DNA of 64,000 nt from Cryptosporangium aurantiacum (GTDB lineage: Bacteria; Actinomycetota; Actinomycetes; Mycobacteriales; Cryptosporangiaceae). The stretch is from the NCBI RefSeq assembly GCF_900143005.1, contig NZ_FRCS01000004.1, positions 434,001 to 498,000 of the forward strand. The letters are read 5' to 3'. Shown here piece after piece: positions 1 through 64,000 of this stretch. The first letter of the stretch is position 1; each line of letters begins with the position of its first letter. The notes under the pieces are model-generated. The model saw nothing but the letters and a program-made list of their open reading frames with translations. It did not search any database and had not been told where the DNA came from. The translations under genes were made by a program, and so were the position numbers.

Positions 1-636
1 CCGGTCGACCCGCGACGACAGCGCCCCCAACCGGCGGAACGCCTCCACGACCAGCGGCGAGAGGCAGGCCTCCGCACCGCCGGCGAGAACGACGTCGGCC
101 ATCCCCGACCGGATCGCCCGGAGCCCCTCCCCGATCGCGACCGTGCTGCTGGCGCACGCGGCCACGTGGGTGGAGACCGGGCCGGTGACGCCGAAGCGCA
201 AGCCGATCCGGGCCGCGGTGGCGCTGGGCATGAGCATCGGCACGGTGTGCGCGGTGAAGCCGTCATGCCCGGCGTCCCACGACTGGGTGAGCGCCTCCGC
301 CGCCGACGCGACGCCCGCACCGCCGGTTCCGAACGTCACCGCCCAGCGGTTGCGGGCGCCGTGCTTGCGCAGTCCGCTGTCGCGGACGGCGTCCACCGCC
401 GCGGCCAGTCCGAGTTCCGCCGTCCGGTCGGCGCCCTGTCTGCCGCGACCGGGGAAATAACTGGCGACGTCGAACTGCGGAACGATTCCGGCCAGATACG
501 GCGTCTCACCGTCGGCGCACCGCCTGGTCAGTGAAACCCCGGCCAGAAGCGCATCGAAAGCAGCGCCGACGGTCGTACCTGCCGGGCTCTTGACGCCGAT
601 GCCGGTGACCGCGACACGAATTCGCCCGCCCGTCAC
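1..636 (-). CDS. beta-ketoacyl-ACP synthase (KAS I/II family), N-terminal 212 residues, cut by window edge
   Basis: Condensing enzyme of fatty-acid or polyketide synthesis, cytosolic. I read it from a GTG at 636 (V-T-G-G-R-I-R-V-A-V-T-G-I-G-V) through the left edge with no stop. The opening V-T-G-I-G-V and the later G-P-V-S-T-H-V-A-A-C-A-S-S segment are the ketoacyl-synthase fold and its nucleophile elbow. The cysteine of A-C-A-S-S is the expected acyl-accepting residue. The usual length is about 410 residues, so roughly half, including both catalytic histidines, lies outside the window. It resembles FabF-like enzymes more than the KS-alpha chain of aromatic PKS, but a biosynthetic cluster beyond the edge cannot be excluded. 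No close partner gene is visible; the QueA-like gene upstream is separated by about 140 bp. Confidence 0.88.
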   Translation of the reverse strand, partial: MTGGRIRVAVTGIGVKSPAGTTVGAAFDALLAGVSLTRRCADGETPYLAGIVPQFDVASYFPGRGRQGADRTAELGLAAAVDAVRDSGLRKHGARNRWAVTFGTGGAGVASAAEALTQSWDAGHDGFTAHTVPMLMPSATAARIGLRFGVTGPVSTHVAACASSTVAIGEGLRAIRSGMADVVLAGGAEACLSPLVVEAFRRLGALSSRVDR

Positions 637-778
637 GACGGCTCCGCGCAGCGGAATACCAATCGCGCAGGGCAAGATTGTTCGAGTGCGACAGAAAACA
701 TCCCCCGACCCCGATTCCCTAGCCGAATTTGCGGCTCACAATAGCGTGGGAACGGGAACGCAATAATGCTTTCGCGAC

Positions 779-1816
779 TCAGGGCAAGAGTAGGCAGCTG
801 TCGCCGAATTCGTGCCAGCGGTAGCCCTCGGCGACCGCGGCGCGGTACGCCGCCTGCACGAGCGCCGGGCCCGCGACGGCCTCGAGCAGCAGGAGGTGGG
901 ACGCCTCCGGCGTGTGCCACCCGGTGACCAGCCCGTTCACCACGCGCGCCGGGTGGTCCGGTCCGATCACCAGGTCGGTCCAGCCCTCGGTCGCCACGAC
1001 GCGACCGCCCTCGTCCACCGCGCTCTCCAGCGCCCTGGTCACGGTCGTCCCGACCGCGACCACCCGCCCGCCGGCCTGCCGGACCGACTCGACCTGCCGG
1101 GCGGTGGCCGGCGGCACCCGGAACCGCTCGGTCTGCGGGCCCTCCCCGAACTCCTGCGACGAGACGCCGGTGTGCAGTAACACCGGCGCGACGCCGATGC
1201 CCCTGGTCACCAGGTCGGTCACCATCCGGTCGGTGAACGGACGCCCGGCGCTGGCCATCTCCGCGCTGCCCGGCTCCCGCGCGAACACCGGCTGGTATTC
1301 CGCGAGTGGCCAGCGTCCGTGCAGGTAGCCGTAGGTGATCGGGCGACCGTGCCGGTTGAGCCAGGCCTCCACCGGTCCCTCCAGGACGACGTCCGCTGCC
1401 CAGAGCCGGACGCCGGCCGGATGGGCGTCGGCGGGCGCCCGCAGCGTGAGCCGGGCGTCGTCGGGCACCGTGATCCGCTCGCCGGGCCTGGCGTCCAGAA
1501 CCGGGCCGGAGCCGTCCGGGACCCGTAGTTCGACGATCCACCCACCGCCGGTGGCGCGCGGCGCCGAGAAGTGCACGACGACCGGGGTCCCGTCCGGGCG
1601 ACGACCGTCCACTGCGGCCGGAAGCGTGCCCGACGTGTTGACGACGACCAGGTCGCCGGGGCGGAGGAACTCCGGCAGCGCGGCGAACCGCGTCGAGGTC
1701 AGCCCGGACGGCGTCGCCACCAGCAGCCGCACGCCGTCCCGGGACAGGCCACGCGCTTCCGGCGGAACGGTCGCCTCCGCGTCCGTAGGCAGAGTGAACA
1801 CCGTCCGGGGTTTCAC
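779..1816 (-). CDS. QueA-like S-adenosylmethionine:tRNA ribosyltransferase-isomerase family protein
   Basis: 345 residues, close to the usual QueA length of about 350. The N-terminal half carries the L-R-P-G-D-L-V-V-V-N-T-S-G-T-L-P-A stretch that matches the QueA L-R-P-G-D-x-x-V-x-N-D-T-R-V-x-P-A motif. Further on, H-T-G-V-S-S and G-G-R-V-V-A-V-G-T-T-V-T-R-A-L-E-S match the H-V-G-x-G-T-F and G-G-R-V-I-A-V-G-T-T regions. Canonical QueA transfers the ribosyl moiety of SAM onto preQ1 in tRNA to make epoxyqueuosine. No tgt, queG or preQ1 synthesis gene is in the window, and the D-T-R and G-T-F motifs are altered, so this may be a paralogue acting on another substrate. Its ATG overlaps the stop of the upstream SDR (ATGA at 1813-1816), so the two are translationally coupled. 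Confidence 0.8.
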   Translation of the reverse strand: MKPRTVFTLPTDAEATVPPEARGLSRDGVRLLVATPSGLTSTRFAALPEFLRPGDLVVVNTSGTLPAAVDGRRPDGTPVVVHFSAPRATGGGWIVELRVPDGSGPVLDARPGERITVPDDARLTLRAPADAHPAGVRLWAADVVLEGPVEAWLNRHGRPITYGYLHGRWPLAEYQPVFAREPGSAEMASAGRPFTDRMVTDLVTRGIGVAPVLLHTGVSSQEFGEGPQTERFRVPPATARQVESVRQAGGRVVAVGTTVTRALESAVDEGGRVVATEGWTDLVIGPDHPARVVNGLVTGWHTPEASHLLLLEAVAGPALVQAAYRAAVAEGYRWHEFGDSCLLLP

Positions 1817-2526
1817 GCCCCCACCCCCGCCAGCAACTCGGACGCCCGGTACCGCCCGCTCGGCGGCCGTTCGGTCACCAGCCGCAGCAGCGCCGGAACC
1901 ACGGTCTCCGGCTCCGGACGGTCGGAGATGTCCTCGCCGGGGAACGCTTCCTGGTGCATCGCGGTCCGCATGTCACCGGGGTCGAACGCGTACACCCGGA
2001 CGTCGGCCCGCTCCACCGCGAGCACCGCGCTGACCTGGTCGAGCGCGGCCTTGCTGGCCCCGTAACCGCCCCAGTGCGGGTACGCCTCGACCGCCGCGTC
2101 CGAGCTGACGTTGACGATCGTGCCGTCCACCTCGGCCAGCGACGGCAGCAGCAGCTGGATCAGCCCGACCGGGGCGAGGACGTTGACCGCCAGCACCGAC
2201 GCCAGCCGGTGGAGCGGGTACTCCGCGATCGGCGGCATCGGGCCGAGCAGGCTCGCGTTGTTCACGAGCAGGTCGACCGTGCTTCCAGCGCCGATCGTGC
2301 CGGCGACCCGGGCGAGCACTTCCCGGTGGGCGGGGTCGGCGACGTCGCCGGGCACGGCCAGCACTTGTGTGCCCGGGCCGCCGCGGCTCCGCAGCTCGGC
2401 AACCGTCCGTTCGAGAGCGGCGTTGTCCCGTCCGTCGACGACGAGGTCCCAGCCGCGGGCCACCAGAGCCAGCGCGGTGGCCCGTCCGAAACCGCGGGAC
2501 GCACCGGTGATCAGAGCGACAGGCAT
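1813..2526 (-). CDS. SDR family NAD(P)-dependent oxidoreductase
   Basis: 237-residue short-chain dehydrogenase/reductase. The Rossmann cofactor motif is at residues 7-13 (T-G-A-S-R-G-F-G), the N-N-A-S-L structural motif follows around residue 90, and the catalytic pair Y-G-A-S-K lies near residue 155 after a serine in V-N-V-S-S. The arginine after the glycine motif suggests NADP(H). The ATG at 2526 is preceded by GGAGGAA. It is the first gene of a two-gene operon with the QueA-like gene and faces soxR across an 79-bp region containing a MerR-type promoter, which makes it a probable SoxR target. The substrate cannot be read from the sequence. Confidence 0.9.
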   Translation of the reverse strand: MPVALITGASRGFGRATALALVARGWDLVVDGRDNAALERTVAELRSRGGPGTQVLAVPGDVADPAHREVLARVAGTIGAGSTVDLLVNNASLLGPMPPIAEYPLHRLASVLAVNVLAPVGLIQLLLPSLAEVDGTIVNVSSDAAVEAYPHWGGYGASKAALDQVSAVLAVERADVRVYAFDPGDMRTAMHQEAFPGEDISDRPEPETVVPALLRLVTERPPSGRYRASELLAGVGA

Positions 2527-2554
2527 GGCTTCCTCCAGTTCGGTCGATGCCAGT

Positions 2555-2585
2555 ACGGTAGGAAGTGAAGTTGACTTCAGGTCAA
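2555..2585 (-). promoter_or_regulatory. SoxR-type promoter with 19-bp spacer and SoxR-box-like palindrome
   Basis: Reading the minus strand: a -35 TTGACC at 2585-2580, a 19-nt spacer, and a -10 TACCGT at 2560-2555, about 29 nt before the SDR start. The spacer contains the perfect dyad TGAAGTCAACTTCA (2579-2566). Its core AAGT-N2-ACTT matches the core of the E. coli soxS SoxR box as I remember it. A 19-bp spacer with an operator inside it is the hallmark of promoters activated by MerR-family proteins through DNA distortion. The neighbouring divergent gene encodes SoxR, so the assignment is well supported, though direct binding is inferred. Confidence 0.8.
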
Positions 2586-2605
2586 GGTCTCGGGAGGCGG
2601 ATGTC

Positions 2606-3070
2606 GTGTCGGACCTGCTGACGATGGGTGACGTGTCGCACCGCAGTGGACACGCACCATCCGCCCTGCGCTACTACGAACGCGTCGGGCTGCTGGAGGC
2701 CACCCGCACCACCGGCAACCAGCGGCGGTACCACCGCTCGGTGCTGCGGCGGCTGGCGTTCATCCGGGCCGCGCGGCACGTGGGGCTGAGCCTGGAGGAG
2801 ATCCGGGACGCGCTCGCCACGCTGCCCGCCGGGCGCACGCCGACCCGCGCCGACTGGACACGCCTCTCGCGGACCTGGCGCAGCCGGCTCGACGACCAGA
2901 TCGCGGCGCTCAGCGCGCTGCGCGACGGGCTCGACTCGTGCATCGGCTGCGGGTGCCTCTCGCTGCAGCGGTGCCGGCTTTCCAACCCCGGTGACCGGGC
3001 CGCTCCCGCCGGGCCCGGCGCGGTCTACCTCCCGAAGCTGCTCCGCGACCCGGTCCACGAGGAAGCGTGA
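2606..3070 (+). CDS. soxR: SoxR-type redox-sensing MerR-family activator
   Basis: 154 residues from a GTG at 2606 with GGGAGG seven bases upstream; an in-frame ATG six codons later is the alternative. Residues 5-75 form the MerR winged helix (L-R-Y-Y-E-R-V-G-L-L), followed by a dimerisation helix. Cysteines at 112, 115, 117 and 123 give the C-x2-C-x-C-x5-C signature that binds the [2Fe-2S] cluster. In known SoxR proteins, oxidation of this cluster by redox-cycling compounds switches on target promoters. In actinomycetes SoxR usually responds to endogenous redox-active metabolites and lacks a SoxS partner. The divergent SDR/QueA-like operon carries the matching promoter. The downstream SAM hydrolase starts on the soxR stop codon, so it is likely co-expressed. 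Confidence 0.92.
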   Translation: MSDLLTMGDVSHRSGHAPSALRYYERVGLLEATRTTGNQRRYHRSVLRRLAFIRAARHVGLSLEEIRDALATLPAGRTPTRADWTRLSRTWRSRLDDQIAALSALRDGLDSCIGCGCLSLQRCRLSNPGDRAAPAGPGAVYLPKLLRDPVHEEA

Positions 3071-3882
3071 CGATGCGGCACCTCTCGTTCACCACCGACT
3101 ACGGCCTCTCGGACGCGTTCGTCGCGATCTGCCACGGCGTCGCACTTCGCACCGCGCCCGGCGTCCGCATCATCGACGTCACCCATCTCGTGCCGCTCGC
3201 CGACGTCCGACGCGGAGCGTCGGTGCTGGCCGACGCCGTTCCCTACCTGCCGGAGGGCACCGTGCACGTGGCGGTCGTCGACCCGGGCGTGGGCACCGCG
3301 CGGCGGGCGGTCGCGATCGAGGCGGCGGAGGGGCTGCTGGTCGGGCCGGACAACGGCCTGCTGCTCCCGGCAGCCGACGCGCTCGGCGGTGCGGTCGCCG
3401 CGGTCGAGCTGACCGACCCCACCCCCGCCCGCACGTTCCACGGCCGGGACCTGTTCATGCCCGCCGCGGCGCGGCTGGCGTCCGGCGCGGCGCTCGCCTC
3501 GCTGGGGCCGCCGGCCGACGTCGCGGCGCTGCTCCGGCTGCCGACGACCGAGACCCGGTCCGGGCCGGGCTGGCTGGAGTCCGAGGTCCGGTCGGTCGAC
3601 CGGTTCGGCTCGCTGCAGCTCGCCGCTACCGCGGCGGATCTGGTGCCGTTCGGCCCGACCGTGCACGTCCTTCTGGTGGACGCCGGGCAGCAGCCGATTT
3701 CGGTGGTGCGCGGAGAGACGTTCGGTGACGTACCGCCCGGCGACCTCGTGCTGCTCGTCGATTCCACGGGCCGCGCCGCGCTCTCGGTCAACCAGGGCAG
3801 CGCCGCCGCACGGCTAGGCGTCGACGCCGGTGCGGTGGTGCGGATCTTCACGCACGGACAGGGGCGCGGACCGGGAGAGTGA
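3067..3882 (+). CDS. SAM hydroxide adenosyltransferase (DUF62 / SAM hydrolase family)
   Basis: 271 residues from a GTG at 3067 that overlaps the soxR stop; GAGGAAG precedes it. An ATG two codons later is equally possible. The family cleaves S-adenosylmethionine with water to adenosine and methionine and is homologous to the fluorinase/chlorinase fold. The conserved V-D-P-G-V-G-T segment (Asp72), the following Arg79/80, the G-P-D-N-G motif near 93 and F-H-G-R-D (His125) supply the Asp-Arg-His set expected of the hydrolase branch. Pairing a SAM hydrolase with soxR, opposite a QueA-like SAM enzyme, is unusual. The 3' end overlaps the convergent histidine kinase gene by 35 bp. Confidence 0.9.
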   Translation: MTMRHLSFTTDYGLSDAFVAICHGVALRTAPGVRIIDVTHLVPLADVRRGASVLADAVPYLPEGTVHVAVVDPGVGTARRAVAIEAAEGLLVGPDNGLLLPAADALGGAVAAVELTDPTPARTFHGRDLFMPAAARLASGAALASLGPPADVAALLRLPTTETRSGPGWLESEVRSVDRFGSLQLAATAADLVPFGPTVHVLLVDAGQQPISVVRGETFGDVPPGDLVLLVDSTGRAALSVNQGSAAARLGVDAGAVVRIFTHGQGRGPGE

Positions 3883-6805
3883 GCGTGAACGTGGTGCCGT
3901 CGCCGAGCCGCGATTCCGCCGAGATCCGGCCCCCGTGATGCTCGACGATCGTCTTCACGATCGACAGCCCGAGCCCGGTGCCCTGGATCGCCTCGTCCAT
4001 CGCGTTGGACGAGCGGAAGAACCGGTCGAACAGCCGGCTCTGCTCGTCCTCCGGGATGCCGATGCCGGTGTCGGCGACGGTCACCACCGCCTCGTCCCCC
4101 ACCCGGCGGCCGGTCAGCGTCACCGAACCACCTGGCGGGGTGAACTTCACGCCGTTGGACAACAGGTTCAGCAGCACCCGGTCGAGGTGAGCGGCGTCCC
4201 CGCGCACGACTCCCAGGTCGGGCGGGAAGTCCGCGTCCAGCCGTAGGTCGCGGGCCGCCGCCAGCGGTGCCACCGCGCCGACCGCGGCCGACAGCAGCGA
4301 CGCGAGGTCGACGTCGTCCTGCCGGATCCGGAACGCGCCGGCGTCGATCCGGGAGAGCGTCAGCAGGTCCTCGACCAGCAGGAGCAACCGCTGCGAGCTG
4401 CGGTGCGCCACCTTGACCATCGCGGCCTGGTCGCTCGTGATCGGACCGACGTCGCCGTCCATCAGCAGCTCCAGGTAGCCGGAGATGCTGGTCAGCGGCG
4501 TCCGGAGCTCGTGCGAGACGGTGGACACCAGGTCGGTGCGCACCTGGTCGATCTCGCGAAGGTGGCTCGCGGCCTCCCGCTCGCTCGCGACCGCGTCCTT
4601 GAGCGCCTGCTCGGTGCGCTTCCGGTCGGTGATGTCCGCGAACGTGACGACGACACCGTCGATCTGGCCGTCCCGGCGCAGCGGCGCGGAGACGTACTCC
4701 ACCGGCACCGGCGCACCGTCCCGACGCCAGAACACCTCGGTATCCACCCGGTGCGTGCTGCCGTCGACGATGCTGCGGATGATCGGGCAGTCGTCCGGCG
4801 GGAACGGCGAGCCGTCCGGGCGGTGGTGGTGCAGTGCCGTGTGGGCGGGGCGTCCGACCAGCTCGTCGACCGACCAGCCGAGCGACCGGGCCGCCTGCTT
4901 GTTGACGAACGTGATCAGCCCGTTCCGGTCGAGGCCGTAGATGCCTTCGCCGGAGCAGTCGACCAGCTGCTCGAAGCGGTGCGCCATCCGCGCGCGCTCC
5001 CGCTCCAGCCGGTGGGCCTCGGTGAGGTCGAACGCGATGCCGATGTGGCCCTCGATCGCACCGTCCCGGTCCCGCAGCGACGTGACGGTCAGCAACACCG
5101 GCAGCTTGTATCCGTCCGACCGGACGTAGGTCCACTCCCGGGTGCTCGGCCCGCCGTTCTTCATCAGCGTCGGGAAGACCTCGGTCGGGCCACTCACTCC
5201 CAGCTCGTGGGCCATCGCGGCCATCTCCGCCGGGTCGTGCAGCAGGTCGAGCGCGGCCTTTCCGATCGCCTCCTCGGCGCGGTAGCCGAGCATCCGGTGC
5301 GCACCCTCGTTGAACACCGTGATCAGGCCGCGCGCGTCGCAGCCGATGATCGCGCACTCGGTCGCGCCCCGCAGAACGCCTTCCAGCAGGTCGTTCGTCC
5401 GCCGCACCTCGGTCTCGACGCGGCGGCGTTCGGTCACGTCCCGGAGGATCGCGGTCGCGAACACCCCGCGCGGGCTCTCCCAGGTCGAGACCGACGCCTC
5501 GACGTGCAGCACGGTGCCGTCCGCCCGGGTGGCGGCCACCTCCACCGTGGGGTCCGGGTGCCCGCCTGCCGACGCGTTCCGGCCGGTCAACACGGCCAGC
5601 CCACCCGGGATGACCCGGTCGAGCGGCGCCCCGAGGATCGCGCCGGGCGCGATGCCGAACATCCGCGCCGCACCCCGGTTCCACGCCGTCACCTGCCCGG
5701 CGTAGTCAACGGTGACGATCGCGTCGGTCGCGGTGTCGGTCACCGAGCGGAGCTCCGCGGTCATCGAGGCCGCGAGCGATCGGGCCCGCGCCCGGGTGGA
5801 CGTCAGGGCGAGCAGCAACGCTCCGGCCAGCACCGCCACCGCGGCGCCACCGATCCCCAGCCCGAGCGGCCCGTACCGGGTGACCGGGCCGAGGTTCGGC
5901 GCCGCCGCGTACCGGATGCGCCAGTGACGCCCGGCCACCGCCAGATCGGTCTCCTCGACGGCGTCGGACCGGGGGTTCCGAGACGGGGTCGTGTAGAGGG
6001 CGGCGGCCGCCGGATCGGCCACCCCGGCGTCGTCCAGCCAGAGCCGGTCGGCGTCGGGGCCGAGCGCACCGTCGGCGAGGTCCCCCATCCGGAACGCCGC
6101 GTAGACCACGCCGCTGAACGCCGCCCGGCGTTCGGCGACCGTGCTCGGGATCGCCCCGGTGCGGTAGACCGGCACCATCATCAGCGTGCCGCGCTGGGTG
6201 CCGGTCTCCTGCACCAGCGTCGTGGGGGCGGTGAGCCGCGGAGTCGCGAGGTCACGGGCGGCGAGCGCCGCGGTGCGGCGGTGCGGCTCGCTCAGGAAGT
6301 CCAGCCCCAGCGCGGCCTCGTTGCCGCCGACCGGGTCGAGGTACGTGATCGGAAGCGCGGCGCCGGTGCCTGCCGGCTTGATCCGGAATTCCGGGTAGCT
6401 CAGCATCGCCGTGGCCGTCGCCGACGCGGTCCGCGCGGAGAACGCCGTCCGCTGGGCGGCGTCGACGTACTCCGCCATGCCGATGACCTGGATGCCCGGG
6501 TAGCGGCTGCGGACCGCGACCGCGCCGGCGAACCGGTGGTACTCGGTGCGGGTCGGCCAGCCGTCGGTGCGGATCCAGGCGGCGATCCCGCGCAGCGCCT
6601 CGACGTAGTGGTCGACCTGCCGCTCGATCCGGGAGGCGGCGTCGGCGGTCTGCGCCCGTGCTTCCTGGACGCGCGTCCGCTCGCTGAGGTGGGCGGCGAA
6701 CGCGGCGGCGAGCACGGCCACCGCGATCACGGTCACGGTCGTGAGCACGGCGGCGCCCCAGCGAACCGCGCCCACGCGCCAGTGCTGGCCGTGCTCCTCC
6801 CTCAT
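3848..6805 (-). CDS. membrane sensor histidine kinase, CHASE-PAS-PAS-PAS-HisKA-HATPase
   Basis: 985 residues. A transmembrane helix at about 16-40 and another at about 313-336 flank an extracytoplasmic CHASE domain (roughly 70-290, including Y-P-E-F-R-I and Y-L-D-P-V), which in this class senses small ligands outside the cell. Three PAS domains follow (about 345-460, 475-600, 610-730). The HisKA domain has S-T-V-S-H-E-L-R-T-P with phospho-acceptor His765. The ATPase domain has the N box N-L-L-S-N-G near 890, D-T-G-I-G-I-P at 912 and G-T-G-L-G-L-S-I-V at 942. No response regulator is adjacent, so it is an orphan kinase. The ATG at 6805 has no ribosome-binding site and probably starts a leaderless transcript. 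The 3' end overlaps the SAM hydrolase gene. Confidence 0.93.
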   Translation of the reverse strand: MREEHGQHWRVGAVRWGAAVLTTVTVIAVAVLAAAFAAHLSERTRVQEARAQTADAASRIERQVDHYVEALRGIAAWIRTDGWPTRTEYHRFAGAVAVRSRYPGIQVIGMAEYVDAAQRTAFSARTASATATAMLSYPEFRIKPAGTGAALPITYLDPVGGNEAALGLDFLSEPHRRTAALAARDLATPRLTAPTTLVQETGTQRGTLMMVPVYRTGAIPSTVAERRAAFSGVVYAAFRMGDLADGALGPDADRLWLDDAGVADPAAAALYTTPSRNPRSDAVEETDLAVAGRHWRIRYAAAPNLGPVTRYGPLGLGIGGAAVAVLAGALLLALTSTRARARSLAASMTAELRSVTDTATDAIVTVDYAGQVTAWNRGAARMFGIAPGAILGAPLDRVIPGGLAVLTGRNASAGGHPDPTVEVAATRADGTVLHVEASVSTWESPRGVFATAILRDVTERRRVETEVRRTNDLLEGVLRGATECAIIGCDARGLITVFNEGAHRMLGYRAEEAIGKAALDLLHDPAEMAAMAHELGVSGPTEVFPTLMKNGGPSTREWTYVRSDGYKLPVLLTVTSLRDRDGAIEGHIGIAFDLTEAHRLERERARMAHRFEQLVDCSGEGIYGLDRNGLITFVNKQAARSLGWSVDELVGRPAHTALHHHRPDGSPFPPDDCPIIRSIVDGSTHRVDTEVFWRRDGAPVPVEYVSAPLRRDGQIDGVVVTFADITDRKRTEQALKDAVASEREAASHLREIDQVRTDLVSTVSHELRTPLTSISGYLELLMDGDVGPITSDQAAMVKVAHRSSQRLLLLVEDLLTLSRIDAGAFRIRQDDVDLASLLSAAVGAVAPLAAARDLRLDADFPPDLGVVRGDAAHLDRVLLNLLSNGVKFTPPGGSVTLTGRRVGDEAVVTVADTGIGIPEDEQSRLFDRFFRSSNAMDEAIQGTGLGLSIVKTIVEHHGGRISAESRLGDGTTFTLTLPVRAPVRA

Positions 6806-6817
6806 GAAACTAGAATA
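6806..6817 (-). promoter_or_regulatory. -10 element for leaderless transcription of the CHASE kinase
   Basis: On the minus strand TATTCT (6817-6812) is followed by exactly six bases and then the ATG at 6805, so transcription should begin at or next to the start codon. No Shine-Dalgarno sequence is present, and the 47-bp gap upstream is strikingly A+T-rich for this genome. The kinase therefore probably has its own promoter rather than depending only on read-through from the ABC operon. No convincing -35 is visible. Confidence 0.5.
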
Positions 6818-6852
6818 GCCACAATTAATGACATTAAAGACATACAGTGTGG

Positions 6853-7896
6853 TTAGGTGCGGGTGCGACTGTTCCACTGGTCGAAGCCGACCGCGACCAG
6901 GATCAGGACGCCGATCGCGATCTGCAGATAGAACGCGTTGATCGCGAGCAGGTTGCCGCCGTTGTTCAGGACGCCCATGATCAGCGCCCCGGTCGCGGCC
7001 CCCAGCGCTCCACCCTTGGCGCCGAACAGGCTGGCGCCGCCGATGACGCAGGCGGCGATCGCGTTCAGCTCGAACCCGGTGCCCGCGGTCGGGATGCCCG
7101 CGCCCAGCCGGGACGTGAGCAGGACGCCGCCCAGCCCGGCGAGCAGGCCGGAGATCGCGTACACGGCGATCGTCACCGCGGTCACCGGGACACCGGCCAG
7201 CCGCGCCGACTCGGGGTTCGACCCGACCGCGTAGATGTACCGGCCGAACACCGTCCTGGTGAGCACGAACCAGACCACGAGCACGACCGCGACGGCGATC
7301 AGCAGCAGGTTCGGGATGCCGAGCACGGTGCCATTGGCGATCTCCTGGAAGCCCTCCGGCAGCCCCTGGACGGTCTTCGCGTCGGTGATCACCAGGACGA
7401 CGCCGCGGGCGATCCCGAGCATGCCGAGCGTCGCGATGAACGGCGGCAGCTTGGCACGGGTGACCAGCAGGCCGTTCACCAGCCCCAGCACGGCGCCGAG
7501 CCCGACACCGACCACGATCGCCAGGACGATCGGCCAGCCGGCCACCAGGAGCTGGGCGGTGACCGCGCCGGACAGGCCCAGCACCGAGCCGACCGAGAGG
7601 TCGATGCCCGCGGTGAGGATCACCAGCAGCTGGCCGACCGCGATGATGCCGAAGATCGCGACCTGCCGGGCGAGGTTGGAGAGGTTGCCCGCGGTGAGGA
7701 ACGTGTCGCTGGCGAGGGTGAGTGCGCCGACGGCCACCAGGAGGACGACCAGGCCGCCGCTCTCGCGTCCGGCGATGTCGCCGAGGGTCAGGACGCGGTG
7801 GGAGGGTGTTTTTTCGGCTTTCTCGGCGAGGCTGTCGGGTTCGCTGGTGATCGTGGCGGTCGGGACCGGCTCCCGCCAGACGAGCCTAGGCACCAT
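6853..7896 (-). CDS. ribose-type sugar ABC transporter permease (RbsC family)
   Basis: 347-residue integral membrane protein with about nine or ten hydrophobic segments after a 45-residue polar N-terminus. Family hallmarks are the L-T-A-G-I-D-L-S-V-G-S segment near 110 and G-S-N-P-E-S-A-R-L-A-G near 225, followed by C-V-I-G-G-A-S-L-F-G. It forms the membrane channel for a pentose or related monosaccharide. The start overlaps the 3' end of the ATPase gene by 11 bp, which fixes it as the third gene of a binding protein-ATPase-permease operon. One permease gene implies a homodimer. The substrate cannot be assigned more closely. Confidence 0.92.
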   Translation of the reverse strand: MVPRLVWREPVPTATITSEPDSLAEKAEKTPSHRVLTLGDIAGRESGGLVVLLVAVGALTLASDTFLTAGNLSNLARQVAIFGIIAVGQLLVILTAGIDLSVGSVLGLSGAVTAQLLVAGWPIVLAIVVGVGLGAVLGLVNGLLVTRAKLPPFIATLGMLGIARGVVLVITDAKTVQGLPEGFQEIANGTVLGIPNLLLIAVAVVLVVWFVLTRTVFGRYIYAVGSNPESARLAGVPVTAVTIAVYAISGLLAGLGGVLLTSRLGAGIPTAGTGFELNAIAACVIGGASLFGAKGGALGAATGALIMGVLNNGGNLLAINAFYLQIAIGVLILVAVGFDQWNSRTRT

Positions 7897-9613
7897 CGCG
7901 CTCTCCCTCCGGTTCGTCCGGGGCGGCGCCGCCGGAGGCGAGCCGGAGCACGTCCTCCTCGGACGCGCCCGCCGGGAGCTCCCCGGCGATCGCCCCGTCG
8001 CGCAGCACGAGGATCCGGTCCGCGAGCCCGATCAGCTCCGGCAGGTACGACGACACGACGACGATGCCGAGGCCTCGCCGCGCCAGATCCCCGATCACCT
8101 CGTACAGCTCGCCCTTCGCGCCGACGTCGATGCCCTTCGTCGGCTCGTCGAACGCCAGCACCTTCGGCTCGGTCAGCAACCACCGCGCGAGCAGCACCTT
8201 CTGCTGGTTACCGCCGGAGAGCGTGGACACCGGCTGGTCGTAGGAGCCGGCCCGGAGCCGCAGCGAATCCAGCAGCCGGTCGGCGTCCGCCGCCTGGGTC
8301 TTACCCGGCAGCAGCGGGCCTCGGGACGCCCGGCGCAGGCTCGCGATCGTCACGTTCTCCCGGATCGAGAGCTCCGGCAGCAACCCGAGCACCTTCCGGT
8401 CCTCGGTGAGCAACCCGATCCCCGCGTTCATCATCGCCCGCGGACCGGTCGGCCGGACCGTCCGGCCGTCGATCTGGATCTCCCCACCGATGATCCGCTC
8501 CGCGCCGAAGATCGCGAGCAGCAGCTCGCTCCGGCCCGACCCGAGCAGCCCGCCGATGCCGACGATCTCGCCGGCGCTGACGTCCAGGTCGACCGACGGC
8601 CCGTCGGCGGTCCGCCGGAGCCCTCGGACGCGCAGCAGCGGGGCGTCGTCGTCCGAGCTCTCGCGGTGCTCTTCCGGGTAGAGCGACGTGACCTCGCGGC
8701 CGACCATCGCGGCGATCAGCCGGTTCTCGTCGTAGTCGGCCATCGGCCCGCTCTCCGACAGCCCACCGTCGCGCAGCACGGTCACCCGGTCGCCGATCTC
8801 GAACATCTCCTCCAGCCGGTGGGTGACGTAGAGCATCGCGACGCCCTGGTCCCGGAGCCGGCGGATGTGGTCGAGCAGCCGCGCGGACTCCCCCTCGGTG
8901 AGCGCGGTGGTCGGCTCGTCGAAGACGATCACCTTCACCGACTCCGCGGTGAGCACCTTCGCGATCTCGACCAGCTGCTTGGTCGCCGCCGAGAGTTGTT
9001 CGACCGGGGTGTCCGGGTCGAGGGTGTGGAGCCCCACCTCGTCCAGCGCCTGCCGGGCCCGTCGCCGCAGCCGCCGCGAGTCCAGCAGACCGCGGCGCGC
9101 AGGTAGGCGTCCCATGTAGAGGTTTTCGGCGACGGAGAGGTGGGGGAGCAGGCTCAGCTCCTGGTAAACGGCCTGAACGCCGACAGCGCGCAGCGCGGCC
9201 GGCGTCGCGGTCGTCACCTCGGCGCCGTCGATCCGGTACTCGCCGCGGTCCCGCCGGATCGCGCCGGTGAGCACCCGGATCAGCGTCGACTTCCCGGCCC
9301 CGTTCTCGCCGGCCAGGCAGTGCACCTCGCCGGGGTGCAGCCGCAGCGAGACGTCGTCGAGCGCCTGGACCGGCCCGAATGCCTTCGACACCCCGGTCAG
9401 CTCCAGCACCGGCTCCGCCTCGGCCACAGCTCCGCCGGGCGGCGCGTCGACGGGAACGGGGGGCTCGGTGGCCGAGGCGGCACCCGCCGCGGGCGGGTCG
9501 ACCGGCACCGGTCCGCCGTCGGCCGCGTGCTCCGGCTCCCCGGCCACCGGATCGCCCGACGCGGCATCGATCGGCGCGGGGCCACCGACGGCCGGATCGT
9601 CGGCGCGGCTCAT
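7886..9613 (-). CDS. sugar ABC transporter ATP-binding protein with two nucleotide-binding domains (RbsA family)
   Basis: 575 residues from the ATG at 9613, which overlaps the stop of the binding-protein gene (ATGA). An unusual N-terminal extension of about 70 residues rich in Pro, Ala, Asp and Glu precedes the first ATPase domain. That domain has Walker A G-E-N-G-A-G-K-S-T and Walker B V-I-V-F-D-E-P-T. The second domain has the degenerate P-loop G-L-L-G-S-G-R-S-E typical of RbsA-type proteins, then L-S-G-G-N-Q-Q-K-V and L-A-F-D-E-P-T-K-G-I-D-V. It powers import by the adjacent permease at the inner face of the membrane. A start nearer residue 70 would remove the low-complexity extension, but no good ribosome-binding site was seen there. 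Confidence 0.93.
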   Translation of the reverse strand: MSRADDPAVGGPAPIDAASGDPVAGEPEHAADGGPVPVDPPAAGAASATEPPVPVDAPPGGAVAEAEPVLELTGVSKAFGPVQALDDVSLRLHPGEVHCLAGENGAGKSTLIRVLTGAIRRDRGEYRIDGAEVTTATPAALRAVGVQAVYQELSLLPHLSVAENLYMGRLPARRGLLDSRRLRRRARQALDEVGLHTLDPDTPVEQLSAATKQLVEIAKVLTAESVKVIVFDEPTTALTEGESARLLDHIRRLRDQGVAMLYVTHRLEEMFEIGDRVTVLRDGGLSESGPMADYDENRLIAAMVGREVTSLYPEEHRESSDDDAPLLRVRGLRRTADGPSVDLDVSAGEIVGIGGLLGSGRSELLLAIFGAERIIGGEIQIDGRTVRPTGPRAMMNAGIGLLTEDRKVLGLLPELSIRENVTIASLRRASRGPLLPGKTQAADADRLLDSLRLRAGSYDQPVSTLSGGNQQKVLLARWLLTEPKVLAFDEPTKGIDVGAKGELYEVIGDLARRGLGIVVVSSYLPELIGLADRILVLRDGAIAGELPAGASEEDVLRLASGGAAPDEPEGERDGA

Positions 9614-10650
9614 GAGCCCGGCTCGGCGGTCGGCGGCTCGAGCAGCGACTTCACCTCGGGCGTCTCGCGGTTCTTCTGGTCGGCGACGACGGCACCGGGA
9701 TCGATCTCGCGCGGCGGCGTGCGGTCCACGGCGGCCATCGCCGCGGCGAGCACACCCTGGTACCCGAAGAAGTACGGGTTCTGGACGACGAGCGCGTCGA
9801 TCGTGCCGTCGGCCAGCGCGGCGTTCTCCTGCGGATCGGAGTCGAACGCCACCACCGGAATGCGGTCGGCTGCCTTGTTGTCGGCAACCGCACGGACCGC
9901 GCCGACCCCGGACGTGTTGTTGTCGGCGAACACCCCGAGCAGGTTCTCGTTCGCGGTGATCGCGTCGTTGACCTGGGACGCCGCGGTGTTGATGTCGTTG
10001 TTGTTGTACCGCTGGAGCTTCGAGTCGACGCCCGGGCACCCCTCGGCGAGGCCCTGCCGGAAGCCACGGTCCCGGTCGACCAGCGACTGGATACCGGCCA
10101 CCGACGACTCGACCAGCACCGCGCCGGACGTCCGGCCCTTGGCTTTGAGGAGGTCGCACATCCGGCGTCCGGCCTGCTGACCGGCCTTGACGTTGTCGGT
10201 GCCGATGAAGCCCTCGGACTGCGTGGTGATCCGGGTGTCAACGGTGATGACCTTGACGCCCGCCTCGCGGGCGCGGTCGATCACCGAGTTGAGCGCGCTG
10301 GACGAGTTCGGCGCGATCACGATCCCGTCGACGCCGCGCGAGACCGAGTTCTCGACGAGCTGCACCTGCTCGTCGATGTTGGTCTCGGACGTCGGACCGA
10401 ACGTACTGACGTCGATCCCGAAGTCCTCGGACGCCTGGTCCGCCCCGGCGAGCATCACCTGCCAGAACGACGAGTCGGACGCCTTGATGATGACGTCGAT
10501 ACGCGTGCCGCTGGCCGCTCCCCCGTCGCCGCTGCCCCCACCGCCCGACCCCGACCCGGACGCCCGGCCGACCACGACACCCGCGACGACCGCCACCAGC
10601 GCGATGATCGCGACGAAGGAGAGGGAGAACACCGTCCGGGTGCGCGCCAT
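9610..10650 (-). CDS. periplasmic-type sugar-binding protein (RbsB family)
   Basis: 346 residues from an ATG at 10650 preceded by GGGAGGTCGC. Residues 6-30 form a hydrophobic signal segment without a lipobox cysteine, so the protein is either released or held by an uncleaved N-terminal anchor, followed by a Gly/Ser linker. The mature part has the two-lobed fold of the ribose/xylose binders, with I-I-K-A-S-D-S-S-F-W at the first strand, V-D-G-I-V-I-A-P-N-S-S in the first lobe and V-V-A-F-D-S-D-P in the second. It captures the sugar and delivers it to the permease. It is the first gene of the operon. Confidence 0.92.
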   Translation of the reverse strand: MARTRTVFSLSFVAIIALVAVVAGVVVGRASGSGSGGGGSGDGGAASGTRIDVIIKASDSSFWQVMLAGADQASEDFGIDVSTFGPTSETNIDEQVQLVENSVSRGVDGIVIAPNSSSALNSVIDRAREAGVKVITVDTRITTQSEGFIGTDNVKAGQQAGRRMCDLLKAKGRTSGAVLVESSVAGIQSLVDRDRGFRQGLAEGCPGVDSKLQRYNNNDINTAASQVNDAITANENLLGVFADNNTSGVGAVRAVADNKAADRIPVVAFDSDPQENAALADGTIDALVVQNPYFFGYQGVLAAAMAAVDRTPPREIDPGAVVADQKNRETPEVKSLLEPPTAEPGS

Positions 10651-10725
10651 TGCGACCTCCCTTACACAGACGGTTCCCGCCGTCAATGTGACATAGGTCT
10701 CTCTACGGTGCGCCTTTCGGGTCTG

Positions 10726-10739
10726 GATTTCTCGAAATC
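10726..10739. promoter_or_regulatory. palindrome in the promoter region of the ribose-type ABC operon
   Basis: GATTTC-TC-GAAATC is a perfect 6+2+6 dyad about 76 bp upstream of the binding-protein start, inside the 249-bp divergent gap before the CBS gene. Its place suggests a repressor or activator site for one or both transcripts. No regulator gene lies beside it, so the protein that binds is unknown. The rest of the gap holds no gene I can support. Confidence 0.35.
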
Positions 10740-10899
10740 ACCAGAAGTCATCATGAGTCCACAAAAGACTATGCTTTTTCGGACGAGACGCGTCGCATCG
10801 GACCCTTGACGCGCCAAGTCTCGAACCGGTACCCAGGACGAAGACGCATCCGGTCGCCCTCGAGATGCGTACCTTCATCTGCGTTGGGAGCGATGCCCG

Positions 10900-11334
10900 A
10901 TGTTGATCAGCGATGTCCTGCGCAGCAAGTCCGGTGGCTCCGCGGTAGCGACCGTGGGGCCAGAAGTCACCGTCCGAGCGCTCCTCGCGCAACTGGCCGA
11001 ACACAACTTCGGGGCGCTCGTCGTCTCGACCGACGGACACACGATCGCCGGGATCGTGTCGGAGCGCGACATCGTGCGCCGGCTACACGAACACGGCGCA
11101 CGGCTGCTCGACGAGAGCGTCTCGTCGATCATGACGGTCGACGTACACACGTGCCGGAGCAGCGACGACGTCGCCCGGATCCGGGAGACGATGACCCAAC
11201 GCCGCATCCGGCACCTGCCGGTGGTGGAGGACGGGAAGCTCATCGGCCTGGTGAGCATTGGAGACGTCGTCAAGAGCACGATCTCCGAACTCGAGACCGA
11301 AAAAGAACAGCTAGTCGGCTACATCACTTCCTAG
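10900..11334 (+). CDS. two-CBS-domain protein
   Basis: 144-residue cytosolic protein made only of a CBS pair. The first CBS runs from about residue 8 to 62 (G-A-L-V-V-S-T-D-G-H-T-I-A-G-I-V-S-E-R-D-I-V), the second from about 75 to 130 (I-R-H-L-P-V-V-E-D-G-K-L-I-G-L-V-S-I-G-D-V-V). CBS pairs bind adenine nucleotides and act as energy or redox sensors, often through partner proteins. The ATG at 10900 follows GGGAG. It is monocistronic: a strong terminator follows within ten bases of the stop. The partner or enzyme it controls is unknown. Confidence 0.9.
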   Translation: MLISDVLRSKSGGSAVATVGPEVTVRALLAQLAEHNFGALVVSTDGHTIAGIVSERDIVRRLHEHGARLLDESVSSIMTVDVHTCRSSDDVARIRETMTQRRIRHLPVVEDGKLIGLVSIGDVVKSTISELETEKEQLVGYITS

Positions 11335-11343
11335 CACCGCCCG

Positions 11344-11381
11344 GAAATCGGGGCCTCAGCGAACGCTGAGGCCCCGATTTC
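11344..11381 (+). terminator. strong stem-loop terminator after the CBS gene
   Basis: A perfect 17-bp stem (11344-11360 with 11365-11381) closed by the tetraloop GAAC, starting nine bases after the CBS stop codon. A short pyrimidine run (TTCT) follows. The stem is far longer than needed for intrinsic termination and isolates the CBS gene from the peptide transporter. Confidence 0.85.
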
Positions 11382-11515
11382 TTCTGTCCGGCAGAAGTCT
11401 TCACAAACGGAGGGCATCGCCTCTAACCTCTAAACCTAGTTCGCATGTAGGGGATGCATGTTCAGTGTGTTATCCCTGAGATCCCTGTGCCCACTGCGCC
11501 GCCAGGAGAGACTCT

Positions 11516-13126
11516 GTGCCCGTTCGTTCCTTACGCCGCACGCTTCCGGTGCTGGCAGCGACCGTTGCCGTCACCGTCGCCGGGTGCTCATCGTCCGACG
11601 AGAGCACCGCGGACGCCGGACCCCCGCAGTCCGGGGGCACGCTGAAGTTCGCCCTGGCCGTCGACCCCACCTGCCTCGACCCGCAGCAGTTCGGTCTCAA
11701 CGCCAGCCTCAACGTCAGCCGCCAGATCGTCGACTCGCTCACCGACCAGGACCCGAAGACCGGCGAGATCAAGCCGTGGCTGGCCGAGTCCTGGAAGGTC
11801 AACGAGGCCGCGACGAGTTTCACGTTCACGCTCCGCACGGGCGCGACGTTCAGCGACGGCACGCCGGTGGACGCCGCGGCGGTCAAGACGAACTTCGACG
11901 CGATCGTGAAGCTCGGCGCGAAGGCGCAGCTCGCGGGCCCCTACCTGGCCGGGTACAAGAGCGCGACCGTGGTCGACCCACAGACGGTCCGCGTCGACTT
12001 CGCGGCCCCCAGCGCCCAGTTCCTCCAGGCGACGTCGACGATGTCGCTCGGCCTGCTCTCGGCGTCCACCGCCACCAAGACCCCCGAGCAGCGCTGCCAG
12101 GGTGACCTGATCGGCTCCGGACCGTTCGTCCTGGAGAAGTACACGCCGAACCAGGGCGTGACGCTCACCCGTCGCAAGGGATACGCCTGGCCGTCGTCGC
12201 TCGCCGAACACAAGGGTGAGGCCTACCTCGAGGCCATCGAGTACAAGATCGTGCCCGAGTCGGGCGTCCGCACCGGGACGCTCCAGTCGGGGCAGATCGA
12301 CGGCGCCACCGACATCCCGCCGCAGGACGAGGCCCGCTTCGAGGGCAACGGCTTCCAGCTGCTGGTGCGGGGCAACCCCGGGATCCCGTTCAACTTGGCG
12401 CCCAACACGGCCAAGCCGATCCTCGGTGACGAGCAGGTCCGGCTCGCGATCCAGAAGGCGCTCAACCGCGACGAGATCGTCCAGACCGCGCTCTCGGACA
12501 AGTACCAGGTCGCGACCGGCTCGCTGGCGAAGTCGACGCCGGGCTGGAGCGATCAGAGTGCCGCGTTGAAGTTCGACCAGGACGGCGCGAAGAAGATCCT
12601 CGACGCCGCCGGCTGGGCGCCCGGTCCGGGTGGTATCCGGCAGAAGAGCGGCCAGAAGCTCTCCGTCGACGTCGTCTACAACCTGGCGTTCCCCCCCAGC
12701 CAGACGATCCTCGAACTCGCCCAGCAGCAGCTGAAGGCGGTCGGCGTCGAGCTGCGGCTGCGGCAGCTGACCACCGGCGAGATCACCGCGGCGCAGGCCT
12801 CCGGTGACTTCGACTTCCTCTGGTACAACGTGACCCGCGCCGACCCGGACATCCTGCGGACGAGCTTCTCGACCAAGTACCAGAACCGCTCGCGGCTGAA
12901 GCCGGGCCCGCTCGACACCGTGCTGGACCAGCAGGTGGCCACGCTCGACGACGCCAAGCGGAAGCAGCTGGTCGCCGAGGCCCAGAAGCTGATCATCACC
13001 GATCACGCGTACCAGATCCCGATCGTCGAGCTGTCGCAGGTGCTCGGGCTCTCCGACAAGGTGCACGGGCTGCGCTTCGAGGCGTCGTCCCGGCTGTCGT
13101 TCTACGACACCTGGCTGAGCAAGTGA
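11516..13126 (+). CDS. peptide/dipeptide ABC transporter substrate-binding lipoprotein (SBP family 5)
   Basis: 536 residues. The GTG start at 11516 follows AGGAGAG. A signal peptide ends in the lipobox V-A-G-C at residues 21-24, so the protein is lipid-anchored outside the membrane. The mature chain has the family-5 layout: D-P-T-C-L-D-P early, the L-A-E-S-W-K-V segment, T-F-S-D-G-T-P-V-D-A near 125, and I-G-S-G-P-F-V-L in the middle. It is the first gene of a four-gene operon with two permeases and a fused ATPase. Family members bind oligopeptides, dipeptides, nickel or glycosides; the ligand here cannot be told. Confidence 0.93.
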   Translation: MPVRSLRRTLPVLAATVAVTVAGCSSSDESTADAGPPQSGGTLKFALAVDPTCLDPQQFGLNASLNVSRQIVDSLTDQDPKTGEIKPWLAESWKVNEAATSFTFTLRTGATFSDGTPVDAAAVKTNFDAIVKLGAKAQLAGPYLAGYKSATVVDPQTVRVDFAAPSAQFLQATSTMSLGLLSASTATKTPEQRCQGDLIGSGPFVLEKYTPNQGVTLTRRKGYAWPSSLAEHKGEAYLEAIEYKIVPESGVRTGTLQSGQIDGATDIPPQDEARFEGNGFQLLVRGNPGIPFNLAPNTAKPILGDEQVRLAIQKALNRDEIVQTALSDKYQVATGSLAKSTPGWSDQSAALKFDQDGAKKILDAAGWAPGPGGIRQKSGQKLSVDVVYNLAFPPSQTILELAQQQLKAVGVELRLRQLTTGEITAAQASGDFDFLWYNVTRADPDILRTSFSTKYQNRSRLKPGPLDTVLDQQVATLDDAKRKQLVAEAQKLIITDHAYQIPIVELSQVLGLSDKVHGLRFEASSRLSFYDTWLSK

Positions 13127-13175
13127 GCTCCGGGGCCGGGCGCACCGCGCCCGGCCCCCTCCGGAGGAGGACGGT

Positions 13176-14132
13176 ATGGGCAGATACCTGGGCCGTCGCT
13201 TGGTGCAGGCGGCCTTTGTGCTCTGGGCGGCGTTCACGCTCGGCTACGGCGTGCTGTACCTGCTCCCGAGCGACCCCGTCGAGATCATGCTCTCCGGCGG
13301 GACGTCCGGGCAGAACCAGGCGACGCCGGAGCAGATCGCCGCGCTGAAAGCGGAGTACGGGCTCGACCAGCCGCTCCCGGTGCAGTACGCGCGGGCGCTG
13401 TGGAGCGCGGTGCAGGGCGACTTCGGCCACTCGATCCAAACCGGCGCGAGCGTCACCGAGAGCATCCTCGAAGCGCTGCCGGAGACCCTGAAGCTGACCG
13501 GCCTCGCGTTCGCGTTCTCGCTGCTGTTCGGCTTGCTGATCGCTTTCGGCGGCACCTATCCCAGGTGGCCGCTGATCCGGCAGGCGGTGTTGGCGATCCC
13601 GCCGGTCGCGGTCTCGCTGCCGACGTTCTGGGTCGGGCTGATGCTCGTCCAGGTCGTCTCGTTCCAGTGGGGGCTGCTGCCCGCGATCGGCAACGAGGGG
13701 TTCTCCAGCCTCGTCCTGCCCGCCCTGACGCTGGCGATCCCGATCGGGGCGCTGGTCGGGCAGGTGCTCGCGCGCAGCATCCTGACCGCGCTGGACGAGC
13801 CGTACGTGGAGACCGCGCTGGCGAAGGGCGCGAGCCGGGCCCGCGTCCACCTGAAGCACGTACTGCGTAACGCGTCGATCCCGGCGATGACCGTCGCGGC
13901 GGCCTGGGCCGGGCAGCTGCTGGCCGGGTCGGTGGTCGTCGAGACCGTGTACTCGCGGTCGGGCATCGGCCGGCTGGTCGTGGACGCCGTCGGCAACCAG
14001 GACATCCCGGTGGTGCAGGGGCTGGTCGTGCTCAGCGCGCTCGCGTTCGTCTCGGTGAACCTGATCGTCGATCTGCTCTATCCGCTGGTCGATCCACGCG
14101 TCACGACGAGCAGGCAGGGGCTGGCATGGTAG
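13176..14132 (+). CDS. peptide ABC transporter permease, DppB/OppB type
   Basis: 318 residues with six predicted membrane helices; the first starts immediately (R-L-V-Q-A-A-F-V-L-W). The long extracytoplasmic loop with L-P-S-D-P-V and Y-G-L-D-Q-P-L-P-V-Q-Y is characteristic of DppB. The coupling helix E-T-A-L-A-K-G-A-S follows at about residue 215. The ATG at 13176 follows GGAGGAGGACGGT. It pairs with the next permease, whose ATG overlaps its stop by seven bases. Confidence 0.93.
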   Translation: MGRYLGRRLVQAAFVLWAAFTLGYGVLYLLPSDPVEIMLSGGTSGQNQATPEQIAALKAEYGLDQPLPVQYARALWSAVQGDFGHSIQTGASVTESILEALPETLKLTGLAFAFSLLFGLLIAFGGTYPRWPLIRQAVLAIPPVAVSLPTFWVGLMLVQVVSFQWGLLPAIGNEGFSSLVLPALTLAIPIGALVGQVLARSILTALDEPYVETALAKGASRARVHLKHVLRNASIPAMTVAAAWAGQLLAGSVVVETVYSRSGIGRLVVDAVGNQDIPVVQGLVVLSALAFVSVNLIVDLLYPLVDPRVTTSRQGLAW

Positions 14133-15016
14133 CGATCGACACCCGTCCGTCCACCGACGTTCCGGCCGCCGCACCGGCCTCACCGAGCCGCGCCCGGCGC
14201 GCGGTCCGGTTCCTGATCCGGCGGCCCGGGCTGGTGCTCTCGATCCTGTTCGTCGCCGCCGTGCTGCTGGCCGCGTTCGTGCCGTCGCTGTTCACCTCGC
14301 GCGACCCGCTCGTCGGAGTCCCCGCGGAGAAACTGCAGGCCCCCAGCGCCGAGCACCTGTTCGGCACCGACCAGACCGGGCGGGACCTGTTCGCCCGGGT
14401 CATCCACGGCGCGAACCTGTCGCTGCGCGCGACGGTGATCGCGGTCGCGGTGGCGCTGGTGGTCGGTTCGCTGATCGGCCTGCTCGCCGGGTTCGTCGGC
14501 GGGTGGCTGGACGACATCGCGATGCGAATCGTCGACGTGCTGCTCGCGATCCCGCAGTTGCTGCTGACGCTCGCGCTGGTCACCGTGCTCGGGTTCGGCA
14601 CCACCAACGTGGCGATCGCGGTCGGCCTGTCGACCGTGGCGAACTTCGCGCGGCTGATGCGCGCGGAGGTCCTGCGGGTACGGACGGCGACCTACGTGGA
14701 GGCGGCGCGGGCCACCGGCGCGCGCTGGTACAGCATCCTGCGCAGGCACGTGTTGCCGAACGCGATGGGCCCGATCGGCGCGTACGCGGCGCTGGACTTC
14801 GGCCTCGCGATCCTCGCGGTCTCGACGCTGAGCTTCCTCGGCTTCGGCGCGGAGCCACCGACGCCGGAGTGGGGCTCGCTGGTGTCCACCGGCCGCGACT
14901 ACCTGGCCACCGCCTGGTGGCTGACCACACTGCCCGGACTGACCGTCGCGGCCACCGTGCTCGCGACCAACCGGATATCCCGCGCGCTGGGCGGCGGCGG
15001 AGAGGAGTACCGGTGA
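14126..15016 (+). CDS. peptide ABC transporter permease, DppC/OppC type
   Basis: 296 residues. A polar N-terminus of about 30 residues precedes the first helix, then the H-L-F-G-T-D-Q-T-G-R-D-L-F-A-R motif that marks DppC proteins. The coupling segment V-E-A-A-R-A-T-G-A near 195 contacts the ATPase. The start overlaps the dppB-like gene by seven bases and the stop overlaps the GTG of the ATPase gene, so the operon is tightly coupled. Confidence 0.93.
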   Translation: MVAIDTRPSTDVPAAAPASPSRARRAVRFLIRRPGLVLSILFVAAVLLAAFVPSLFTSRDPLVGVPAEKLQAPSAEHLFGTDQTGRDLFARVIHGANLSLRATVIAVAVALVVGSLIGLLAGFVGGWLDDIAMRIVDVLLAIPQLLLTLALVTVLGFGTTNVAIAVGLSTVANFARLMRAEVLRVRTATYVEAARATGARWYSILRRHVLPNAMGPIGAYAALDFGLAILAVSTLSFLGFGAEPPTPEWGSLVSTGRDYLATAWWLTTLPGLTVAATVLATNRISRALGGGGEEYR

Positions 15017-16632
15017 GCCTGCTGGAGATCGAAGGCCTGCGGGTCGCGTACGGCGACCGCGCCCCTGCGGTGGACGGCGTCGACCTGACCGTCGAGGCCG
15101 GCGAGGTGGTCGCGCTGGTCGGCGAGTCCGGCTCCGGGAAGAGCACGACCGCGCACGCGATCGTCGGGCTGCTGCCGCGGGGCGGGCGGGTGATCGGCGG
15201 GTCGATCCGGTTCAACGGCCGCGATCTGCTGAAGGTCGGCGACCGGGAGCTGCGGTCGGTCCGCGGCCGGGAGATCGGTCTGGTGCCGCAGGACCCGATG
15301 ATCGCGCTGAACCCGGTGCAGAAGGTCGGGCGGCAGGTCGCCGAGGTGCTGAAGATCCACGGGCTGGCCCGCGGCCGGGCCGCCGACGCTCGCGCGGTCG
15401 AACTCCTGGCCGACGCCGGGCTCGGCGACCCCGACGTCCGCGCCCGGCAGTACCCGCACCAGCTCTCCGGCGGGATGCGGCAGCGCGCGTTGATCGCGCT
15501 CGCGCTGGCCTGCGGGCCGAAGCTGGTGATCGCGGACGAGCCGACCAGCGCGCTCGACGTCACCGTGCAGAAACGCATCCTCGACCACCTGGAGACGCTG
15601 ATCGCCCGTACCGGGACCGCGGTGCTGCTGATCACGCACGATCTCGGCGTCGCCGCCGACCGGGCGCAGCGGATCGTGGTCGCGGCCGACGGCCGCGTCG
15701 TGGAGGCCGGCCCGGCCGCCGAGGTGCTTCGCGCTCCGCGCGAGCCCTACACCCGCGCGCTGCTGGCGAGCGCGCCCAGCCTGTCCGCCGGCCGCCTCCG
15801 TGCTTCAGCGGTGTCCACCGTCGCCGACGCCTCGGACGCTCTGGTGGTGGCCACCGGGCTGGAGAAGGACTACAAGCTGCCGCGCAGCCGTTCGGGGCCC
15901 CGGGTGTTGCGCGCGGTCGACGACGTGAGCTTCACTATCCCGCGCGGTGAGACGTTCGCGCTGGTCGGCGAGTCGGGGTCGGGCAAGTCCACGGTCGCGC
16001 GCCTGGTGCTGCGGCTGACCACGGCGACCGCGGGCACCGTGACGTTCGACGGTGTCGACGCGACCCGGCTGCGCGGCGAGGCACTGCGTCGGCTTCGGCG
16101 TCGGATGCAGCCGGTGTACCAGAACCCGTACGCCTCGCTCAGCCCGCGGCTCACGGTCGAGGAAGCGATCGCGGAGCCGCTGCACGTGTTCCGGGTGGGC
16201 GACGCGGCGTCTCGCCGCGGCCGGGCCGCGGCGCTCGTCGACCAGGTGGCGCTGCCCGCGGGGATGCTGGCGCGAAAGCCCGCCGAGTTGTCCGGCGGCC
16301 AGCGCCAGCGCGTGGCGATCGCGCGGGCGCTGGCGCTGGAACCGGAGCTGGTCGTCTGTGACGAGCCGGTGTCGGCGCTGGACGTCTCGGTGCAGCGGCA
16401 GATCCTCGACCTGCTGGTCCGGCTGCAGGGCGAGCTGGGGCTCAGCTACCTGTTCATCTCGCACGACCTGGCGGTGGTCAGCCAGATCGCCGACCGCGTC
16501 GGCGTGATGCGCGACGGCCGGCTGGTCGAGTCCGGCCCCGCCGAAACCCTGCTCACGAACCCGCAGCACGAGTACACGAAGGAACTCCTCGCCGCGATCC
16601 CCGGCTCTAGAACCCCAGATCCCGTCCGATGA
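15013..16632 (+). CDS. fused peptide ABC transporter ATPase (DppD-DppF fusion)
   Basis: 539 residues from the GTG at 15013 that overlaps the permease stop. Two complete ATPase domains are joined in one chain. Each has Walker A G-E-S-G-S-G-K-S-T (near residues 37 and 322), a signature (L-S-G-G-M-R-Q-R and L-S-G-G-Q-R-Q-R) and Walker B followed by D-E-P-(T/V)-S-A-L-D-V. The usual arrangement is two separate proteins; fusions of this kind are known in actinobacteria. The fusion enforces the DppD:DppF heterodimer. The last 26 bases overlap the convergent acyl-CoA dehydrogenase gene. Confidence 0.93.
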   Translation: MSLLEIEGLRVAYGDRAPAVDGVDLTVEAGEVVALVGESGSGKSTTAHAIVGLLPRGGRVIGGSIRFNGRDLLKVGDRELRSVRGREIGLVPQDPMIALNPVQKVGRQVAEVLKIHGLARGRAADARAVELLADAGLGDPDVRARQYPHQLSGGMRQRALIALALACGPKLVIADEPTSALDVTVQKRILDHLETLIARTGTAVLLITHDLGVAADRAQRIVVAADGRVVEAGPAAEVLRAPREPYTRALLASAPSLSAGRLRASAVSTVADASDALVVATGLEKDYKLPRSRSGPRVLRAVDDVSFTIPRGETFALVGESGSGKSTVARLVLRLTTATAGTVTFDGVDATRLRGEALRRLRRRMQPVYQNPYASLSPRLTVEEAIAEPLHVFRVGDAASRRGRAAALVDQVALPAGMLARKPAELSGGQRQRVAIARALALEPELVVCDEPVSALDVSVQRQILDLLVRLQGELGLSYLFISHDLAVVSQIADRVGVMRDGRLVESGPAETLLTNPQHEYTKELLAAIPGSRTPDPVR

Positions 16633-17752
16633 GCTCTTTCATGATCTCGTTGGAGCCGGCCCAGATGCGGGTCACGCGGGCGTCCATCCACGCGCGGGCG
16701 GCGCGGTACTCGGTCATGTACCCGTAGCCACCGTGGATCTGGACGCACGCGTCCAGCACCTCGCCCTGCACCTGGGCGCTCCACCACTTCGCCTTCGCGG
16801 CGTCCACCGCGGTCAGTTCACCCGCCGCGTGGGCGGCGATGCACTGGTCGACGAACGCCTGGGTCACCTCGACCTTGGTCACCGCGTCCGCGAGCACGAA
16901 CTTCGTGTTCTGGAAGCTGCCGATCGCCTGCCCGAACGCCTTGCGCTCCCGGGCGTACTCGATCGTCTCGGTGAGGATCTGCGCGGCGTGCGCGATGTTC
17001 GACACCGCGGCGCCGATCCGCTCCTGCGGCAGGCGCTCCATCATGTGGATGAACCCGCGGTCGAGTTCGCCGATCAGGTTCTCGGCGGGCAGCCGGACGT
17101 TGTCGAAGAACAGCTCGGCGGTGTCGGCCTCCGGCTGGCCGACCTTCTCCAGCTTGCGCCCGCGCTCGAAGCCCGGCGTCCCGGCCTCGACGACGAACAG
17201 CGAGATGCCCTTGGCGCGCTTCTCCGGGCTGGTTCGCGCGGCGACCACGACCAGGTCGGCCGAGTAGCCGTTGGTGATGAACGTCTTCGATCCGTTGAGC
17301 ACCCAGTCCGACCCGTCCCGGACCGCGGTGGTCTTCAGCCCGGCGAGGTCGGAGCCGCCGCTCGGCTCGGTCATGCCGATCGCGGTGGTGAGCTCGCCGG
17401 TGCAGAACCCGGGCAGCCAGCGCTGCTTCTGCGCGTCGGTGGTCAGCTCGATCAGGTACGGCGCGACGACGTCGACGTGGATGCTGAACGACGAGGAGAA
17501 CGCCACCCCGACGCGCGCCAGCTCCTCGCTGAAGATCGCGTTGAAGCGCCAGTCACCGGCCGCGCTGCCGCCGTACTCCTCCGCCACCTCCAGGCCGAGG
17601 AAGCCCTGCTTGCCCGCTTCGAGCCAGACGTCCCTGGCGATCTGCTTGTCGGCGATGAACTCGTCGTGCCGCGGCAGGATCGACCGCGTGACGAACTCGC
17701 GGACCGACTCCCGGAACGAGTCGTGGTCTGGCGTAAAGATGGTCCGCTTCAC
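16607..17752 (-). CDS. acyl-CoA dehydrogenase family protein
   Basis: 381 residues, normal for the family. The GTG at 17752 is preceded by GGAGGAATC. FAD-dependent alpha,beta-dehydrogenation of an acyl-CoA in the cytosol is expected. Visible landmarks are I-G-M-T-E-P-S-G-G-S-D-L-A-G (about 125-138), W-V-L-N-G-S-K-T-F-I-T-N-G near 155, and the C-terminal Q-I-H-G-G-Y-G-Y-M-T-E-Y followed by R-I-W-A-G-S-N-E-I-M-K. The chain-length or branched-chain preference cannot be read. A TetR gene is divergent with a shared operator, and the single-chain acyl-CoA carboxylase lies 3 kb away. Confidence 0.92.
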   Translation of the reverse strand: MKRTIFTPDHDSFRESVREFVTRSILPRHDEFIADKQIARDVWLEAGKQGFLGLEVAEEYGGSAAGDWRFNAIFSEELARVGVAFSSSFSIHVDVVAPYLIELTTDAQKQRWLPGFCTGELTTAIGMTEPSGGSDLAGLKTTAVRDGSDWVLNGSKTFITNGYSADLVVVAARTSPEKRAKGISLFVVEAGTPGFERGRKLEKVGQPEADTAELFFDNVRLPAENLIGELDRGFIHMMERLPQERIGAAVSNIAHAAQILTETIEYARERKAFGQAIGSFQNTKFVLADAVTKVEVTQAFVDQCIAAHAAGELTAVDAAKAKWWSAQVQGEVLDACVQIHGGYGYMTEYRAARAWMDARVTRIWAGSNEIMKELIGRDLGF

Positions 17753-17772
17753 GGCGATTCCTCCACGATGAA

Positions 17773-17786
17773 TAAGCGCTTGCTTA
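17773..17786. promoter_or_regulatory. TetR-type operator between the acyl-CoA dehydrogenase and its regulator
   Basis: TAAGC-GCTT-GCTTA is an inverted repeat with five-base arms, and it also contains the overlapping eight-base palindrome AAGCGCTT. It sits 20 bp upstream of the dehydrogenase start in the 148-bp divergent gap with the TetR gene. Operators with AAGC/GCTT half-sites are common for TetR regulators of acyl-CoA catabolism in actinobacteria, so autoregulation plus repression of the dehydrogenase is the likely design. Confidence 0.6.
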
Positions 17787-17900
17787 GGAGCGTGGCTGTT
17801 TAGTGCGAACGCGTCAACGCGCCGTGACGAACCCCACGGGCCTCGCGTCCACCACGCGCAGAAGCCCCGCCGGCCGCGCGAACAGGCGGAGAATGGCGGG

Positions 17901-18494
17901 ATGACGCGGGATGCGCCGGTGCTGCGCACGGATCCGGTGCGGCGGCTGTTGGACGCCGCCACCGAGGCCTTCGCCGAGCGCGGCTTCCACGCCACCACGA
18001 CCCGCGACATCGCGAGCCGCGCCGGGATGAGTCCCGCCGCCCTCTACGTGCACTTCCGCTCGAAGGAGGAGGTTCTCTACCAGATCGCGCTGCGCGGCCA
18101 CCAGGACGCGCGGCAGATCGTCGCGGACGCTCCGGCCGGTCTGCGGACGCACGGCGAACGCCTGAGCGCGATCGTGCGCGACTTCGCGTGCTGGCACGCG
18201 GGCGAGCACACGATGGGGCGGGTCGTCCAGTACGAGCTCGACGCGCTGGAGCCGGACCATCGCGCCGAGGTGATCCTGCTCCGCGAACAGATCGAGGACG
18301 ACGTCCTGGGCGAGATCTCGGCCGGCATCACGTCCGGGGAGTTCGGCACACCGGACGCCAAGGGCGCGGCGCTGGTGTTGTTGTCGCTCTGCGTCGACGT
18401 GGCGCGCTGGTACCGCCCCGACGGACGCCTCTCCCCCGCCCAGATCGGCGACCTCTACGCCACCACCGCCCTGCAGGTAGTGGCCGCCCGTTAG
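17901..18494 (+). CDS. TetR-family transcriptional regulator of acyl-CoA metabolism
   Basis: 197 residues. The DNA-binding domain at about 10-60 reads L-L-D-A-A-T-E-A-F-A-E-R-G-F-H then T-T-R-D-I-A-S-R-A-G-M-S-P-A-A-L-Y-V-H-F, a clean TetR helix-turn-helix. The ligand domain (about 80-190) resembles the TetR_C group of fatty-acyl regulators (F-A-C-W-H-A-G-E-H-T). It is divergent from an acyl-CoA dehydrogenase with a dyad between, so an acyl-CoA inducer is likely. The 3' end runs into a 21-bp tandem repeat. Confidence 0.9.
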   Translation: MTRDAPVLRTDPVRRLLDAATEAFAERGFHATTTRDIASRAGMSPAALYVHFRSKEEVLYQIALRGHQDARQIVADAPAGLRTHGERLSAIVRDFACWHAGEHTMGRVVQYELDALEPDHRAEVILLREQIEDDVLGEISAGITSGEFGTPDAKGAALVLLSLCVDVARWYRPDGRLSPAQIGDLYATTALQVVAAR

Positions 18495-18552
18495 TCGGCC
18501 GGCACGGGGCGTCAGTCGGCCAGCACCGGGCGTCAGTCGGCCAGCACCGGGC
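18491..18552. repeat. 21-bp tandem repeat, three copies, spanning two convergent stop codons
   Basis: Copies at 18511-18531 and 18532-18552 are identical (unit begins GTCAGTCGGCCAGCACC) and a degenerate 20-base copy lies at 18491-18510. On the minus strand each unit spells R-P-V-L-A-D-stop (or R-P-V-P-A-D-stop), the C-terminus of the PAS-GGDEF gene, repeated after its own stop. The TetR stop lies in the outer copy. The unit is seven codons, so slippage or unequal exchange here would only change the tail. Confidence 0.85.
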
Positions 18553-20170
18553 GGCCGAGGCGTTGGCGCTTGGACTCGTACATCGCGACGTCGGCGCGGT
18601 CGACCAGCACGTCGGCGTCGACCTCGGTCGCCGACCACGCGACCCCGATGCTCGCCTTCGGCGTCATCTCGGTGCCGCCGAGGCTCAGCGGTTCCCCGAG
18701 GGCGTCCGCGAGCCGTTCGGCCACCGCGATCGCCACGTCCGCGCTCGGCACGTGCCGGCTCACCACCAGGAACTCGTCGCCGCCGAGGCGTCCGACCAGG
18801 TCGTCGGTGCGTGCGGCCGACCGCAGGCGTCGCGCCACCGCCACCAGCAGCTGGTCACCCGCTCCGTGGCCGAGCTGGTCGTTGATCTCCTTGAAGTGGT
18901 CCACGTCGAAGAACACCACCGCCGTTCCGCTTCCGGACGCGCGCGCGGACTGCAGCGCGCCCTCGAGTTCGTCCAGGATCGCGGCCCGGTTGAGGCTCTG
19001 GGTCAGCGCGTCGTAGGTGGCGCGCTGCCGTAGCTCGTCGCGGAGCCGGGCGTCCTCGGTGACGTCGTTGACGCTCAGCACGCCGCCGGTGATCGCACCG
19101 GTCGCGTCCCGGACCGGCCGCAGCCGCAGGTGGAACCGGCGGGCCTGACGCAGCCGCACTTCCAGGTCGCAGTCCTTGCCGCCCAGCGTCGCGGTGACCG
19201 CCTCGATGACCGTCGGCCGGTCGAGCGGGAGCACGCCGGCCAGCTGCTGGTCGACGGTGGTCGCGCGGGGGGCGCCGAGCAGCTTCGTGATGCGCTCGTT
19301 GCGGTACTGGATCGTACGGTCGGCGCCGAACTGCAGGATGCCGAGCGGCAGCGCCTCGGTGAGCGCTCGCAGCAGGCTCTCGCTGGCCGCCAGCGCCTCC
19401 TGGGCTTCCATCTCGTCGGCGATGTTCAGCATCTCGGCGGCGACGTCCCGGTGCTCGGGGTCGTGGAGCCGGTTCTGGTTGGTGACCTCCATCCAGACCC
19501 AGGACCCGTCCCGGTGGCGGTGGCGCAGCCGGACCCGGCTCTGGGAACCGGGACGGGCGAGCAACTCCATCCAGTGGCCGAACGCGCGTTCGTGGTCGTC
19601 GGGGTGAACGAACTCGATTGAGCGGCGTCCGACCACCTCGTCGGGCTGCCAGCCGAGGATGTGGCTGAACGCGGCGTCCACCTCGAGGAAGATCGCCTGC
19701 GAGTCCTTGCGGGTCGCCGCGCGCCGGGGCTGATACAGCCTGGTCACGGTGCCGGCGTCCCGCCGTTGCGCGCCGACCAGCACCCCGATCATCACGCCGT
19801 GCACCTCGGTGACGTCGACGAAGTGCAGCCGGGTCTCAGCGTCCGGCTCATCGATGAGCGTGATGTCCGTGCTGGCCACGCCGTGCTCCTGCGCGCGGCG
19901 CCAGGCCTCGATCACCGGCACCATGTCGGACGGCGGCACGATCTCCAGCGCCGACACGTGCCCGGCGAGAACGCGGTGGTCGGTGCCCAGCGGCAGCGAT
20001 TCGGGGAGCGGGACGAACAGGCCGTCCGGCCCGATCGCCATCACCTCGGCGTCGGACGCCTGCTCCAGCAGGTAAGCCAGGACGCGCTCGCGGGCGACGG
20101 CGTCGAGCGGACTGCCGCGGTCCGCGGCCTCCGGCTCGGCCGTCGCCGCCCCTGAGCCGTCCGTCGTCAT
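18533..20170 (-). CDS. PAS-domain diguanylate cyclase (GGDEF)
   Basis: About 545 residues from ATG 20170; a GTG three codons earlier is also possible and neither has a strong ribosome-binding site. No membrane segment is present, so it is cytosolic. PAS-type domains occupy about 30-130, 155-260 (F-S-H-I-L-G-W-Q-P-D-E-V-V-G-R) and 275-390. The catalytic domain has R-L-G-G-D-E-F, which condenses two GTP to c-di-GMP. An R-T-D-D inhibitory site sits five residues before it, so product inhibition is expected. It has no EAL domain, unlike the second GGDEF protein near 58 kb. Confidence 0.92.
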   Translation of the reverse strand: MTTDGSGAATAEPEAADRGSPLDAVARERVLAYLLEQASDAEVMAIGPDGLFVPLPESLPLGTDHRVLAGHVSALEIVPPSDMVPVIEAWRRAQEHGVASTDITLIDEPDAETRLHFVDVTEVHGVMIGVLVGAQRRDAGTVTRLYQPRRAATRKDSQAIFLEVDAAFSHILGWQPDEVVGRRSIEFVHPDDHERAFGHWMELLARPGSQSRVRLRHRHRDGSWVWMEVTNQNRLHDPEHRDVAAEMLNIADEMEAQEALAASESLLRALTEALPLGILQFGADRTIQYRNERITKLLGAPRATTVDQQLAGVLPLDRPTVIEAVTATLGGKDCDLEVRLRQARRFHLRLRPVRDATGAITGGVLSVNDVTEDARLRDELRQRATYDALTQSLNRAAILDELEGALQSARASGSGTAVVFFDVDHFKEINDQLGHGAGDQLLVAVARRLRSAARTDDLVGRLGGDEFLVVSRHVPSADVAIAVAERLADALGEPLSLGGTEMTPKASIGVAWSATEVDADVLVDRADVAMYESKRQRLGRPVLAD

Positions 20171-20218
20171 GCCTGCCACATCGGCACCGCGACACGCTGC
20201 CTGAGCGTCTGAAACGAG

Positions 20219-20249
20219 CGAGGGGCGCGCCGGGTCGGCGCGCCCCTCG
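20219..20249. terminator. G+C-rich hairpin terminator
   Basis: A perfect 13-bp stem (20219-20231 with 20237-20249) with loop GGGTC, just beyond the stop of the secreted hypothetical gene (minus strand) and before the GGDEF gene. Short GAAAC/GTTTC flanks on both sides could add pairing and give a T-rich tail on the minus strand. It separates the two co-oriented genes. Confidence 0.75.
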
Positions 20250-20260
20250 GTTTCGGTACG

Positions 20261-20878
20261 TCAGGCGATCGTGACCTTGCTCCGGAGCGCCGGGCACAGG
20301 TTCTTGGTCGCGGCGTTGAGGACGCTCAGCGCGGCCTGGCGCGGCTTGGCCGGGTTCTGCTCGGCCACCAACCACTGGGTGACGTCCATGACGACCCGGG
20401 ACTGGTCGTAGGTCGCGAGGGCCTCGCAGGTCTCCTGGCCGAGCTGAACCATCTTCGGCTGGTAACCGACCACGCGGTACACCTCGGACGACAGCGTGAG
20501 CAGGTACTTGTTGTAGCGCAGGTCGGGGTCGGCGCAGTTCGTGCCCGCGTAGTAGGTCTTGGGCAGCGACGGGTCGGGCACGCAGGTGTTGGTCAGCGTC
20601 GCCATGAACGGCCGGGCGGTCGCGGTGGCCGTCGCGGCGGCGGTAGTGGTGGTGGCGGCGGTCGCGACCGGCGTGGCGCCGGCAGGCGCGGCGGACGCGG
20701 TCGGTGCGACGGTCGGCGCAGCTGCCTTCGCGGCGGACGGGCCACCGGCCAGCGCCGTGAACGCGGTCTTCAGGCCCTTCGGCGCCGCCACCTCGGCCGC
20801 GCTCGCGCCCCAGACCACCAGGCCCACGACGACGGCGACGCCCAGCAACCGCAATCCGAAACTGACTCGGTACCCCAT
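20261..20878 (-). CDS. secreted or membrane-anchored hypothetical protein with DUF732-like C-terminus
   Basis: 205 residues. A hydrophobic N-terminal segment (about 8-30) looks like a signal peptide or anchor. A low-complexity Ala/Thr/Pro linker covers about 45-95. The C-terminal 110 residues contain four cysteines (T-C-V-P-D-P, N-C-A-D-P, E-T-C-E-A-L, N-L-C-P-A-L) suited to two disulfides, and an end, L-N-A-A-T-K-N-L-C-P, like that of DUF732 exported proteins of mycobacteria. No function is known. It stands alone, ending at the hairpin terminator and about 75 bp downstream of the carboxylase gene. Confidence 0.75.
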   Translation of the reverse strand: MGYRVSFGLRLLGVAVVVGLVVWGASAAEVAAPKGLKTAFTALAGGPSAAKAAAPTVAPTASAAPAGATPVATAATTTTAAATATATARPFMATLTNTCVPDPSLPKTYYAGTNCADPDLRYNKYLLTLSSEVYRVVGYQPKMVQLGQETCEALATYDQSRVVMDVTQWLVAEQNPAKPRQAALSVLNAATKNLCPALRSKVTIA

Positions 20879-20952
20879 GACGATCCTTCCCCTCCGGCTA
20901 CGAACTCACCGGAACAGACCGCCGAACCGCGCCCCTGATACGGATGTGAGCG

Positions 20953-23900
20953 TCACCACACGTCGACGAACGCCCTGCGGTGCTCCCCCGGCGGCGCGGA
21001 CCGCAGCACGGTGAGGATCAGCCGCCGGGTGTCGGCCGGGTCGACGACGTCGTCCAGCTCGCCGTACGTCGCGGCCGACAGGGCCTTGCCCCGCGCGTAC
21101 ATCGTCGCCACCGCGGCCTCGAACACCCGCTGACGCTCGGCCGGGTCCGCGATCGCCGCCAGCTCCTTCCGGGCGCCGAGCCGGACCGCGCCCTCGAAGC
21201 CCATCGCGCCGAGTTCGCCGGTCGGCCAGGCGACCGTGAGCAGCGGGTTGAGCAGGCTGCCGCCGGTCATCGCCTGGGCACCGAGGCCGTACGCCTTGCG
21301 CAGGACGACCGCGACCAGCGGCACGGTCAGCGCGGCGCCGACCACGAACAGCCGGCTGCAGTGCCGGACCAGCGCGGTCTTCTCGGCGTCCGGGCCGACC
21401 ATCATGCCCGGGGTATCGACGAGCGTGACCACCGGCAGCCCGTAGGCCTCGCACAGCTGGAGGAACCGGGCCGCCTTGTCGGCGCCGTCGCTGGTGATCG
21501 CCCCGGCCAGGTGCAGCGGGTTGTTCGCCAGGACGCCGACCGGCCGCCCGTCGATCCGCGCCAGCGCGGTGACCATCCCGGGCGCGAACTCGCTCCGCAG
21601 CTCGAGCACCGACCCGGTGTCGCAGAGCGTCTCTACGACCGACCGCACGTCGTAGACGCGCAGCCGGTTCTCCGGGATCAGGTGCCGCAGCAGCCGCTGG
21701 TCGGCCGCCGGTGCGCCGCCGGGCAGCGCCCCCTGGAAGTACGAGAGCGCCTGCTTGGCGGCGGCGATCGCGGCCGCGTCGTCGTCCACCAGCAGGTCGA
21801 GGACGCCGTTCGCCGCCTGCACGGCCGCCGGGCCGACGTCGTCCGGTGCCACCACGCCGAGGCCACCGCCCTCGATCATCGCCGGGCCACCCATCCCGAT
21901 CGACGCGTCGCGGGTGCCGATGACCAGGTCGGAACAGCCGGCCAGCGCCGCGTTCCCGGCGAAGCACCGGCCGGAGACGACCGCGATCCGCGGCACGACC
22001 CCCGACAGGGCAGCCCAGAGCGTGAACGCCTGGGTATCGAGCGCGGAGACCGTCTGCACGTCGACGTCGCCGGGGCGGCCACCACCACCCTCCGCGAACA
22101 GCACGGCCGGGCGCCGGAGCCGCTCGATCACCTCGAACAGCCGGTCTTTCTTCTTGTGTCCGGCGTGGCCCTGGGTGCCCGCCAGCACCGTGTAGTCGTA
22201 GCTGAGCACGGCGGCCTGGGCTCGGTCGTCGTCGAACAGGTCGCCGTTGACCCGGCCGAGCCCGGCGATCAGGCCGTCGGCGGGAGTCTTCGCGATCAGC
22301 TCGTCGAGCGGGCGGCGGGTGCGCTGAGCTGCGACGACGAGCCCGCCGTACTCGACCCAGGTACCCGGGTCGACGAGGTCGGCGAGGTTCTCCCTGGCCG
22401 TACGGCGCCCGGCCGCGTGCCGTTTCGCCACCGCGTCCGGGCGGGCGGCGTCGCGGAGCAGATCTTGCCGCCGCAGTACCTCGGCGAGGTCGGGGCGGAC
22501 GTCGTCGAGGTCGTGGTCGGCGGTCTCGTCGGCGGCGTCGGTCTCCGCGTCGCCGGGCAGCACCACGGCCACGACCGTGCCCTCGGTCACCGGATCACCG
22601 GGCGCGAGCGGCACCGCCACCACCGTGCCCGCGACCGGCGCGGCCACCACGTGCTCCATCTTCATCGCCTCGACCACCGCCAGCTCCTCGCCGGCCCGGA
22701 CGGTCTGCCCGACCGCTGCCCGGACCGCGGCGACGACGCCGCGCAGGTCGGCGGTGGCCGGGACGGTGCCGGGCTGCACGGCCGTGACGGTGTCGGCCAC
22801 CACGGCGGACGCCGCCCGCAGCACGTCCGGGTGGTCGGCGAGGAAGCCGGTGGTGACGGTTCCGGCGGCGAGCCCGTCGCGAAACGCGGGGTGCGCGACG
22901 ATCGCCGCCAGCGCGGGCAGGTTCGTCGCCACCCCGTCGAACGTGGTCTCGGCCAGCGCCCGGTCGAGCCGGCGCAGCGCACCCCGGTCGTCCGGCGCGG
23001 AGACCACGAGCTTGGCGAGCAGGCTGTCGAATCGGGCGGAGACGGTGTCGCCCGCCCGGGCGGCGGTGTCGACCCGGACGCCGAGCCCGCCGGGCAGCGT
23101 CACCGTGCTGAGCGTGCCGGTGGACGGCGTCGGGGAGCCGTCGGCGCGGTAGGTCTCGGCGTTCACCCGCACCTGGATCGCCGACCCGACCGCCGACGGG
23201 GCCGCGGCCAGCCCGACCTCGGCCAGCGTGGCCCCGGCAGCGATCCGCAGCTGGGCCGCGACCAGGTCGACGCGGTGGACCTCCTCGGTCACCGTGTGCT
23301 CGACCTGGAGTCGAGGGTTGACCTCCAGGAACACGAACGGCTCCGGGTCGCCGCTCGCCAGCCCGTCGGCGTCGACCAGGAACTCGACCGTGGCGAGCCC
23401 GCGGAACCCGACCGACCCGGTCAACCGGGCGGCCGCATCGGCCAGCGCGGACCGGACCGCGGACGGTAACGCCGGAGCCGGCGCGACCTCGACGAGCTTC
23501 TGGTGCCGCCGCTGCACCGAGCAGTCGCGGTCGCCGATCGTCACCACGGCGCCGGTGCCGTCTCCGACCACCTGTACTTCGACGTGGCGCGCGGCGGTCA
23601 GGTACTGCTCGACGTAGACGTCGTCGCGGCCGAACGCCGACCGTGCCTCGGACCGGCACCGCTCGTACGCGTCGGCCAGCCGGTCGGCGTCGCGCACCAC
23701 GCGCATACCGAGCCCGCCGCCCCCGGCGACCGCCTTGACGATGACCGCGCCGTGTTTCTCCAGCAGCTCTTGTGCCTCGGTGAGCGTCGAGGCAGCCGCG
23801 GCGACCGGGACGCCGAGTTCCGCGGCGAGCGCCCGCGCGCCGGTCTTGTCGCCGAGCCGGTCGAGGACGTCGGGCGCCGGGCCGACGAACGTCAGGCCCG

Positions 23901-24189
23901 CCGCCGCGCACGCCCGTGCGAACTCGGCGCTCTCCGACCGGAACCCGTACCCGGGGTGGACGAGCGTGCAGCCGGTGCCGACACCGGCCGCGACCAGACC
24001 CTCGATGTCGAGGTAGGCGGCCGGGCCGGCGCCGCTCAGCTCGCGCGCGTCGTCGGCGAGCCCGACGTGAGCGGCGTCCGCGTCGTCGGTGGCGTAGACG
24101 GCCGTAGTGGCCCAGCCGAGTTCGCGCGCGGCCCGGATCACCCGGACCGCGATCTCACCCCGGTTGGCGACGAGCACCCGCGTTGGCAT
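20953..24189 (-). CDS. single-chain acyl-CoA carboxylase: biotin carboxylase-BCCP-carboxyltransferase
   Basis: 1078 residues joining all three activities. Biotin carboxylase covers about 1-445 (start R-V-L-V-A-N-R-G-E-I-A, ATP-grasp G-G-G-G-L-G-M at 156-162, F-L-E-V-N-P-R-L-Q-V-E-H at 287). The biotin carrier is at about 480-545 with E-A-M-K-M and biotinylated Lys510. The carboxyltransferase, alpha and beta halves together, follows from about 570 (G-R-C-F-A-G-N-A-A-L-A-G, later K-A-Y-G-L-G-A-Q-A-M). ATP-dependent carboxylation of an acyl-CoA is expected. Actinobacterial carboxylases usually have separate AccA and AccD chains; single-chain enzymes of this order are the less common long-chain acyl-CoA carboxylase type. 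The chain preference is inferred, not seen. Confidence 0.92.
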   Translation of the reverse strand: MPTRVLVANRGEIAVRVIRAARELGWATTAVYATDDADAAHVGLADDARELSGAGPAAYLDIEGLVAAGVGTGCTLVHPGYGFRSESAEFARACAAAGLTFVGPAPDVLDRLGDKTGARALAAELGVPVAAAASTLTEAQELLEKHGAVIVKAVAGGGGLGMRVVRDADRLADAYERCRSEARSAFGRDDVYVEQYLTAARHVEVQVVGDGTGAVVTIGDRDCSVQRRHQKLVEVAPAPALPSAVRSALADAAARLTGSVGFRGLATVEFLVDADGLASGDPEPFVFLEVNPRLQVEHTVTEEVHRVDLVAAQLRIAAGATLAEVGLAAAPSAVGSAIQVRVNAETYRADGSPTPSTGTLSTVTLPGGLGVRVDTAARAGDTVSARFDSLLAKLVVSAPDDRGALRRLDRALAETTFDGVATNLPALAAIVAHPAFRDGLAAGTVTTGFLADHPDVLRAASAVVADTVTAVQPGTVPATADLRGVVAAVRAAVGQTVRAGEELAVVEAMKMEHVVAAPVAGTVVAVPLAPGDPVTEGTVVAVVLPGDAETDAADETADHDLDDVRPDLAEVLRRQDLLRDAARPDAVAKRHAAGRRTARENLADLVDPGTWVEYGGLVVAAQRTRRPLDELIAKTPADGLIAGLGRVNGDLFDDDRAQAAVLSYDYTVLAGTQGHAGHKKKDRLFEVIERLRRPAVLFAEGGGGRPGDVDVQTVSALDTQAFTLWAALSGVVPRIAVVSGRCFAGNAALAGCSDLVIGTRDASIGMGGPAMIEGGGLGVVAPDDVGPAAVQAANGVLDLLVDDDAAAIAAAKQALSYFQGALPGGAPAADQRLLRHLIPENRLRVYDVRSVVETLCDTGSVLELRSEFAPGMVTALARIDGRPVGVLANNPLHLAGAITSDGADKAARFLQLCEAYGLPVVTLVDTPGMMVGPDAEKTALVRHCSRLFVVGAALTVPLVAVVLRKAYGLGAQAMTGGSLLNPLLTVAWPTGELGAMGFEGAVRLGARKELAAIADPAERQRVFEAAVATMYARGKALSAATYGELDDVVDPADTRRLILTVLRSAPPGEHRRAFVDVW

Positions 24190-24219
24190 GCGTACTTTCT
24201 ACCCTGCACCCCCGACAGC

Positions 24220-24237
24220 TGGTACGACCCAGTACCA
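24220..24237. promoter_or_regulatory. inverted repeat upstream of the carboxylase gene
   Basis: TGGTAC-N6-GTACCA, with perfect six-base arms, lies 31 bp before the carboxylase ATG and directly after the anti-sigma stop on the same strand. A repressor site or a weak terminator are both possible; the absence of a T-run favours an operator. Confidence 0.4.
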
Positions 24238-24240
24238 AAT

Positions 24241-25017
24241 TCACCGGCGCAGCTCGCCGCGGAGCACGCTGGTGGCCGAGTGCGCCGGATCGCCGTCGAA
24301 CGTCTCCGCGGAGATGTCGATGCCACGCCAGCCCGCCGGGTCCAGGCCCGGCGGCACCGGGAACCGCACCACCTCACCTGGCCGGACTGCCCCCATCGCC
24401 TGCATCCGGACGGTTCCCGGCACGAACATCCACGCCTCGTAGAAGCCGTCGGTCAGCGGCAGGTCGCGCACGTCGATCTCGAGTGCGAGGCGGTCGCCGG
24501 TGCGGATCAGCCGGGCGTCGCCGGTGCTGCCCCTGCCCTCGTTGCCGACCGGGGCCAGCGCTGTCGACGCGACCACGGTGCTCGCGGGGGCATCCGGGCG
24601 GCGGACCTCCTGCCAGCCCAGGGTCGCCCCCACGCCGAGCACGACGCCGAGCACGCACGCCGCGGCGGCGGTAAGGATCCGCCGACCACGCCCCGCCCGA
24701 CGGCCTCCGACCACCGCGTGTCCACCGGCATCGCGTCCGCCGTGGGACAGCGGGACCACCTCGGCGGCGCGCGGGCTCTCGGACCGGACCTCGGCCTCGA
24801 TCGCGTCCCAGACGCGCGGCGGAGGCGGCGGAGGCTGCAGGTCGTCCGCGTCGGCCTCCCGGCCAAGCCCGACGACGTGCCGTAGCGCCGCGTACTCCCG
24901 GCCGCAGATCGGGCACTCCGCGAGGTGGGCCCGCGCCCACTGCTCCTCGGCATCGGCCGGCGGCGTCTCCTCGTCGAGCGCCAGCAGGGTCAGTCGTTCA
25001 GGGTCGACGTGCCGCAT
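24241..25017 (-). CDS. anti-sigma factor, RskA-like with zinc-finger motif
   Basis: 258 residues. The cytoplasmic N-terminus has A-H-L-A-E-C-P-I-C-G, the H-x3-C-x2-C zinc-binding motif of ZAS anti-sigma domains (about 31-38). One membrane helix follows at about 114-135 (A-A-A-A-C-V-L-G-V-V-L-G-V-G), then an extracytoplasmic RskA-type domain (D-G-F-Y-E-A-W-M-F-V-P-G near 190). It should hold the sigma factor inactive at the membrane and be removed by proteolysis. It overlaps the sigma gene by 20 bp. The M50-type protease gene 2-3 kb upstream could take part in that proteolysis, but this is conjecture. Confidence 0.88.
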   Translation of the reverse strand: MRHVDPERLTLLALDEETPPADAEEQWARAHLAECPICGREYAALRHVVGLGREADADDLQPPPPPPRVWDAIEAEVRSESPRAAEVVPLSHGGRDAGGHAVVGGRRAGRGRRILTAAAACVLGVVLGVGATLGWQEVRRPDAPASTVVASTALAPVGNEGRGSTGDARLIRTGDRLALEIDVRDLPLTDGFYEAWMFVPGTVRMQAMGAVRPGEVVRFPVPPGLDPAGWRGIDISAETFDGDPAHSATSVLRGELRR

Positions 25018-25624
25018 GGTCCACCTCCTCCCACGAGCGACGTAACTGGCTGAGGCCGCGGCGCAAGTGTGATTTCACCGTGCCGAGCGGTAGGCCGGTC
25101 AAGCCGGCGATCTGGGTGTGCGTGAGATCGTCGAAGAATGCCAGTTGGACGACCCGGCGTTGCTCCGGGCTGAGCTGGGCGAGCCGGTCGGCCACCACCA
25201 GCCGGTCCAGCACGCGTTCCGGACCGGGATGCGCAGGCACCGGCTCGGCTGCCTCGACGACTCGCGCCACCCGTTCCTCACGCTGCAGAGCGCGGAGTCG
25301 GTCGATCATCTGACGCTTGGCGATGCCGATCAGCCAGGCTGCCAGCCGTCCCCGCTCCGGGTCGAACGTCGCCCGCCCGCGCCAGGCCGCGACGAACGTC
25401 GCCTGAGTGAGGTCCTCCGCGTCGCTCGGGCTGGGCAGCGTCTGCCTACCGAGGCGGTAGACGAGGCCGCCCCACCGGTCGTACATCGCGCGCAGGACGC
25501 TCTCGTCGCCTGCCGCGAATCGGGCGGCGAGTAGGTCGTCGCTGTCCACGGACTCCGGCGGCCAGCCGCCGGTCGTGTCCGGTGATCGGCCGGCTTGTGA
25601 ACCGGCGTCTCCGCCTGGGGTCAT
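24998..25624 (-). CDS. ECF sigma factor (SigK-like)
   Basis: 208 residues. Region 2 includes D-L-T-Q-A-T-F-V-A-A-W and W-L-I-G-I-A-K-R-Q-M-I-D-R-L-R; region 4 includes L-S-P-E-Q-R-R-V-V-Q-L-A-F-F and the helix-turn-helix T-H-T-Q-I-A-G-L-T-G-L-P-L-G-T-V-K-S. No C-terminal extension is present. The ATG at 25624 overlaps the sortase stop (ATGA), and its own end overlaps the anti-sigma start, so sigma, anti-sigma and the sortase are made together. Pairing with an RskA-type anti-sigma suggests the SigK/ECF19-like group. Confidence 0.9.
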   Translation of the reverse strand: MTPGGDAGSQAGRSPDTTGGWPPESVDSDDLLAARFAAGDESVLRAMYDRWGGLVYRLGRQTLPSPSDAEDLTQATFVAAWRGRATFDPERGRLAAWLIGIAKRQMIDRLRALQREERVARVVEAAEPVPAHPGPERVLDRLVVADRLAQLSPEQRRVVQLAFFDDLTHTQIAGLTGLPLGTVKSHLRRGLSQLRRSWEEVDHAARRP

Positions 25625-26268
25625 GGGCCGGCCTCCTCGACGGCGGTGACCACGATGTTGTCGCGGTAGGAACGGGTGGCACTGTCGAACGATCCGCCGC
25701 AGGTGACGAGCGTCAGACGAGGCTCGCCCTCCCGGCTGAACAGGCGGTCGAGCGGTACCGCGGACTTGTCGAACACCTCGCGGGCGACGAGGCGGTACTG
25801 ACGGTCCGTGCCATCGGTACCGGTGATCGTCAGTCGATCGCCGATGCCGAGGTTCCGCAACTCGAAGAACGCCCCCTCGCCCTGATCGGCGTCGTCGACG
25901 TGCCCCGCGATCACCGTTGATCCCGCCCGCGCGTCGAGGGCGGGTCCGTAGCGGTACCAACCCACCCGGTCGACCGCGCGCGGGACCTCCATCTCCCCGG
26001 TGTCCGGTTCGACGCCGACCGGCAGGACGACGGCGTCGACGCCGATGTCGGGGATGCGGAGCCGCTGCGGAGCGACCGGAACACGCCCCGGATCGGGCCC
26101 CCGGGTCGGCGCGTCGGTGCTCCGGGTCGGCGCCGCGAGCTGCTCGGCGGACGCGGCGCCCACCGTGGTGGGCGGCTCGGCCGGTCGCCGCGCCACCACG
26201 ATCGTGGTCACCGCGACGAGCACCAGGAGGACACCGACGCCGAACGCGACGGCCGTGGAACGGCGCAT
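25621..26268 (-). CDS. sortase family enzyme (class E/F)
   Basis: 215 residues with one N-terminal membrane helix (about 5-27), a Pro/Thr-rich linker, and a sortase beta-barrel from about 65. Catalytic residues are His123 (A-G-H-V-D), Cys190 (T-L-V-T-C-G-G) and Arg202 (S-Y-R-D-N). Sortases cleave a sorting signal and attach surface proteins to the envelope. The T-L-V-T-C-G-G motif and small size fit actinobacterial class F or E. Its probable substrate is the adjacent DUF4397 protein, although that protein lacks an obvious L-P-x-T-G. It is coupled to the sigma factor gene by a 4-bp overlap. Confidence 0.9.
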   Translation of the reverse strand: MRRSTAVAFGVGVLLVLVAVTTIVVARRPAEPPTTVGAASAEQLAAPTRSTDAPTRGPDPGRVPVAPQRLRIPDIGVDAVVLPVGVEPDTGEMEVPRAVDRVGWYRYGPALDARAGSTVIAGHVDDADQGEGAFFELRNLGIGDRLTITGTDGTDRQYRLVAREVFDKSAVPLDRLFSREGEPRLTLVTCGGSFDSATRSYRDNIVVTAVEEAGP

Positions 26269-26289
26269 ACCGATCGCTCCGCAGCCCGG

Positions 26290-27117
26290 TCAGCGGCGCG
26301 CGGTGGCGAGCTTGGCGCCGGCCGCGGTCAGCACGAGCAGTCCGAGCGCACCGGTCACCAGCGCGTACGGCGGCACGCCGGCTCCGCTACCCCGTTCTCC
26401 GCTACCCAGCCCGGCGGGCACCGCCGACGGGTTGGAGTGCAGCCCGTCGATGGTCTGCGCGACGACGGCGAGCGTCTTGTCGGTCGCCGAGCCGATCGCG
26501 TACACGACCGTGGCCGTGCCTTCCTTCAGCTCGACGTCGGCCGGCCCGATCACCGGCTGGCTCTGACCGGCGAGGACGACGTCCGCGCTCACCGTGCCTG
26601 CCGGCAGGTCGGCCTTGGCCTCGTTCGGGTTGGTCAGCCCGGAGAACGCGACCTTCTGGTTCGCGCGCACGTCGACGGCGGGCGCGGCGGCGGTGTGCCG
26701 GACGATCAGCCGTGCCTGCCCGGCAGCGACCTTCGAGACGTCGTTGACGAACGGCGTCAGCGTCGGTTTGCCGGATGCGTCGAGATGGGCGACGACGCTG
26801 ACGTTCGCGCCGGCCGGCACATCGACGTCGTTCGCCTCGACGACGGCCGCCGCGTTGCCGTCCGGCGCGTCACCGGCGACGACCTTCAGGTCGTACGCGC
26901 CGGCCGGGAGTGACAGCGGCCCGGCGACGGTGCTGGGCGCGAAGTTGTCGAGCGTGCGCTTGCCGTTGACGTAGACATCCACGGTCGCGCCGGGGATTCC
27001 GTGCACCACGGAAACCTGGGCGGGGTCGGCCGCGGAAGCGGGCGCGGACAGGCCGATGCCGATCAGCGTCAGGGTGGCAGCGGCTGCGGCCGCCGCGGCG
27101 GCGCGGGAGCGAGACAT
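26290..27117 (-). CDS. DUF4397 surface protein with C-terminal membrane anchor
   Basis: 275 residues. A Sec signal peptide (cleavage near A-P-A-S-A-A-D, about residue 30) is followed by two DUF4397-type beta domains (V-S-V-V-H-G-I-P-G-A-T-V-D-V-Y-V and R-L-I-V-R-H-T-A-A-A-P-A-V-D-V). A flexible Gly/Ser segment, a hydrophobic stretch (A-L-V-T-G-A-L-G-L-L-V-L) and a basic tail A-T-A-R-R end the protein. That tail has the layout of a sortase signal without L-P-x-T-G. It lies 21 bp upstream of the sortase gene and leads the operon. DUF4397 proteins are exported; their role is not known. Confidence 0.88.
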   Translation of the reverse strand: MSRSRAAAAAAAAATLTLIGIGLSAPASAADPAQVSVVHGIPGATVDVYVNGKRTLDNFAPSTVAGPLSLPAGAYDLKVVAGDAPDGNAAAVVEANDVDVPAGANVSVVAHLDASGKPTLTPFVNDVSKVAAGQARLIVRHTAAAPAVDVRANQKVAFSGLTNPNEAKADLPAGTVSADVVLAGQSQPVIGPADVELKEGTATVVYAIGSATDKTLAVVAQTIDGLHSNPSAVPAGLGSGERGSGAGVPPYALVTGALGLLVLTAAGAKLATARR

Positions 27118-27183
27118 GCGGGTCCTCCTCGGGACGTTCCGGTCGCGCGGACGAGTGGGGCGCTCGGCCCGTACTCGACTGCT

Positions 27184-27212
27184 TCTACGACCGGCACCCG
27201 CCGGACGGATGC
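27184..27212 (-). promoter_or_regulatory. possible SigK-type promoter of the DUF4397-sortase-sigma operon
   Basis: On the minus strand GCATCC (27212-27207) is followed after 17 bases by CGTAGA (27189-27184), about 67 bp before the DUF4397 start. The first element resembles the CCATCC -35 of mycobacterial SigK; the second departs from CCGAAT. It is a weak candidate for autoregulation by the sigma factor of the same operon. Confidence 0.25.
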
Positions 27213-27225
27213 ACCCGTCGGAAGT

Positions 27226-28002
27226 TCACGCCACCAGCAGCAGCCACCCGCCGAACACGAGGGCCGCCCAGCACAGGACGAGGTGCAGCAGAGCCCAGAT
27301 GATCTGCGGCACGTACGTCATCTCGCGCAGGATGAGGTGATCCGACTTCGACTTCGCCTTGGGATCGATCTTCCGCGCCGACCGGCTCAACAGCGGTCGC
27401 ACCTGGGGCGCGCCGATCAGCAGCAGCGACCAGACCAGCAGGTAGGCGACGAGCGTCTGCACGGCCACCGGCGTCGTCCACGCCACGAACAGCAGCGGCC
27501 CGCCGAGCAGCAGCACGATCATCACGCCGTAGAAATTCTGCATCAGCCACAGCAGCCCGACGAACAGCACGATCGCCAGCCAGAGCACCGCCACCGGGTG
27601 ATCGCGGGAGAGCAGCCAGGCACCCAGCAACCCGAGGAGCGGCGGCCCCGCGTACCCGGCGAACGTGGTGACGAAGTCGGAGAAGCCCTTGACCACGACC
27701 TTCGTCGCCGGGTTGCCCCGACGCGGGATCGTCACGCCCTTCACTTCGCCGAGCAGGCCGGCGAAGAACGCGTGCGAGCCCTCGTGGCCGGAGTGCCCCA
27801 ACCGCGCCATCGCGGCGGTACCGACGAAGAGCAGCGCGGTGAAGCCGGTCAGAAGCACGAGCCAGACCGGGGCCGACGGCTGGCGCGCCGCGATCTGTTC
27901 GGTGATCTCCCCGATCCGGCCGGACGTCGTCGAGTTCGGCGACGGCGTCGGTACCGGTGTCGGCGCCAGCAGGACGGATAACGGCAGCAGGCCAGCTGTC
28001 AT
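27226..28002 (-). CDS. M50B-type membrane metalloprotease
   Basis: 258 residues from the ATG at 28002 (GGGGGGC upstream). The H-E-x-x-H zinc motif is His73-Glu74-Gly-Ser-His77, followed by A-F-F-A-G-L-L-G. Hydrophobic segments lie at about 45-65, 110-135, 140-180 and 185-200, with a last one at the C-terminus, giving an intramembrane active site like that of site-2 proteases. The second conserved block (F-A-G-Y-A-G-P-P-L-L-G-L-L-G) matches the PF13398 type. Such enzymes can cut transmembrane anti-sigma factors, and an anti-sigma gene lies 2-3 kb downstream on the same strand; no direct link is shown. Confidence 0.82.
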   Translation of the reverse strand: MTAGLLPLSVLLAPTPVPTPSPNSTTSGRIGEITEQIAARQPSAPVWLVLLTGFTALLFVGTAAMARLGHSGHEGSHAFFAGLLGEVKGVTIPRRGNPATKVVVKGFSDFVTTFAGYAGPPLLGLLGAWLLSRDHPVAVLWLAIVLFVGLLWLMQNFYGVMIVLLLGGPLLFVAWTTPVAVQTLVAYLLVWSLLLIGAPQVRPLLSRSARKIDPKAKSKSDHLILREMTYVPQIIWALLHLVLCWAALVFGGWLLLVA

Positions 28003-28043
28003 GGCGCCCCCCGGCGATGACGCGGAGCCCACCCCTGACCCCG

Positions 28044-28085
28044 CCCGACGTGCCCGGCCGCGACGGCCGGGTCCCCCACGTCGGG
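28044..28085. ncRNA. extended stem-loop in the leader of the M50 protease gene
   Basis: An inner hairpin (CCCGGCCG 28053-28060, loop CGA, CGGCCGGG 28064-28071) is enclosed by an outer nine-base stem (CCCGACGTG 28044-28052 with CACGTCGGG 28077-28085) with a five-base bulge on one side. The element lies 42 bp upstream of the protease start. The flanking genes are divergent, so it is not a terminator for either. A structured 5' leader or a DNA-level dyad are the choices. A second, smaller dyad (TCGCTC/GAGCGA, 28099-28118) follows. Confidence 0.4.
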
Positions 28086-28197
28086 GCCGAGGTTCGCATC
28101 GCTCGCCTCGATGAGCGACCACCGAACGACCCTCATGACTACCCGAGTTCACGGCGTTACTCAGAGTTGCGACACTGAACGGGACCTAGGGGGATGG

Positions 28198-28698
28198 ATG
28201 GGCGAAAAAAAGGCAGTTTCCCGCCGCACGGTGGTGGCCGGTGTCGGCGTCCTCACCGCCACGGCGACGCTGGTCGCCTGCAGTTCGTACGAGGACGACG
28301 AGAGCTCCGATACCGCCACCACCGAGGCCGCCACGACCGGAGCCGCGGCAACGACCGGAGCCGCGGCCACGACCGGAGCCGCCACCACCGGCGCGGCGAC
28401 CACCCCGGCCGGCACCGCACTGGGTTCCAGCAGCACCATCCCGGTCGGCGGCGGAACGATCTACAAAACCCAGAAGGTCGTCGTGACCCAGCCGACCGCG
28501 GGCACCTACAAAGGGTTCAGCGCCGTCTGCACACACCAGGGCTGCACGGTCGGGACCGTGACGAACGGCGAGATCATCTGCACCTGCCACGACAGCCATT
28601 TTTCGGCGACCGACGGCTCGGTGATCTCCGGCCCGGCGAAGACGGCGCTGCCGTCCGAAACCGTCCAGGTCTCCGACGGCACGGTCTACCTGACCTAG
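28198..28698 (+). CDS. Tat-exported Rieske [2Fe-2S] lipoprotein
   Basis: 166 residues from the ATG at 28198. The N-terminus has the twin-arginine S-R-R-T-V-V-A-G-V-G and a lipobox ending L-V-A-C (Cys28), so it is exported folded and lipid-anchored. Residues 38-70 are a Thr/Gly/Ala tandem repeat (T-T-G-A-A units, 15-bp repeats in the DNA). The Rieske domain binds the cluster through C-T-H (Cys111, His113) and C-T-C-H (Cys128, His131), with Cys116 and Cys130 placed for the usual disulfide. It is an extracytoplasmic electron carrier; its partner is not visible. Its stop shares CTAG with the convergent SDR. Confidence 0.92.
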   Translation: MGEKKAVSRRTVVAGVGVLTATATLVACSSYEDDESSDTATTEAATTGAAATTGAAATTGAATTGAATTPAGTALGSSSTIPVGGGTIYKTQKVVVTQPTAGTYKGFSAVCTHQGCTVGTVTNGEIICTCHDSHFSATDGSVISGPAKTALPSETVQVSDGTVYLT

Positions 28699-29453
28699 AC
28701 GATCTTGCGGAGCAGCGCCGCCGGGGCGATCCGGTAGAGCGGGGCGATCAGACGCCACGGCCAGCCGGGAACGTACGCGGTGGCCGGTTCCCGCTCGATC
28801 GCCCGCGCCAGCGCACGGCAGCCGGTCTCCGCGTCGACGATGAACGGCACGCCGGCGACCTTCTCGTTGATCGCGGTCCGGATGTAGCCGGGGTGGATGG
28901 CCGACACCCGGATCGGGGTGCCCACGACGTCCATCCGGACGCCCTCGGCCAGCGTCGACAGCCCGGCCTTGGTCGCCGCGTAGACGGTCTGCGCCCGGCG
29001 CGCGCCACGCAGCGCCGCCACCGACGAGATGACGACGAGGTGGCCGGAGTTCTGCTCCCGGAACAGCTCCATCGCCGCCTCGCACTGAGCCAGCGCGGCG
29101 ACGAAGTTGGTCTCCGCGGTCTCCCGGTTCGCGGCGAACCGCCCGGTGCCGAGCGAGGCGCCCTTACCTAAGCCCGCGTTGACCACGACCCGGTCGATCT
29201 GCCCGAGCCCGCTGGCGAACGAGCGGAACGTCCGGAACACCGCGTCGTGGTCGGTCACGTCGAGGCTGTGGATCGCCACCCGGATCCCCGGGTTCGCCGC
29301 GACCAGTTCCTCGCGGAGCGTCTCCAGCTGATCGAGCCGCCGGGCACAGAGCGCCAGGTTCCGGCCGCGCGCGGCGAACTCCCGCGCCATGCCCGCCCCC
29401 AGCCCGGAACTCGCTCCGGTGATCAGGATGTTGCTGCGCACGGAGCGTGGCAT
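28695..29453 (-). CDS. SDR family NAD(P)-dependent oxidoreductase
   Basis: 252 residues. Cofactor motif T-G-A-S-S-G-L-G-A-G-M at 12-22, with C-A-R-R after the second strand pointing to NADP(H). N-A-G-L-G-K-G at about 92, catalytic serine in V-I-S-S-V-A-A and Y-A-A-T-K near 158 complete the active site. The C-terminus is hydrophobic (W-P-W-R-L-I-A-P-L-Y-R-I-A-P), as in SDRs acting on membrane lipids or mycolate-type ketones. It stands alone, convergent to the Rieske gene. Confidence 0.88.
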   Translation of the reverse strand: MPRSVRSNILITGASSGLGAGMAREFAARGRNLALCARRLDQLETLREELVAANPGIRVAIHSLDVTDHDAVFRTFRSFASGLGQIDRVVVNAGLGKGASLGTGRFAANRETAETNFVAALAQCEAAMELFREQNSGHLVVISSVAALRGARRAQTVYAATKAGLSTLAEGVRMDVVGTPIRVSAIHPGYIRTAINEKVAGVPFIVDAETGCRALARAIEREPATAYVPGWPWRLIAPLYRIAPAALLRKIV

Positions 29454-29627
29454 CTCCAGAGTCCTCCAGGCCTGCGGTGGTGGCGGACCACGATTCTGAC
29501 TCCTGCCCCAACAGCCCCATCAGGCGCCTACTGTCACTCAGACGGATCACGCACGGCGAGATCGGTCACCGAACCTGGATCACGCGAGCACAGATCCGAT
29601 AGGGTGCACCTCCCGGGTGCCAAAAGA

Positions 29628-29652
29628 TCCTTTATTCACGCTTTGTAAAGGA
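29628..29652 (+). promoter_or_regulatory. hairpin covering the ribosome-binding site of a small ORF
   Basis: TCCTTTA (29628-29634) can pair perfectly with TAAAGGA (29646-29652) across an 11-base loop. The right arm contains AAAGGA, the ribosome-binding site of the 19-residue ORF that begins at 29659. Folding would hide that site. The remaining 289-bp gap between the SDR and the EboE-like gene contains nothing else I can name, apart from a weak TAGGGT -10 candidate at 29600. Confidence 0.45.
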
Positions 29653-29658
29653 CCACCG

Positions 29659-29718
29659 ATGACGTCGTGGCTAGGCGGGGTGCCGTTGATCAACGGCGCG
29701 GGGCGAGCGGCCGGGTAA
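29659..29718 (+). CDS. putative 19-residue leader peptide upstream of the EboE-like gene
   Basis: ATG at 29659, six bases after AAAGGA, encodes M-T-S-W-L-G-G-V-P-L-I-N-G-A-G-R-A-A-G and stops at TAA. It ends 24 bp before the EboE-like start. No family is recognised. The good ribosome-binding site and its position favour a translated leader over chance, but composition alone cannot prove it. It could couple translation of eboE to a condition sensed during its own translation. Confidence 0.35.
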   Translation: MTSWLGGVPLINGAGRAAG

Positions 29719-29742
29719 TGAGTTCCCGTACGAGGTTGTGCC

Positions 29743-30921
29743 ATGGGTGACGGACCACTGTCCTACTGTGCCGACCTGCACCCTGCCGCCGACCTCGACG
29801 ACGTCGTCCGGCACCTCGACCGGTACGCCGAGCCGATCCGGCGGGCGGTACCGCTGGCCCGCCTCGGGCTCGGGTTGCGCTTACCGCCTGCCGTCGCGTC
29901 CGGGCTGGCCGCCGACCGGAGCGCCCGCCGACGGCTCCGCGTCGAACTGGACGCCCGCGGCCTGGAAGTCGTCACGCTGAACACCGGCGGGCACGAGCCG
30001 CGGTGGACCGACCCGGCGAGGCTGCGGTACTCGCTGGACTGCGCGACCGTGCTCGCCGACCTGCTTCCCGACCGGCTCGCCTACGGCTCGCTCGGCACGC
30101 TGCCCCTGGGGTGGCGGCAGCCCTGGTCACCTGCTGACGACGCGGCCGCGCACGCCTTCATCGAGACGCTCGTCGCGACGCTCCGCACGATCGACACCGT
30201 CCACGGCCGACCGGTGACGCTCGCGCTCGAACCGGCACCGGGGTACGTGCTCGACACCGTCCCGGACGCCGTGCGGTGGCTCGCCGGGCGGGTCGATCCG
30301 CGGTACGTCGGCGTCTGCGTCGATACGTGCGCACTGGCGGTCTCGTTCCTGGACCCGGGCGGCGTCGTCTCCGCGGTCTATCGAGCCGGGTTCACCGTTC
30401 AGAAGATCCAGGCGGCCACCGCGCTGCAGGTCGACGATCCCCGGGACCCGGCCGCCCGGATGGTGCTGGCCGGTCTCGCGGCCGACGTGCCGCAGCCGGT
30501 GCGCGAACGGCAACCGAACGGGACGACGCGCGGGGCCGACGACCTGCCGTACGCGCTCGCCCAGCTGCCCGGCTCCGGGCCGTGGCGGGTGGGCAGGCAC
30601 CTTCCGCTGCACGTCCGGCCCGAGGCGCCGCTGCGCGCGACGACCGGCGTGCTGCGGGCGACCGTGCAGGCCGTGCTCGCGGAGACCGGCACGCTCGACT
30701 TCCCGCAGGTCGAGCTCGACGTCTGCCCGCATGCCGCCGGGCTGACCGACGCCGCGGCGCTGGTCGCGGGCGTGGCGGCGGACGTCGCGTGCGTCGCCGA
30801 GCTGCTGGACGAGCTCGGGTTGGGCACCGGCGACACCGCGGCCGTCGACGAGAGCGTCCCGCTGGCCGGGCACAGCCTCGGCGGCCCGATGACCCGCGTC
30901 GGCAGCGCCTACGTCGGGTAG
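29743..30921 (+). CDS. eboE: EboE-like metabolite-trafficking protein (xylose-isomerase-like TIM barrel)
   Basis: 392 residues. The start S-Y-C-A-D-L-H-P-A-A-D-L-D-D-V and R-L-G-L-G-L-R-L-P match the opening of EboE proteins, and the rest is a TIM barrel of the sugar-phosphate isomerase type (L-N-T-G-G-H, L-E-P-A-P-G-Y-V-L-D, G-V-C-V-D-T-C, then E-L-D-V-C-P-H). EboE belongs to the ebo cluster that moves or matures certain precursors to the envelope. Here eboA-D and eboF are absent, so it is an orphan. The assignment rests on remembered sequence resemblance. Glu and His residues at the barrel ends could bind a metal. Confidence 0.55.
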   Translation: MGDGPLSYCADLHPAADLDDVVRHLDRYAEPIRRAVPLARLGLGLRLPPAVASGLAADRSARRRLRVELDARGLEVVTLNTGGHEPRWTDPARLRYSLDCATVLADLLPDRLAYGSLGTLPLGWRQPWSPADDAAAHAFIETLVATLRTIDTVHGRPVTLALEPAPGYVLDTVPDAVRWLAGRVDPRYVGVCVDTCALAVSFLDPGGVVSAVYRAGFTVQKIQAATALQVDDPRDPAARMVLAGLAADVPQPVRERQPNGTTRGADDLPYALAQLPGSGPWRVGRHLPLHVRPEAPLRATTGVLRATVQAVLAETGTLDFPQVELDVCPHAAGLTDAAALVAGVAADVACVAELLDELGLGTGDTAAVDESVPLAGHSLGGPMTRVGSAYVG

Positions 30922-30998
30922 AAATTCCGAAAACCCTACCCGCGAGTAAGGTTCTCGGTCAGGATGTCTCCACGCGATACGGAGACAGGTGATGAGCG

Positions 30999-31793
30999 AT
31001 GACGCTGGTCTACGACCGCCGTGGATCCGGCTCCCCGCTGGTGTTGTTCCACGGGATCGGGCACCGCTGGCAGGCGTGGGAACCCGTCCTGGACCGGCTC
31101 GCCGAGCACCACGACGTGATCGCGGTCGACCTGCCGGGATTCGGGCGCTCGCCGCTGCCGGCCGACGGTCCACCGGCCACTATCGACGCTCTGGTCGCCG
31201 AGGTCGCTCGCTGGCTGAACGACGACCTGGGCATCGAGCGCCCACACGTGGCGGGTAACAGCCTCGGTGGCGCGGTGGCGCTCGAACTGGCGAAGGCGAA
31301 CCTGGTGTCGACGGCCACCGCACTGGCGCCTGCCGGGTTCTTCCGCGGGTGGGAGATCCGCTGGGCGCTGACGATCCTGCGGTCGCTGCGGGCGGCGTCC
31401 CACCTGCCGGAGCCGGTGCTGAGGATGGCGTCGAACGTGCGGTGGTTACGCGCGCTCACGTTCGGCACGCTGGTCGCGCACCCGACCCGGATCTCCGCGG
31501 AGCGCGCGTTCGGGGACACGCTCGCGCTTCGTGACGCGACGGCGTTCGGCAGCCTGGCGCGGGGCGCCGCCGGGTACGAGTTTCGCGGTCAACCCGGCGT
31601 ACCGGTGACGATCGCCTGGGGCACCCGCGACCGGATCCTGCTGCCCCGCCAGGCCGAGCGGGCCACCCGCCGGTTGCCGACCGCCCGGCACGTCACGCTC
31701 CCGCGCTGCGGTCACGTGCCGATGAGCGACGCGCCCGAGCTGGTGGCGTCGACGATCCTGGCCACGGTCGCCGCGGCCCCGCGCCTGGCCTGA
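30999..31793 (+). CDS. alpha/beta hydrolase
   Basis: 264 residues, cytosolic. The oxyanion region L-F-H-G-I-G-H at 16-22, nucleophile elbow G-N-S-L-G-G (serine near 88), acid in W-G-T-R-D-R-I-L near 212 and catalytic histidine in C-G-H-V-P-M near 239 make a full triad. It resembles haloalkane-dehalogenase or esterase-like hydrolases, but the nucleophile is serine, so it is an esterase or C-C hydrolase. The ATG at 30999 follows GGAGACAGG. The convergent acyl-CoA ligase lies 22 bp beyond its end. Confidence 0.88.
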   Translation: MTLVYDRRGSGSPLVLFHGIGHRWQAWEPVLDRLAEHHDVIAVDLPGFGRSPLPADGPPATIDALVAEVARWLNDDLGIERPHVAGNSLGGAVALELAKANLVSTATALAPAGFFRGWEIRWALTILRSLRAASHLPEPVLRMASNVRWLRALTFGTLVAHPTRISAERAFGDTLALRDATAFGSLARGAAGYEFRGQPGVPVTIAWGTRDRILLPRQAERATRRLPTARHVTLPRCGHVPMSDAPELVASTILATVAAAPRLA

Positions 31794-31815
31794 CCCCCGG
31801 CGATGCCCGCGGCCG

Positions 31816-33423
31816 TCAGACCGTGCGGCGGAGGGCCTTGCGGTCGAGTTTGCCGACCGACGTCAGCGGGATCGCATCGACGATCCGGACGTCACGCGGG
31901 TACTTCACGGCGGCGAGCTGCGACCGCCCGTACGCGACGAGATCCTCGGTCGTGGCGCTCGCTCCCGGACGGAGCTGGACGAACGCGACGACCTCCTCAC
32001 CCCGCCGCGGATCGGGCCGGCCGACGACCGCGCAGAGCGCCACGTCCGGATGCGTCAGCATGGCCTCCTCGACGTCCCGCGGGTACACGTTGAAGCCGTC
32101 CCGGATGATCAGGTCCTTGATCCGGTCGACGACGTAGAGGTGGCCGTCCGCGTCCTGGTGGCCGATGTCGCCGGTGTGGAACCAACCGTCCCGCAGCGCG
32201 TACGCGGTCTCCTCCGGCGAGTTCCAGTAGGCGGTCATCAGCATCGGGCCCCTGGCGCAGATCTCGCCGTCCTCACCCGGGTCGGCGACCGTCCCGTCGG
32301 GGCGCTCGATCCGCACCTCGACGTTCGGCATCGCCACCCCGACGCTGCCCGGACGCTGGGTTCCCGGTTTCGCCGCCGAGATGCCGCCGGCCAGCTCCGA
32401 GCAGCCGTACCCCTCGTGGATCTCGACGCCCGGCACCCGACGCTTGAAGTCCTCCGCCACCTGCGCGGGGAGCGGCGCGCCACCGCTGGCGATCCGGCGC
32501 AGCGCGGAGAGGTCGTAGTCCTCCATCGGCTGAGTCATGATCAGCTGCAGCATCGACGGCACCACCGCACTGACCTGCGCCCGATGTTCTTCGGCCAGCC
32601 GCAGCCAGCCGACCGGGTCGAACCACCGCATCAGGACGCTGGTGCGGGGCGTCGCGGCGTGCACCGCCATCACACTGACCGTCAGCCCGTAGACGTGCGA
32701 GAGCGGCAGCGGCAGCAGCGCCACCCGCAGGTCGTCGTCCTGTTCGGACGCGTGCGTCATCGCCCAGGCCGCCGCGGACATCGCGTCGTGGGTCAGCATG
32801 ACGCCCTTCGAGCGGCCGGTCGTGCCACCGGTGTAGAGCAGGCCGGCCAGGTCGCTCGGTTGCCGCGCGACCTGGGGCGACTCCGCAGCGCTCTCCAGCT
32901 GCGCGAAGTCCAGCACGGCCGGTAAGCCGGGCGCCGGGCCCGCGGCGGTACCACCCGCAGCCCCGGGGGCGGGGCCCGCCGCGGCGGCGGGCAGCGCGCC
33001 CGCCACCACGATGCCGCGCACGGTGGGGACGCCCTGCGCGGCGGTCTGCACCTTGGGCAGGAACTCCGGGGTCGTGATCACGAACGCGGCTTCGCTGTCG
33101 CGCAGCACGTGGGCGATCTCGGACTCGCTGAGCAGGAACAACACCGGGGTGGTCGCACCGCCGGCCCACCAGGTCCCGTGGTAGGCGACGCCCACCTCGG
33201 GGCAGTTGGCCATGCACACCACGACGCGGTCGCCGGGGCGGAGGCCGGACTCGCGCAGGCCGGTCGCGAACCGGCGGGCACGGGCGCCCAGCTCGGCGTG
33301 CGTCCAGCGCTGGTCCTCGAAGATCAGCATGCCCTCACCGATGCGCTCCCAGGAGCGCTCGACCAGCTGGGAGAGCGTACTGCCGGTGGGCGCCGTTACA
33401 GGGGCGGCGTGGACGTCGGTCAT
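31816..33423 (-). CDS. acyl-CoA synthetase (AMP-forming ligase)
   Basis: 535 residues. The P-loop is L-Y-T-G-G-T-T-G-R-S-K-G-V (about 195-207), followed by the E-G-Y-G-C-S-E adenylate motif, T-G-D-I-G and R-D-G-F-N-V-Y-P-R-D, with the catalytic lysine in V-G-K-L-D-R-K. It activates a carboxylic acid to its CoA thioester through an acyl-AMP. An Ala/Gly/Pro-rich insertion (about 145-170) is peculiar to this protein. The ATG at 33423 follows AAAGAGGTCAACG. The acid cannot be named. Confidence 0.92.
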   Translation of the reverse strand: MTDVHAAPVTAPTGSTLSQLVERSWERIGEGMLIFEDQRWTHAELGARARRFATGLRESGLRPGDRVVVCMANCPEVGVAYHGTWWAGGATTPVLFLLSESEIAHVLRDSEAAFVITTPEFLPKVQTAAQGVPTVRGIVVAGALPAAAAGPAPGAAGGTAAGPAPGLPAVLDFAQLESAAESPQVARQPSDLAGLLYTGGTTGRSKGVMLTHDAMSAAAWAMTHASEQDDDLRVALLPLPLSHVYGLTVSVMAVHAATPRTSVLMRWFDPVGWLRLAEEHRAQVSAVVPSMLQLIMTQPMEDYDLSALRRIASGGAPLPAQVAEDFKRRVPGVEIHEGYGCSELAGGISAAKPGTQRPGSVGVAMPNVEVRIERPDGTVADPGEDGEICARGPMLMTAYWNSPEETAYALRDGWFHTGDIGHQDADGHLYVVDRIKDLIIRDGFNVYPRDVEEAMLTHPDVALCAVVGRPDPRRGEEVVAFVQLRPGASATTEDLVAYGRSQLAAVKYPRDVRIVDAIPLTSVGKLDRKALRRTV

Positions 33424-33505
33424 CGTTGACCTCTTTCGACGGCGGCCATCCCACCGTAAAGCCGCCCGCGCGACCCCTACCGGAGAACGAGAGAAACCGG
33501 CGATA

Positions 33506-33901
33506 TCACCGATCCGGCAGCTCGTAGTCCAACGTGAACGTGTGTGACCCGTCCTCGTGCCGTTCCAGCACTGCCGTCCCGATCAGCCCGGTCAGCTCGC
33601 CGGTCGGCGAGCCGGCGACGACCTCCCATCGCGCGTCGGTGTGGCTGGCCGCGTGCAGCAGGACGAAGCTGCCCTTCCGGCCGTGGACGCTGCCGACGAT
33701 CCGCTCCAGCGCCACGTACGCGGCGGACCCCTCGACCGGCGTCTGGGCGGCCAGCATGTGCACGGTGCTGGTCGCCTCGACGTCGCCGGTGAACACCTTG
33801 GTGAGCAGCGCGGACGAGAGCACGGTCTCCCCGTCCGCGCCGTCCGGCTGACCGACGGCGTCGAAGCTCTCGACGGTGAACGAAGCAGTGGCACGGGACA
33901 C
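33506..33901 (-). CDS. DUF3224 domain protein
   Basis: 131 residues from a GTG at 33901 with AGGAGCC upstream. The whole chain is the DUF3224 beta-barrel: an opening A-T-A-S-F-T-V-E-S-F, the central Y-V-A-L-E-R-I-V-G-S-V-H-G-R-K-G-S-F-V-L and the closing F-T-L-D-Y-E-L-P. It is cytosolic. The family resembles allene-oxide-cyclase-like barrels, but no activity is established. It diverges from the nucleoside deaminase gene. Confidence 0.88.
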   Translation of the reverse strand: MSRATASFTVESFDAVGQPDGADGETVLSSALLTKVFTGDVEATSTVHMLAAQTPVEGSAAYVALERIVGSVHGRKGSFVLLHAASHTDARWEVVAGSPTGELTGLIGTAVLERHEDGSHTFTLDYELPDR

Positions 33902-33951
33902 GAGTGGCTCCTGGATCTCGGTGGGCGGTCGACGTCGATCCTGGGGCCAAT

Positions 33952-33972
33952 TCCTGACACCCTCTGTCAGGA
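33952..33972. promoter_or_regulatory. perfect inverted repeat over the deaminase ribosome-binding site
   Basis: TCCTGACA-N5-TGTCAGGA, with eight-base arms and centre CCCTC, lies between the divergent DUF3224 and deaminase genes. The right arm merges with AGGAGG, the deaminase ribosome-binding site. The half-site CTGACA/TGTCAG is typical of TetR-family operators; RNA folding that blocks ribosome entry is the alternative. No regulator gene is adjacent. Confidence 0.55.
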
Positions 33973-33986
33973 GGAAAAATAAGGTC

Positions 33987-34466
33987 ATGGCGCTCACCGA
34001 GCTCGATACCGACCACCTCCGCACCGCGATCGGGGTGGCGCGGAACGCCCGGATCAACGGAAACCACCCGTTCGGGGCCATCCTCATCGACGCCGCGGGC
34101 GACCAGGTGCTGGCAGCCGAGAACAGCGTCGTCACCAGCCGGGATGCCACCGGGCACGCGGAGACGAACCTGGTGCGGCTGGCCAGCCGGCGGTTCGCAC
34201 CGCACGAGCTGGCCGCGTGCACGCTCTACACGAGCACCGAGCCGTGCGCGATGTGCTCGGGCGCGATCTACTGGGCCGGGATCGGCCGGGTGGTGTTCGC
34301 GCTCGCCGAGTCCGAGTTGCGGGAGCTGACCGGCGCGAACCCGAAGAACCCGACCCTCGCGCTGACGTGCCGCGAGGTGTTCGCGCGCGGTCAGCGGGAG
34401 ATCACGGTCGAGGGCCCGATCGACCTCCCCGAGGCCCGCGCCGCACACGTCGGCTTCTGGGACTGA
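33987..34466 (+). CDS. nucleoside/nucleobase deaminase (guanine deaminase or TadA-like)
   Basis: 159 residues. Zinc ligands and the proton shuttle are His57-Ala-Glu59 (G-H-A-E-T) and Pro86-Cys87-Ala-Met-Cys90 (T-E-P-C-A-M-C), the cytidine-deaminase-superfamily signature. The N-terminus N-G-N-H-P-F-G-A-I-L-I and the C-terminal G-F-W-D resemble guanine deaminases (GuaD) and related small deaminases rather than tRNA adenosine deaminases. The ATG at 33987 follows AGGAGG. It ends in a long hairpin terminator. Confidence 0.88.
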   Translation: MALTELDTDHLRTAIGVARNARINGNHPFGAILIDAAGDQVLAAENSVVTSRDATGHAETNLVRLASRRFAPHELAACTLYTSTEPCAMCSGAIYWAGIGRVVFALAESELRELTGANPKNPTLALTCREVFARGQREITVEGPIDLPEARAAHVGFWD

Positions 34467-34481
34467 GCCACCACGCCGCCC

Positions 34482-34534
34482 GATGACGCGAAACCGGCCC
34501 GTAAGACGCGCTTACGCACCGGTTTCACGTCATC
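34482..34534. terminator. long hairpin between the convergent deaminase and hydrolase genes
   Basis: A 16-bp outer stem (34482-34497 with 34519-34534, one mismatch) encloses a second five-base stem GTAAG/CTTAC (34501-34515). The element fills most of the 85-bp gap between two convergent stop codons and should end transcription from both sides. It has no T-run. Confidence 0.75.
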
Positions 34535-34551
34535 CCGCGCGGGCTCGGCGC

Positions 34552-36129
34552 TCAGTACACCGGCAGCGTCAGCGTGCCGCCGAAGGTTTCCCGGCGGGCG
34601 CGCACCGTTCGGGTGGCGGTGGCAGCCGGCTCGCCGGTGCCGAGGTTCCGCGCGAACCGGGGATACGCGCCGCCGGACACCTGCAACCGGAGCCGGTGCC
34701 CGGCGCGCACCCGGTACGCGGTCGGCCGCAGCTCCACCGGGACGTCGAGCCCTGCGCCGGGTCGCAGCCGGACGAACCCGTCGGTGATCGTCATCGAGCG
34801 GCCGGACGGTTCGACGTCGCAGAGCCGGACGAACACGTCCCCGTGGCCCGGTTCGCTCCGAATCCGCACCACCGCACTCACCTCGCCGACCAGGTCCAGA
34901 TCGGACGTCAGCGCGTTACCGGTGTAACACAGGACGTCGGGCCTGGCCTCGATCGCCCGATTGTCGGCGGGCCCGGCGTCCCGGCCGATCACCGGGCCGC
35001 CGACGGTCGGCGTCGGGTCGGCCGGGTCGTAGTACGTCACGTCCGGCTCGGCCGCGGCCACCGGCGTCGTCCCCAGCCCGCCGCCCGGCCCGAAATGCCA
35101 CGTCGTCGGCGTGCTCGGCGGCGGCCACTGCTCCGCGTCCAGCCAGCGCCCGCCGTGCTGCAGCCAGAGCCGTACCGGTGCGCGCTCGCTCGCCGGCGCG
35201 CCCAGCAGCACGGTCGAGAGGTGGTCGAACGCGTCCCGGCTCGCCGCCACCGCACCCCGGACGTCCACGTGGGACCCCGGGCCGATCGTCAGCCGCGGCT
35301 GCCTGCCCGCCTTCTGCAGCGCCACCACGTCGCGGAGCTGGTTGAGCAGGAAGATGTCCCACCACACCGTGTACATCGAGATCGGCGCGGTGACCGACCC
35401 CGCGCCCGCGGAGTGGTCGGTCGGCGTCCAGAAGTCGTCGTCCGGCTCGGCGTGCGCGACGACCTCCTGCCAGTAGGAGCTCGCCGTACCGATCCCGGAC
35501 AGCGGCAGGCCCGCCATCACCCGTCGGTTGCGCCGGGCGTCCACACCGAGCAGGCCACGGACGAGACCACCCCGGCGGCTCTCCTGCTGCGCGACCATCA
35601 CGCCCCACTCGAACGCGCCGCGCAGCCCGACGCCGCCCCCGAGGTACGTGGAGCTGGTGAACTCCGAACCGGTGATCGCCGGGCACATCGCGGCCAGCGG
35701 CGGGTCGGCGTACGGCGCGATCGCCCACTGGGTGTAGCCCAGGTAGCTCGACCCCATCGTCGCGACCCGCCCGTCGCACCACGGCTGTTCCCGCAGCCAG
35801 GCAACGGTGGCCAGCCCGTCGTCGCGCTCGTGGTGAAACGCCTCGAAGCGGCCGCCGGAGCCGAACGTCCCGCGCACGCTCTGGATCACCACCTGCAGGC
35901 CGCGCCGCGCGAACGGAGCGCCGTAGAGCAACGCGAGCTGCCGGCGCCTGCCGTACGGCGTGCGAACCAGCACCACCGGCGCGGGTTCGTCGTCCGGCGC
36001 GTACCGGTCGGCCAGCAGCGTCACACCGTCCGGCATCGGGACCCGCAGGTCGAGTTCTACCTGGTAGCGCCCGGTTCTGCCGGGGAGCCGCAGCACCCGG
36101 TCGATCAGCGCGTCCCGCAGCCTCGTCAC
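34552..36129 (-). CDS. CocE/NonD family hydrolase (X-Pro dipeptidyl-peptidase-like)
   Basis: 525 residues from a GTG at 36129; an ATG 18 codons earlier is possible, and neither has a strong ribosome-binding site. The alpha/beta-hydrolase core has the nucleophile in M-G-S-S-Y-L-G-Y-T-Q-W (about 128), an acid in the W-W-D-I region or after it, and a histidine in G-P-G-S-H-V-D. The C-terminal jelly-roll (D-V-F-V-R-L-C-D-V, then R-L-Q-V-S-G-G-A-Y-P-R-F) is typical of the CocE/X-Pro peptidase group. Reported activities are acyl-ester or peptide hydrolysis. No signal peptide is seen. Confidence 0.87.
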   Translation of the reverse strand: MTRLRDALIDRVLRLPGRTGRYQVELDLRVPMPDGVTLLADRYAPDDEPAPVVLVRTPYGRRRQLALLYGAPFARRGLQVVIQSVRGTFGSGGRFEAFHHERDDGLATVAWLREQPWCDGRVATMGSSYLGYTQWAIAPYADPPLAAMCPAITGSEFTSSTYLGGGVGLRGAFEWGVMVAQQESRRGGLVRGLLGVDARRNRRVMAGLPLSGIGTASSYWQEVVAHAEPDDDFWTPTDHSAGAGSVTAPISMYTVWWDIFLLNQLRDVVALQKAGRQPRLTIGPGSHVDVRGAVAASRDAFDHLSTVLLGAPASERAPVRLWLQHGGRWLDAEQWPPPSTPTTWHFGPGGGLGTTPVAAAEPDVTYYDPADPTPTVGGPVIGRDAGPADNRAIEARPDVLCYTGNALTSDLDLVGEVSAVVRIRSEPGHGDVFVRLCDVEPSGRSMTITDGFVRLRPGAGLDVPVELRPTAYRVRAGHRLRLQVSGGAYPRFARNLGTGEPAATATRTVRARRETFGGTLTLPVY

Positions 36130-36213
36130 CGCGCCACCGTAACGATCGATGCTCACAGCATCGACACAGGTGCTGTTCAGCACCGGCTCAGGCTCGGGGC
36201 CGACAAAGGAACC

Positions 36214-36639
36214 ATGACGATCACGACCGACAGCTATAACCCGCCCCGCGGGGCGGGCTCCGTCATCGAGCCCGGTTGGGGAGCACTCCCCGACGAGCTG
36301 CCCGGTCCCGCGGTCCTAGTGACCGTCGTCGGGCCGGGCAGCCTTGCCGCCCTCGCCGAACAGCTCCCGCCGCACTGGAGCGTGCGCTGCGCGCCACTGG
36401 CCGAGGTGGGCGACACCGATCTCCTGGTGATCGGCGGCGCCTCCGGCGCGCGGATCCGCGCCGCGGTCCGGCAGCACCCCGGCACGCCGGTGGTCGGCGT
36501 CGTCGACAGTTACGCGTCCGCCGAGCAGGTGGTCGAAGTGCTGGAGGCCGGTGCCGACGCGTGCGTCCGCTCGGGCCTGCCGGCGCTGGTCAGCAGCCAC
36601 CTGCGGGCCTGCCACCGGCGCCGGGCGCTCGCGGCCTAG
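36214..36639 (+). CDS. receiver-like protein lacking the phosphorylation residues
   Basis: 141 residues. From residue 33 the pattern of strands and helices (L-V-T-V-V-G-P, D-L-L-V-I-G-G, T-P-V-V-G-V-V-D-S-Y, V-L-E-A-G-A-D-A-C-V-R-S-G) follows a CheY-like receiver. The acidic pair at the first strand is replaced by V-G, the phosphorylatable aspartate after the third strand by glycine, and the K-P lysine is absent. It would therefore be a pseudo-receiver. The ATG at 36214 follows AAAGGA. The stop shares CTAG with the convergent gene. The family call is inferred from pattern, not clear similarity. Confidence 0.5.
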   Translation: MTITTDSYNPPRGAGSVIEPGWGALPDELPGPAVLVTVVGPGSLAALAEQLPPHWSVRCAPLAEVGDTDLLVIGGASGARIRAAVRQHPGTPVVGVVDSYASAEQVVEVLEAGADACVRSGLPALVSSHLRACHRRRALAA

Positions 36640-37832
36640 CGCCTGGTGTGCTCGTGGACGAGGTCGAGACCGGCGTCCTCGGTGTCCTTCGGAGCCTTGG
36701 GGTTGCGCCGCCGGAGCAGCAGGAACCGGCGGTCGAAGTAGCCCAGCACGAGGTACAAGAAGAGCAGCGCGACGCCGATCTGTACCCCGACCGGTAGGCG
36801 GTGCTCGGCCGCCGCCGGGGTCAGCGGCTCGGAGTCGGCGACCGGGGCCTTCGGCCCCTCCGCCACCGGCGGGAAAAGCTCCACTGCTGCGGACGCCGTG
36901 GGCCGCGCCGTTTCCGCGCCGGACCCTCGGGGTGCGCGCCCGTCCGGCCCGGCACCACTCGGCGCGGCCGGGGCTACGCGCTGGTCAGCCGAGTCGGCCG
37001 GGTCACCGGCCGGCGGCGCGATCTCAGCACGGTCGGGCCGCTGCGCACGGGCCCCAGCCCCACGCTCCGCACGGCGGGCCGCCTGCTCTGCCTGCCGCTG
37101 GGCCAAGGCGACCTCGGCCTCAGCGCGCTGCGCGGCCCTCTGTTCTGCCGCGCGCTCAGCCGCCGCCCTCTGTTCTGCCGCGCGCTCAGCCGCCGCCCGC
37201 TGCGCGGAAGCGCGCTGCCCGGCCGCCCGCAGGGCGGCTGCGCGTTCGGCGGCTGCGCGTTGGGCAGCCCCACGCTGAGCCGCAGCGCGTTGGGCCGCAG
37301 CGCGTTGCGCGGCCTGGGCCGCTGCGCGTTGGGCGGCCTGCGTGGCAGCGCGTTGGGCCGCAGCGCGTTGCGCGGCCTGGGCCGCTGCGCGTTGGGCGGC
37401 CTGCGTGGCAGCGCGTTGGGCGGCAGCGCGTTGGGCGGCCCCACGCTGAGCCGCTGCGCGTTGGGCCGCTGCGCGTTGGGCCGCTGCGCGTTGGGCTGTG
37501 GCCCCCTGGGGGGCGCGGGCCTCGGACTTTGGCTGGCCCGGGCGTCCCGGCCAGTAGTACTCGGGCGGGCGGTGCGCCCGCGGCCAGGTCGTTCCCGCCT
37601 CGGCCCACGGATCCGCCGCGTCCGGTCCCCAGCCCCACGGTTCGGCCGCCCCTCCCCCGGGCCAGCTCTGCTCGTAGACCCCGGTGGCGCGCGGCAGCTC
37701 CCAGTCGCTCGGCGCGTCCCACGGCGACCCCCAGCCGTCGTCGGCCACCGCCGACGTCGCCGAGCCGCAGAGCAGCAGCGCCGCGGCACCGGTGCTCGCG
37801 CACACGGTCCGTAGCCCTCTCTTCGCGGACAT
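36636..37832 (-). CDS. exported membrane protein with long Ala-Gln-Arg repeat region
   Basis: 398 residues from an ATG at 37832 with GAGGAGCC upstream. A signal peptide (about 1-31, ending S-A-V-A-D-D) is followed by a Trp/Pro-rich stretch (32-100). Residues about 110-260 are almost only A, Q, R and E in Q-R-A-A-A and E-R-A-A units, likely a long alpha-helix or coiled coil. A Pro/Ala-rich linker comes next, then one membrane helix near 350-370 (V-G-V-Q-I-G-V-A-L-L-F-L-Y-L-V-L) and a basic cytoplasmic tail. No family is recognised. The layout suggests an extracytoplasmic spacer or stalk anchored at the C-terminus. Confidence 0.75.
   Translation of the reverse strand: MSAKRGLRTVCASTGAAALLLCGSATSAVADDGWGSPWDAPSDWELPRATGVYEQSWPGGGAAEPWGWGPDAADPWAEAGTTWPRAHRPPEYYWPGRPGQPKSEARAPQGATAQRAAAQRAAAQRAAAQRGAAQRAAAQRAATQAAQRAAAQAAQRAAAQRAATQAAQRAAAQAAQRAAAQRAAAQRGAAQRAAAERAAALRAAGQRASAQRAAAERAAEQRAAAERAAEQRAAQRAEAEVALAQRQAEQAARRAERGAGARAQRPDRAEIAPPAGDPADSADQRVAPAAPSGAGPDGRAPRGSGAETARPTASAAVELFPPVAEGPKAPVADSEPLTPAAAEHRLPVGVQIGVALLFLYLVLGYFDRRFLLLRRRNPKAPKDTEDAGLDLVHEHTRR
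37285..37410 (-). repeat. 63-bp exact tandem duplication in the Ala-Gln-Arg repeat gene
   Basis: 37285-37347 and 37348-37410 are identical base for base and encode a 21-residue unit. Shorter 12- and 15-bp variants surround it. The exact copy within an otherwise degenerate array points to a recent duplication. Confidence 0.85.
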
Positions 37833-37944
37833 CGCCTGGCTCCTCTGAGGCTCCGAATAGGACGGGTCGCCGACTGTTCGCTCGGCAGTCGCCTCCGAGG
37901 AAAACAGATATTTGCCCCCAAACCGGGATGACACGCCACGTCAC

Positions 37945-38547
37945 TCACCACTCACAGACCCGACGCCGTGCACGCGCCGCGATGAACGCGTTGAGCACAA
38001 CCGGCGCGAGCGTCAGACCGGACGCGATCAGGACCCACCGGAGCACGGGCTCCGGGCGGGGTTCCCGCCAGTCCTGGCGCCACGAGTTCGTCACCACCGC
38101 CGCGTGATACGCCGCCGCGGCCAGCGGACAGCCGACCGCACCCCGCAGCGCCGCACACCGCGCGTCCATCGCACGGCCGAACGCGGCGTCGATCGCCGCC
38201 CGCGCCCACGGACCGAGCGGCTGCCCCACCCGCGCGGCGTATCGCAGCAGGTCGTAACCCAGGTCGTGGGTCCGGCAGGCGGTCGTGAAGTCGTACCGCG
38301 TGGGCCCGGTCGGCGCCGAGCACGCCCCGCGCGGCGTCCCCCAGGCGCCATCGGCCCGAACCGGCCGGTACCCCATCACCGCGACGAAGTCGCCCGGCAG
38401 CGCGAGCCGGTCGTGCGCGGTCAGCTCCCGCACCGCGACCCCGGCCGCGGTGTCCCGCCGCTGGTCGGGCAGCGCTCCCGCGGCGTCCCCGCCGAGCACC
38501 CCGGCCAGCAGCACGAAGACCAGCACCGTCCACACTCGCCGTTTCAC
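37945..38547 (-). CDS. secreted prokaryotic phospholipase A2 with C-terminal anchor
   Basis: 200 residues. A signal peptide covers about 1-25. The catalytic segment T-R-Y-D-F-T-T-A-C-R-T-H-D-L-G-Y-D-L holds the His94-Asp95 dyad, and Cys76, Cys91 and two later cysteines can form the two family disulfides. This matches prokaryotic PLA2 (PF09056), which cleaves the sn-2 ester of phospholipids with calcium. Unlike the well-known secreted enzymes it has a C-terminal hydrophobic segment (W-V-L-I-A-S-G-L-T-L-A-P-V-V-L) and a basic tail, so it may stay at the membrane. Confidence 0.85.
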   Translation of the reverse strand: MKRRVWTVLVFVLLAGVLGGDAAGALPDQRRDTAAGVAVRELTAHDRLALPGDFVAVMGYRPVRADGAWGTPRGACSAPTGPTRYDFTTACRTHDLGYDLLRYAARVGQPLGPWARAAIDAAFGRAMDARCAALRGAVGCPLAAAAYHAAVVTNSWRQDWREPRPEPVLRWVLIASGLTLAPVVLNAFIAARARRRVCEW

Positions 38548-38738
38548 CGCGAATCACCCCTCGGGGCAGCGGATCGGCGCTGCCGGGGCGAGACGTTAGG
38601 AACGTATTCGTTGCGGATCGTCCGGCTCGGGCGTGATCTGAAACGTCGCTCGCGCAGGTGGGCCGGCCCGGGATGTCACCCCCCGGTAGCACGCCGACCA
38701 CCCACACCGGTATGACGACTCGCCACGGGAGGCCGCCC

Positions 38739-38744
38739 TACGCT
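38739..38744 (+). promoter_or_regulatory. -10 element for leaderless transcription of the NarL-type kinase
   Basis: TACGCT is followed by exactly six bases and then the GTG at 38751, the same geometry as at the CHASE kinase start. A GGGAGG lies 18 bases before the GTG, too far to act as a ribosome-binding site. No clear -35 is present. Confidence 0.4.
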
Positions 38745-38750
38745 CGGACC

Positions 38751-39953
38751 GTGCGGATATCGACGCTGTTCAGAACCCGAGGCGGCCAGCCGGAGCACGT
38801 GCGCTCCGCGCTCTGGACGCTGCTGGCGCTCGGGGGTTACTTCCCGCTCGCGCTCCTCGGCACGCCGTCGGTGCTCGACGTGAACGGCGACATGCTGGTG
38901 GTCGTGGCCGCCGCCCAGGCCGTGCCGTTCTACCTGCTCAGGCGTAATCCGATCGCCGCCTGGTACACCGCGGTCGCCGTCGCGCTGGCCCTGCCCGCGC
39001 TGTTCCCGGTCCTCGACTCCGACCCGTGGAAATGGCCCCCGCTGCTGGGCGTCACCCTGATCGCGGCGTACGCGAACCTCTGCGCCCGCGCCCCGCGCCG
39101 GCTCGCCGCCGGGGCCTGGGTGATCGCACCGTTGCTGTTCTGGTTCTCCTCGATCCCGGCAGCCCGAGCAGGCTGGCTCGCTGCGCTGGTCGCGATCGCG
39201 GTCGTCGCGGACATCACCCGGACGCTGCGCCGGACCCGGCAGGCGCTCGGCGAGGAACGAGAGCTGACCGAGGCCGAAAAGCACCGCCGCGCGGTGCTCG
39301 AGGAACGCGCCCGGATCGCCCGTGACCTGCACGACGTCGTCGCGCACCACATGTCGATGGTCGTCGTACAGGCCGAGACCGCCCCGTACCGGTTGACCGG
39401 CCTGACACCGGAGGCCACCGCCGACTTCGCCGCGATCAGCCGGACTGCCCGCGAGGCGTTGAACGAGGTCCGCGGCCTGCTGGGCGTCCTGCGCAGCGAG
39501 GAGATCTCAGCCGACCTGCGCCCGCAGCCCGGGCTCACAGAACTCGGCGACCTGGTCGGGGCCGCGGTGCGGGCGGGCGCCGACGTCGCGGTGACCGAGG
39601 TCGGCGAGCGGCGCACGGTCCGGCCGGGCGTCGACGTCGGTGCCTACCGGATCGTGCAGGAGTCGCTGGCCAACGCCGCCCGGCACGCACCGGGTGCGCC
39701 GGTGCGGGTCGAGGTCGAGTACGCCCCGGACGCCGTCGAAGTGAGCGTCGTGAACGCCGCCTCCACGAACGGTGGCCCGCCCGCAGAGCGTCCCCCACTC
39801 GAACCGGGCGCTCCGGAAGGGCACGGCCTGACCGGGATGACCGAGCGCGCGAACGTGGTCGGCGGTGAACTGCGGGCCGGGCCGACGCCCGATGGCGGGT
39901 TCGCGGTCTGGGCCCGCCTGCCGACCCACGCGGCGGAGGTCGTCGGTGGCTGA
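38751..39953 (+). CDS. NarL-type sensor histidine kinase (HisKA_3)
   Basis: 400 residues from the GTG at 38751; an ATG 13 codons upstream (38712) is the alternative. Four or five membrane helices fill about 18-140. The dimerisation domain has E-R-A-R-I-A-R-D-L-H-D-V-V-A-H-H with the phospho-acceptor histidine in D-L-H-D. The ATPase domain has N-A-A-R-H-A-P and G-H-G-L-T-G-M. The sensor has no external domain, so it likely detects a membrane or cell-wall state. The response regulator gene overlaps its end by eight bases. Confidence 0.92.
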   Translation: MRISTLFRTRGGQPEHVRSALWTLLALGGYFPLALLGTPSVLDVNGDMLVVVAAAQAVPFYLLRRNPIAAWYTAVAVALALPALFPVLDSDPWKWPPLLGVTLIAAYANLCARAPRRLAAGAWVIAPLLFWFSSIPAARAGWLAALVAIAVVADITRTLRRTRQALGEERELTEAEKHRRAVLEERARIARDLHDVVAHHMSMVVVQAETAPYRLTGLTPEATADFAAISRTAREALNEVRGLLGVLRSEEISADLRPQPGLTELGDLVGAAVRAGADVAVTEVGERRTVRPGVDVGAYRIVQESLANAARHAPGAPVRVEVEYAPDAVEVSVVNAASTNGGPPAERPPLEPGAPEGHGLTGMTERANVVGGELRAGPTPDGGFAVWARLPTHAAEVVGG

Positions 39954-40620
39954 CGGCACGGTGCGCCTGGTGATCGTCGACGACCAGGCGATGGTGCGGC
40001 AGGGGTTCAGCGCGCTGCTCGACGCGCAGTCCGACCTGTCGGTGGTCGGTCAGGCCGCGAACGGTGCCGAGGCGGTGGCGCTGGCCCGCCGCGTCCGGCC
40101 GGACGTCGTCCTGATGGATGTACGAATGCCGGTGATGGACGGGCTGGAGGCCACGCGCCGGATCCTCGACGGACCGGCGGCGCAGCCGCCTCGGGTCCTC
40201 ATGCTGACGACGTTCGATCTGGACGACTACGTCTACGCGGCGCTGCGGGCCGGCGCCAGCGGTTTCCTGCTCAAGGACGCCCCGGTGGACGACCTGGTGC
40301 AGGCCGTCCGGGTGGTCGCCGCCGGTGACGCGTTGCTGGCGCCCTCGGTGACCCGGCGGCTGATCGCCGACTTCGCCCGCCGTCCGGCCACTCACCGCGC
40401 GCGTCCGGAGCGGCTCCGGGTCCTGACGCCACGGGAGACCGAGGTGCTGACGCTGATCGCCCGCGGGCTCTCGAACGGCGAGATCGCGGCCGGGCTGGTG
40501 GTGTCCGAGCAGACCGTCAAGACGCACGTCGGCCGCATCCTGGCCAAGCTCGACCTGCGCGACCGGGCCCAGGCCGTCGTGCTCGCCTACGAGACCGCCC
40601 TGGTCGAGCCGGGCGGCTAG
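39946..40620 (+). CDS. NarL/FixJ-family response regulator
   Basis: 224 residues from a GTG at 39946 with GGAGGT five bases upstream. The receiver has the acidic pair in V-I-V-D-D-Q, the phosphorylation site D-V-V-L-M-D-V-R-M-P and the lysine in L-L-K-D-A-P. The C-terminal LuxR-type helix-turn-helix runs L-T-P-R-E-T-E-V-L-T-L-I-A-R-G to V-K-T-H-V-G-R-I-L. It is the partner of the overlapping kinase. Targets are unknown. Its stop shares CTAG with the convergent DM13 gene. Confidence 0.95.
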   Translation: MADGTVRLVIVDDQAMVRQGFSALLDAQSDLSVVGQAANGAEAVALARRVRPDVVLMDVRMPVMDGLEATRRILDGPAAQPPRVLMLTTFDLDDYVYAALRAGASGFLLKDAPVDDLVQAVRVVAAGDALLAPSVTRRLIADFARRPATHRARPERLRVLTPRETEVLTLIARGLSNGEIAAGLVVSEQTVKTHVGRILAKLDLRDRAQAVVLAYETALVEPGG

Positions 40621-41129
40621 ACCGCGGTCAGTTGGGCGGCGCCGAACGAGACGTGGAACCGCGCGCACCAAATCGAGACGCTGGTCAGCGTCTTCAGGTC
40701 GGCGTCGGCGGGCACCTCGTAGTTCTGGCTGCCGAGGTTGCCCTTCAGATCGCCGAGATCAACGTGCTTGCCGTCGTCGAACACCCGCCAACCGGCAGTC
40801 CCCTCGATGACGGGCGCGTTGGTCAGCCAGATCTTGACGTCCGGACCGTCGGAGGTCTTGAGGTTCTCGATCCGGAGGATCCGGCTGCCGTCCGGCTGCT
40901 GGAACAGGATGACCGTGCCGCTGGTGTCGTGCTCGTGGCTGATCAGCGTGCCGCGGGCGAGGACGGTGGTTTCCCTCGCGCTCTCGGCCGAGCCCGTGGT
41001 GCCGACGCTCGGCGCGGCCTCTTCGACCGTGGTGTTCGTGAACGCGCGCCAGGGCTCGAACAGCGCCAGCCCGGCGCCGAGCCCCAATCCGATCATCGCA
41101 ACGAGGGTATAGAGCAGCGGGCGACGCAC
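40617..41129 (-). CDS. membrane-anchored DM13 domain protein
   Basis: 170 residues. One N-terminal membrane helix (about 5-25) is followed by an extracytoplasmic DM13 domain from about 55: A-R-G-T-L-I-S-H-E-H-D-T-S-G, L-R-I-E-N-L-K-T-S-D-G-P-D-V-K-I-W-L and the conserved cysteine in V-S-I-W-C-A-R-F-H-V-S-F-G. DM13 domains have been proposed to take part in redox or hydroxylation chemistry through that cysteine. The function is unproven. It is convergent with the two-component regulator. Confidence 0.85.
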   Translation of the reverse strand: MRRPLLYTLVAMIGLGLGAGLALFEPWRAFTNTTVEEAAPSVGTTGSAESARETTVLARGTLISHEHDTSGTVILFQQPDGSRILRIENLKTSDGPDVKIWLTNAPVIEGTAGWRVFDDGKHVDLGDLKGNLGSQNYEVPADADLKTLTSVSIWCARFHVSFGAAQLTAV

Positions 41130-41237
41130 CGGTTCTCCTAGGCGGACGGACGGCGCGTCGAGGGGGCCGCGCCGAGGTGGCCCTGACCGTAGCGTCGAGC
41201 TGGGTGAACGCCGGTCAGCTAGCCGACTCTCCAGCTG

Positions 41238-41948
41238 TCACCGCGACGACGCTTCGGCGAGCACCGGGCCGGCGTCCAGTTCGGTGACGGCCGGCGTCGG
41301 GGTGTCCAGCACGGCCAGGCAGGCTCGGTAGCCGGCGCCCGGGTCGAGCGTCCGGAGCACGGTCCGGCCCGGGAGGTCGTCGCGGTGTGCCCGGACGAGC
41401 GCCGGAGCGGCGTCCGCCGGGCTGACCACGACCTGCTTGAGACCGACGCGGAGCCCCTCGCCGGTCGCCTTGAGCACGGCTTCCTTGCGCACCCAATAGG
41501 TGATCAGCTCGTCCGGGGCTGCTGATTCCTCCGGTGAGAGCACCATCTCGCGCACGTCGACGTCGGCGCGTCGCACCTGCGCCTCGACGTCGACGCCGAG
41601 CGCGCCGGTGCGGCCGATCGCCACCGCTACCCGGTCACCGGAGTGGGACACCGAGCACTCCCAGCCCGCCGCAGGCAACGCGGGTCGCCCGTGCGGCCGG
41701 TCGCAGTCCGGGCACGACCGGGTGACCGTGAGACGCTCCGGAGCGACGCCCAGGTGCGCGCCGCCCAGCAGCCGCAACAGCGCCGCGGCCACCGTGAAGC
41801 GTGCGCGGTCCTCGTCCCGCCGGAACGTCGCGCGGCGGCTGCGTTCGACGTCGTCGAGCAGGCCGGCCAGCGCGTCGGGACTGGCGTCGGTCAGCGGGCG
41901 CGCCCACCAGACCTGGCACTCCCCCGGCGCCAGCGGCCGAATCAGCAC
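41238..41948 (-). CDS. Sfp-type 4'-phosphopantetheinyl transferase
   Basis: 236 residues from a GTG at 41948 that overlaps the end of the expansin gene by seven bases. The hallmark motifs are G-A-L-G-V-D-V-E near 140 and W-V-R-K-E-A-V-L-K-A-T-G near 180, which bind magnesium and CoA. It transfers the phosphopantetheine arm of CoA to carrier proteins of polyketide, peptide or fatty-acid synthases. No carrier protein or synthase is next to it. The ketoacyl synthase at the left edge is 40 kb away, so a link is speculative. Confidence 0.9.
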   Translation of the reverse strand: MLIRPLAPGECQVWWARPLTDASPDALAGLLDDVERSRRATFRRDEDRARFTVAAALLRLLGGAHLGVAPERLTVTRSCPDCDRPHGRPALPAAGWECSVSHSGDRVAVAIGRTGALGVDVEAQVRRADVDVREMVLSPEESAAPDELITYWVRKEAVLKATGEGLRVGLKQVVVSPADAAPALVRAHRDDLPGRTVLRTLDPGAGYRACLAVLDTPTPAVTELDAGPVLAEASSR

Positions 41949-42967
41949 TGCTGGGGTTCGGCGACCACGCTCGAGGTGGCGTCGGGACGTCCGGCTGCGG
42001 GCTGGTTCGGCGCATCGGTGGCGGCGATGGCCGGGGGCAGCGTGAGCGTCCGCTTCGGCGTTGGCGTCACCGAGGGTGACGGGGACTTCGACTTCTTGGT
42101 GGTCGGCGTGCCGCCGCCGGAGCCGGAGTACATGTAGACGCCGGTGCTGGCCGTCGAGCCGCTGGAGAGGTTGACGCCGCTGACCGTCGTCACGTGGCCC
42201 TGGAGGTCGGTGACGCGGATCCGGAACGGGCCACCGCCGGCGGCATCGGCCGTGAAGTACCCGTCGCCGCGGCGGGACGTGGTCTGCCAGCCGTTGCCGC
42301 CGTCGACCTCGACCTTCGTCAGCTGGTTGCCGTGGTTGATCGGCAGCAGCGCCAGGTAGTACGGGGTGGCTTCTTCCACCTTGAACTTCAGCGGGCCGGG
42401 CACCGCCGGGTTCGCGACCGCGCGGTAGGTGACCGGGATGATGCCGGCGTCGGGGTCGGCGAGCTGCGAGAACGCCTTCTCGCTCAGGTCGATCTGGCCG
42501 GGCGCGCACGGCGCACAGGCGTCGATGACCTGGACGCGCACCGTGTTGCCGTTCGGGCCGGTGATGTTGAAGTACGTGCCGCAGGCCGCCCCGCCGGAGA
42601 ACTCGTCGAAGCCGAGCGCGAGGTACATGCCGTCGGCGGGCGGGCCGTCGTACGAGCAGCCGGATCCGCCGGACGCGGCGAGGTCGAAGAACGTGGAGGT
42701 GCCGGAGCGGGAGTCGCCGGGCTGGGGCACCGCGGCCGGTAACGCGGCCCGTAACGCGCGGGGCTCCATCGCACAGGCGGCCTCTGACAAGCCCTTGAAG
42801 GCGCCGACCAGCAGGATCACCGAAGCGAGCACCGCCACGCCGATGAGCGCGGGGGCGCCCCAGCGCAGCCAGCCCTGCGGCCTGCGCCGCCGTCCCTTGT
42901 GCTGTTGTTGCTGTGCATTCGGATCCAACGCAGTCACTTCCAGCGCCTCTTCTCCCCCGCCGGACAT
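41942..42967 (-). CDS. membrane-anchored bacterial expansin
   Basis: 341 residues from the ATG at 42967 (GGGGCAGG upstream); GTG and TTG starts lie just before it. A membrane helix at about 42-60 anchors the protein outside. Domain 1, a six-stranded double-psi barrel, has G-T-S-T-F-F-D, G-G-A-A-C-G-T-Y-F and V-I-D-A-C-A-P-C-A-P-G-Q-I-D-L-S, with Asp in the last motif as the expected key residue. Domain 2 (CBM63-like) has Y-L-A-L-L-P-I-N-H-G-N-Q and G-N-G-W-Q-T-T-S-R-R. Expansins loosen cellulose or cell wall without hydrolysis. A Ser/Pro/Thr-rich tail follows. Confidence 0.86.
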   Translation of the reverse strand: MSGGGEEALEVTALDPNAQQQQHKGRRRRPQGWLRWGAPALIGVAVLASVILLVGAFKGLSEAACAMEPRALRAALPAAVPQPGDSRSGTSTFFDLAASGGSGCSYDGPPADGMYLALGFDEFSGGAACGTYFNITGPNGNTVRVQVIDACAPCAPGQIDLSEKAFSQLADPDAGIIPVTYRAVANPAVPGPLKFKVEEATPYYLALLPINHGNQLTKVEVDGGNGWQTTSRRGDGYFTADAAGGGPFRIRVTDLQGHVTTVSGVNLSSGSTASTGVYMYSGSGGGTPTTKKSKSPSPSVTPTPKRTLTLPPAIAATDAPNQPAAGRPDATSSVVAEPQQC

Positions 42968-43158
42968 CCTGCCCCACACGGTCAACGGTGGCCACTATCG
43001 GAGGTCGAGCAGCACACAGCAAACCTCAAGCTTCCCCGGGCCCACTGGTTGCCTCCTGCAACTCAGGCGACCGGATACCACCCCGACGGGATGACGCCGA
43101 CCGCGGCCGGCGGGGCGCATTCTCGCGGGAACAACCGGACCAGCGAGGGGACCGAACC

Positions 43159-45039
43159 GTGTCCGACTACCCGCTCATCGCCGAGCACGGCCTGATCGGC
43201 GACCTGCAGACCGCCGCGCTGGTGGCTACCGACGGGACGATCGACTGGTTCTGCGCGCCACGCTTCGACGCTCCGAGCGTCTTCGGGGCGCTCCTCGACC
43301 ATCAGCGCGGCGGATACTGCCGCATCCGGCCCGCCGCCGACGCGTTCACGACCAGGCAGCTGTACTTCCCCGACACCGCGGTGCTGGTCACCCGCTTCCT
43401 GACCGAGGCAGGCGTCGGCGAGGTCATCGACTTCATGCCGATCTGTCCCGGTCGTACCCCGGCCGACCAGCACCGCATCGTGCGCCTGGTGCGATGCGTC
43501 CGCGGCCGGCTCGACTTCGTCTTCGACATCGCACCGCGGTTCGACTACGGGCGCGAGCCGCACGAGACGCACCTCGCCGACCATGGCGTCGTGTTCCACG
43601 GCAAGCAGACCGCGATGACCGTGCACCTGGTCCACCACGGCGACGAGACCGGACCGGCCTCCGCCCGGATCGACGCGGACGGCGACGTCCACGGCGACGT
43701 GCTCCTCACCGCGGGTGAGGTACGCGGACTGGTGCTGGAGACGGGTGTCGCCGGCCCGCCGCGCCGGTACGACGTCGCGGAAGCACTGCGCCTGTTCGAC
43801 GAGACCGTGGACTTCTGGGAGTCCTGGCTCGCCGGCTCGACGTACACCGGGCGGTGGCGCGAGGCGGTCGACCGGTCCGCGATCACGCTGAAGCTGATGA
43901 CGTACGCGCCCACCGGAGGCCTGGTCGCGGCACCCACCGCGGGCCTACCCGAGCAGATCGGCGGCGAGCGCAACTGGGACTACCGGTACACCTGGGTCCG
44001 GGACGCCTCGTTCTCGGTGTACTCACTGCTCGGGCTGGGCTTCACCGAGGAGGCGGCGGACCTCGGGCGGTGGCTGCGGGATCGCGTCGAGGAGCGGACC
44101 GAATCGAACGGCAGCGGACCGCTGAACATCATGTACCGGGTCGACGGGTCGAGCGACCTGTCCGAGGAGGTCCTCGACCACTGGGAGGGGTACCGCGGCT
44201 CGGCGCCGGTCCGGATCGGCAATGGCGCGTCCGGCCAGTTGCAGCTGGACATCTTCGGCGAGGCCCTGGACAGCATCTACTTCGCCGACCAGCGGGGCGT
44301 GGGGATCGGCCACCGCGGCTGGCTCGGGGTACGGGCGGTCCTCGACTGGGTGGCGGACAACTGGGACCAACCGGAGGAAGGCATCTGGGAGACCCGCGGC
44401 GGACGGCAGGACTTCACGTACGGCCGCCTGATGTGTTGGGTCGCGCTGGACCGGGGTATTCGCCTGGCCACCGCACACGGGCGCCCGGCACCGCTCGACC
44501 GCTGGCACCGCGAGCGGGACGCGATCTACGAGCAGATCATGGACCGCGGCTGGAGTCCGAAGCGCCAGGCGTTCCGTCAGCACTACGACACCGACGTCCT
44601 GGACTCCTCGCTGCTGCGGATGCCGACCGTCGGCTTCATCTCCCCGTCCGACCCGATGTGGGCGTCGACGATCCGGGCCATGGACGCGGAGCTGGTCACC
44701 GACAGCCTCGTCTACCGCTACGACCCGGCGGCCTCGCCCGACGGCCTCCGCGGCTCCGAGGGGACGTTCTCGCTGTGCACGTTCGCCTACGTCACCGCGC
44801 TGGCACGGGGCGGCGAGCTCGACAAGGCGCGGGTGACGTTCGAGAAGATGCTCACGTACGCGAACCACCTCGGCCTGTTCGCCGAGGAGGTGGGGCTGAC
44901 CGGTGAGCAGCTCGGCAACTTCCCGCAGGCGTTCACCCACCTCGCGCTGATCGACGCCGCGCTCGCGCTGGACGAGCAGCTGGCCCTGCATCCCACGGCC
45001 GCCGCGACCCGCCACACCCTACTCACCCCCCGCGGGTGA
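43159..45039 (+). CDS. GH15 family glucoamylase/trehalase
   Basis: 626 residues from a GTG at 43159. The N-terminal beta-sandwich starts Y-P-L-I-A-E-H-G-L-I-G-D-L-Q-T-A-A-L-V, as in GH15 enzymes. The (alpha/alpha)6 barrel has G-E-R-N-W-D-Y-R-Y-T-W-V-R-D-A near 275 and the C-terminal G-L-F-A-E-E-V-G with the catalytic base. No signal peptide is present, so it is cytosolic. GH15 proteins of this type in mycobacteria hydrolyse trehalose; alpha-glucan hydrolysis is the alternative. A GH13 trehalose-synthase-like gene lies at 62 kb. Confidence 0.92.
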   Translation: MSDYPLIAEHGLIGDLQTAALVATDGTIDWFCAPRFDAPSVFGALLDHQRGGYCRIRPAADAFTTRQLYFPDTAVLVTRFLTEAGVGEVIDFMPICPGRTPADQHRIVRLVRCVRGRLDFVFDIAPRFDYGREPHETHLADHGVVFHGKQTAMTVHLVHHGDETGPASARIDADGDVHGDVLLTAGEVRGLVLETGVAGPPRRYDVAEALRLFDETVDFWESWLAGSTYTGRWREAVDRSAITLKLMTYAPTGGLVAAPTAGLPEQIGGERNWDYRYTWVRDASFSVYSLLGLGFTEEAADLGRWLRDRVEERTESNGSGPLNIMYRVDGSSDLSEEVLDHWEGYRGSAPVRIGNGASGQLQLDIFGEALDSIYFADQRGVGIGHRGWLGVRAVLDWVADNWDQPEEGIWETRGGRQDFTYGRLMCWVALDRGIRLATAHGRPAPLDRWHRERDAIYEQIMDRGWSPKRQAFRQHYDTDVLDSSLLRMPTVGFISPSDPMWASTIRAMDAELVTDSLVYRYDPAASPDGLRGSEGTFSLCTFAYVTALARGGELDKARVTFEKMLTYANHLGLFAEEVGLTGEQLGNFPQAFTHLALIDAALALDEQLALHPTAAATRHTLLTPRG

Positions 45040-45043
45040 GGCG

Positions 45044-45691
45044 CTACCGATACGTGACCTGGGCCGCGGGCAGGTGCGCGTGGTCGTTGAACGAGATCAG
45101 CGCGATACCGCCACGCCCGGAGACGACCTTCGTGATGCCCCCGTTGATGACGACGCGGTGCAGCGCCACGCACCCCGCGGGCGCCAGCCCGAGCAGCCGG
45201 GCACAGATCGCGGTGATCACACCCCCGGACGTGAACACCGCACCGGAGCCGCCCTTGCCCAGCCCGGCCAGCACATCTTCCAGCCCCGCCCACACCCGCG
45301 CGCCGAACTCCTCCCACGGCGGCGTCCCCGGCGGCGCCAACGCCCCGGAGATCCACTGCTCCAGAGCGGCGTCCAGAACCGTCTGGAACTCGCGCGAGGA
45401 GGTCGGGACCGGGCCCGCCTGAACCTGCTGCGCCAGCCCGAGGTGGTCGTACTCGTCGAACCGGTCGTCGATCGTGAAGTCACCGGGTAGCCCGGCGGCC
45501 TTCAGGCAGAGCTCCGCCGTGTCGCGCTGGCGGCGGAGCGCGCCGGACACCGCCCGGTCGATCCGGATCTGATTCTCGGCGAGCGCGAGCCCCACGGTCC
45601 GGGACTGCTCCCGTCCGAGGTCGGACAGCTCGTCGTACTCCGCGGCACCGAACGACGCCTGCCCGTGCCGGATCAGGTGGACGACGGCCAT
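45044..45691 (-). CDS. histidine phosphatase family protein
   Basis: 215 residues. The catalytic R-H-G motif is in H-L-I-R-H-G-Q-A-S (residues 5-13), with a second arginine and histidine later (A-V-F-T-S-G-G-V-I replaces the usual S-H-G-x-x-I). The expected second histidine is therefore missing at that site, though other members tolerate variation. It probably dephosphorylates a small molecule. It lies 13 bp downstream of the phosphotransferase gene and is likely co-transcribed with it. Confidence 0.88.
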   Translation of the reverse strand: MAVVHLIRHGQASFGAAEYDELSDLGREQSRTVGLALAENQIRIDRAVSGALRRQRDTAELCLKAAGLPGDFTIDDRFDEYDHLGLAQQVQAGPVPTSSREFQTVLDAALEQWISGALAPPGTPPWEEFGARVWAGLEDVLAGLGKGGSGAVFTSGGVITAICARLLGLAPAGCVALHRVVINGGITKVVSGRGGIALISFNDHAHLPAAQVTYR

Positions 45692-45704
45692 CAGCGTGGC
45701 CCCC

Positions 45705-46760
45705 TCACCGGTGAGACTGTCGGATGACCTTGCGCGCGCGCCAGATCAGGTAGTTGACGTTGATCCAGAACTGCCGGAACGCCGGGTTCCTGGTCTGCTT
45801 GTGGTGATAACGGTAGTAGATCTGCTGGGCGATCGCCGCCAGCCGGAACAGCCCGAACACCTCGTAGAACGCCCAGTTCTCCGGCTTCAGCCCGGCCCGG
45901 TCGCAGTAGTACTCGACGACTTCCTGCCGGGTCGGCATCCCGGGCAGGTGGGTGGGCTGGCGCCGCCCGCGCTGCGAGAGGTACGGGTCGTCGTGCTGGA
46001 TCCAGTACGCCAGCGCCCCACCGAGGTCCATCAGCGGGTCACCGATCGTCGCCATCTCCCAGTCCAGGACGCCGACCACCCGCATTGGGTCGTCCGGCGC
46101 CAGGACCACGTTGTCCAGCCGGTAGTCGTTGTGGATGATGCAGGACCGGACGTCGTCCGGCTGGTTGTCGGCGAGCCAGGACATCACACCCTCGGCCTTC
46201 GGGGCATTCCAGGTGCGCGCCTTGCGGTACCGGTCCGACCAGCCCTTCACCTGACGGCCGACGTAGCCGGCGCCCCGCCCCAGGTCGGCCAGCCCCGCCG
46301 CCTCCGGGTCGACGTCGTGCAGCTCGACCAGCGTGTCGATCACCGTGAACGCGAGCGTCCGGGCCTCGAGCGGGTTGAGCGTGACCTCCGGCGGAAAGTC
46401 CTTGCGCGGGATCGTGCCGTCGATGCGGTCCATGACGTAGAAGTCGGCGCCGACGACGTCCTGGTCGTCGCAGAACGCCACCATGTCCGGCACGTACCGG
46501 AACACCGGCTTCAGGTGTTTCTGGACCCGGTATTCGCGCTTCATGTCGTGCGCCGACGACGCTTTCCGGCCGGCCGGCGGGCGGCGGAGGATCAGCTCGC
46601 GGTCCGGGTAGCGCAGCAGGTACGTGAGGTTGGAGGCGCCTCCGGAGAACTGCCTGACCTCCGGAGGCTCGCCCAGCCCGTCGACCCGCTCGGACAGCCA
46701 CCCGTGGACCTTGGCGACGTCGAACGCGTCTTCGCTGCGTACTGCTCGGGTTCCATCCAC
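45705..46760 (-). CDS. phosphotransferase family protein (APH/ACAD10-like)
   Basis: 351 residues from a GTG at 46760. The kinase-like fold shows F-S-G-G-A-S-N-L-T-Y-L (nucleotide loop), the lysine-equivalent in L-R-R-P-P, the catalytic loop I-I-H-N-D-Y-R-L-D-N and the metal-binding V-L-D-W-E-M-A-T-I-G-D-P-L. It resembles bacterial relatives of ACAD10/11 kinases, which phosphorylate hydroxyacyl-CoAs, more than aminoglycoside kinases. The acyl-CoA genes in the window fit this, but the substrate is unknown. The start lacks a ribosome-binding site; TACCGT lies eight bases upstream, so the message may be leaderless. Confidence 0.87.
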   Translation of the reverse strand: MDGTRAVRSEDAFDVAKVHGWLSERVDGLGEPPEVRQFSGGASNLTYLLRYPDRELILRRPPAGRKASSAHDMKREYRVQKHLKPVFRYVPDMVAFCDDQDVVGADFYVMDRIDGTIPRKDFPPEVTLNPLEARTLAFTVIDTLVELHDVDPEAAGLADLGRGAGYVGRQVKGWSDRYRKARTWNAPKAEGVMSWLADNQPDDVRSCIIHNDYRLDNVVLAPDDPMRVVGVLDWEMATIGDPLMDLGGALAYWIQHDDPYLSQRGRRQPTHLPGMPTRQEVVEYYCDRAGLKPENWAFYEVFGLFRLAAIAQQIYYRYHHKQTRNPAFRQFWINVNYLIWRARKVIRQSHR

Positions 46761-46800
46761 GGTACGGCACGGTACCGGCCCGGCCGCTTACCGAACCGTT

Positions 46801-46820
46801 TCAGTGCCCTAAGACACTGA
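46801..46820. promoter_or_regulatory. dyad between the sugar ABC operon and the phosphotransferase gene
   Basis: TCAGTG-N8-CACTGA sits 12 bp after the end of the permease gene and about 40 bp upstream of the phosphotransferase start, both on the minus strand. It could be a weak terminator for the ABC operon or an operator for the phosphotransferase. No T-run follows. Confidence 0.35.
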
Positions 46821-46831
46821 GAATGTTTGTC

Positions 46832-47722
46832 TCACCCCTTCTCGGCGCCCCCCGTGAGGCCCTCCACCAGCAGCCGCTCCCCGGCGAAGAACAGCGCGAC
46901 GATCGGCGCGGTCAGCAGCACCGAACCCGCCATCAGCACGGTGGTCGGGATCTCGATCGTTCCGGCCAGCTGGGACAGTCCCAGCGACACCGTCCAGCGA
47001 TCGCGCCGCTCGACCAGGAACAGCAACGCGAACAGGTACTCGTTCCACGCGATCATGAAGACGTAGAGCGCGGTCGCCGCCAGCGCCGGCCGGGAGAGCG
47101 GCAGACTCACCCGCCAGATGACTCCGAGCCGCCCGTTGCCGTCGATCTGGGCGGCCTCCTCCAGGCTCACCGGGATCGTGTCGAAGTAGTTGCGCAGCAT
47201 GTACAGCGTCACCGGGACGGTCTGGGCGACGTACACGAACACCAGCGCGAACAGCGAACCTCGCAGCTCGAGCCGGCTAAGGACGACGAACAGCGGAATC
47301 GCCAGCACGATCGCCGGGAACAGGTAGACGGCCAAGAACAGCGCGTCGACCTGTCGCCGGCCGAAGAACCGCAGGCGGGTCACCGCGTAGGCGCCCGGGA
47401 TCGACACGGCCAGCGTGACGATGACGGTCGCGACCGCAACCGCGGAGCTCACCAGAATCAGGCGGACGAACCCCTGGCCGCCGTCGTCGACCGACTTCAG
47501 CACCTCGGTGTACGCACCGACCGCGATCTCACCGGGGCCGACGACGATCGATCCGGGCGAGAGCTGGACGTCCTGGATCAACCGGATGGAGAGCAGCACC
47601 ATGTAGTAGAACGGGAAAGCGCTCACGAGCGTCAGCACGACGATCGTCACCCAGCGCAAGACGCCGAACACGACGTTCTCGACCCGGTCGCGGTCCCAGG
47701 TGGTTTGCCCCGCGGTGCTCAC
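46832..47722 (-). CDS. carbohydrate ABC transporter permease, MalG type
   Basis: 296 residues with six membrane helices. The coupling loop E-E-A-A-Q-I-D-G-N-G-R-L-G-V-I-W-R-V-S-L-P-L near 190 is the EAA motif of CUT1 permeases. The GTG at 47722 overlaps the upstream permease stop. With the MalF-type partner it forms the channel. No ATPase gene is in the operon, so a shared MsiK-type ATPase encoded elsewhere is likely, as is common in actinomycetes. Confidence 0.93.
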   Translation of the reverse strand: MSTAGQTTWDRDRVENVVFGVLRWVTIVVLTLVSAFPFYYMVLLSIRLIQDVQLSPGSIVVGPGEIAVGAYTEVLKSVDDGGQGFVRLILVSSAVAVATVIVTLAVSIPGAYAVTRLRFFGRRQVDALFLAVYLFPAIVLAIPLFVVLSRLELRGSLFALVFVYVAQTVPVTLYMLRNYFDTIPVSLEEAAQIDGNGRLGVIWRVSLPLSRPALAATALYVFMIAWNEYLFALLFLVERRDRWTVSLGLSQLAGTIEIPTTVLMAGSVLLTAPIVALFFAGERLLVEGLTGGAEKG

Positions 47723-48696
47723 GACTGCCTCCCCGGACCGGCGATCCGCAGGTAGATCAGGACGAAGACAGCCAGCGCCGCCGCGAGCACCAGCGCCTCC
47801 GCAGACGCAGCCCCGATGTCACCGCGGCTGGTCAGGAAGTCGTACACGCGCACGCTCACGACCTCGGTGCCGGACCCGCCGCCGGTGAGCAGGTAGACGT
47901 CGTCGAACTTCGTGAACGTGAGGACGAAGCGCAGCACGGTGAGCACCGCGATCGTCGGCAGCAGCTGCGGCAGGATCACATGGCGGAACCGCTGCGTCGG
48001 GGTGGCGCCGTCGACCAGCGACGCCTCCTCCAGCTCAGCGGGGAGCGCCTGCATCCGGGCCAGCAGGAACAGGAACGCGAACGGGAAGTACCGCCAACCC
48101 TCGAACACGATGACCGTGAGCAGCGCGGTCGGTACGTCCAGGCCCCACAGGCTCCCGGAGATCTCGTTGAGGAAGTCGACCGGGCGGTCCCACCCCAGGA
48201 ACCGAGTGCCCCAGGCGTTCAAGACGCCGTACTCCGGGTTGAGCATCGTCTGCCAGACGAACGTCGCCCCCACCACCGGCGCGATGTACGGCAGCAGGAA
48301 CGACGCGCGGACGAACGTCCGGCCGCGGAACGGACGGCGGACCGCCAGCGCGGCGACCAGCCCGACGCCGATCGACAGCGCGACGCCGCCGACCGTGTAG
48401 ATGATCGTCGTCCAGAGCGTGTCCCAGAACCCGGGGCTGCCGAAGACCCGCTCCAGGTTCCGCAGCGTGAACGGCCCGGTCATGCCGCGACGCTGCAGGT
48501 CGATCACCCGGACGCGCTGGAACGCCAGGACGATCGTCCACAGGATCGGCGCGACGACCACGACCAGCACGATCACGAGCGTGGGCGTGAGCAGCCCCCA
48601 CCCGGCTCGTGCCTCGGTGCGCTGCAGCGGCGTACGCCGACGTGGTGGTTTCGGTGTCTCCTCGGATTCCGGGGCGTCCAGGGTCGCCCGGCTCAC
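47719..48696 (-). CDS. carbohydrate ABC transporter permease, MalF type
   Basis: 325 residues from a GTG at 48696 that overlaps the binding-protein stop. A basic cytoplasmic N-terminus of about 40 residues precedes six helices. The EAA loop is E-E-A-S-L-V-D-G-A-T-P-T-Q-R-F-R-H-V-I-L-P near 225. It pairs with the MalG-type permease to carry a sugar or oligosaccharide across the membrane. Confidence 0.93.
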   Translation of the reverse strand: MSRATLDAPESEETPKPPRRRTPLQRTEARAGWGLLTPTLVIVLVVVVAPILWTIVLAFQRVRVIDLQRRGMTGPFTLRNLERVFGSPGFWDTLWTTIIYTVGGVALSIGVGLVAALAVRRPFRGRTFVRASFLLPYIAPVVGATFVWQTMLNPEYGVLNAWGTRFLGWDRPVDFLNEISGSLWGLDVPTALLTVIVFEGWRYFPFAFLFLLARMQALPAELEEASLVDGATPTQRFRHVILPQLLPTIAVLTVLRFVLTFTKFDDVYLLTGGGSGTEVVSVRVYDFLTSRGDIGAASAEALVLAAALAVFVLIYLRIAGPGRQS

Positions 48697-50084
48697 TCGA
48701 GCCCCTCCTTGATGTCCTGGACCTGCTCCTGGCATTGCTTGGCCGCACCGGCCGGATCGACCTGGCCGCTGGTCATCGCGTTGACCGCCTTGGCCACCGG
48801 CAGCTCACCCAGGGTGGCGCCGACGAGACGACCCTCTCCTTGTTCGATGCCCCAGCGTCCGAACGTGTCGACGGAGGAGACCAGCTGGTCGACGAGCGCC
48901 GCCGGGTAAACGGTGTCGAGCGGAGCCTTCTTGTCGACGCCTGCGGGCAGCTTGCGCCAGGCGTCGACATAGGCGTTCTGGTTCGAGGAGTCACCGGTGC
49001 GGACCGGCACCTTGCCCTCCGGGGCCTGGGCGAGCCAGCGGGTGTACCCGTCGCCCATCATGAACTCGACGAACTTCTTCGCGTTCTCGGTCTGGGCGTC
49101 CGCGCCGATCGCCCACGAGACGATCTCGCCGAACTGCGCGGGCTTCGCACCGTCCGGGCCTTTGATCGCGGTGACGACGCCGGTGTTCTTCGCGAGGTAG
49201 GTCGGGTCGGCCTTGCACTGCGGGCAGTTCGGCAGCGCGTCGGCACGCAGGCCGGCCAGCTCGTCGAGCAGGAACGACGACCAGATCACCATCGCCGCGC
49301 GCCCGGAGAAGTAGGTCGCGCGGGTGGAGTCGACGCTCTGCGCGCCCTTCACCGAGCTGGTCTTGATCAGGTTGTCGTAGAACTCGAACGCGCCGACGCA
49401 CTTGTCGCTGTCGATCGCGACCTTGCCGCCGTCCTCGACCAGCTCGCAGTCGTTGCCGAGCGCGAGGTGCTCGAAGGTCTGCGCGGTGAAGCCGTCGTTA
49501 GCGACCGTGGCAGCCGTGATGCCCACCTGCCCGCCGGTCGTGAGCTTCTTCGCCGCGGCCGTGATCGCGTCGTAGGTCTCCGGCGCGGTGAGTCCGGCCT
49601 TCTGGAACAGGTCGGTGCGGTAGAAGAGCAGCTGCGCCCAGGCGTCGCTGGGGACGCCGAGCACCTTGTCGCCGTCCTTCGTGAGCGTGAGCGCCCGCTG
49701 GTTGAACGTGTCGGTGCCGAGCGAATTCAGCACGTCGCCTGCCGACCCGGTGTCGAGCAGCTCGTTCGCGTTCAGCGACCACAGCGCGGTGAGCGGCAGA
49801 GCGCCCATCACGTCGGGGAGGTCACCGCTGGCGGCCGCGGCGGTGACCAGCTTCGTGAACTGGTTCTCGTCGACACCGACGTACTTCACCTCGATGCCGG
49901 TGCTCTTCGTGAACTCGGCGATCACTTTCTGGGTCGCGGCCACCCGGTCGGCCTGGTTCTCCAGGCTCCAGACGGTCAGTGTGCCGTCACCGCCGTCCGA
50001 CGATCCGTCGTCCGAACAACCGGCTAGCACCGTCGCGCAGAGCAACGCGGCGAGAAGTGTGGCTATCCAACCGGGTCGGGTCAT
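48693..50084 (-). CDS. sugar ABC transporter substrate-binding lipoprotein
   Basis: 463 residues from an ATG at 50084 with AAGGAGTC upstream. The signal peptide ends in the lipobox L-A-G-C (Cys23). The mature protein is a CUT1-type binder: L-T-V-W-S-L-E-N-Q-A at the start, G-D-L-P-D-V-M near 92, Y-R-T-D-L-F-Q-K-A-G near 155 and A-A-M-V-I-W-S-S-F near 255. It leads the operon. Two close cysteines (N-C-P-Q-C) and another pair earlier may form disulfides. Confidence 0.93.
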   Translation of the reverse strand: MTRPGWIATLLAALLCATVLAGCSDDGSSDGGDGTLTVWSLENQADRVAATQKVIAEFTKSTGIEVKYVGVDENQFTKLVTAAAASGDLPDVMGALPLTALWSLNANELLDTGSAGDVLNSLGTDTFNQRALTLTKDGDKVLGVPSDAWAQLLFYRTDLFQKAGLTAPETYDAITAAAKKLTTGGQVGITAATVANDGFTAQTFEHLALGNDCELVEDGGKVAIDSDKCVGAFEFYDNLIKTSSVKGAQSVDSTRATYFSGRAAMVIWSSFLLDELAGLRADALPNCPQCKADPTYLAKNTGVVTAIKGPDGAKPAQFGEIVSWAIGADAQTENAKKFVEFMMGDGYTRWLAQAPEGKVPVRTGDSSNQNAYVDAWRKLPAGVDKKAPLDTVYPAALVDQLVSSVDTFGRWGIEQGEGRLVGATLGELPVAKAVNAMTSGQVDPAGAAKQCQEQVQDIKEGLE

Positions 50085-50473
50085 CGGAGACTCCTTCCGG
50101 GCAGCGAAGCAGCTGTTGAGGCGGCTGAGTGTCCACACAGAATCCCATCGATCGTTGGATTACTGGCGAGTAGCTCAGATTGCGTCGAAAGCGGTTAAGT
50201 GGTGCGTCTAAGAGCGAGCCCGGTCGAGACCACACCAGTGTCCGAAAACGCACCTCCCGTCACCCCCGCCCCACAGGCCTTGACAGTCTTGATTGGAACA
50301 GTTCTTGTCGCCTCAACCGTCACGCTGCTAGCGTCCGGCCGCAGGACCGTTCCGGGTCGGTCCTGCTATCGACGCACGGCACGGCGCACGCTCCCGGTGC
50401 CGACCCGGGCAGCCCATCCCGTGGCCCCCCGAACGGCGGGGAGACCGGTCAGTACCCGTCCGTGCGAGGTGCG
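50085..50473. other. 389-bp divergent promoter region between the sugar ABC operon and the conservon
   Basis: No gene is supported here. The core AACCGCTT (minus strand, 50196-50189), 105 bp upstream of the binding-protein start, matches the A-A-N-C-G-N-T-T half-palindrome of LacI-family operators, the usual regulators of such sugar importers. A perfect -35 TTGACA lies at 50280-50285 on the plus strand, but no good -10 follows at 16-19 bp. The conservon start at 50474 has only a short GAGGT before it. Confidence 0.35.
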
Positions 50474-53374
50474 ATGAAGTCCCGCAGCCGGTCCGTCCTG
50501 GCGAAGCTGATCTCCCTCCTCGCGCTGCCGCTGATCTCGCTGGTGGTGCTCTGGGGTATCGCCGCGAGCACGTCGATCGGGCCCGGCATCGATTTGTTGC
50601 GGGTCAACGACGAGGCGAGCGACGTCGTCACCCCGCTCCAGGACCTCGGCCGCGAACTCCGGGCCGAACGGCTGGAGTCGGTGATCGTCGTGGCGTCGCC
50701 CGAGCGGAGCACCGAACCGTTACGCGAACAGCGCGAGCGCACCGACCGCGCGCTGGCCCGGTTCCGCGACCGGGCGGTCAACGACGCCAGCACCGACGAG
50801 GTCCGCACGCGAATCGACGCGTTCCTCGACCGGCTCGAGAACCTCGACGAGCGGCGCGCGGCCATCGACCAGCGCGCGATCTCCCGCCTCGGCGTCGTGG
50901 ACTACTACACCGGCGCCCTGGACGTGACGCTCCCGATCGTCTTCGCGATCCCGCACCTGCCGGTCACCGCGTACGCGCTCCGGGCGAACGCCACCCTCGA
51001 GATCAACACCGCGATGGAGATCCAGAGCCAGGAGATGGCGGTGCTCGCCGGCGCCGCCGTCGCCGGACGGTTCGAGGGCGAGGAGTACACCAGGGCGGTC
51101 GAGCTGATCGGCGCCCAGCGACGCTTCTACACCGACGGCGTCCCCCAGCTCGACCCCGCCGACCAGGACGCCTACCAGGTCGTGACCGAGGGCGCGACCG
51201 CGCGCCTGATGGCCGGCATGGAGGACGCGGTGCTGCGGTCGGGCGGCGAAGGAACACCGCCGCCGATCGACGCGGACGACTGGATCAGCGGCTCCCGGGC
51301 GCTGTCCGCGCAGCTGACCGACTACAGCATCGACGTCAGCGAGCGGCTCTTCGACGACTTCCTGCCGACCGCGACCTGGGTCCTGGTCCGGGTGGCCATC
51401 GCCGGTCTGCTCGGCCTGATCGCGGTGATCGTGTCGATCATCGTCTCGATCCGGATCGGACGCTCGCTGGTGCGGGAGCTGGTCGGCGTCCAGCGGTCGG
51501 CGCTGAGCCTGGCCACCTACGAGCTGCCCGCGGTCGTGCGCCGCCTCCGAGCGGGCGAGAACGTCGACGTCAACGCCGAGGTGCAGCCGATGACCGGCTT
51601 CACGATCCGCGAGGTCGAGGGCGTCGCGAAGGCGATGGACGCCGCGCGGTCCACGGCCGTCGAGGTGGCGGTGGAGGAGGCTCAGCTGCGGCGGGGCGTC
51701 CGCGAGGTGTTCCTCAACCTGGCCAGGCGGAGCCAGGCGCTGGTGCACCGCCAGCTGACGTTGCTCGACACGATGGAGCGGCGGGAGAAGGACCCGGACG
51801 AGCTCAACGACCTGTTCCAGCTCGACCACCTCGCGACCCGGATGCGGCGGCACGCCGAGGACCTCATCGTCCTCTCCGGTGCGGCGCCCGGCCGTGGCTG
51901 GCGCAACCCGGTCCCGCTGATCGACGTCATGCGGGGCGCGGTCGCCGAGGTCGAGGACTACGCGCGGGTGCGGGTGGTGGGCGCCACCCGGGCGTCGCTG
52001 GCCGGCCGCGGCGTCAGCGACGTCATCCACTTGCTGGCCGAGCTGATCGAGAACGCGACGTCGTTCTCGCCGCCGCACACCACCGTGCACGTGTCCGGTG
52101 AGCTGGTGCCCGCCGGGTTCGCGATCGAGATCGAGGACCGCGGGCTGGGCATGCCCGCCGAGCAGCTGACCGAGGTGAACGCCCGGCTGGCGGACCCGCC
52201 GGAGTTCGACCTGCTCCGCAGCGAGCGGCTCGGCCTGTTCGTCGTCGGGCAGCTGGCGCGGCGGCACGACATCAAGGTCGTGCTGCGCGGTTCCCCGTTC
52301 GGTGGTACGACGGCGATCGTCCTGCTGCCCGCGGCGATGGTGGTCTCGCAGGAGAAGCTCGAGGTCCGGCGCCCGCCCGCGGTGGGGCCGGAGGACGAGG
52401 CGACCACGCTTCCGGCCGTTCCGGCCGGAAGCCCGCGAGTGCTGAGCATCGCGCCCGACCTGCCCGCTTCAGACACGTCGGACGCTGCGGTCGAGGCGAT
52501 CTCGGTGCTGAACGGAGGTCCGGCGAGCGGTACCGCCGAGCAGGGCACCTGGCAGCCGGTGACCGCCGCCGACGACGACTACATCCTCCGGGCCGCCGAG
52601 CAGCTCCGCGCGTCGGCCTCGGAGTCGTCGTTGCCGTCCGCGCCGGCCACGGAGCCGTTGCCGCCGGCGCCGGCGCTACCGCCTGTACCGCCGGCGGAGC
52701 CGGTGCCGCCGGTGTCCGCGCCGCCGCTCGCGCGGCGTGATCCCGGCGCCGGGTGGGAGCACCTATCCAGCCAGGGCCCGGATCCGCTCCCCCGCCGGGA
52801 GCGTCGCCGGCCGGAGCCGGCCGAACCCGCGTCGAACGCCGAGTGGGACGACGTCCGGCCGCGCGGTGTCGCACGGCCACCGCTGGCCAGCCGCGGCGCG
52901 CCCGCCGAGTCGTCCGCCGAGCCACCCGCGGAGCCCCCGGCCGATGCACTCGCGGCGCCTTCGCTCGCGGCGCCTTTGCTCGGGGGGCCGGTGCGGGTTG
53001 CCGACGCCGGTCCGGCGGCGGTCACTCCCGGTGGTCTACCCCGCCGAGTCCGGCAGGCGAACCTGGCCTCGCAGCTCCGCGACGGCTCGGGAATCCCGGA
53101 GGCGCCGATCGAACCGGCCTCCATGCGGTCCCCGGAGGAGATCCGCTCGGTGATGGCCTCCTACCAGCGCGGCTCCGTGCTGGGACGAACCGACGCCGCA
53201 CGTACGATCGACACCGCAGCACCTGCTCCCTCGCCTGTAGACAGTTCCGGGCCGGGCGCAGACGACAGCACATCCGGCCACGGTGGAGAGTCCTGGCCTC
53301 ACGAAGAGTCACGAACCGACGAAGTACCCGCCGGTAGTGGGTCGAACACCGGCACGCGGGAGGGCGAACGATGA
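50474..53374 (+). CDS. cvnA: conservon sensor kinase-like protein CvnA with NIT-type sensor
   Basis: 966 residues. A membrane helix at about 12-32 and another at about 295-320 enclose an extracytoplasmic helical nitrate/nitrite-sensing (NIT)-type domain. A HAMP-like region follows. The ATPase domain has the N box A-E-L-I-E-N-A-T-S-F-S, D-R-G-L-G-M and R-L-G-L-F-V-V-G-Q-L-A-R-R-H. The usual phospho-acceptor histidine motif is absent. The last 300 residues are Pro/Ala/Ser-rich and probably disordered. In Streptomyces, CvnA with CvnB-D forms a membrane complex resembling eukaryotic G-protein signalling. Its stop overlaps the cvnB start (ATGA). Confidence 0.9.
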   Translation: MKSRSRSVLAKLISLLALPLISLVVLWGIAASTSIGPGIDLLRVNDEASDVVTPLQDLGRELRAERLESVIVVASPERSTEPLREQRERTDRALARFRDRAVNDASTDEVRTRIDAFLDRLENLDERRAAIDQRAISRLGVVDYYTGALDVTLPIVFAIPHLPVTAYALRANATLEINTAMEIQSQEMAVLAGAAVAGRFEGEEYTRAVELIGAQRRFYTDGVPQLDPADQDAYQVVTEGATARLMAGMEDAVLRSGGEGTPPPIDADDWISGSRALSAQLTDYSIDVSERLFDDFLPTATWVLVRVAIAGLLGLIAVIVSIIVSIRIGRSLVRELVGVQRSALSLATYELPAVVRRLRAGENVDVNAEVQPMTGFTIREVEGVAKAMDAARSTAVEVAVEEAQLRRGVREVFLNLARRSQALVHRQLTLLDTMERREKDPDELNDLFQLDHLATRMRRHAEDLIVLSGAAPGRGWRNPVPLIDVMRGAVAEVEDYARVRVVGATRASLAGRGVSDVIHLLAELIENATSFSPPHTTVHVSGELVPAGFAIEIEDRGLGMPAEQLTEVNARLADPPEFDLLRSERLGLFVVGQLARRHDIKVVLRGSPFGGTTAIVLLPAAMVVSQEKLEVRRPPAVGPEDEATTLPAVPAGSPRVLSIAPDLPASDTSDAAVEAISVLNGGPASGTAEQGTWQPVTAADDDYILRAAEQLRASASESSLPSAPATEPLPPAPALPPVPPAEPVPPVSAPPLARRDPGAGWEHLSSQGPDPLPRRERRRPEPAEPASNAEWDDVRPRGVARPPLASRGAPAESSAEPPAEPPADALAAPSLAAPLLGGPVRVADAGPAAVTPGGLPRRVRQANLASQLRDGSGIPEAPIEPASMRSPEEIRSVMASYQRGSVLGRTDAARTIDTAAPAPSPVDSSGPGADDSTSGHGGESWPHEESRTDEVPAGSGSNTGTREGER

Positions 53375-53802
53375 CACAGACGGCGAGAGCCACCGGGGAA
53401 CTCAACTGGCTGCTGGACGACCTGGTCGACCGGGTGCCACACGCCAAGCAAGCCGTGCTGTTGTCCTCCGACGGCCTGCTGATCGGCGGATCGCGCGGCC
53501 TGAGCCGGGAGGACGGCGAGCACCTCGCCGCCGTCGCTTCGGGCTTCCAGAGCCTCGCGCGCGGAGCCGGCCGGTACTTCGGCGGCGGCGCCGTCCGTCA
53601 AACCATCATCGAGATGGAACAGGCGTTCCTGTTCGTCACCGCGGCCGGTCGTGGCGCGTGCCTGGCGGTCCTGGGCGACGCCGAGTCGGACGTGGGCCTG
53701 ATCGCGTACGAGATGGCGATGCTCGTGACCCGCGTCGGCACGTACCTGTCCACCTCGCCGCGGTCGGCGACGCAGAGCCAGGGTAAGGGTGACCAGATGT
53801 GA
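53371..53802 (+). CDS. cvnB: roadblock/LC7 domain protein CvnB
   Basis: 143 residues. The roadblock fold opens L-N-W-L-L-D-D-L-V-D-R-V-P-H-A-K-Q-A-V-L-L-S-S and continues with a G-L-S-R-E-D-G-E-H-L-A-A-V-A-S-G helix and V-R-Q-T-I-I-E-M. Roadblock proteins bind or regulate small Ras-like GTPases, here CvnD, as in MglA/MglB. Start and stop overlap the neighbours by four bases each, as expected for equimolar subunits. Confidence 0.93.
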   Translation: MTQTARATGELNWLLDDLVDRVPHAKQAVLLSSDGLLIGGSRGLSREDGEHLAAVASGFQSLARGAGRYFGGGAVRQTIIEMEQAFLFVTAAGRGACLAVLGDAESDVGLIAYEMAMLVTRVGTYLSTSPRSATQSQGKGDQM

Positions 53803-54173
53803 GACTCGGTCCGGGCGGTACGTGGTACGACCACGAGGCGGGGCCGGTCGTCCGGCCCTACGCGATGACCCGGGGGCGCACCCGTCCGGTGCAAGACCTG
53901 GACGTCGTCGCCCTGATCCTGAGTGTTCAGGACGCCGTCCCGGTGGGGGCCGGTTTCGAGCCGGAGCACACCGACATCCTCCAGGCAGCGCGGCGGCCGA
54001 TCTCGATCGCCGAGCTGGCCGCCCACCTCGACCTCCCGCTCGGCGTCGTGCGGGTCCTCATCGACGATCTGGTCGGTGCGGGCTGCGTCGTCGTCCGGCC
54101 GGCCCCGACCACGGCCGAGCTGCAGAATCGCCGACTGTTGGAGGCGGTGATCGATGGACTTCGGGCGATCTGA
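53799..54173 (+). CDS. cvnC: DUF742 protein CvnC
   Basis: 124 residues from a GTG at 53799. The sequence R-P-Y-A-M-T-R-G-R-T near residue 20 and the winged-helix-like C-terminus (I-S-I-A-E-L-A-A-H-L-D-L-P-L-G-V-V-R-V-L-I-D-D-L) are standard for DUF742. The domain mediates contact between conservon subunits. It overlaps cvnD by 20 bp. Confidence 0.93.
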   Translation: MRLGPGGTWYDHEAGPVVRPYAMTRGRTRPVQDLDVVALILSVQDAVPVGAGFEPEHTDILQAARRPISIAELAAHLDLPLGVVRVLIDDLVGAGCVVVRPAPTTAELQNRRLLEAVIDGLRAI

Positions 54174-54753
54174 GCAGCCGGGCGGGATCGAGGTCCCGCT
54201 CGCGATCAAGATCCTGGTGGCCGGTGGCTTCGGCGCCGGGAAGACCACGATGGTGGGGGCGCTGAGCGAGATTCCGCCGCTCTCCACCGAAGAGGTACTC
54301 AGCGACATCGGGATCGGCGTGGACGACGTCGCGGCGTCGGACCGCAAGGAGACGACGACCGTCGCGATGGACTTCGGGCGGATCACGCTCAAGGACGACC
54401 TGGTCGTCTACTTGTTCGGGACGCCAGGCCAGGACCGGTTCTGGTTCCTCTGGGACGAGTTGGCGAGCGGCGCGCTCGGGGCCGTCGTGCTGGCCGACAC
54501 CCGGCGGCTGACCGACTGCTTCCCGTCGATCGACTACTTCGAACGCAACGGGACGCCGTTCATCGTCGCGGTGAACTGCTTCCACAACGTGCAGGCGCAC
54601 ACGATCGCTGACATCGCGGCGGCGCTGGACCTGGACCCCGGCGTGCCGGTCGTGCTGTGCGACGCCCGCGACCGCCTCTCCAGCCGAGACGCGCTGGTCC
54701 GCCTGGTCCAACACGTGCTCCGCCTCGCCACCCCCGAGCCGGCGACCCGCTGA
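54154..54753 (+). CDS. cvnD: Ras-like GTPase CvnD
   Basis: 199 residues. The P-loop is G-G-F-G-A-G-K-T-T (about 24-32), switch II holds F-G-T-P-G-Q-D-R-F-W, and V-A-V-N-C-F takes the place of the N-K-x-D base motif, as in this family. It hydrolyses GTP and acts as the output of the CvnA-B-C complex. No cytochrome P450 (CvnE) gene follows; the next gene is a convergent flavoprotein. Confidence 0.93.
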   Translation: MDFGRSEQPGGIEVPLAIKILVAGGFGAGKTTMVGALSEIPPLSTEEVLSDIGIGVDDVAASDRKETTTVAMDFGRITLKDDLVVYLFGTPGQDRFWFLWDELASGALGAVVLADTRRLTDCFPSIDYFERNGTPFIVAVNCFHNVQAHTIADIAAALDLDPGVPVVLCDARDRLSSRDALVRLVQHVLRLATPEPATR

Positions 54754-54757
54754 GGCA

Positions 54758-54797
54758 GATTGCATTCGCGCGGCCTCTGGCCCGTCCTAATGCAATC
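54758..54797. terminator. dyad between the conservon and the convergent flavoprotein gene
   Basis: GATTGCATT (54758-54766) and AATGCAATC (54789-54797) are perfect nine-base arms with a 22-base loop. The right arm includes the stop of the flavoprotein gene. It is an A+T-rich stem for this genome and could serve both convergent transcripts or be a protein-binding site. Confidence 0.45.
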
Positions 54798-55977
54798 GGT
54801 TCGGGCGGCCGGTGAGCGTGCGCAGGATCAAGCGCACGGAGCGGTGTCTGGTGAGGCGGTCGAGGTTCGTCTCACCGGTGACCAGCCGGCGGAAGATACG
54901 CCAGGCGGGCGGTGCGCCCGCGATCGCCGCGTGGAACGCGCCGGGGCGTCGGCTGAACGCGTCGTAGAACTTTCGGCCGGCCCGCATCTCGGCGCCGAAC
55001 TCCCCCTCGATCGCGGCCGCGTACGCCGCGGTCGCCGCGGGCAGGTTCGCTGCGTCGGCGCGGGCGACCTCCACCGCCGACGCGCCGGCTAACGCGCCGG
55101 ACCGGAGCGCGTACGAGATTCCCTCTCGCGTCCAGGGCTCGAGCAGTCCGGCCGCGTCACCGGCGACCAGGACCCGATCGCGGAACACCGGTGAGTCCTC
55201 GGCCCGGCACCGGGTCAGGTGCCCGGACGACCGCAGCTCAGGGACGCCGGACAAGCCGAGGTGGTCGACGAACGACGCCAGGTACTCACGCGTGGCCGCG
55301 CCGTCGCCTCGCGCCGCGATCACGCCGACGGTCAGCGCGTCCCCCTTCGGGAACACCCAGCCGTACGAACCGGGCAGCGGCCCCCAGTCGATCAGGATCC
55401 GCCCCGCCCAGTCCCCGGCGGTCGCGTCCGGCCAGGCGAACTCGGTCTCCAGCCCGAGATCGACCTGGTCGAGCTGCACCCCCACGTAGGTGCCGGTCCG
55501 GCCCGACGTGCCGTCGGCGCCGACCACGGCTTTCGTCGTGATCTCCCCGGCGGAGGTGCGAATGCTCATCACCGCACCGTCGGCGGTGCGCGAGAGCCCG
55601 TTGACGGTGACGCCATCCTGCAGCTTCGCCCCGGCGTCCACCGCGGCGGCAGTCAGTGCCGCGTCGAGTTCGTCGCGGTAGACGAGGTGCACGAACGGCG
55701 AGCGGGCGCGCCAGGTGCGGCCGAGCCGGCCGTTCAACGTGAACGTGAACCGGTCGATGCGGTCGCGGACCGGCGCGGCGAAGCCCGCCGGGAGCGCCGC
55801 GCGGGACAGGCCGACCAGGCCGCCGCCGCACGTCTTGTACCGGGGCAGCACGCCGCGCTCCAGCAGCAGCACCCGGCAGCCCGCCTCGGCCGCGACCCGG
55901 GCTGCGGTGGCGCCGGCCGGCCCGGCGCCGATCACCGCGACGTCGCAGTCGGTCTCCGGGCCGGGGTGCGCTGTCAT
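54787..55977 (-). CDS. geranylgeranyl reductase family FAD-dependent oxidoreductase
   Basis: 396 residues. The FAD-binding motif is A-V-I-G-A-G-P-A-G-A-T-A-A (14-26), with L-L-L-E-R-G-V-L-P-R-Y-K-T-C-G-G-G-L, the family's second signature, at about 37-54. A third block, R-V-L-V-A-G-D-A-A-G-L-L-E-P-W-T-R-E-G-I near 280, binds the flavin. The family reduces prenyl chains of lipids, quinones or polyketide-like substrates. No prenyl synthase is adjacent, so the substrate is open. The ATG at 55977 is clear. Confidence 0.9.
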   Translation of the reverse strand: MTAHPGPETDCDVAVIGAGPAGATAARVAAEAGCRVLLLERGVLPRYKTCGGGLVGLSRAALPAGFAAPVRDRIDRFTFTLNGRLGRTWRARSPFVHLVYRDELDAALTAAAVDAGAKLQDGVTVNGLSRTADGAVMSIRTSAGEITTKAVVGADGTSGRTGTYVGVQLDQVDLGLETEFAWPDATAGDWAGRILIDWGPLPGSYGWVFPKGDALTVGVIAARGDGAATREYLASFVDHLGLSGVPELRSSGHLTRCRAEDSPVFRDRVLVAGDAAGLLEPWTREGISYALRSGALAGASAVEVARADAANLPAATAAYAAAIEGEFGAEMRAGRKFYDAFSRRPGAFHAAIAGAPPAWRIFRRLVTGETNLDRLTRHRSVRLILRTLTGRPNRLH

Positions 55978-56164
55978 GGCGCCACCGTACCGGCCCGGCC
56001 CGGTCCCTAAGAGCGGGTGAGGACGAGCCTAAAAACGGCCCTGCGGACGCCCGGGCGGGGCTGCGGCAGAGGACAGTCGAGCCTCATCTCGTTTCGACCA
56101 CGGGGATCCGGGCCATTTTCTGGTCAGCACATCGGCCGGCACGCGGCCTGGAAGGAGCACCACG

Positions 56165-56482
56165 GTGCTGAGCAGCGAGGAACGTCGACAGTTGTCGGCG
56201 ATCGAGGCGTGGATCGCGGCTGACGACCCGGCGTTCGCAGCCGGTCTGGCGGCCGGCCGCCCGCGTCCGCCGCGGCGGGACCGCCGGTGGCCGCTGCAGA
56301 TGGTGGTAGCGCTCGCTACCGGGCTCGCGATGTTCTCTCTGGTGGCCGGTCAGCCGGTCGGGCTGATGCTCGGGAGCGTGCTCGCGTGCGCGGCCGCGGT
56401 GGCCGACCAGCTACGCGCGCGGCGCAGGCACGGCACGCCAGGGGTGAGCCGTCGCGTTAACCGCGGCGCCGCGGATGCTTAA
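56165..56482 (+). CDS. DUF3040 membrane protein
   Basis: 105 residues from a GTG with AAGGAG upstream. The N-terminus L-S-S-E-E-R-R-Q-L-S-A-I-E-A-W-I-A-A-D-D matches DUF3040, a common actinobacterial family. Two hydrophobic segments (about 46-62 and 66-84) form a hairpin in the membrane. The function is unknown. It is followed by a possible terminator. Confidence 0.88.
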   Translation: MLSSEERRQLSAIEAWIAADDPAFAAGLAAGRPRPPRRDRRWPLQMVVALATGLAMFSLVAGQPVGLMLGSVLACAAAVADQLRARRRHGTPGVSRRVNRGAADA

Positions 56483-56556
56483 GACTCATTCAATTCACTC
56501 TCCGTGACACTGGACGTACCAGGCGCAGCGCTACCACCCTCGCCTCGGTTCTCCGC

Positions 56557-56571
56557 ACCGCTACCAGCGGT
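56557..56571 (+). terminator. short hairpin with T-run after the DUF3040 gene
   Basis: ACCGCT-ACC-AGCGGT followed by TTTGT lies 75 bp after the DUF3040 stop. It has a short stem but is one of the few places here with a proper T-run. The rest of the 251-bp gap up to 56733 has no gene I can support. Confidence 0.5.
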
Positions 56572-56733
56572 TTTGTCAGAGTTCTCTAGGTCGCCGCGCC
56601 TCACCGGCCTCATCCACAGCCTGGGCAGCACCCTCGGAACACCCAACTGCCTTCGGTACAGTTCCGGCGGATCTTCAGCCATCAACGCCGATCCCCGTTC
56701 GATGCGACGGCCACTCTCGGGAGGACACGCACA

Positions 56734-57789
56734 GTGACGCTCGCGGCTCGGCGGCGATTCCTCGTGATCGCCGTGACGATCTTCGCTGTGCTTTGGGCGG
56801 GGCTAGCGGCTTTACCGCAGTCAGCGCTCGCCGAACCGACGCCCGGGGCGTCGGAGGCACCGGGCGGCGGCGGTGTCGGCGACGACGAGGGCGGCACCGC
56901 GGCGCTCCGCAAGAAGCTCGACGAGGCCGCCAGCGGCTACAACAACGCCAAGGCGAAGGTCGCCGCCTCGAAGAAGCGGCAGAAGGCGCTGGTCGGCCAG
57001 ATCGCCACCACCGAGAAGAGGCTCGCGACGCTCACCGCCGACGCCCAGCGCCTCGGCGCCGAGGCGTACAAGGGCGGCATGCCCGACCCGCTCACTGTGC
57101 TGGCGAACTCCGCCTCGGCTGACGAGCTGATGGATCGCGCATCGTACGTCGACACGATCTCGCGGCAGACGAACTCGACGCTGCGCGAGCTGCGCGACAC
57201 CCAGCAGAAGCTCGCGAGCCAGCGCGCGCAGGTCGACCGGGAGCTGAAGACCCAGCAGGCGCAAGAGAAGACGATGGCCAAGCGCCGCGCGCAGGCCGAG
57301 GAGGCGCTGGTCGAGGCCGGCGGCGGTAACAACTCGGCCGGCTTCCTGAGCGGCACGTCCGCCGCCGCGCAGCCCGCGGCCCGCAACTCCGACGGCAGCT
57401 GGCCGACCGAGAGCTGCAGCATCGACGACCCGACGTCCGGCGGCTGCCTGACGCCCCGCATGCTGCACACGTACAACCAGGCCCGGAACGACGGCTTCAC
57501 CCGCTACACGCACTGCTTCCGGCAGGCGTCGTTCGGTGAGCACCCGAAGGGGCGTGCGTGCGACTTCGCGGCTGACAGCGGCGGCTTCGGTGGTACGGCT
57601 ACGGGCGACTCGAAGTCGTACGGTGACCGGCTCGCGGCGTGGGGTGTCGACAACGCCGACCGGCTCGGCGTGCTCTACGTGATCTGGTTCCGGCAGATCT
57701 GGTTACCCGGTAGCGGCTGGAAGTCCTACAGCGGTGACGGGACGCCGTCCGGCGACCACACCAACCACGTGCACATCTCAGTCCAGTAG
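56734..57789 (+). CDS. secreted coiled-coil protein with LAS-type peptidase-like C-terminus
   Basis: 351 residues from a GTG at 56734 with GGGAGGAC upstream. A signal peptide ends near A-L-A-E-P (about 34). Residues 55-195 form a coiled coil rich in Lys, Gln, Ala and Glu, like the helical hairpins of cell-wall hydrolase regulators. The C-terminal domain (about 225-351) has H-P-K-G-R-A-C-D-F and N-H-V-H-I, the H-x3-x2-D and H-x-H zinc-site spacing of D-Ala-D-Ala/lysostaphin-type peptidases. A role in peptidoglycan cleavage is inferred. Four cysteines flank the domain. Its end overlaps the GGDEF-EAL gene by 12 bp. Confidence 0.82.
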   Translation: MTLAARRRFLVIAVTIFAVLWAGLAALPQSALAEPTPGASEAPGGGGVGDDEGGTAALRKKLDEAASGYNNAKAKVAASKKRQKALVGQIATTEKRLATLTADAQRLGAEAYKGGMPDPLTVLANSASADELMDRASYVDTISRQTNSTLRELRDTQQKLASQRAQVDRELKTQQAQEKTMAKRRAQAEEALVEAGGGNNSAGFLSGTSAAAQPAARNSDGSWPTESCSIDDPTSGGCLTPRMLHTYNQARNDGFTRYTHCFRQASFGEHPKGRACDFAADSGGFGGTATGDSKSYGDRLAAWGVDNADRLGVLYVIWFRQIWLPGSGWKSYSGDGTPSGDHTNHVHISVQ

Positions 57790-59886
57790 CTTCCGCACCT
57801 CGTCGGCGGGCATCGGGATACCGAACAGCCAGCCCTGGCCCAGGTGGCACCCGATCTCGCGGAGCCGCTCGACCTGGGTGCCGGTCTCGATGCCCTCCGC
57901 GGTGACGGTCAGCCGCAGCGTCCGCGCCAACGACACCAGCGTCGCGACGATCTGCGCGTCGACGTCGGTATCCGGCTCGAGCCCCGGCAACGGTTGGAGC
58001 CCCGCGACGAACAGCGACGCCAGCTTGAGGCTCTGCACCGGCAGCGAGCGCAGGTACGCCAGGTTGGAGTAGCCGGTGCCGAAGTCGTCGATCGCGATCC
58101 GGCAGCCGAGTTCGGCCAGCGCGTGCAGCGTTTCGATCGGGGCGGGCCCCATCAGCGCGCTCTCGGTGAGCTCCAGCTGGAGCCGCTCCGGCGGGAGGCC
58201 GGTCTGCTCCAGCACCGCGCGGACCTCGTCGACCAGCGCCGGATCCGCGGCTTGACGGGCCGCCACGTTCACGCTGATGAACGGCGGGTGCTCGGTGAGA
58301 GCGGCCCACGACTGCGCCTCCCGGCACGCCTGCTCCAGCACCCACCGGCCCAGCGGGACGATCAGCCCGGTGTCCTCGGCGATCGTGATGAAGTCGTCCG
58401 GGCGCATCGGGCCGAGCTGCGGGTGACGCCACCGCACCAGCGCCTCCAGCCCGTGCATCGTGCCGTCCGCCAGCCCGGTGATCGGCTGGTACTCGAGGTA
58501 GAACTCGCCGCGCTCCAGGCCGCCCGGCATCGCTGCGGAGATCGCGTACCGGGCGACCTCGGCTTCGCTACGGCTCGGGTCGAACAGCGCCCACCGGTTC
58601 CGGCCGTCGGCCTTGGCCCAGTACAGCGTGGCGTCCGCCTGGCTCATCAGCTCAGCGCGGTCGGTCTCGGCGATCGGCCGCTCGACGATGCCGATGCTGG
58701 CCGACACCGTGAGCAGGTGTTCGCCGATCCGGCACGGCGCCGACAGCTCGGCCAGCAGCTTCTCGGCCAGCGCCGTCACCTCGCCCTGGCCGCCCGACCG
58801 CTCGACCAGGACGACGAACTCGTCACCGCCCATCCGCGCGACCAGATGCCCGCTGCCGCTCACGCCGCGGTCGAGCCGGCCGGCGATCGTGACCAGCAGC
58901 CGATCGCCGACGTCGTGGCCCAGCGTGTCGTTGATGACCTTGAACCCGTCGAGGTCGATGAACAGGATGCCGAGCCGGGCCTCGTCGTCGGCGTCCGCGA
59001 ACGCCTGGTCCATCCACTCGGAGAGCATGGCCCGGTTCGGCAGGCCGGTCAGCGGGTCGTGCATCGCCTGGTAGCGCAGCGTCGTCTGGAGCCGGTGCAG
59101 GTCGGTCACGTCCTCCCCGACCGCGACGACGTACCCGGGCTCGCCGTCCTCCCCCGGGACCATCGACACCGTGAGCAGGCCCCAGATCGCCTCGCCGTCC
59201 CGCCGGACGAACCGCTTCTCGACCCGGACGTGTTCGCGGCCGCCCTCGGCGAGCGCGCGGTACACCTCGGCCGCCACGTCCGCGACGTCGTCCGGGTGCA
59301 CCAGGCTGAGTACCGAGCGGCCGCGCAGCTCGTCCGCCGAGTACCCGAGCATCGCCGAGAGCGCGGGGTTGACGTCGAGCAGCGCGCCCTGGACGTCGCC
59401 GATACCGATCGCGACCGCGGCGCCGCTGAAGACCGCCCGGAAGCGGGCGTCGCTGGCCCGCAGCGCCTGCTCGGTGCGGGTCCGCGCGAGCAGGTCGGCG
59501 CGGCGGATCGACTCCTGCTCCTCGAGCGTGACGCCGCGCAGCGCGCGGGTGTACCCGGCCGCGAACGCGCCGATGATCGTCCAGACCGCGGTGCGGGTCC
59601 GCGTCTCACGGTCGAGTTCGGCGGCGAGCATCGCGATCGAGCGCTGCAGGGCGTCGACGCCGGTGAAGTGGGCGCCGACGAGCGCGGCACCGGCCCGCTC
59701 GGCGGTCGCGGTGTCGGGTGGATCGGCGCGGACGGCGGTGCGGAGGCCGTCGACGAGGTCCTGCAGCAGCTGGGCCAGCTGGGCGTCGCCAACCGTCACG
59801 TAGCTGGTGTCGCCGATCGCCGCGGCCCAGCGCAAAGCGACGGTACTCGTGGGATCCGGCGTGCCGGTGTCCCGGAAGGTGGTCAC
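57778..59886 (-). CDS. PAS-GGDEF-EAL c-di-GMP turnover protein
   Basis: 702 residues from a GTG at 59886 overlapping the methyltransferase stop. A helical N-terminal domain (about 1-120) precedes a PAS domain (about 145-265), GGDEF (about 275-435) and EAL (about 450-700). The cyclase motif A-R-M-G-G-D-E-F is intact but lacks the R-x-x-D inhibitory site. The phosphodiesterase has E-A-L-V-R-W, V-N-V-A-A-R, E-L-T-E-S, D-D-F-G-T-G-Y, the lysine in L-K-L-A, A-E-G-I-E-T and G-Q-G-W, so all expected catalytic residues are present. Both activities may function, with opposite effects on c-di-GMP. Confidence 0.93.
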   Translation of the reverse strand: MTTFRDTGTPDPTSTVALRWAAAIGDTSYVTVGDAQLAQLLQDLVDGLRTAVRADPPDTATAERAGAALVGAHFTGVDALQRSIAMLAAELDRETRTRTAVWTIIGAFAAGYTRALRGVTLEEQESIRRADLLARTRTEQALRASDARFRAVFSGAAVAIGIGDVQGALLDVNPALSAMLGYSADELRGRSVLSLVHPDDVADVAAEVYRALAEGGREHVRVEKRFVRRDGEAIWGLLTVSMVPGEDGEPGYVVAVGEDVTDLHRLQTTLRYQAMHDPLTGLPNRAMLSEWMDQAFADADDEARLGILFIDLDGFKVINDTLGHDVGDRLLVTIAGRLDRGVSGSGHLVARMGGDEFVVLVERSGGQGEVTALAEKLLAELSAPCRIGEHLLTVSASIGIVERPIAETDRAELMSQADATLYWAKADGRNRWALFDPSRSEAEVARYAISAAMPGGLERGEFYLEYQPITGLADGTMHGLEALVRWRHPQLGPMRPDDFITIAEDTGLIVPLGRWVLEQACREAQSWAALTEHPPFISVNVAARQAADPALVDEVRAVLEQTGLPPERLQLELTESALMGPAPIETLHALAELGCRIAIDDFGTGYSNLAYLRSLPVQSLKLASLFVAGLQPLPGLEPDTDVDAQIVATLVSLARTLRLTVTAEGIETGTQVERLREIGCHLGQGWLFGIPMPADEVRKLLD

Positions 59887-60674
59887 CGCACGCGCCCGAC
59901 GCCGGCGTACGTCGCCGTGCGCTCCGGTGGTGTCCCGGACGGCAGCGTGCCCGGCTCGGGACGCCAGAGCGGCACGAACACCACGCCGGGCTCGACGATC
60001 TCGAACCCGTCGAAGAGCCGCTCGACCGCTGCCCGGTCGCGGGACACCAGCGGGTTCGCGCTGCGGGAGTAGAGCGCCTCCATCGCGCGTCCGCGCTCGC
60101 CCTGCTCGTCGGCGGTGCCGTGGGAGATCGCGAGGAAGCTGCCGGGCACCACCGCGTCCCGGTACCGGGCCACCACACCGGCCGGGTCCGCGGATTCGGG
60201 CACGAAGTGCAGCAGCGCCACCATCAGGACGCCGACCGGCCGGGTGAAGTCGAGGTGGCTCCGGGCATGGCCGAGGACGGCGTCCGCGTCGGTGATGTCG
60301 GCCTGGACGACCGTCGCGGCGTCTACCTGCTCCAGAATGGACTGACTGTGCGCGACGGCGACCGGGTCGTTGTCGACATAGACCACGCGGGCGTCCGGCG
60401 CTTCACGCAACGCAACCTCATGCACATTCCCCACAGTGGGAATTCCAGATCCGAGGTCGAGGAATTGCCGGACGCCTTGCGAGATCATGTACCGCACTGC
60501 GCGACGCAAAAAGGCCCGATTAGCGCGCATGTTCGCCGGTAATTCCGGGAGAATGCGAATGGCCTGCTCAGCCATCGCGCGATCCACCGCGAAATTGTGA
60601 GATCCACCGAGGTAGTAGTCGTAGACCCTGGCTGCGCTGGGACGTTCGGGCTCAACATCCTCGTGCTGTTCCAC
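59883..60674 (-). CDS. DUF574 S-adenosylmethionine-dependent methyltransferase
   Basis: 263 residues if started at the GTG at 60674; in-frame starts up to 60734 are possible. The family opening A-R-V-Y-D-Y-Y-L-G-G-S-H-N-F-A-V-D-R is clear. The SAM site has F-L-D-L-G-S-G-I-P-T near 75 and V-Y-V-D-N-D-P near 100. DUF574 proteins are abundant in actinomycetes and often affect development or antibiotic production, but substrates are unknown. It is translationally coupled to the GGDEF-EAL gene (GTGA overlap). Confidence 0.88.
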   Translation of the reverse strand: MEQHEDVEPERPSAARVYDYYLGGSHNFAVDRAMAEQAIRILPELPANMRANRAFLRRAVRYMISQGVRQFLDLGSGIPTVGNVHEVALREAPDARVVYVDNDPVAVAHSQSILEQVDAATVVQADITDADAVLGHARSHLDFTRPVGVLMVALLHFVPESADPAGVVARYRDAVVPGSFLAISHGTADEQGERGRAMEALYSRSANPLVSRDRAAVERLFDGFEIVEPGVVFVPLWRPEPGTLPSGTPPERTATYAGVGRVR

Positions 60675-60698
60675 GCGGCCCACCTTACCGACCACATC

Positions 60699-60710
60699 GG
60701 TCAGTTGACC
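60699..60710. promoter_or_regulatory. palindrome upstream of the methyltransferase/GGDEF-EAL operon
   Basis: GGTCA-GT-TGACC is a 5+2+5 dyad 25-36 bp before the methyltransferase start. It overlaps further partial repeats (ACCGA/TCGGT). The position suits a repressor site, but no regulator is adjacent. Confidence 0.3.
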
Positions 60711-60768
60711 GAGGAATTGGCACGCGTCGCACAAGCCTCAGTGCGCTGGCTACACCCCGCTGATATCT

Positions 60769-61941
60769 CTACGAATCGTCGACCCCCGCCCGGGTCTCCG
60801 CGATGAGAAGCGTAGCGACGTCACTGAGCGTGCCACGACGCCGCAGAGCCTCCCGCTGCCGGTCGGCGGAGGTGCCCCGCGCCAGCAGGTCGGCGAGCAG
60901 CACCCGCACCTCGTCGGCGTCACCGTTCGTCTCCAGTGCGGGCCCGACGTGGTCGACCAGCAGGCGGACCGCCTCGATCGCGGGTACCGCTTCCCCGCCG
61001 AGCGGGCTGAGCAGGTCACCGCTGAGCCCAGACCGAGAAGCCCGCCAGTTCGCCGCACGCAACAGCTCCGGACGTGCGGTCACCGGCGTGACCCCGCGCT
61101 GCAACTCGTCCGCCGCGGTCACCACCAGCGCACGCCCCAGGGCGGTGAGCAGCACGACGTCGTCCACCCGCGGGCACCCGTCGGTGATGCGGAGCTCGAC
61201 GGTGGGGTACCGCGCGGAGGGCCGGGCGTCGAAGTAGACCATCCCCGGATCGGAGATGATCCCGCTCTCGACGAGCGTCCGGACCGTCTCGTCGTACTCG
61301 TCGGCGGAGCGGAAGCCGTGCACCGGGCCCGCGGTCGGCCAGCGGGACCAGATGATCGTCCGATAGGACGAGTACCCGGTGTCGGTGTCCGCGAAGAACG
61401 GCGAGCTGGCCGACATCGCGAGCAACACCGGCAGCCACGGCTGCACCTGGCCGACGATCGCCACCGCCAGATCGCGGTCGGGGACGCCGACCTGGACCTG
61501 GAACGCGCAGACCGCCTGCTCCCGGACGAGCTGCTGGTACTCGGCCGCCATCTGCCGGTACCGCTCCTTCGGGAACACGCCCATCGAGCGGAGGCCGGAC
61601 GCCGGCACCGTGCCCGCGGTGGCGACCGCGACGTCGTGCTCGGACGCCGCCTTGATCAGCGCGCGCCTGCTGGCGATGACCTCGGTCCGGACCTCGGCCA
61701 GCGACCGGCAGACCGGCGTCGCGGTCTCGATCGCCGAGCGCAGCAGCTCGGCCTCCGGGTCGTGGTCGCCCTGCGGGTGCGCCAGCAGCGTGAGCGCCTC
61801 GGGGACGAGATCCCCGGTGGCCGGGTCGAGGACGTGGAACTCCTCCTCGACGCCGATCGTGGCGCCGACCCGGTTGGGCGCGGTATCTCCGAACTCGTCC
61901 GAGGTGGCGGGCCGTGCGACTCGTGCGGTGTCACCGATCAT
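60769..61941 (-). CDS. glutamate-cysteine ligase family 2 (YbdK-type carboxylate-amine ligase)
   Basis: 390 residues. The N-terminus I-G-V-E-E-E-F-H-V-L-D-P is the metal-binding opening of GCS2 proteins, followed by P-A-S-G-L-R-S-M-G, A-F-Q-V-Q-V-G-V near 148, and E-L-R-I-T-D near 255. These enzymes form gamma-glutamyl or related amide bonds with ATP. Actinomycetes make mycothiol rather than glutathione, so true glutathione synthesis is unlikely. Its ATG overlaps the stop of the GH13 gene, an unexpected pairing. Confidence 0.88.
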   Translation of the reverse strand: MIGDTARVARPATSDEFGDTAPNRVGATIGVEEEFHVLDPATGDLVPEALTLLAHPQGDHDPEAELLRSAIETATPVCRSLAEVRTEVIASRRALIKAASEHDVAVATAGTVPASGLRSMGVFPKERYRQMAAEYQQLVREQAVCAFQVQVGVPDRDLAVAIVGQVQPWLPVLLAMSASSPFFADTDTGYSSYRTIIWSRWPTAGPVHGFRSADEYDETVRTLVESGIISDPGMVYFDARPSARYPTVELRITDGCPRVDDVVLLTALGRALVVTAADELQRGVTPVTARPELLRAANWRASRSGLSGDLLSPLGGEAVPAIEAVRLLVDHVGPALETNGDADEVRVLLADLLARGTSADRQREALRRRGTLSDVATLLIAETRAGVDDS

Positions 61942-63614
61942 GCGAGACCGCCACGGGTCGCCTGTCCGCCGGTGCGGCGTCCGGTGCTGTCGCGGAGCCG
62001 GATCCAGCGATACCCGTAGCCCGCGAGAGGAATCTTGCTCAACGTGTTGTCCACCGGCGGGTAGTTCCTGTCTGCGAGTAGTTCGTACGGATCGTCACTG
62101 CTTTTCCCCAACTCCGACAAATCAACCGTGACGTCTTCGTCGGCGAGGTTGTGGAGGAAGACCATCGCGCCGCGTTCCGGCTGGTCCGCCTGGTGCACGA
62201 GGACGTGACGCGGCATCGGCACGTCGACGACGCTGCACCCGCCGAGCCCCACCTCGGGGCACTGGCGCAGCGTCCGGATCATGCGTTCGAACCAGCTGAG
62301 CAGCGAGCCCGGATCCTGCTGCTGGGTCACCACGTTGAGACGCTCGTAGCCGAACTCGCCGCCGGAGACCGCGGGACGCACGAGCTCGTCGCCGTGGGAG
62401 AAGCCGCCGTTCCGGCCGGGCGTCCACTGCATCGGCGTGCGGATCGCGTCGCGGCCGTTCAGCGACAGGTCCTCGCCCATGCCGATCTCCTCGCCGTAGC
62501 GGATCACCGGGGTGCCGCGTAACGAGAACTGCAGGGCGTACGCCAGCTCCAGCCGACGCCGGTCGTTGCCGAGCATCGGGGCCAGCCGGCGCCGGATGCC
62601 CCGGTCGTAGAGCTGCATCTCCTTGTCCGGGCCGAACTCCGCGAAGACGTCCGCGCGCTGCTCGGAGGTGAGTTTGGAGAGGTCGACCTCGTCGTGGTTG
62701 CGCAGGAACGTCGCCCACTGCGCGGATTCGGGGAGCCGCGGGGTGTCGCGCAACGCGTCGATCACCGGCTCGGCGTCGCCGCGGGCCAGCGCGAGCATCA
62801 ACCGGGCGTTGAGCGTGAAGTCGAACAGCATGTTCAGCCGGTTGGCGCTTCCGCCGGAGTCGCCGAAGTACTCCGGCAGCTCCTCCGCGCCGACGTTCGC
62901 CTCGGCCAGGATCACCGAGTCGCCGCGCCGCCACTGCAGGTGGGCACGGAGGTCGGTGAGGAACTCGAAGTCCTTCGGCGAGTTCGCGGTCGCTTCGATG
63001 ACGAACGGCGCCGCGTCCATCCGGAAACCGGCGACGCCGAGCTGGATCCAGAACGCCGCTATCCGCTTGATCTCGGCCCTGACCTCGGGGTTCGCGGTGT
63101 TGAGGTCGGGCATGAAGTCGTAGAAGCGGTGGTAGAACCAGGCCTTCGCGGTGCGGTCGTAGCTCCAGGTCTCCTGCTGTTCGCCGGGGAAGACCATGCC
63201 TTCGCGGCGGTCCTTCGGCTCGTCCTTCGACCAGACGTACCAGTCGCGGTAGGGGGAATCCTCCGAGCTCCGGGCGCTCTGGAACCACGGGTGCTGGTTC
63301 GAGGTGTGGTTCACGACCAGGTCGATGATCACCCGGATGCCTCGGTTACCGGCCTCGTGCAGCAGCTCGGCGAAGTCGCCGAGGGTGCCGAGGCGCGGGT
63401 CCACCGCGTAGAAGTCCGCGACGTCGTACCCGTCGTCGCGATTGGGCGTCGGGTGGATCGGGTTGAGCCACAGGCAGGTGACGCCGAGCCGAGCCAGGTA
63501 GTCGAGCCGGCTGGTCAGCCCGGGAAAGTCACCGATCCCGTCGCCGTTCGAGTCCTGGAACGTATCGACGTCACAGCAGTAGACAACCGCCTCGCGGTAC
63601 CAGTGCTCAGGCAT
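61938..63614 (-). CDS. GH13 family alpha-amylase/trehalose synthase-like protein
   Basis: 558 residues. The TIM barrel has the four GH13 regions: D-L-V-V-N-H-T (about 98), G-F-R-M-D-A-A-P with the nucleophile aspartate near 200, I-L-A-E-A-N with the acid/base near 245 and L-R-N-H-D-E near 310. W-Y-R-E-A-V-V-Y-C and D-S-N-G-D-G-I-G-D-F at the start are typical of trehalose synthase (GH13_16). No maltokinase domain is fused and no glgE is adjacent. With the GH15 gene it suggests alpha-glucan and trehalose turnover. It is coupled to the GCS2 gene. Confidence 0.9.
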   Translation of the reverse strand: MPEHWYREAVVYCCDVDTFQDSNGDGIGDFPGLTSRLDYLARLGVTCLWLNPIHPTPNRDDGYDVADFYAVDPRLGTLGDFAELLHEAGNRGIRVIIDLVVNHTSNQHPWFQSARSSEDSPYRDWYVWSKDEPKDRREGMVFPGEQQETWSYDRTAKAWFYHRFYDFMPDLNTANPEVRAEIKRIAAFWIQLGVAGFRMDAAPFVIEATANSPKDFEFLTDLRAHLQWRRGDSVILAEANVGAEELPEYFGDSGGSANRLNMLFDFTLNARLMLALARGDAEPVIDALRDTPRLPESAQWATFLRNHDEVDLSKLTSEQRADVFAEFGPDKEMQLYDRGIRRRLAPMLGNDRRRLELAYALQFSLRGTPVIRYGEEIGMGEDLSLNGRDAIRTPMQWTPGRNGGFSHGDELVRPAVSGGEFGYERLNVVTQQQDPGSLLSWFERMIRTLRQCPEVGLGGCSVVDVPMPRHVLVHQADQPERGAMVFLHNLADEDVTVDLSELGKSSDDPYELLADRNYPPVDNTLSKIPLAGYGYRWIRLRDSTGRRTGGQATRGGLA

Positions 63615-63652
63615 GCCCCGCTAGTGCCCCGCGAGTGCCCGCCTCAACCGAA

Positions 63653-63671
63653 CCGCGCGCGAAGCGCGCGG
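63653..63671. repeat. perfect hairpin upstream of the GH13 gene
   Basis: CCGCGCGC-GAA-GCGCGCGG, eight-base arms with a three-base loop, lies 39 bp upstream of the GH13 start, next to a much larger palindrome. It may end transcription from the thiolase gene. Confidence 0.6.
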
Positions 63672-63680
63672 TAGCTCTGA

Positions 63681-63803
63681 CCTGGAGCCCGCTGAGGACG
63701 AGGCTGGCAGTCGAGCGCGAGGACTCCGCGACCTTGGCCTTGGCGTCTCAAGTCCTCGCGCTCGCCTGTCAGGCTCGCACGTCAGCGGGCCGCGCTCTCC
63801 AGG
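63681..63803. repeat. large imperfect palindrome between the thiolase and GH13 genes
   Basis: The core arms CGAGCGCGAGGACT (63712-63725) and AGTCCTCGCGCTCG (63751-63764) are perfect over 14 bp with a 25-base loop. Outside them CCCGCTGA (63688-63695) pairs with TCAGCGGG (63782-63789) and CCTGGAG with CTCCAGG (ends near 63681 and 63803), with short unpaired stretches. The right arm covers the last codons and stop of the thiolase, so the left arm looks like an inverted copy of the gene's 3' end. It may act as a terminator or be a repeat element. Confidence 0.7.
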
Positions 63804-64000
63804 ATTGCGGTGACGCCTAGGCCGCCGGCGGCGCAGATGGAGATGAGGGCCCGGCCCGACCCGCGTTCCGCCAGGAGCTTTGCCGCGGTGGCCACGATTC
63901 GGCCGCCGGTGGCTGCGAACGGGTGCCCGGCGGCGAGCGACGAGCCGTTCACGTTCAGCTTCGACCGGTCGATCGCGCCCAGCGGCGTGTCCAGACCGAG
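63782..64000 (-). CDS. thiolase (acetyl-CoA acyltransferase), C-terminal 72 residues, cut by window edge
   Basis: The frame is open to the right edge. The fragment has N-V-N-G-S-S-L-A-A-G-H-P-F-A-A-T-G-G-R, with the catalytic histidine of G-H-P, and I-S-I-C-A-A-G-G-L-G with the second catalytic cysteine, then ends A-I-L-E-S-A-A-R. This is the thiolase C-terminus of the FadI/FadA type used in beta-oxidation. It stops inside the large palindrome. Confidence 0.92.
   Translation of the reverse strand, partial: LGLDTPLGAIDRSKLNVNGSSLAAGHPFAATGGRIVATAAKLLAERGSGRALISICAAGGLGVTAILESAAR

Follow-up and report, generated by a model that had tools for sequence, protein, structure and literature searches.

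We found that four adjacent genes in the window (the whole stretch of DNA analyzed here, 64,000 nucleotides from Cryptosporangium aurantiacum) probably form a self-contained, sigma-controlled surface-display cassette, in which a dedicated ECF sigma factor would co-express a DUF4397 surface protein with its own sortase. Pfam searches and reading frames confirmed that all five genes described in the initial annotation, these four and an M50-type protease gene upstream, are present on the minus strand. The features are as follows.

27226..28002, minus strand: M50B-like membrane protease with the motif HEGSH (PF13398, 104.4 bits against a cut-off of 26), judged a neighbor outside the module
27186..27212, minus strand: candidate promoter GCATCC-N17-CGTA of the cassette sigma factor, 3' of the M50B stop codon
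26290..27117, minus strand: DUF4397 surface protein, 275 amino acids (PF14344, 111.4 bits)
26410..26421, minus strand: candidate sorting signal V-P-A-G, residues 233-236 of the DUF4397 protein, in HSNPSAVPAGLGSG (alignment with relatives)
26296..26370, minus strand: predicted C-terminal helix of the DUF4397 protein, residues 250-274 (AlphaFold2 model)
25621..26268, minus strand: class F-like sortase, membrane anchored, with its catalytic His and Cys present (PF04203, 69.9 bits against a cut-off of 26.6)
24998..25624, minus strand: ECF sigma factor, 208 amino acids, regions 2 and 4 (Pfam Sigma70_r2 and r4_2)
24241..25017, minus strand: anti-sigma factor with an RskA_C domain (PF10099, 42.2 bits)

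We chose position 28002 as the start of the M50B-like gene; the listed frame opens at 28152. Overlaps of 4 to 20 bp had been claimed for the operon. We found them between the sortase and sigma genes (4 bp, ATGA) and between the sigma and anti-sigma genes (20 bp), but the DUF4397 and sortase genes are separated by a gap of 21 bp. The gap between the M50B-like and DUF4397 genes is 108 bp, and the candidate promoter lies 68 bp from the DUF4397 start codon.

The four genes had been proposed to form a self-contained module, and a survey of their co-occurrence in other genomes bore this out. We used three overlapping locus sets, with many close relatives among their members: 80 named loci (9 of which, with no assignable start, were left out of some counts), 34 DUF4397 stretches from relatives in the order, and 40 phylum-wide stretches, a set that omits 11 weaker matching places. 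All four genes occurred together in 65 of the 80 named loci, in 15 of the 34 order stretches, and in 7 of the 40 phylum stretches; a sortase was present in 77, 32, and 16, respectively. The four-gene set is found across many actinobacteria and recurs too widely for chance. A DUF4397-sortase pair without a linked sigma pair occurred in 17/34 order and 9/40 phylum stretches. Among 37 representative neighborhoods we found no fifth conserved gene, the largest nonmodule cluster reaching 6 loci. An unannotated cluster spans 37 loci with 96 frames, 86 of which lie largely over module genes that are read in a different frame. The same cluster includes 10 frames, in 8 loci, without such overlap onto module genes.

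Comparison of the loci also points to a shared promoter-like site. We scored 87 four-gene loci (65 named, 15 order, and 7 phylum) and found GCATCC-N16/17-CGnA upstream of DUF4397 in 63 of them, versus 85 of 6,160 random segments; the site was not found in 24 of the 87. By set, the counts were 50/65 named, 10/15 order, and 3/7 phylum loci. One phylum locus, whose upstream stretch was too short, was left out of the promoter count. The site was found in none of the 17 order loci that have a sortase but lack the sigma pair. Where a sortase is present without a complete sigma pair, the site occurred in 5 of 12 named loci and 1 of 8 phylum loci. A copy preceded the sigma gene in 26/31 divergent loci and in 0/35 codirectional loci. 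The consensus of SigK in Mycobacterium tuberculosis is CCATCC-N17-CCGAAT, although a literature search did not confirm it. We infer that the cassette sigma factor uses the GCATCC-N17-CGTA promoter.

The DUF4397 protein has the tail that had been described for it, a hydrophobic helix with a basic end and no LPxTG. In the AlphaFold2 model (mean pLDDT, 85.9), a hydrophobic signal segment at the N terminus is followed by two beta domains (residues 33 to 223), a low-confidence stalk, and the C-terminal helix. The V-P-A-G motif sits in the stalk, between the beta domains and the helix. The closest PDB structure match was to the extracellular domains of PepT1/PepT2 (5a9i; TM score, 0.68 by target length; E, 6e-7), followed by weaker matches to Bacteroides adhesin-like proteins. 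These matches say that the predicted fold is a tandem beta-sandwich, and they assign no function. A PDB sequence search with the protein gave no usable match (best E, 0.023).

In its N-terminal signal segment and its C-terminal motif, helix, and basic end, the protein is laid out like LPxTG cell wall proteins. Unlike them, it and its sortase-linked relatives carry V-[PE]-x-G-like motifs. Such a conserved motif ahead of the helix had been suggested as something to look for, and of 125 DUF4397 proteins linked to a sortase, 118 had both the motif and a C-terminal membrane helix (one protein, its 3' end cut by a contig edge, was left out of the motif counts). In contrast, the combination occurred in 0 of 24 sortase-less proteins of the phylum sample: 5 had LPxTG and a helix, 17 had no helix, and 2 had the helix only. 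A longer form of the motif was present in 103/125 sortase-linked proteins versus 1/24 of these sortase-less ones; the protein in the window fits the short form and fails the longer one. The short form is permissive, occurring somewhere in the tail without a helix in 9 of the same 24 proteins. In the other two sets, motif and helix occurred in 4 of 5 sortase-less DUF4397 proteins, of which two are cut by contig ends, one belongs to a decayed locus, and one (L064) is a true exception. Five relatives (L173 and L175 to L178) carry [LMI]PDTG in place of the V-motif, and we did not find the promoter in three of these LPxTG-type loci (L173, L175, and L177).

The best NCBIfam model for the sortase is class F (NF033748), at 123.2 bits. 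Because this is under the cut-off of 166, we refer to the enzyme only as class F-like. The columns of the catalytic His and Cys are invariant in 78/78 sortases, and the column of the arginine in the window's YRDN is Arg in just 50/78. A PDB sequence search with the sortase gave no match. In two loci, L066 and L150, DUF4397 and sortase form one continuous reading frame, and these fusions keep a motif-like stretch (VQTG and LRTG) and a hydrophobic segment. The available text of PMC13251363 describes class F sortases as having unknown physiological roles and reports that Actinoplanes missouriensis showed no phenotype, in the conditions used, when its four class F sortases (SrtF1 to SrtF4) were all deleted. 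As in the window, srtF1 and srtF4 adjoin genes for tailed proteins with a signal peptide, a membrane region, and a basic tail; these were set aside there for lack of a known sorting motif, and they were suggested as possible substrates. In contrast to our analysis, that text gives no DUF4397 identity, new motif, or linked sigma pair. In the one library that our literature search covered, no paper mentioned DUF4397 together with a sortase. The ECF reclassification may still list such a context.

We found that the regulatory genes have the features of an ECF sigma/RskA-type anti-sigma pair, with sigma regions 2 and 4 and an adjacent RskA_C domain. As read from the sequence, the anti-sigma factor has an HxxxCxxC cytoplasmic domain, one membrane helix, and an extracytoplasmic RskA_C domain; HxxxCxxC is present in 62 of 65 homologues. 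By eye, its N terminus, HVDPERLTLLALDE...ADAEEQWARAHL, resembles HLDPDQLALLA and GEPLDADERAHL of AS19-2, an ECF19 partner (PMC7406223, which in the part available does not treat genomic context). The sigma factor scored 112.4 bits against the SigK model NF007228, under the cut-off of 226, and it has no cysteine. Two cysteines would be expected of SigK; PMC7509140 gives their conservation as 94% in ECF18 and 56% in ECF19.

The arrangement resembles mpt83-sigK-rskA, which likewise joins a surface protein gene, an ECF sigma factor, and an RskA-type anti-sigma factor with a sigma site (PMC7509140). It differs in having a sortase-tailed DUF4397 protein where MPT83 is lipid anchored, in its added sortase gene, and in the cysteine-free sigma factor of the window. 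MPT83 is a fasciclin-domain protein. As in that system, two congeners (G001 and G002) have the orthologous sigma/anti-sigma pair, with the same promoter, beside a fasciclin gene, and no sortase or DUF4397 was found at this locus. The outer domain of their anti-sigma factor is 80 to 82% identical to that of the window; the value for a congener with the same cargo as the window is 85%. In a third congener, G003, an unlinked fasciclin gene carries this promoter too. Among 16 fasciclin stretches of relatives (L265 to L280), the same kind of fasciclin protein occurred in L265 to L267, of which L265 only has the promoter, and a sigma homologue exceeded the threshold in two, L274 (weakly) and L279. 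Comparison of these loci indicates that the cassette cargo has been exchanged between DUF4397 and fasciclin. We regard the cassette as a variant form of the SigK-RskA surface protein cassette.

The initial annotation had suggested a sensing circuit, in which the anti-sigma factor would respond to sortase activity or to unanchored DUF4397 and the adjacent M50 protease would free the sigma factor. Tight gene linkage and translational overlap are consistent with such a circuit, as are the 6 of 40 phylum stretches in which DUF4397 accompanies the sigma pair without a sortase, although the matches in one of these, L181, are weak. The protease did not hold up as a module member. A profile search found M50B at 0 of the 80 named loci; the profile was built from few sequences near that of the window, and it still found distant main copies at E values of about 1e-27. 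Among 61 genomes searched, DUF4397 is present in 24, and M50B adjoins it in only two, the window genome and G003. In G002, M50B keeps its other neighbors where the module is absent. We judged M50B a chance neighbor because it is absent from the 80 named loci and keeps its place in G002 without the module. It shares the M50-type zinc motif HExxH with site-2 proteases of the Rip1/RseP kind. Unlike them, it has PF13398 as its sole Pfam match and none to PDZ; a PDZ-containing PF02163 protease of that kind is encoded elsewhere in the genome (G000:C1:411901). The idea of feedback from sortase or substrate state fared no better. We found no support for it, because the sigma pair persists beside fasciclin with an anti-sigma outer domain nearly as close to that of the window as in the congener with the same cargo. 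The DUF4397-sortase pairs that lack a linked sigma pair also speak against the circuit, and we regard it as very unlikely.

A different reading is that DUF4397 stays in the membrane and that the sortase serves other substrates or has DUF4397 as a partner. The lack of LPxTG, the continuous frames that tie DUF4397 to sortase, the unconserved arginine column, and the permissiveness of the short motif alone would all fit. However, motif and helix together track the sortase gene, sortase-free phylum relatives have LPxTG, no helix, or the helix only, and even the fusions retain the motif-like stretch and hydrophobic segment. We consider this reading unlikely. The sigma factor could instead be a broad envelope stress regulator whose regulon merely includes the DUF4397-sortase operon. 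Such a role would agree with the promoter at the unlinked fasciclin gene of G003 and with 55 matches to a loose pattern in the window genome, versus 25 for the control (a strict pattern gave 2 versus 1). Against it, exact GCATCCN17CGTAG matched only nine times in four congener genomes, versus eight for the reversed control, so that the number is no excess and only the places are telling: six matches lie at DUF4397, sigma, or fasciclin genes, and three, one each in three genomes, lie outside the cassette and fasciclin in unrelated-looking places with nothing in common. A broad stress role is improbable as well.

We favor the surface-display cassette, which might work as follows. The ECF sigma factor would stay bound to the anti-sigma factor at the membrane until the RskA_C domain of the latter reads an extracytoplasmic signal. 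The sigma factor would then be freed, probably through proteolysis by the genome-wide site-2 protease and not by the adjacent M50B protein, and would transcribe its own operon (DUF4397, sortase, sigma, and anti-sigma) from GCATCC-N17-CGTA. DUF4397 would be exported and retained by its C-terminal helix. The sortase would cut at V-P-A|G, a site that in relatives reads V-[PE]-[TASG]-G, and would join DUF4397 covalently to the cell wall. More broadly, we lean toward V-[PE]-[TASG]-G plus the helix as the sorting signal of DUF4397-linked class F-like sortases, with substrate and sortase a dedicated pair under a near-private sigma factor and with interchangeable cargo (DUF4397 plus sortase, DUF4397-LPxTG, or fasciclin).

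With the motif and the promoter in hand, the sortase substrate and the inducing circuit are both open to direct tests. A genus in which one sigma system is paired with different surface proteins would also be well suited to the question of what RskA-type sensors detect.

The locus lies on the minus strand of the window, with the following genes in order of transcription:

27226-28002, minus strand, M50B-like membrane protein (first)
26290-27117, minus strand, DUF4397 protein (second)
25621-26268, minus strand, sortase (third)
24998-25624, minus strand, ECF sigma factor (fourth)
24241-25017, minus strand, anti-sigma factor whose outer domain is RskA_C (fifth)

The initial annotation described an operon of overlapping genes. 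This held at two of three junctions, as the sortase and sigma genes overlap by 4 bp and the sigma and anti-sigma genes by 20 bp, but the DUF4397 and sortase genes lie 21 bp apart. Class F was the best class model for the sortase, at 123.2 bits, below the cut-off of 166, and we therefore call it class F-like. A 1078-aa single biotin carboxylase/carboxyltransferase gene (20953-24189) adjoins the module.

We scored three partly overlapping locus sets with purpose-built profiles made from the window proteins and their relatives; two loci, L042 and L076, whose contigs have equal length, are probably one. The named set holds the best 80 of at least 454 confirmed DUF4397 relatives and is biased towards the window's type. 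Within it, 65/80 loci had all four genes (DUF4397, sortase, sigma, and anti-sigma) in the fetched flanks and 77/80 had the sortase, with at least one four-gene locus in 32 of 37 genus labels. PF14344 was present in 24 of 61 relatives' genomes, the window genome counted, and the 34 stretches fetched for this order set contained the sortase in 32 cases and all four genes in 15. In the phylum-wide draw, DUF4397 was found in 38 of 296 genomes; among 40 fetched stretches (11 weaker places left out), 16 had the sortase, 13 had sigma and anti-sigma homologues, and 7 had all four genes. The co-occurrence proposed from this genome was thus borne out beyond it, and comparison shows linkage of the four genes. 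Beyond them, no gene was common to more than 6 of the 37 neighbourhoods compared, excluding one frame cluster that mostly overlaps module genes. At L140 (Cryobacterium shii) the module is decayed: a stop truncates the sortase, and an RskA_C-like end then lies in another frame. At L066 (6001-7644) and L150 (1454-3301), a single uninterrupted frame runs from DUF4397 through a motif-like stretch and a hydrophobic segment into the sortase; each may be a genuine fusion or an assembly artefact.

Upstream of DUF4397 we found a promoter-like site, GCATCC-N16/17-CG[ATG]A, whose window copy (27212-27186) starts 13 bp past the M50B stop codon. Among the 71 named loci with an assignable DUF4397 start, the hexamer GCATC[CT] alone occurred within 250 bp upstream in 58, versus 376/3550 random segments. 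We then scored GCATC[CT]-N15-18-CGNA in the 250 bp preceding the DUF4397 domain. It was found in four-gene loci of all three sets (named, 50/65; order, 10/15; phylum, 3/7), in fewer loci that have a sortase and lack a complete sigma pair (5/12, 0/17, and 1/8), and in 85/6160 random segments. Without a sortase, it preceded 1/3 named and 0/2 order loci and, in the phylum set, 1/6 with the sigma pair and 0/18 without it. The pattern, seen in 25 of 37 genus labels, is conserved by this comparison. It also precedes sigma in 26/31 loci where sigma is divergent from DUF4397 and in 0/35 co-directional loci; it therefore tracks the transcription unit, as expected under autoregulation. The exact form GCATCCN17CGTAG matched 9 times in four congener genomes and its reversed control 8 times, so the match number is not above control. 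The positions are informative, as 6 of the 9 sit at DUF4397, sigma, or fasciclin genes. The module sigma factor probably reads this promoter.

Directly before the C-terminal helix, sortase-linked DUF4397 proteins carry HSAPGGVPSGTGG or GGVETGAGGTA-type sequences. A search for a conserved motif at this place had been proposed, and we found the short form, [VIM][PEDQAR][STAGN]G plus helix, in 75/77 named, 30/32 order, and 13/16 phylum members of this sortase-linked group; the three phylum exceptions are L159 (VSTG), L169 (VNTG), and the L150 fusion. Among 24 phylum proteins with no sortase in view, none had motif plus helix: 17 had no helix, 2 had the helix only, and 5 combined the helix with an LPxTG-type motif. 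Of these five, three (L173, L175, and L177) stand beside sigma pairs, which are divergent and lack the GCATCC promoter. The short motif alone is poorly specific, occurring somewhere in the tail of 9/24 sortase-less phylum proteins, which weakens the argument. The longer form, [VIM]x[STAGN]Gx[GSA][GA], restores it, with 63/77 named, 26/32 order, and 14/16 phylum sortase-linked proteins versus 1/24 sortase-less phylum proteins. The window's VPAGLGSG fits the short motif and fails the longer form. Contrary to the rule, the motif and helix occurred together in 4/5 sortase-less proteins of the named and order sets: contig ends truncate L126 and L057, L140 is the decayed locus, and L064 is a true exception. 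Comparison shows an association of motif, helix, and sortase. In an AlphaFold2 model (mean pLDDT, 85.9), two beta domains are joined to the helix by a stalk of low confidence, which contains the motif; among solved structures, the closest folds are those of the extracellular tandem domains in the peptide transporters PepT1/PepT2. The sortase would cut and anchor DUF4397, possibly between motif residues 3 and 4, by analogy with LPxTG cleaved between T and G.

Ahead of another window-genome sortase that matches the class F-like profile (L069, 7106-8607, G000:C5) lies the gene for a DUF4142 protein, which contains QVDGGRG, a hydrophobic segment, and RRR; this may be an equivalent pair with a different substrate. 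The DUF4397 proteins of L155 and L152, which lack a sortase and the V-motif, end in a repeat-like region that presumably resembles cell-wall-binding repeats; L155 retains the sigma pair and GCATCC promoter.

Two congeners, G001 and G002, had no DUF4397 match in the genome. Both carry the orthologous anti-sigma gene (identity 72% for G001 and, over residues 110-258, 82% for G002) and, next to it, a gene for a fasciclin protein that has a signal segment. In G002 the order is fasciclin-sigma-anti-sigma in one direction, with the promoter preceding fasciclin; in G001, sigma and fasciclin each have a separate promoter. A third congener, G003, has the DUF4397 module and, at a separate place, a fasciclin gene that shares this promoter and lacks a neighbouring sigma gene. 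Comparison of these genomes shows exchange of cargo. In its outer domain, the window's anti-sigma factor shares 85% identity with that of G003 (same cargo) and 80-82% with those of G001/G002 (other cargo), whereas the cytoplasmic part drops from 84% to 64%. The outer domain stays similar despite the other cargo, which suggests that in these four species the sensor does not vary with cargo.

The idea that the M50 gene travels with the sigma pair did not hold. The M50B profile matched 0/80 named loci (the best 80 of at least 454) and 1/34 relatives' stretches, that of G003. PF13398 occurs in 51/61 genomes, but DUF4397 adjoins it in just two, the window genome and that of G003. In G002, M50B stands in an otherwise conserved block (L197, ligase-TIM-SDR-Rieske-M50B-DUF732) with no match to the window carboxylase gene or the module. 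We concluded from these gene orders that the M50B protease is a bystander. A PDZ-containing site-2 protease of the Rip1/RseP kind is encoded at G000:C1:411901, about 2-3 kb from a fasciclin gene (415232); in mycobacteria, rip1 and mpt83/mpt70 are similarly close together. A signal would act on the anti-sigma factor, whose removal would be proteolytic.

Judged by eye against the helix motifs published in PMC7406223, the sigma/anti-sigma pair is similar to ECF19 and its AS19-2 anti-sigma factors. The sigma factor falls below the NCBIfam SigK cut-off and lacks the SigK cysteines described in PMC7509140, where the mpt83-sigK-rskA cassette has the layout seen at the fasciclin loci of G001 and G002. 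According to PMC13251363, Actinoplanes missouriensis lacking all four class F sortases had no phenotype under the conditions tested, which argues against an important role; there, srtF1 and srtF4 adjoin genes for tailed proteins without a known motif, proposed as possible substrates. No paper in the literature searched, a scope outside which the ECF reclassification context tables lie, joined DUF4397 and sortase. We classified the system as a variant of the SigK-RskA surface-protein cassette that has a dedicated sortase and a non-LPxTG signal.
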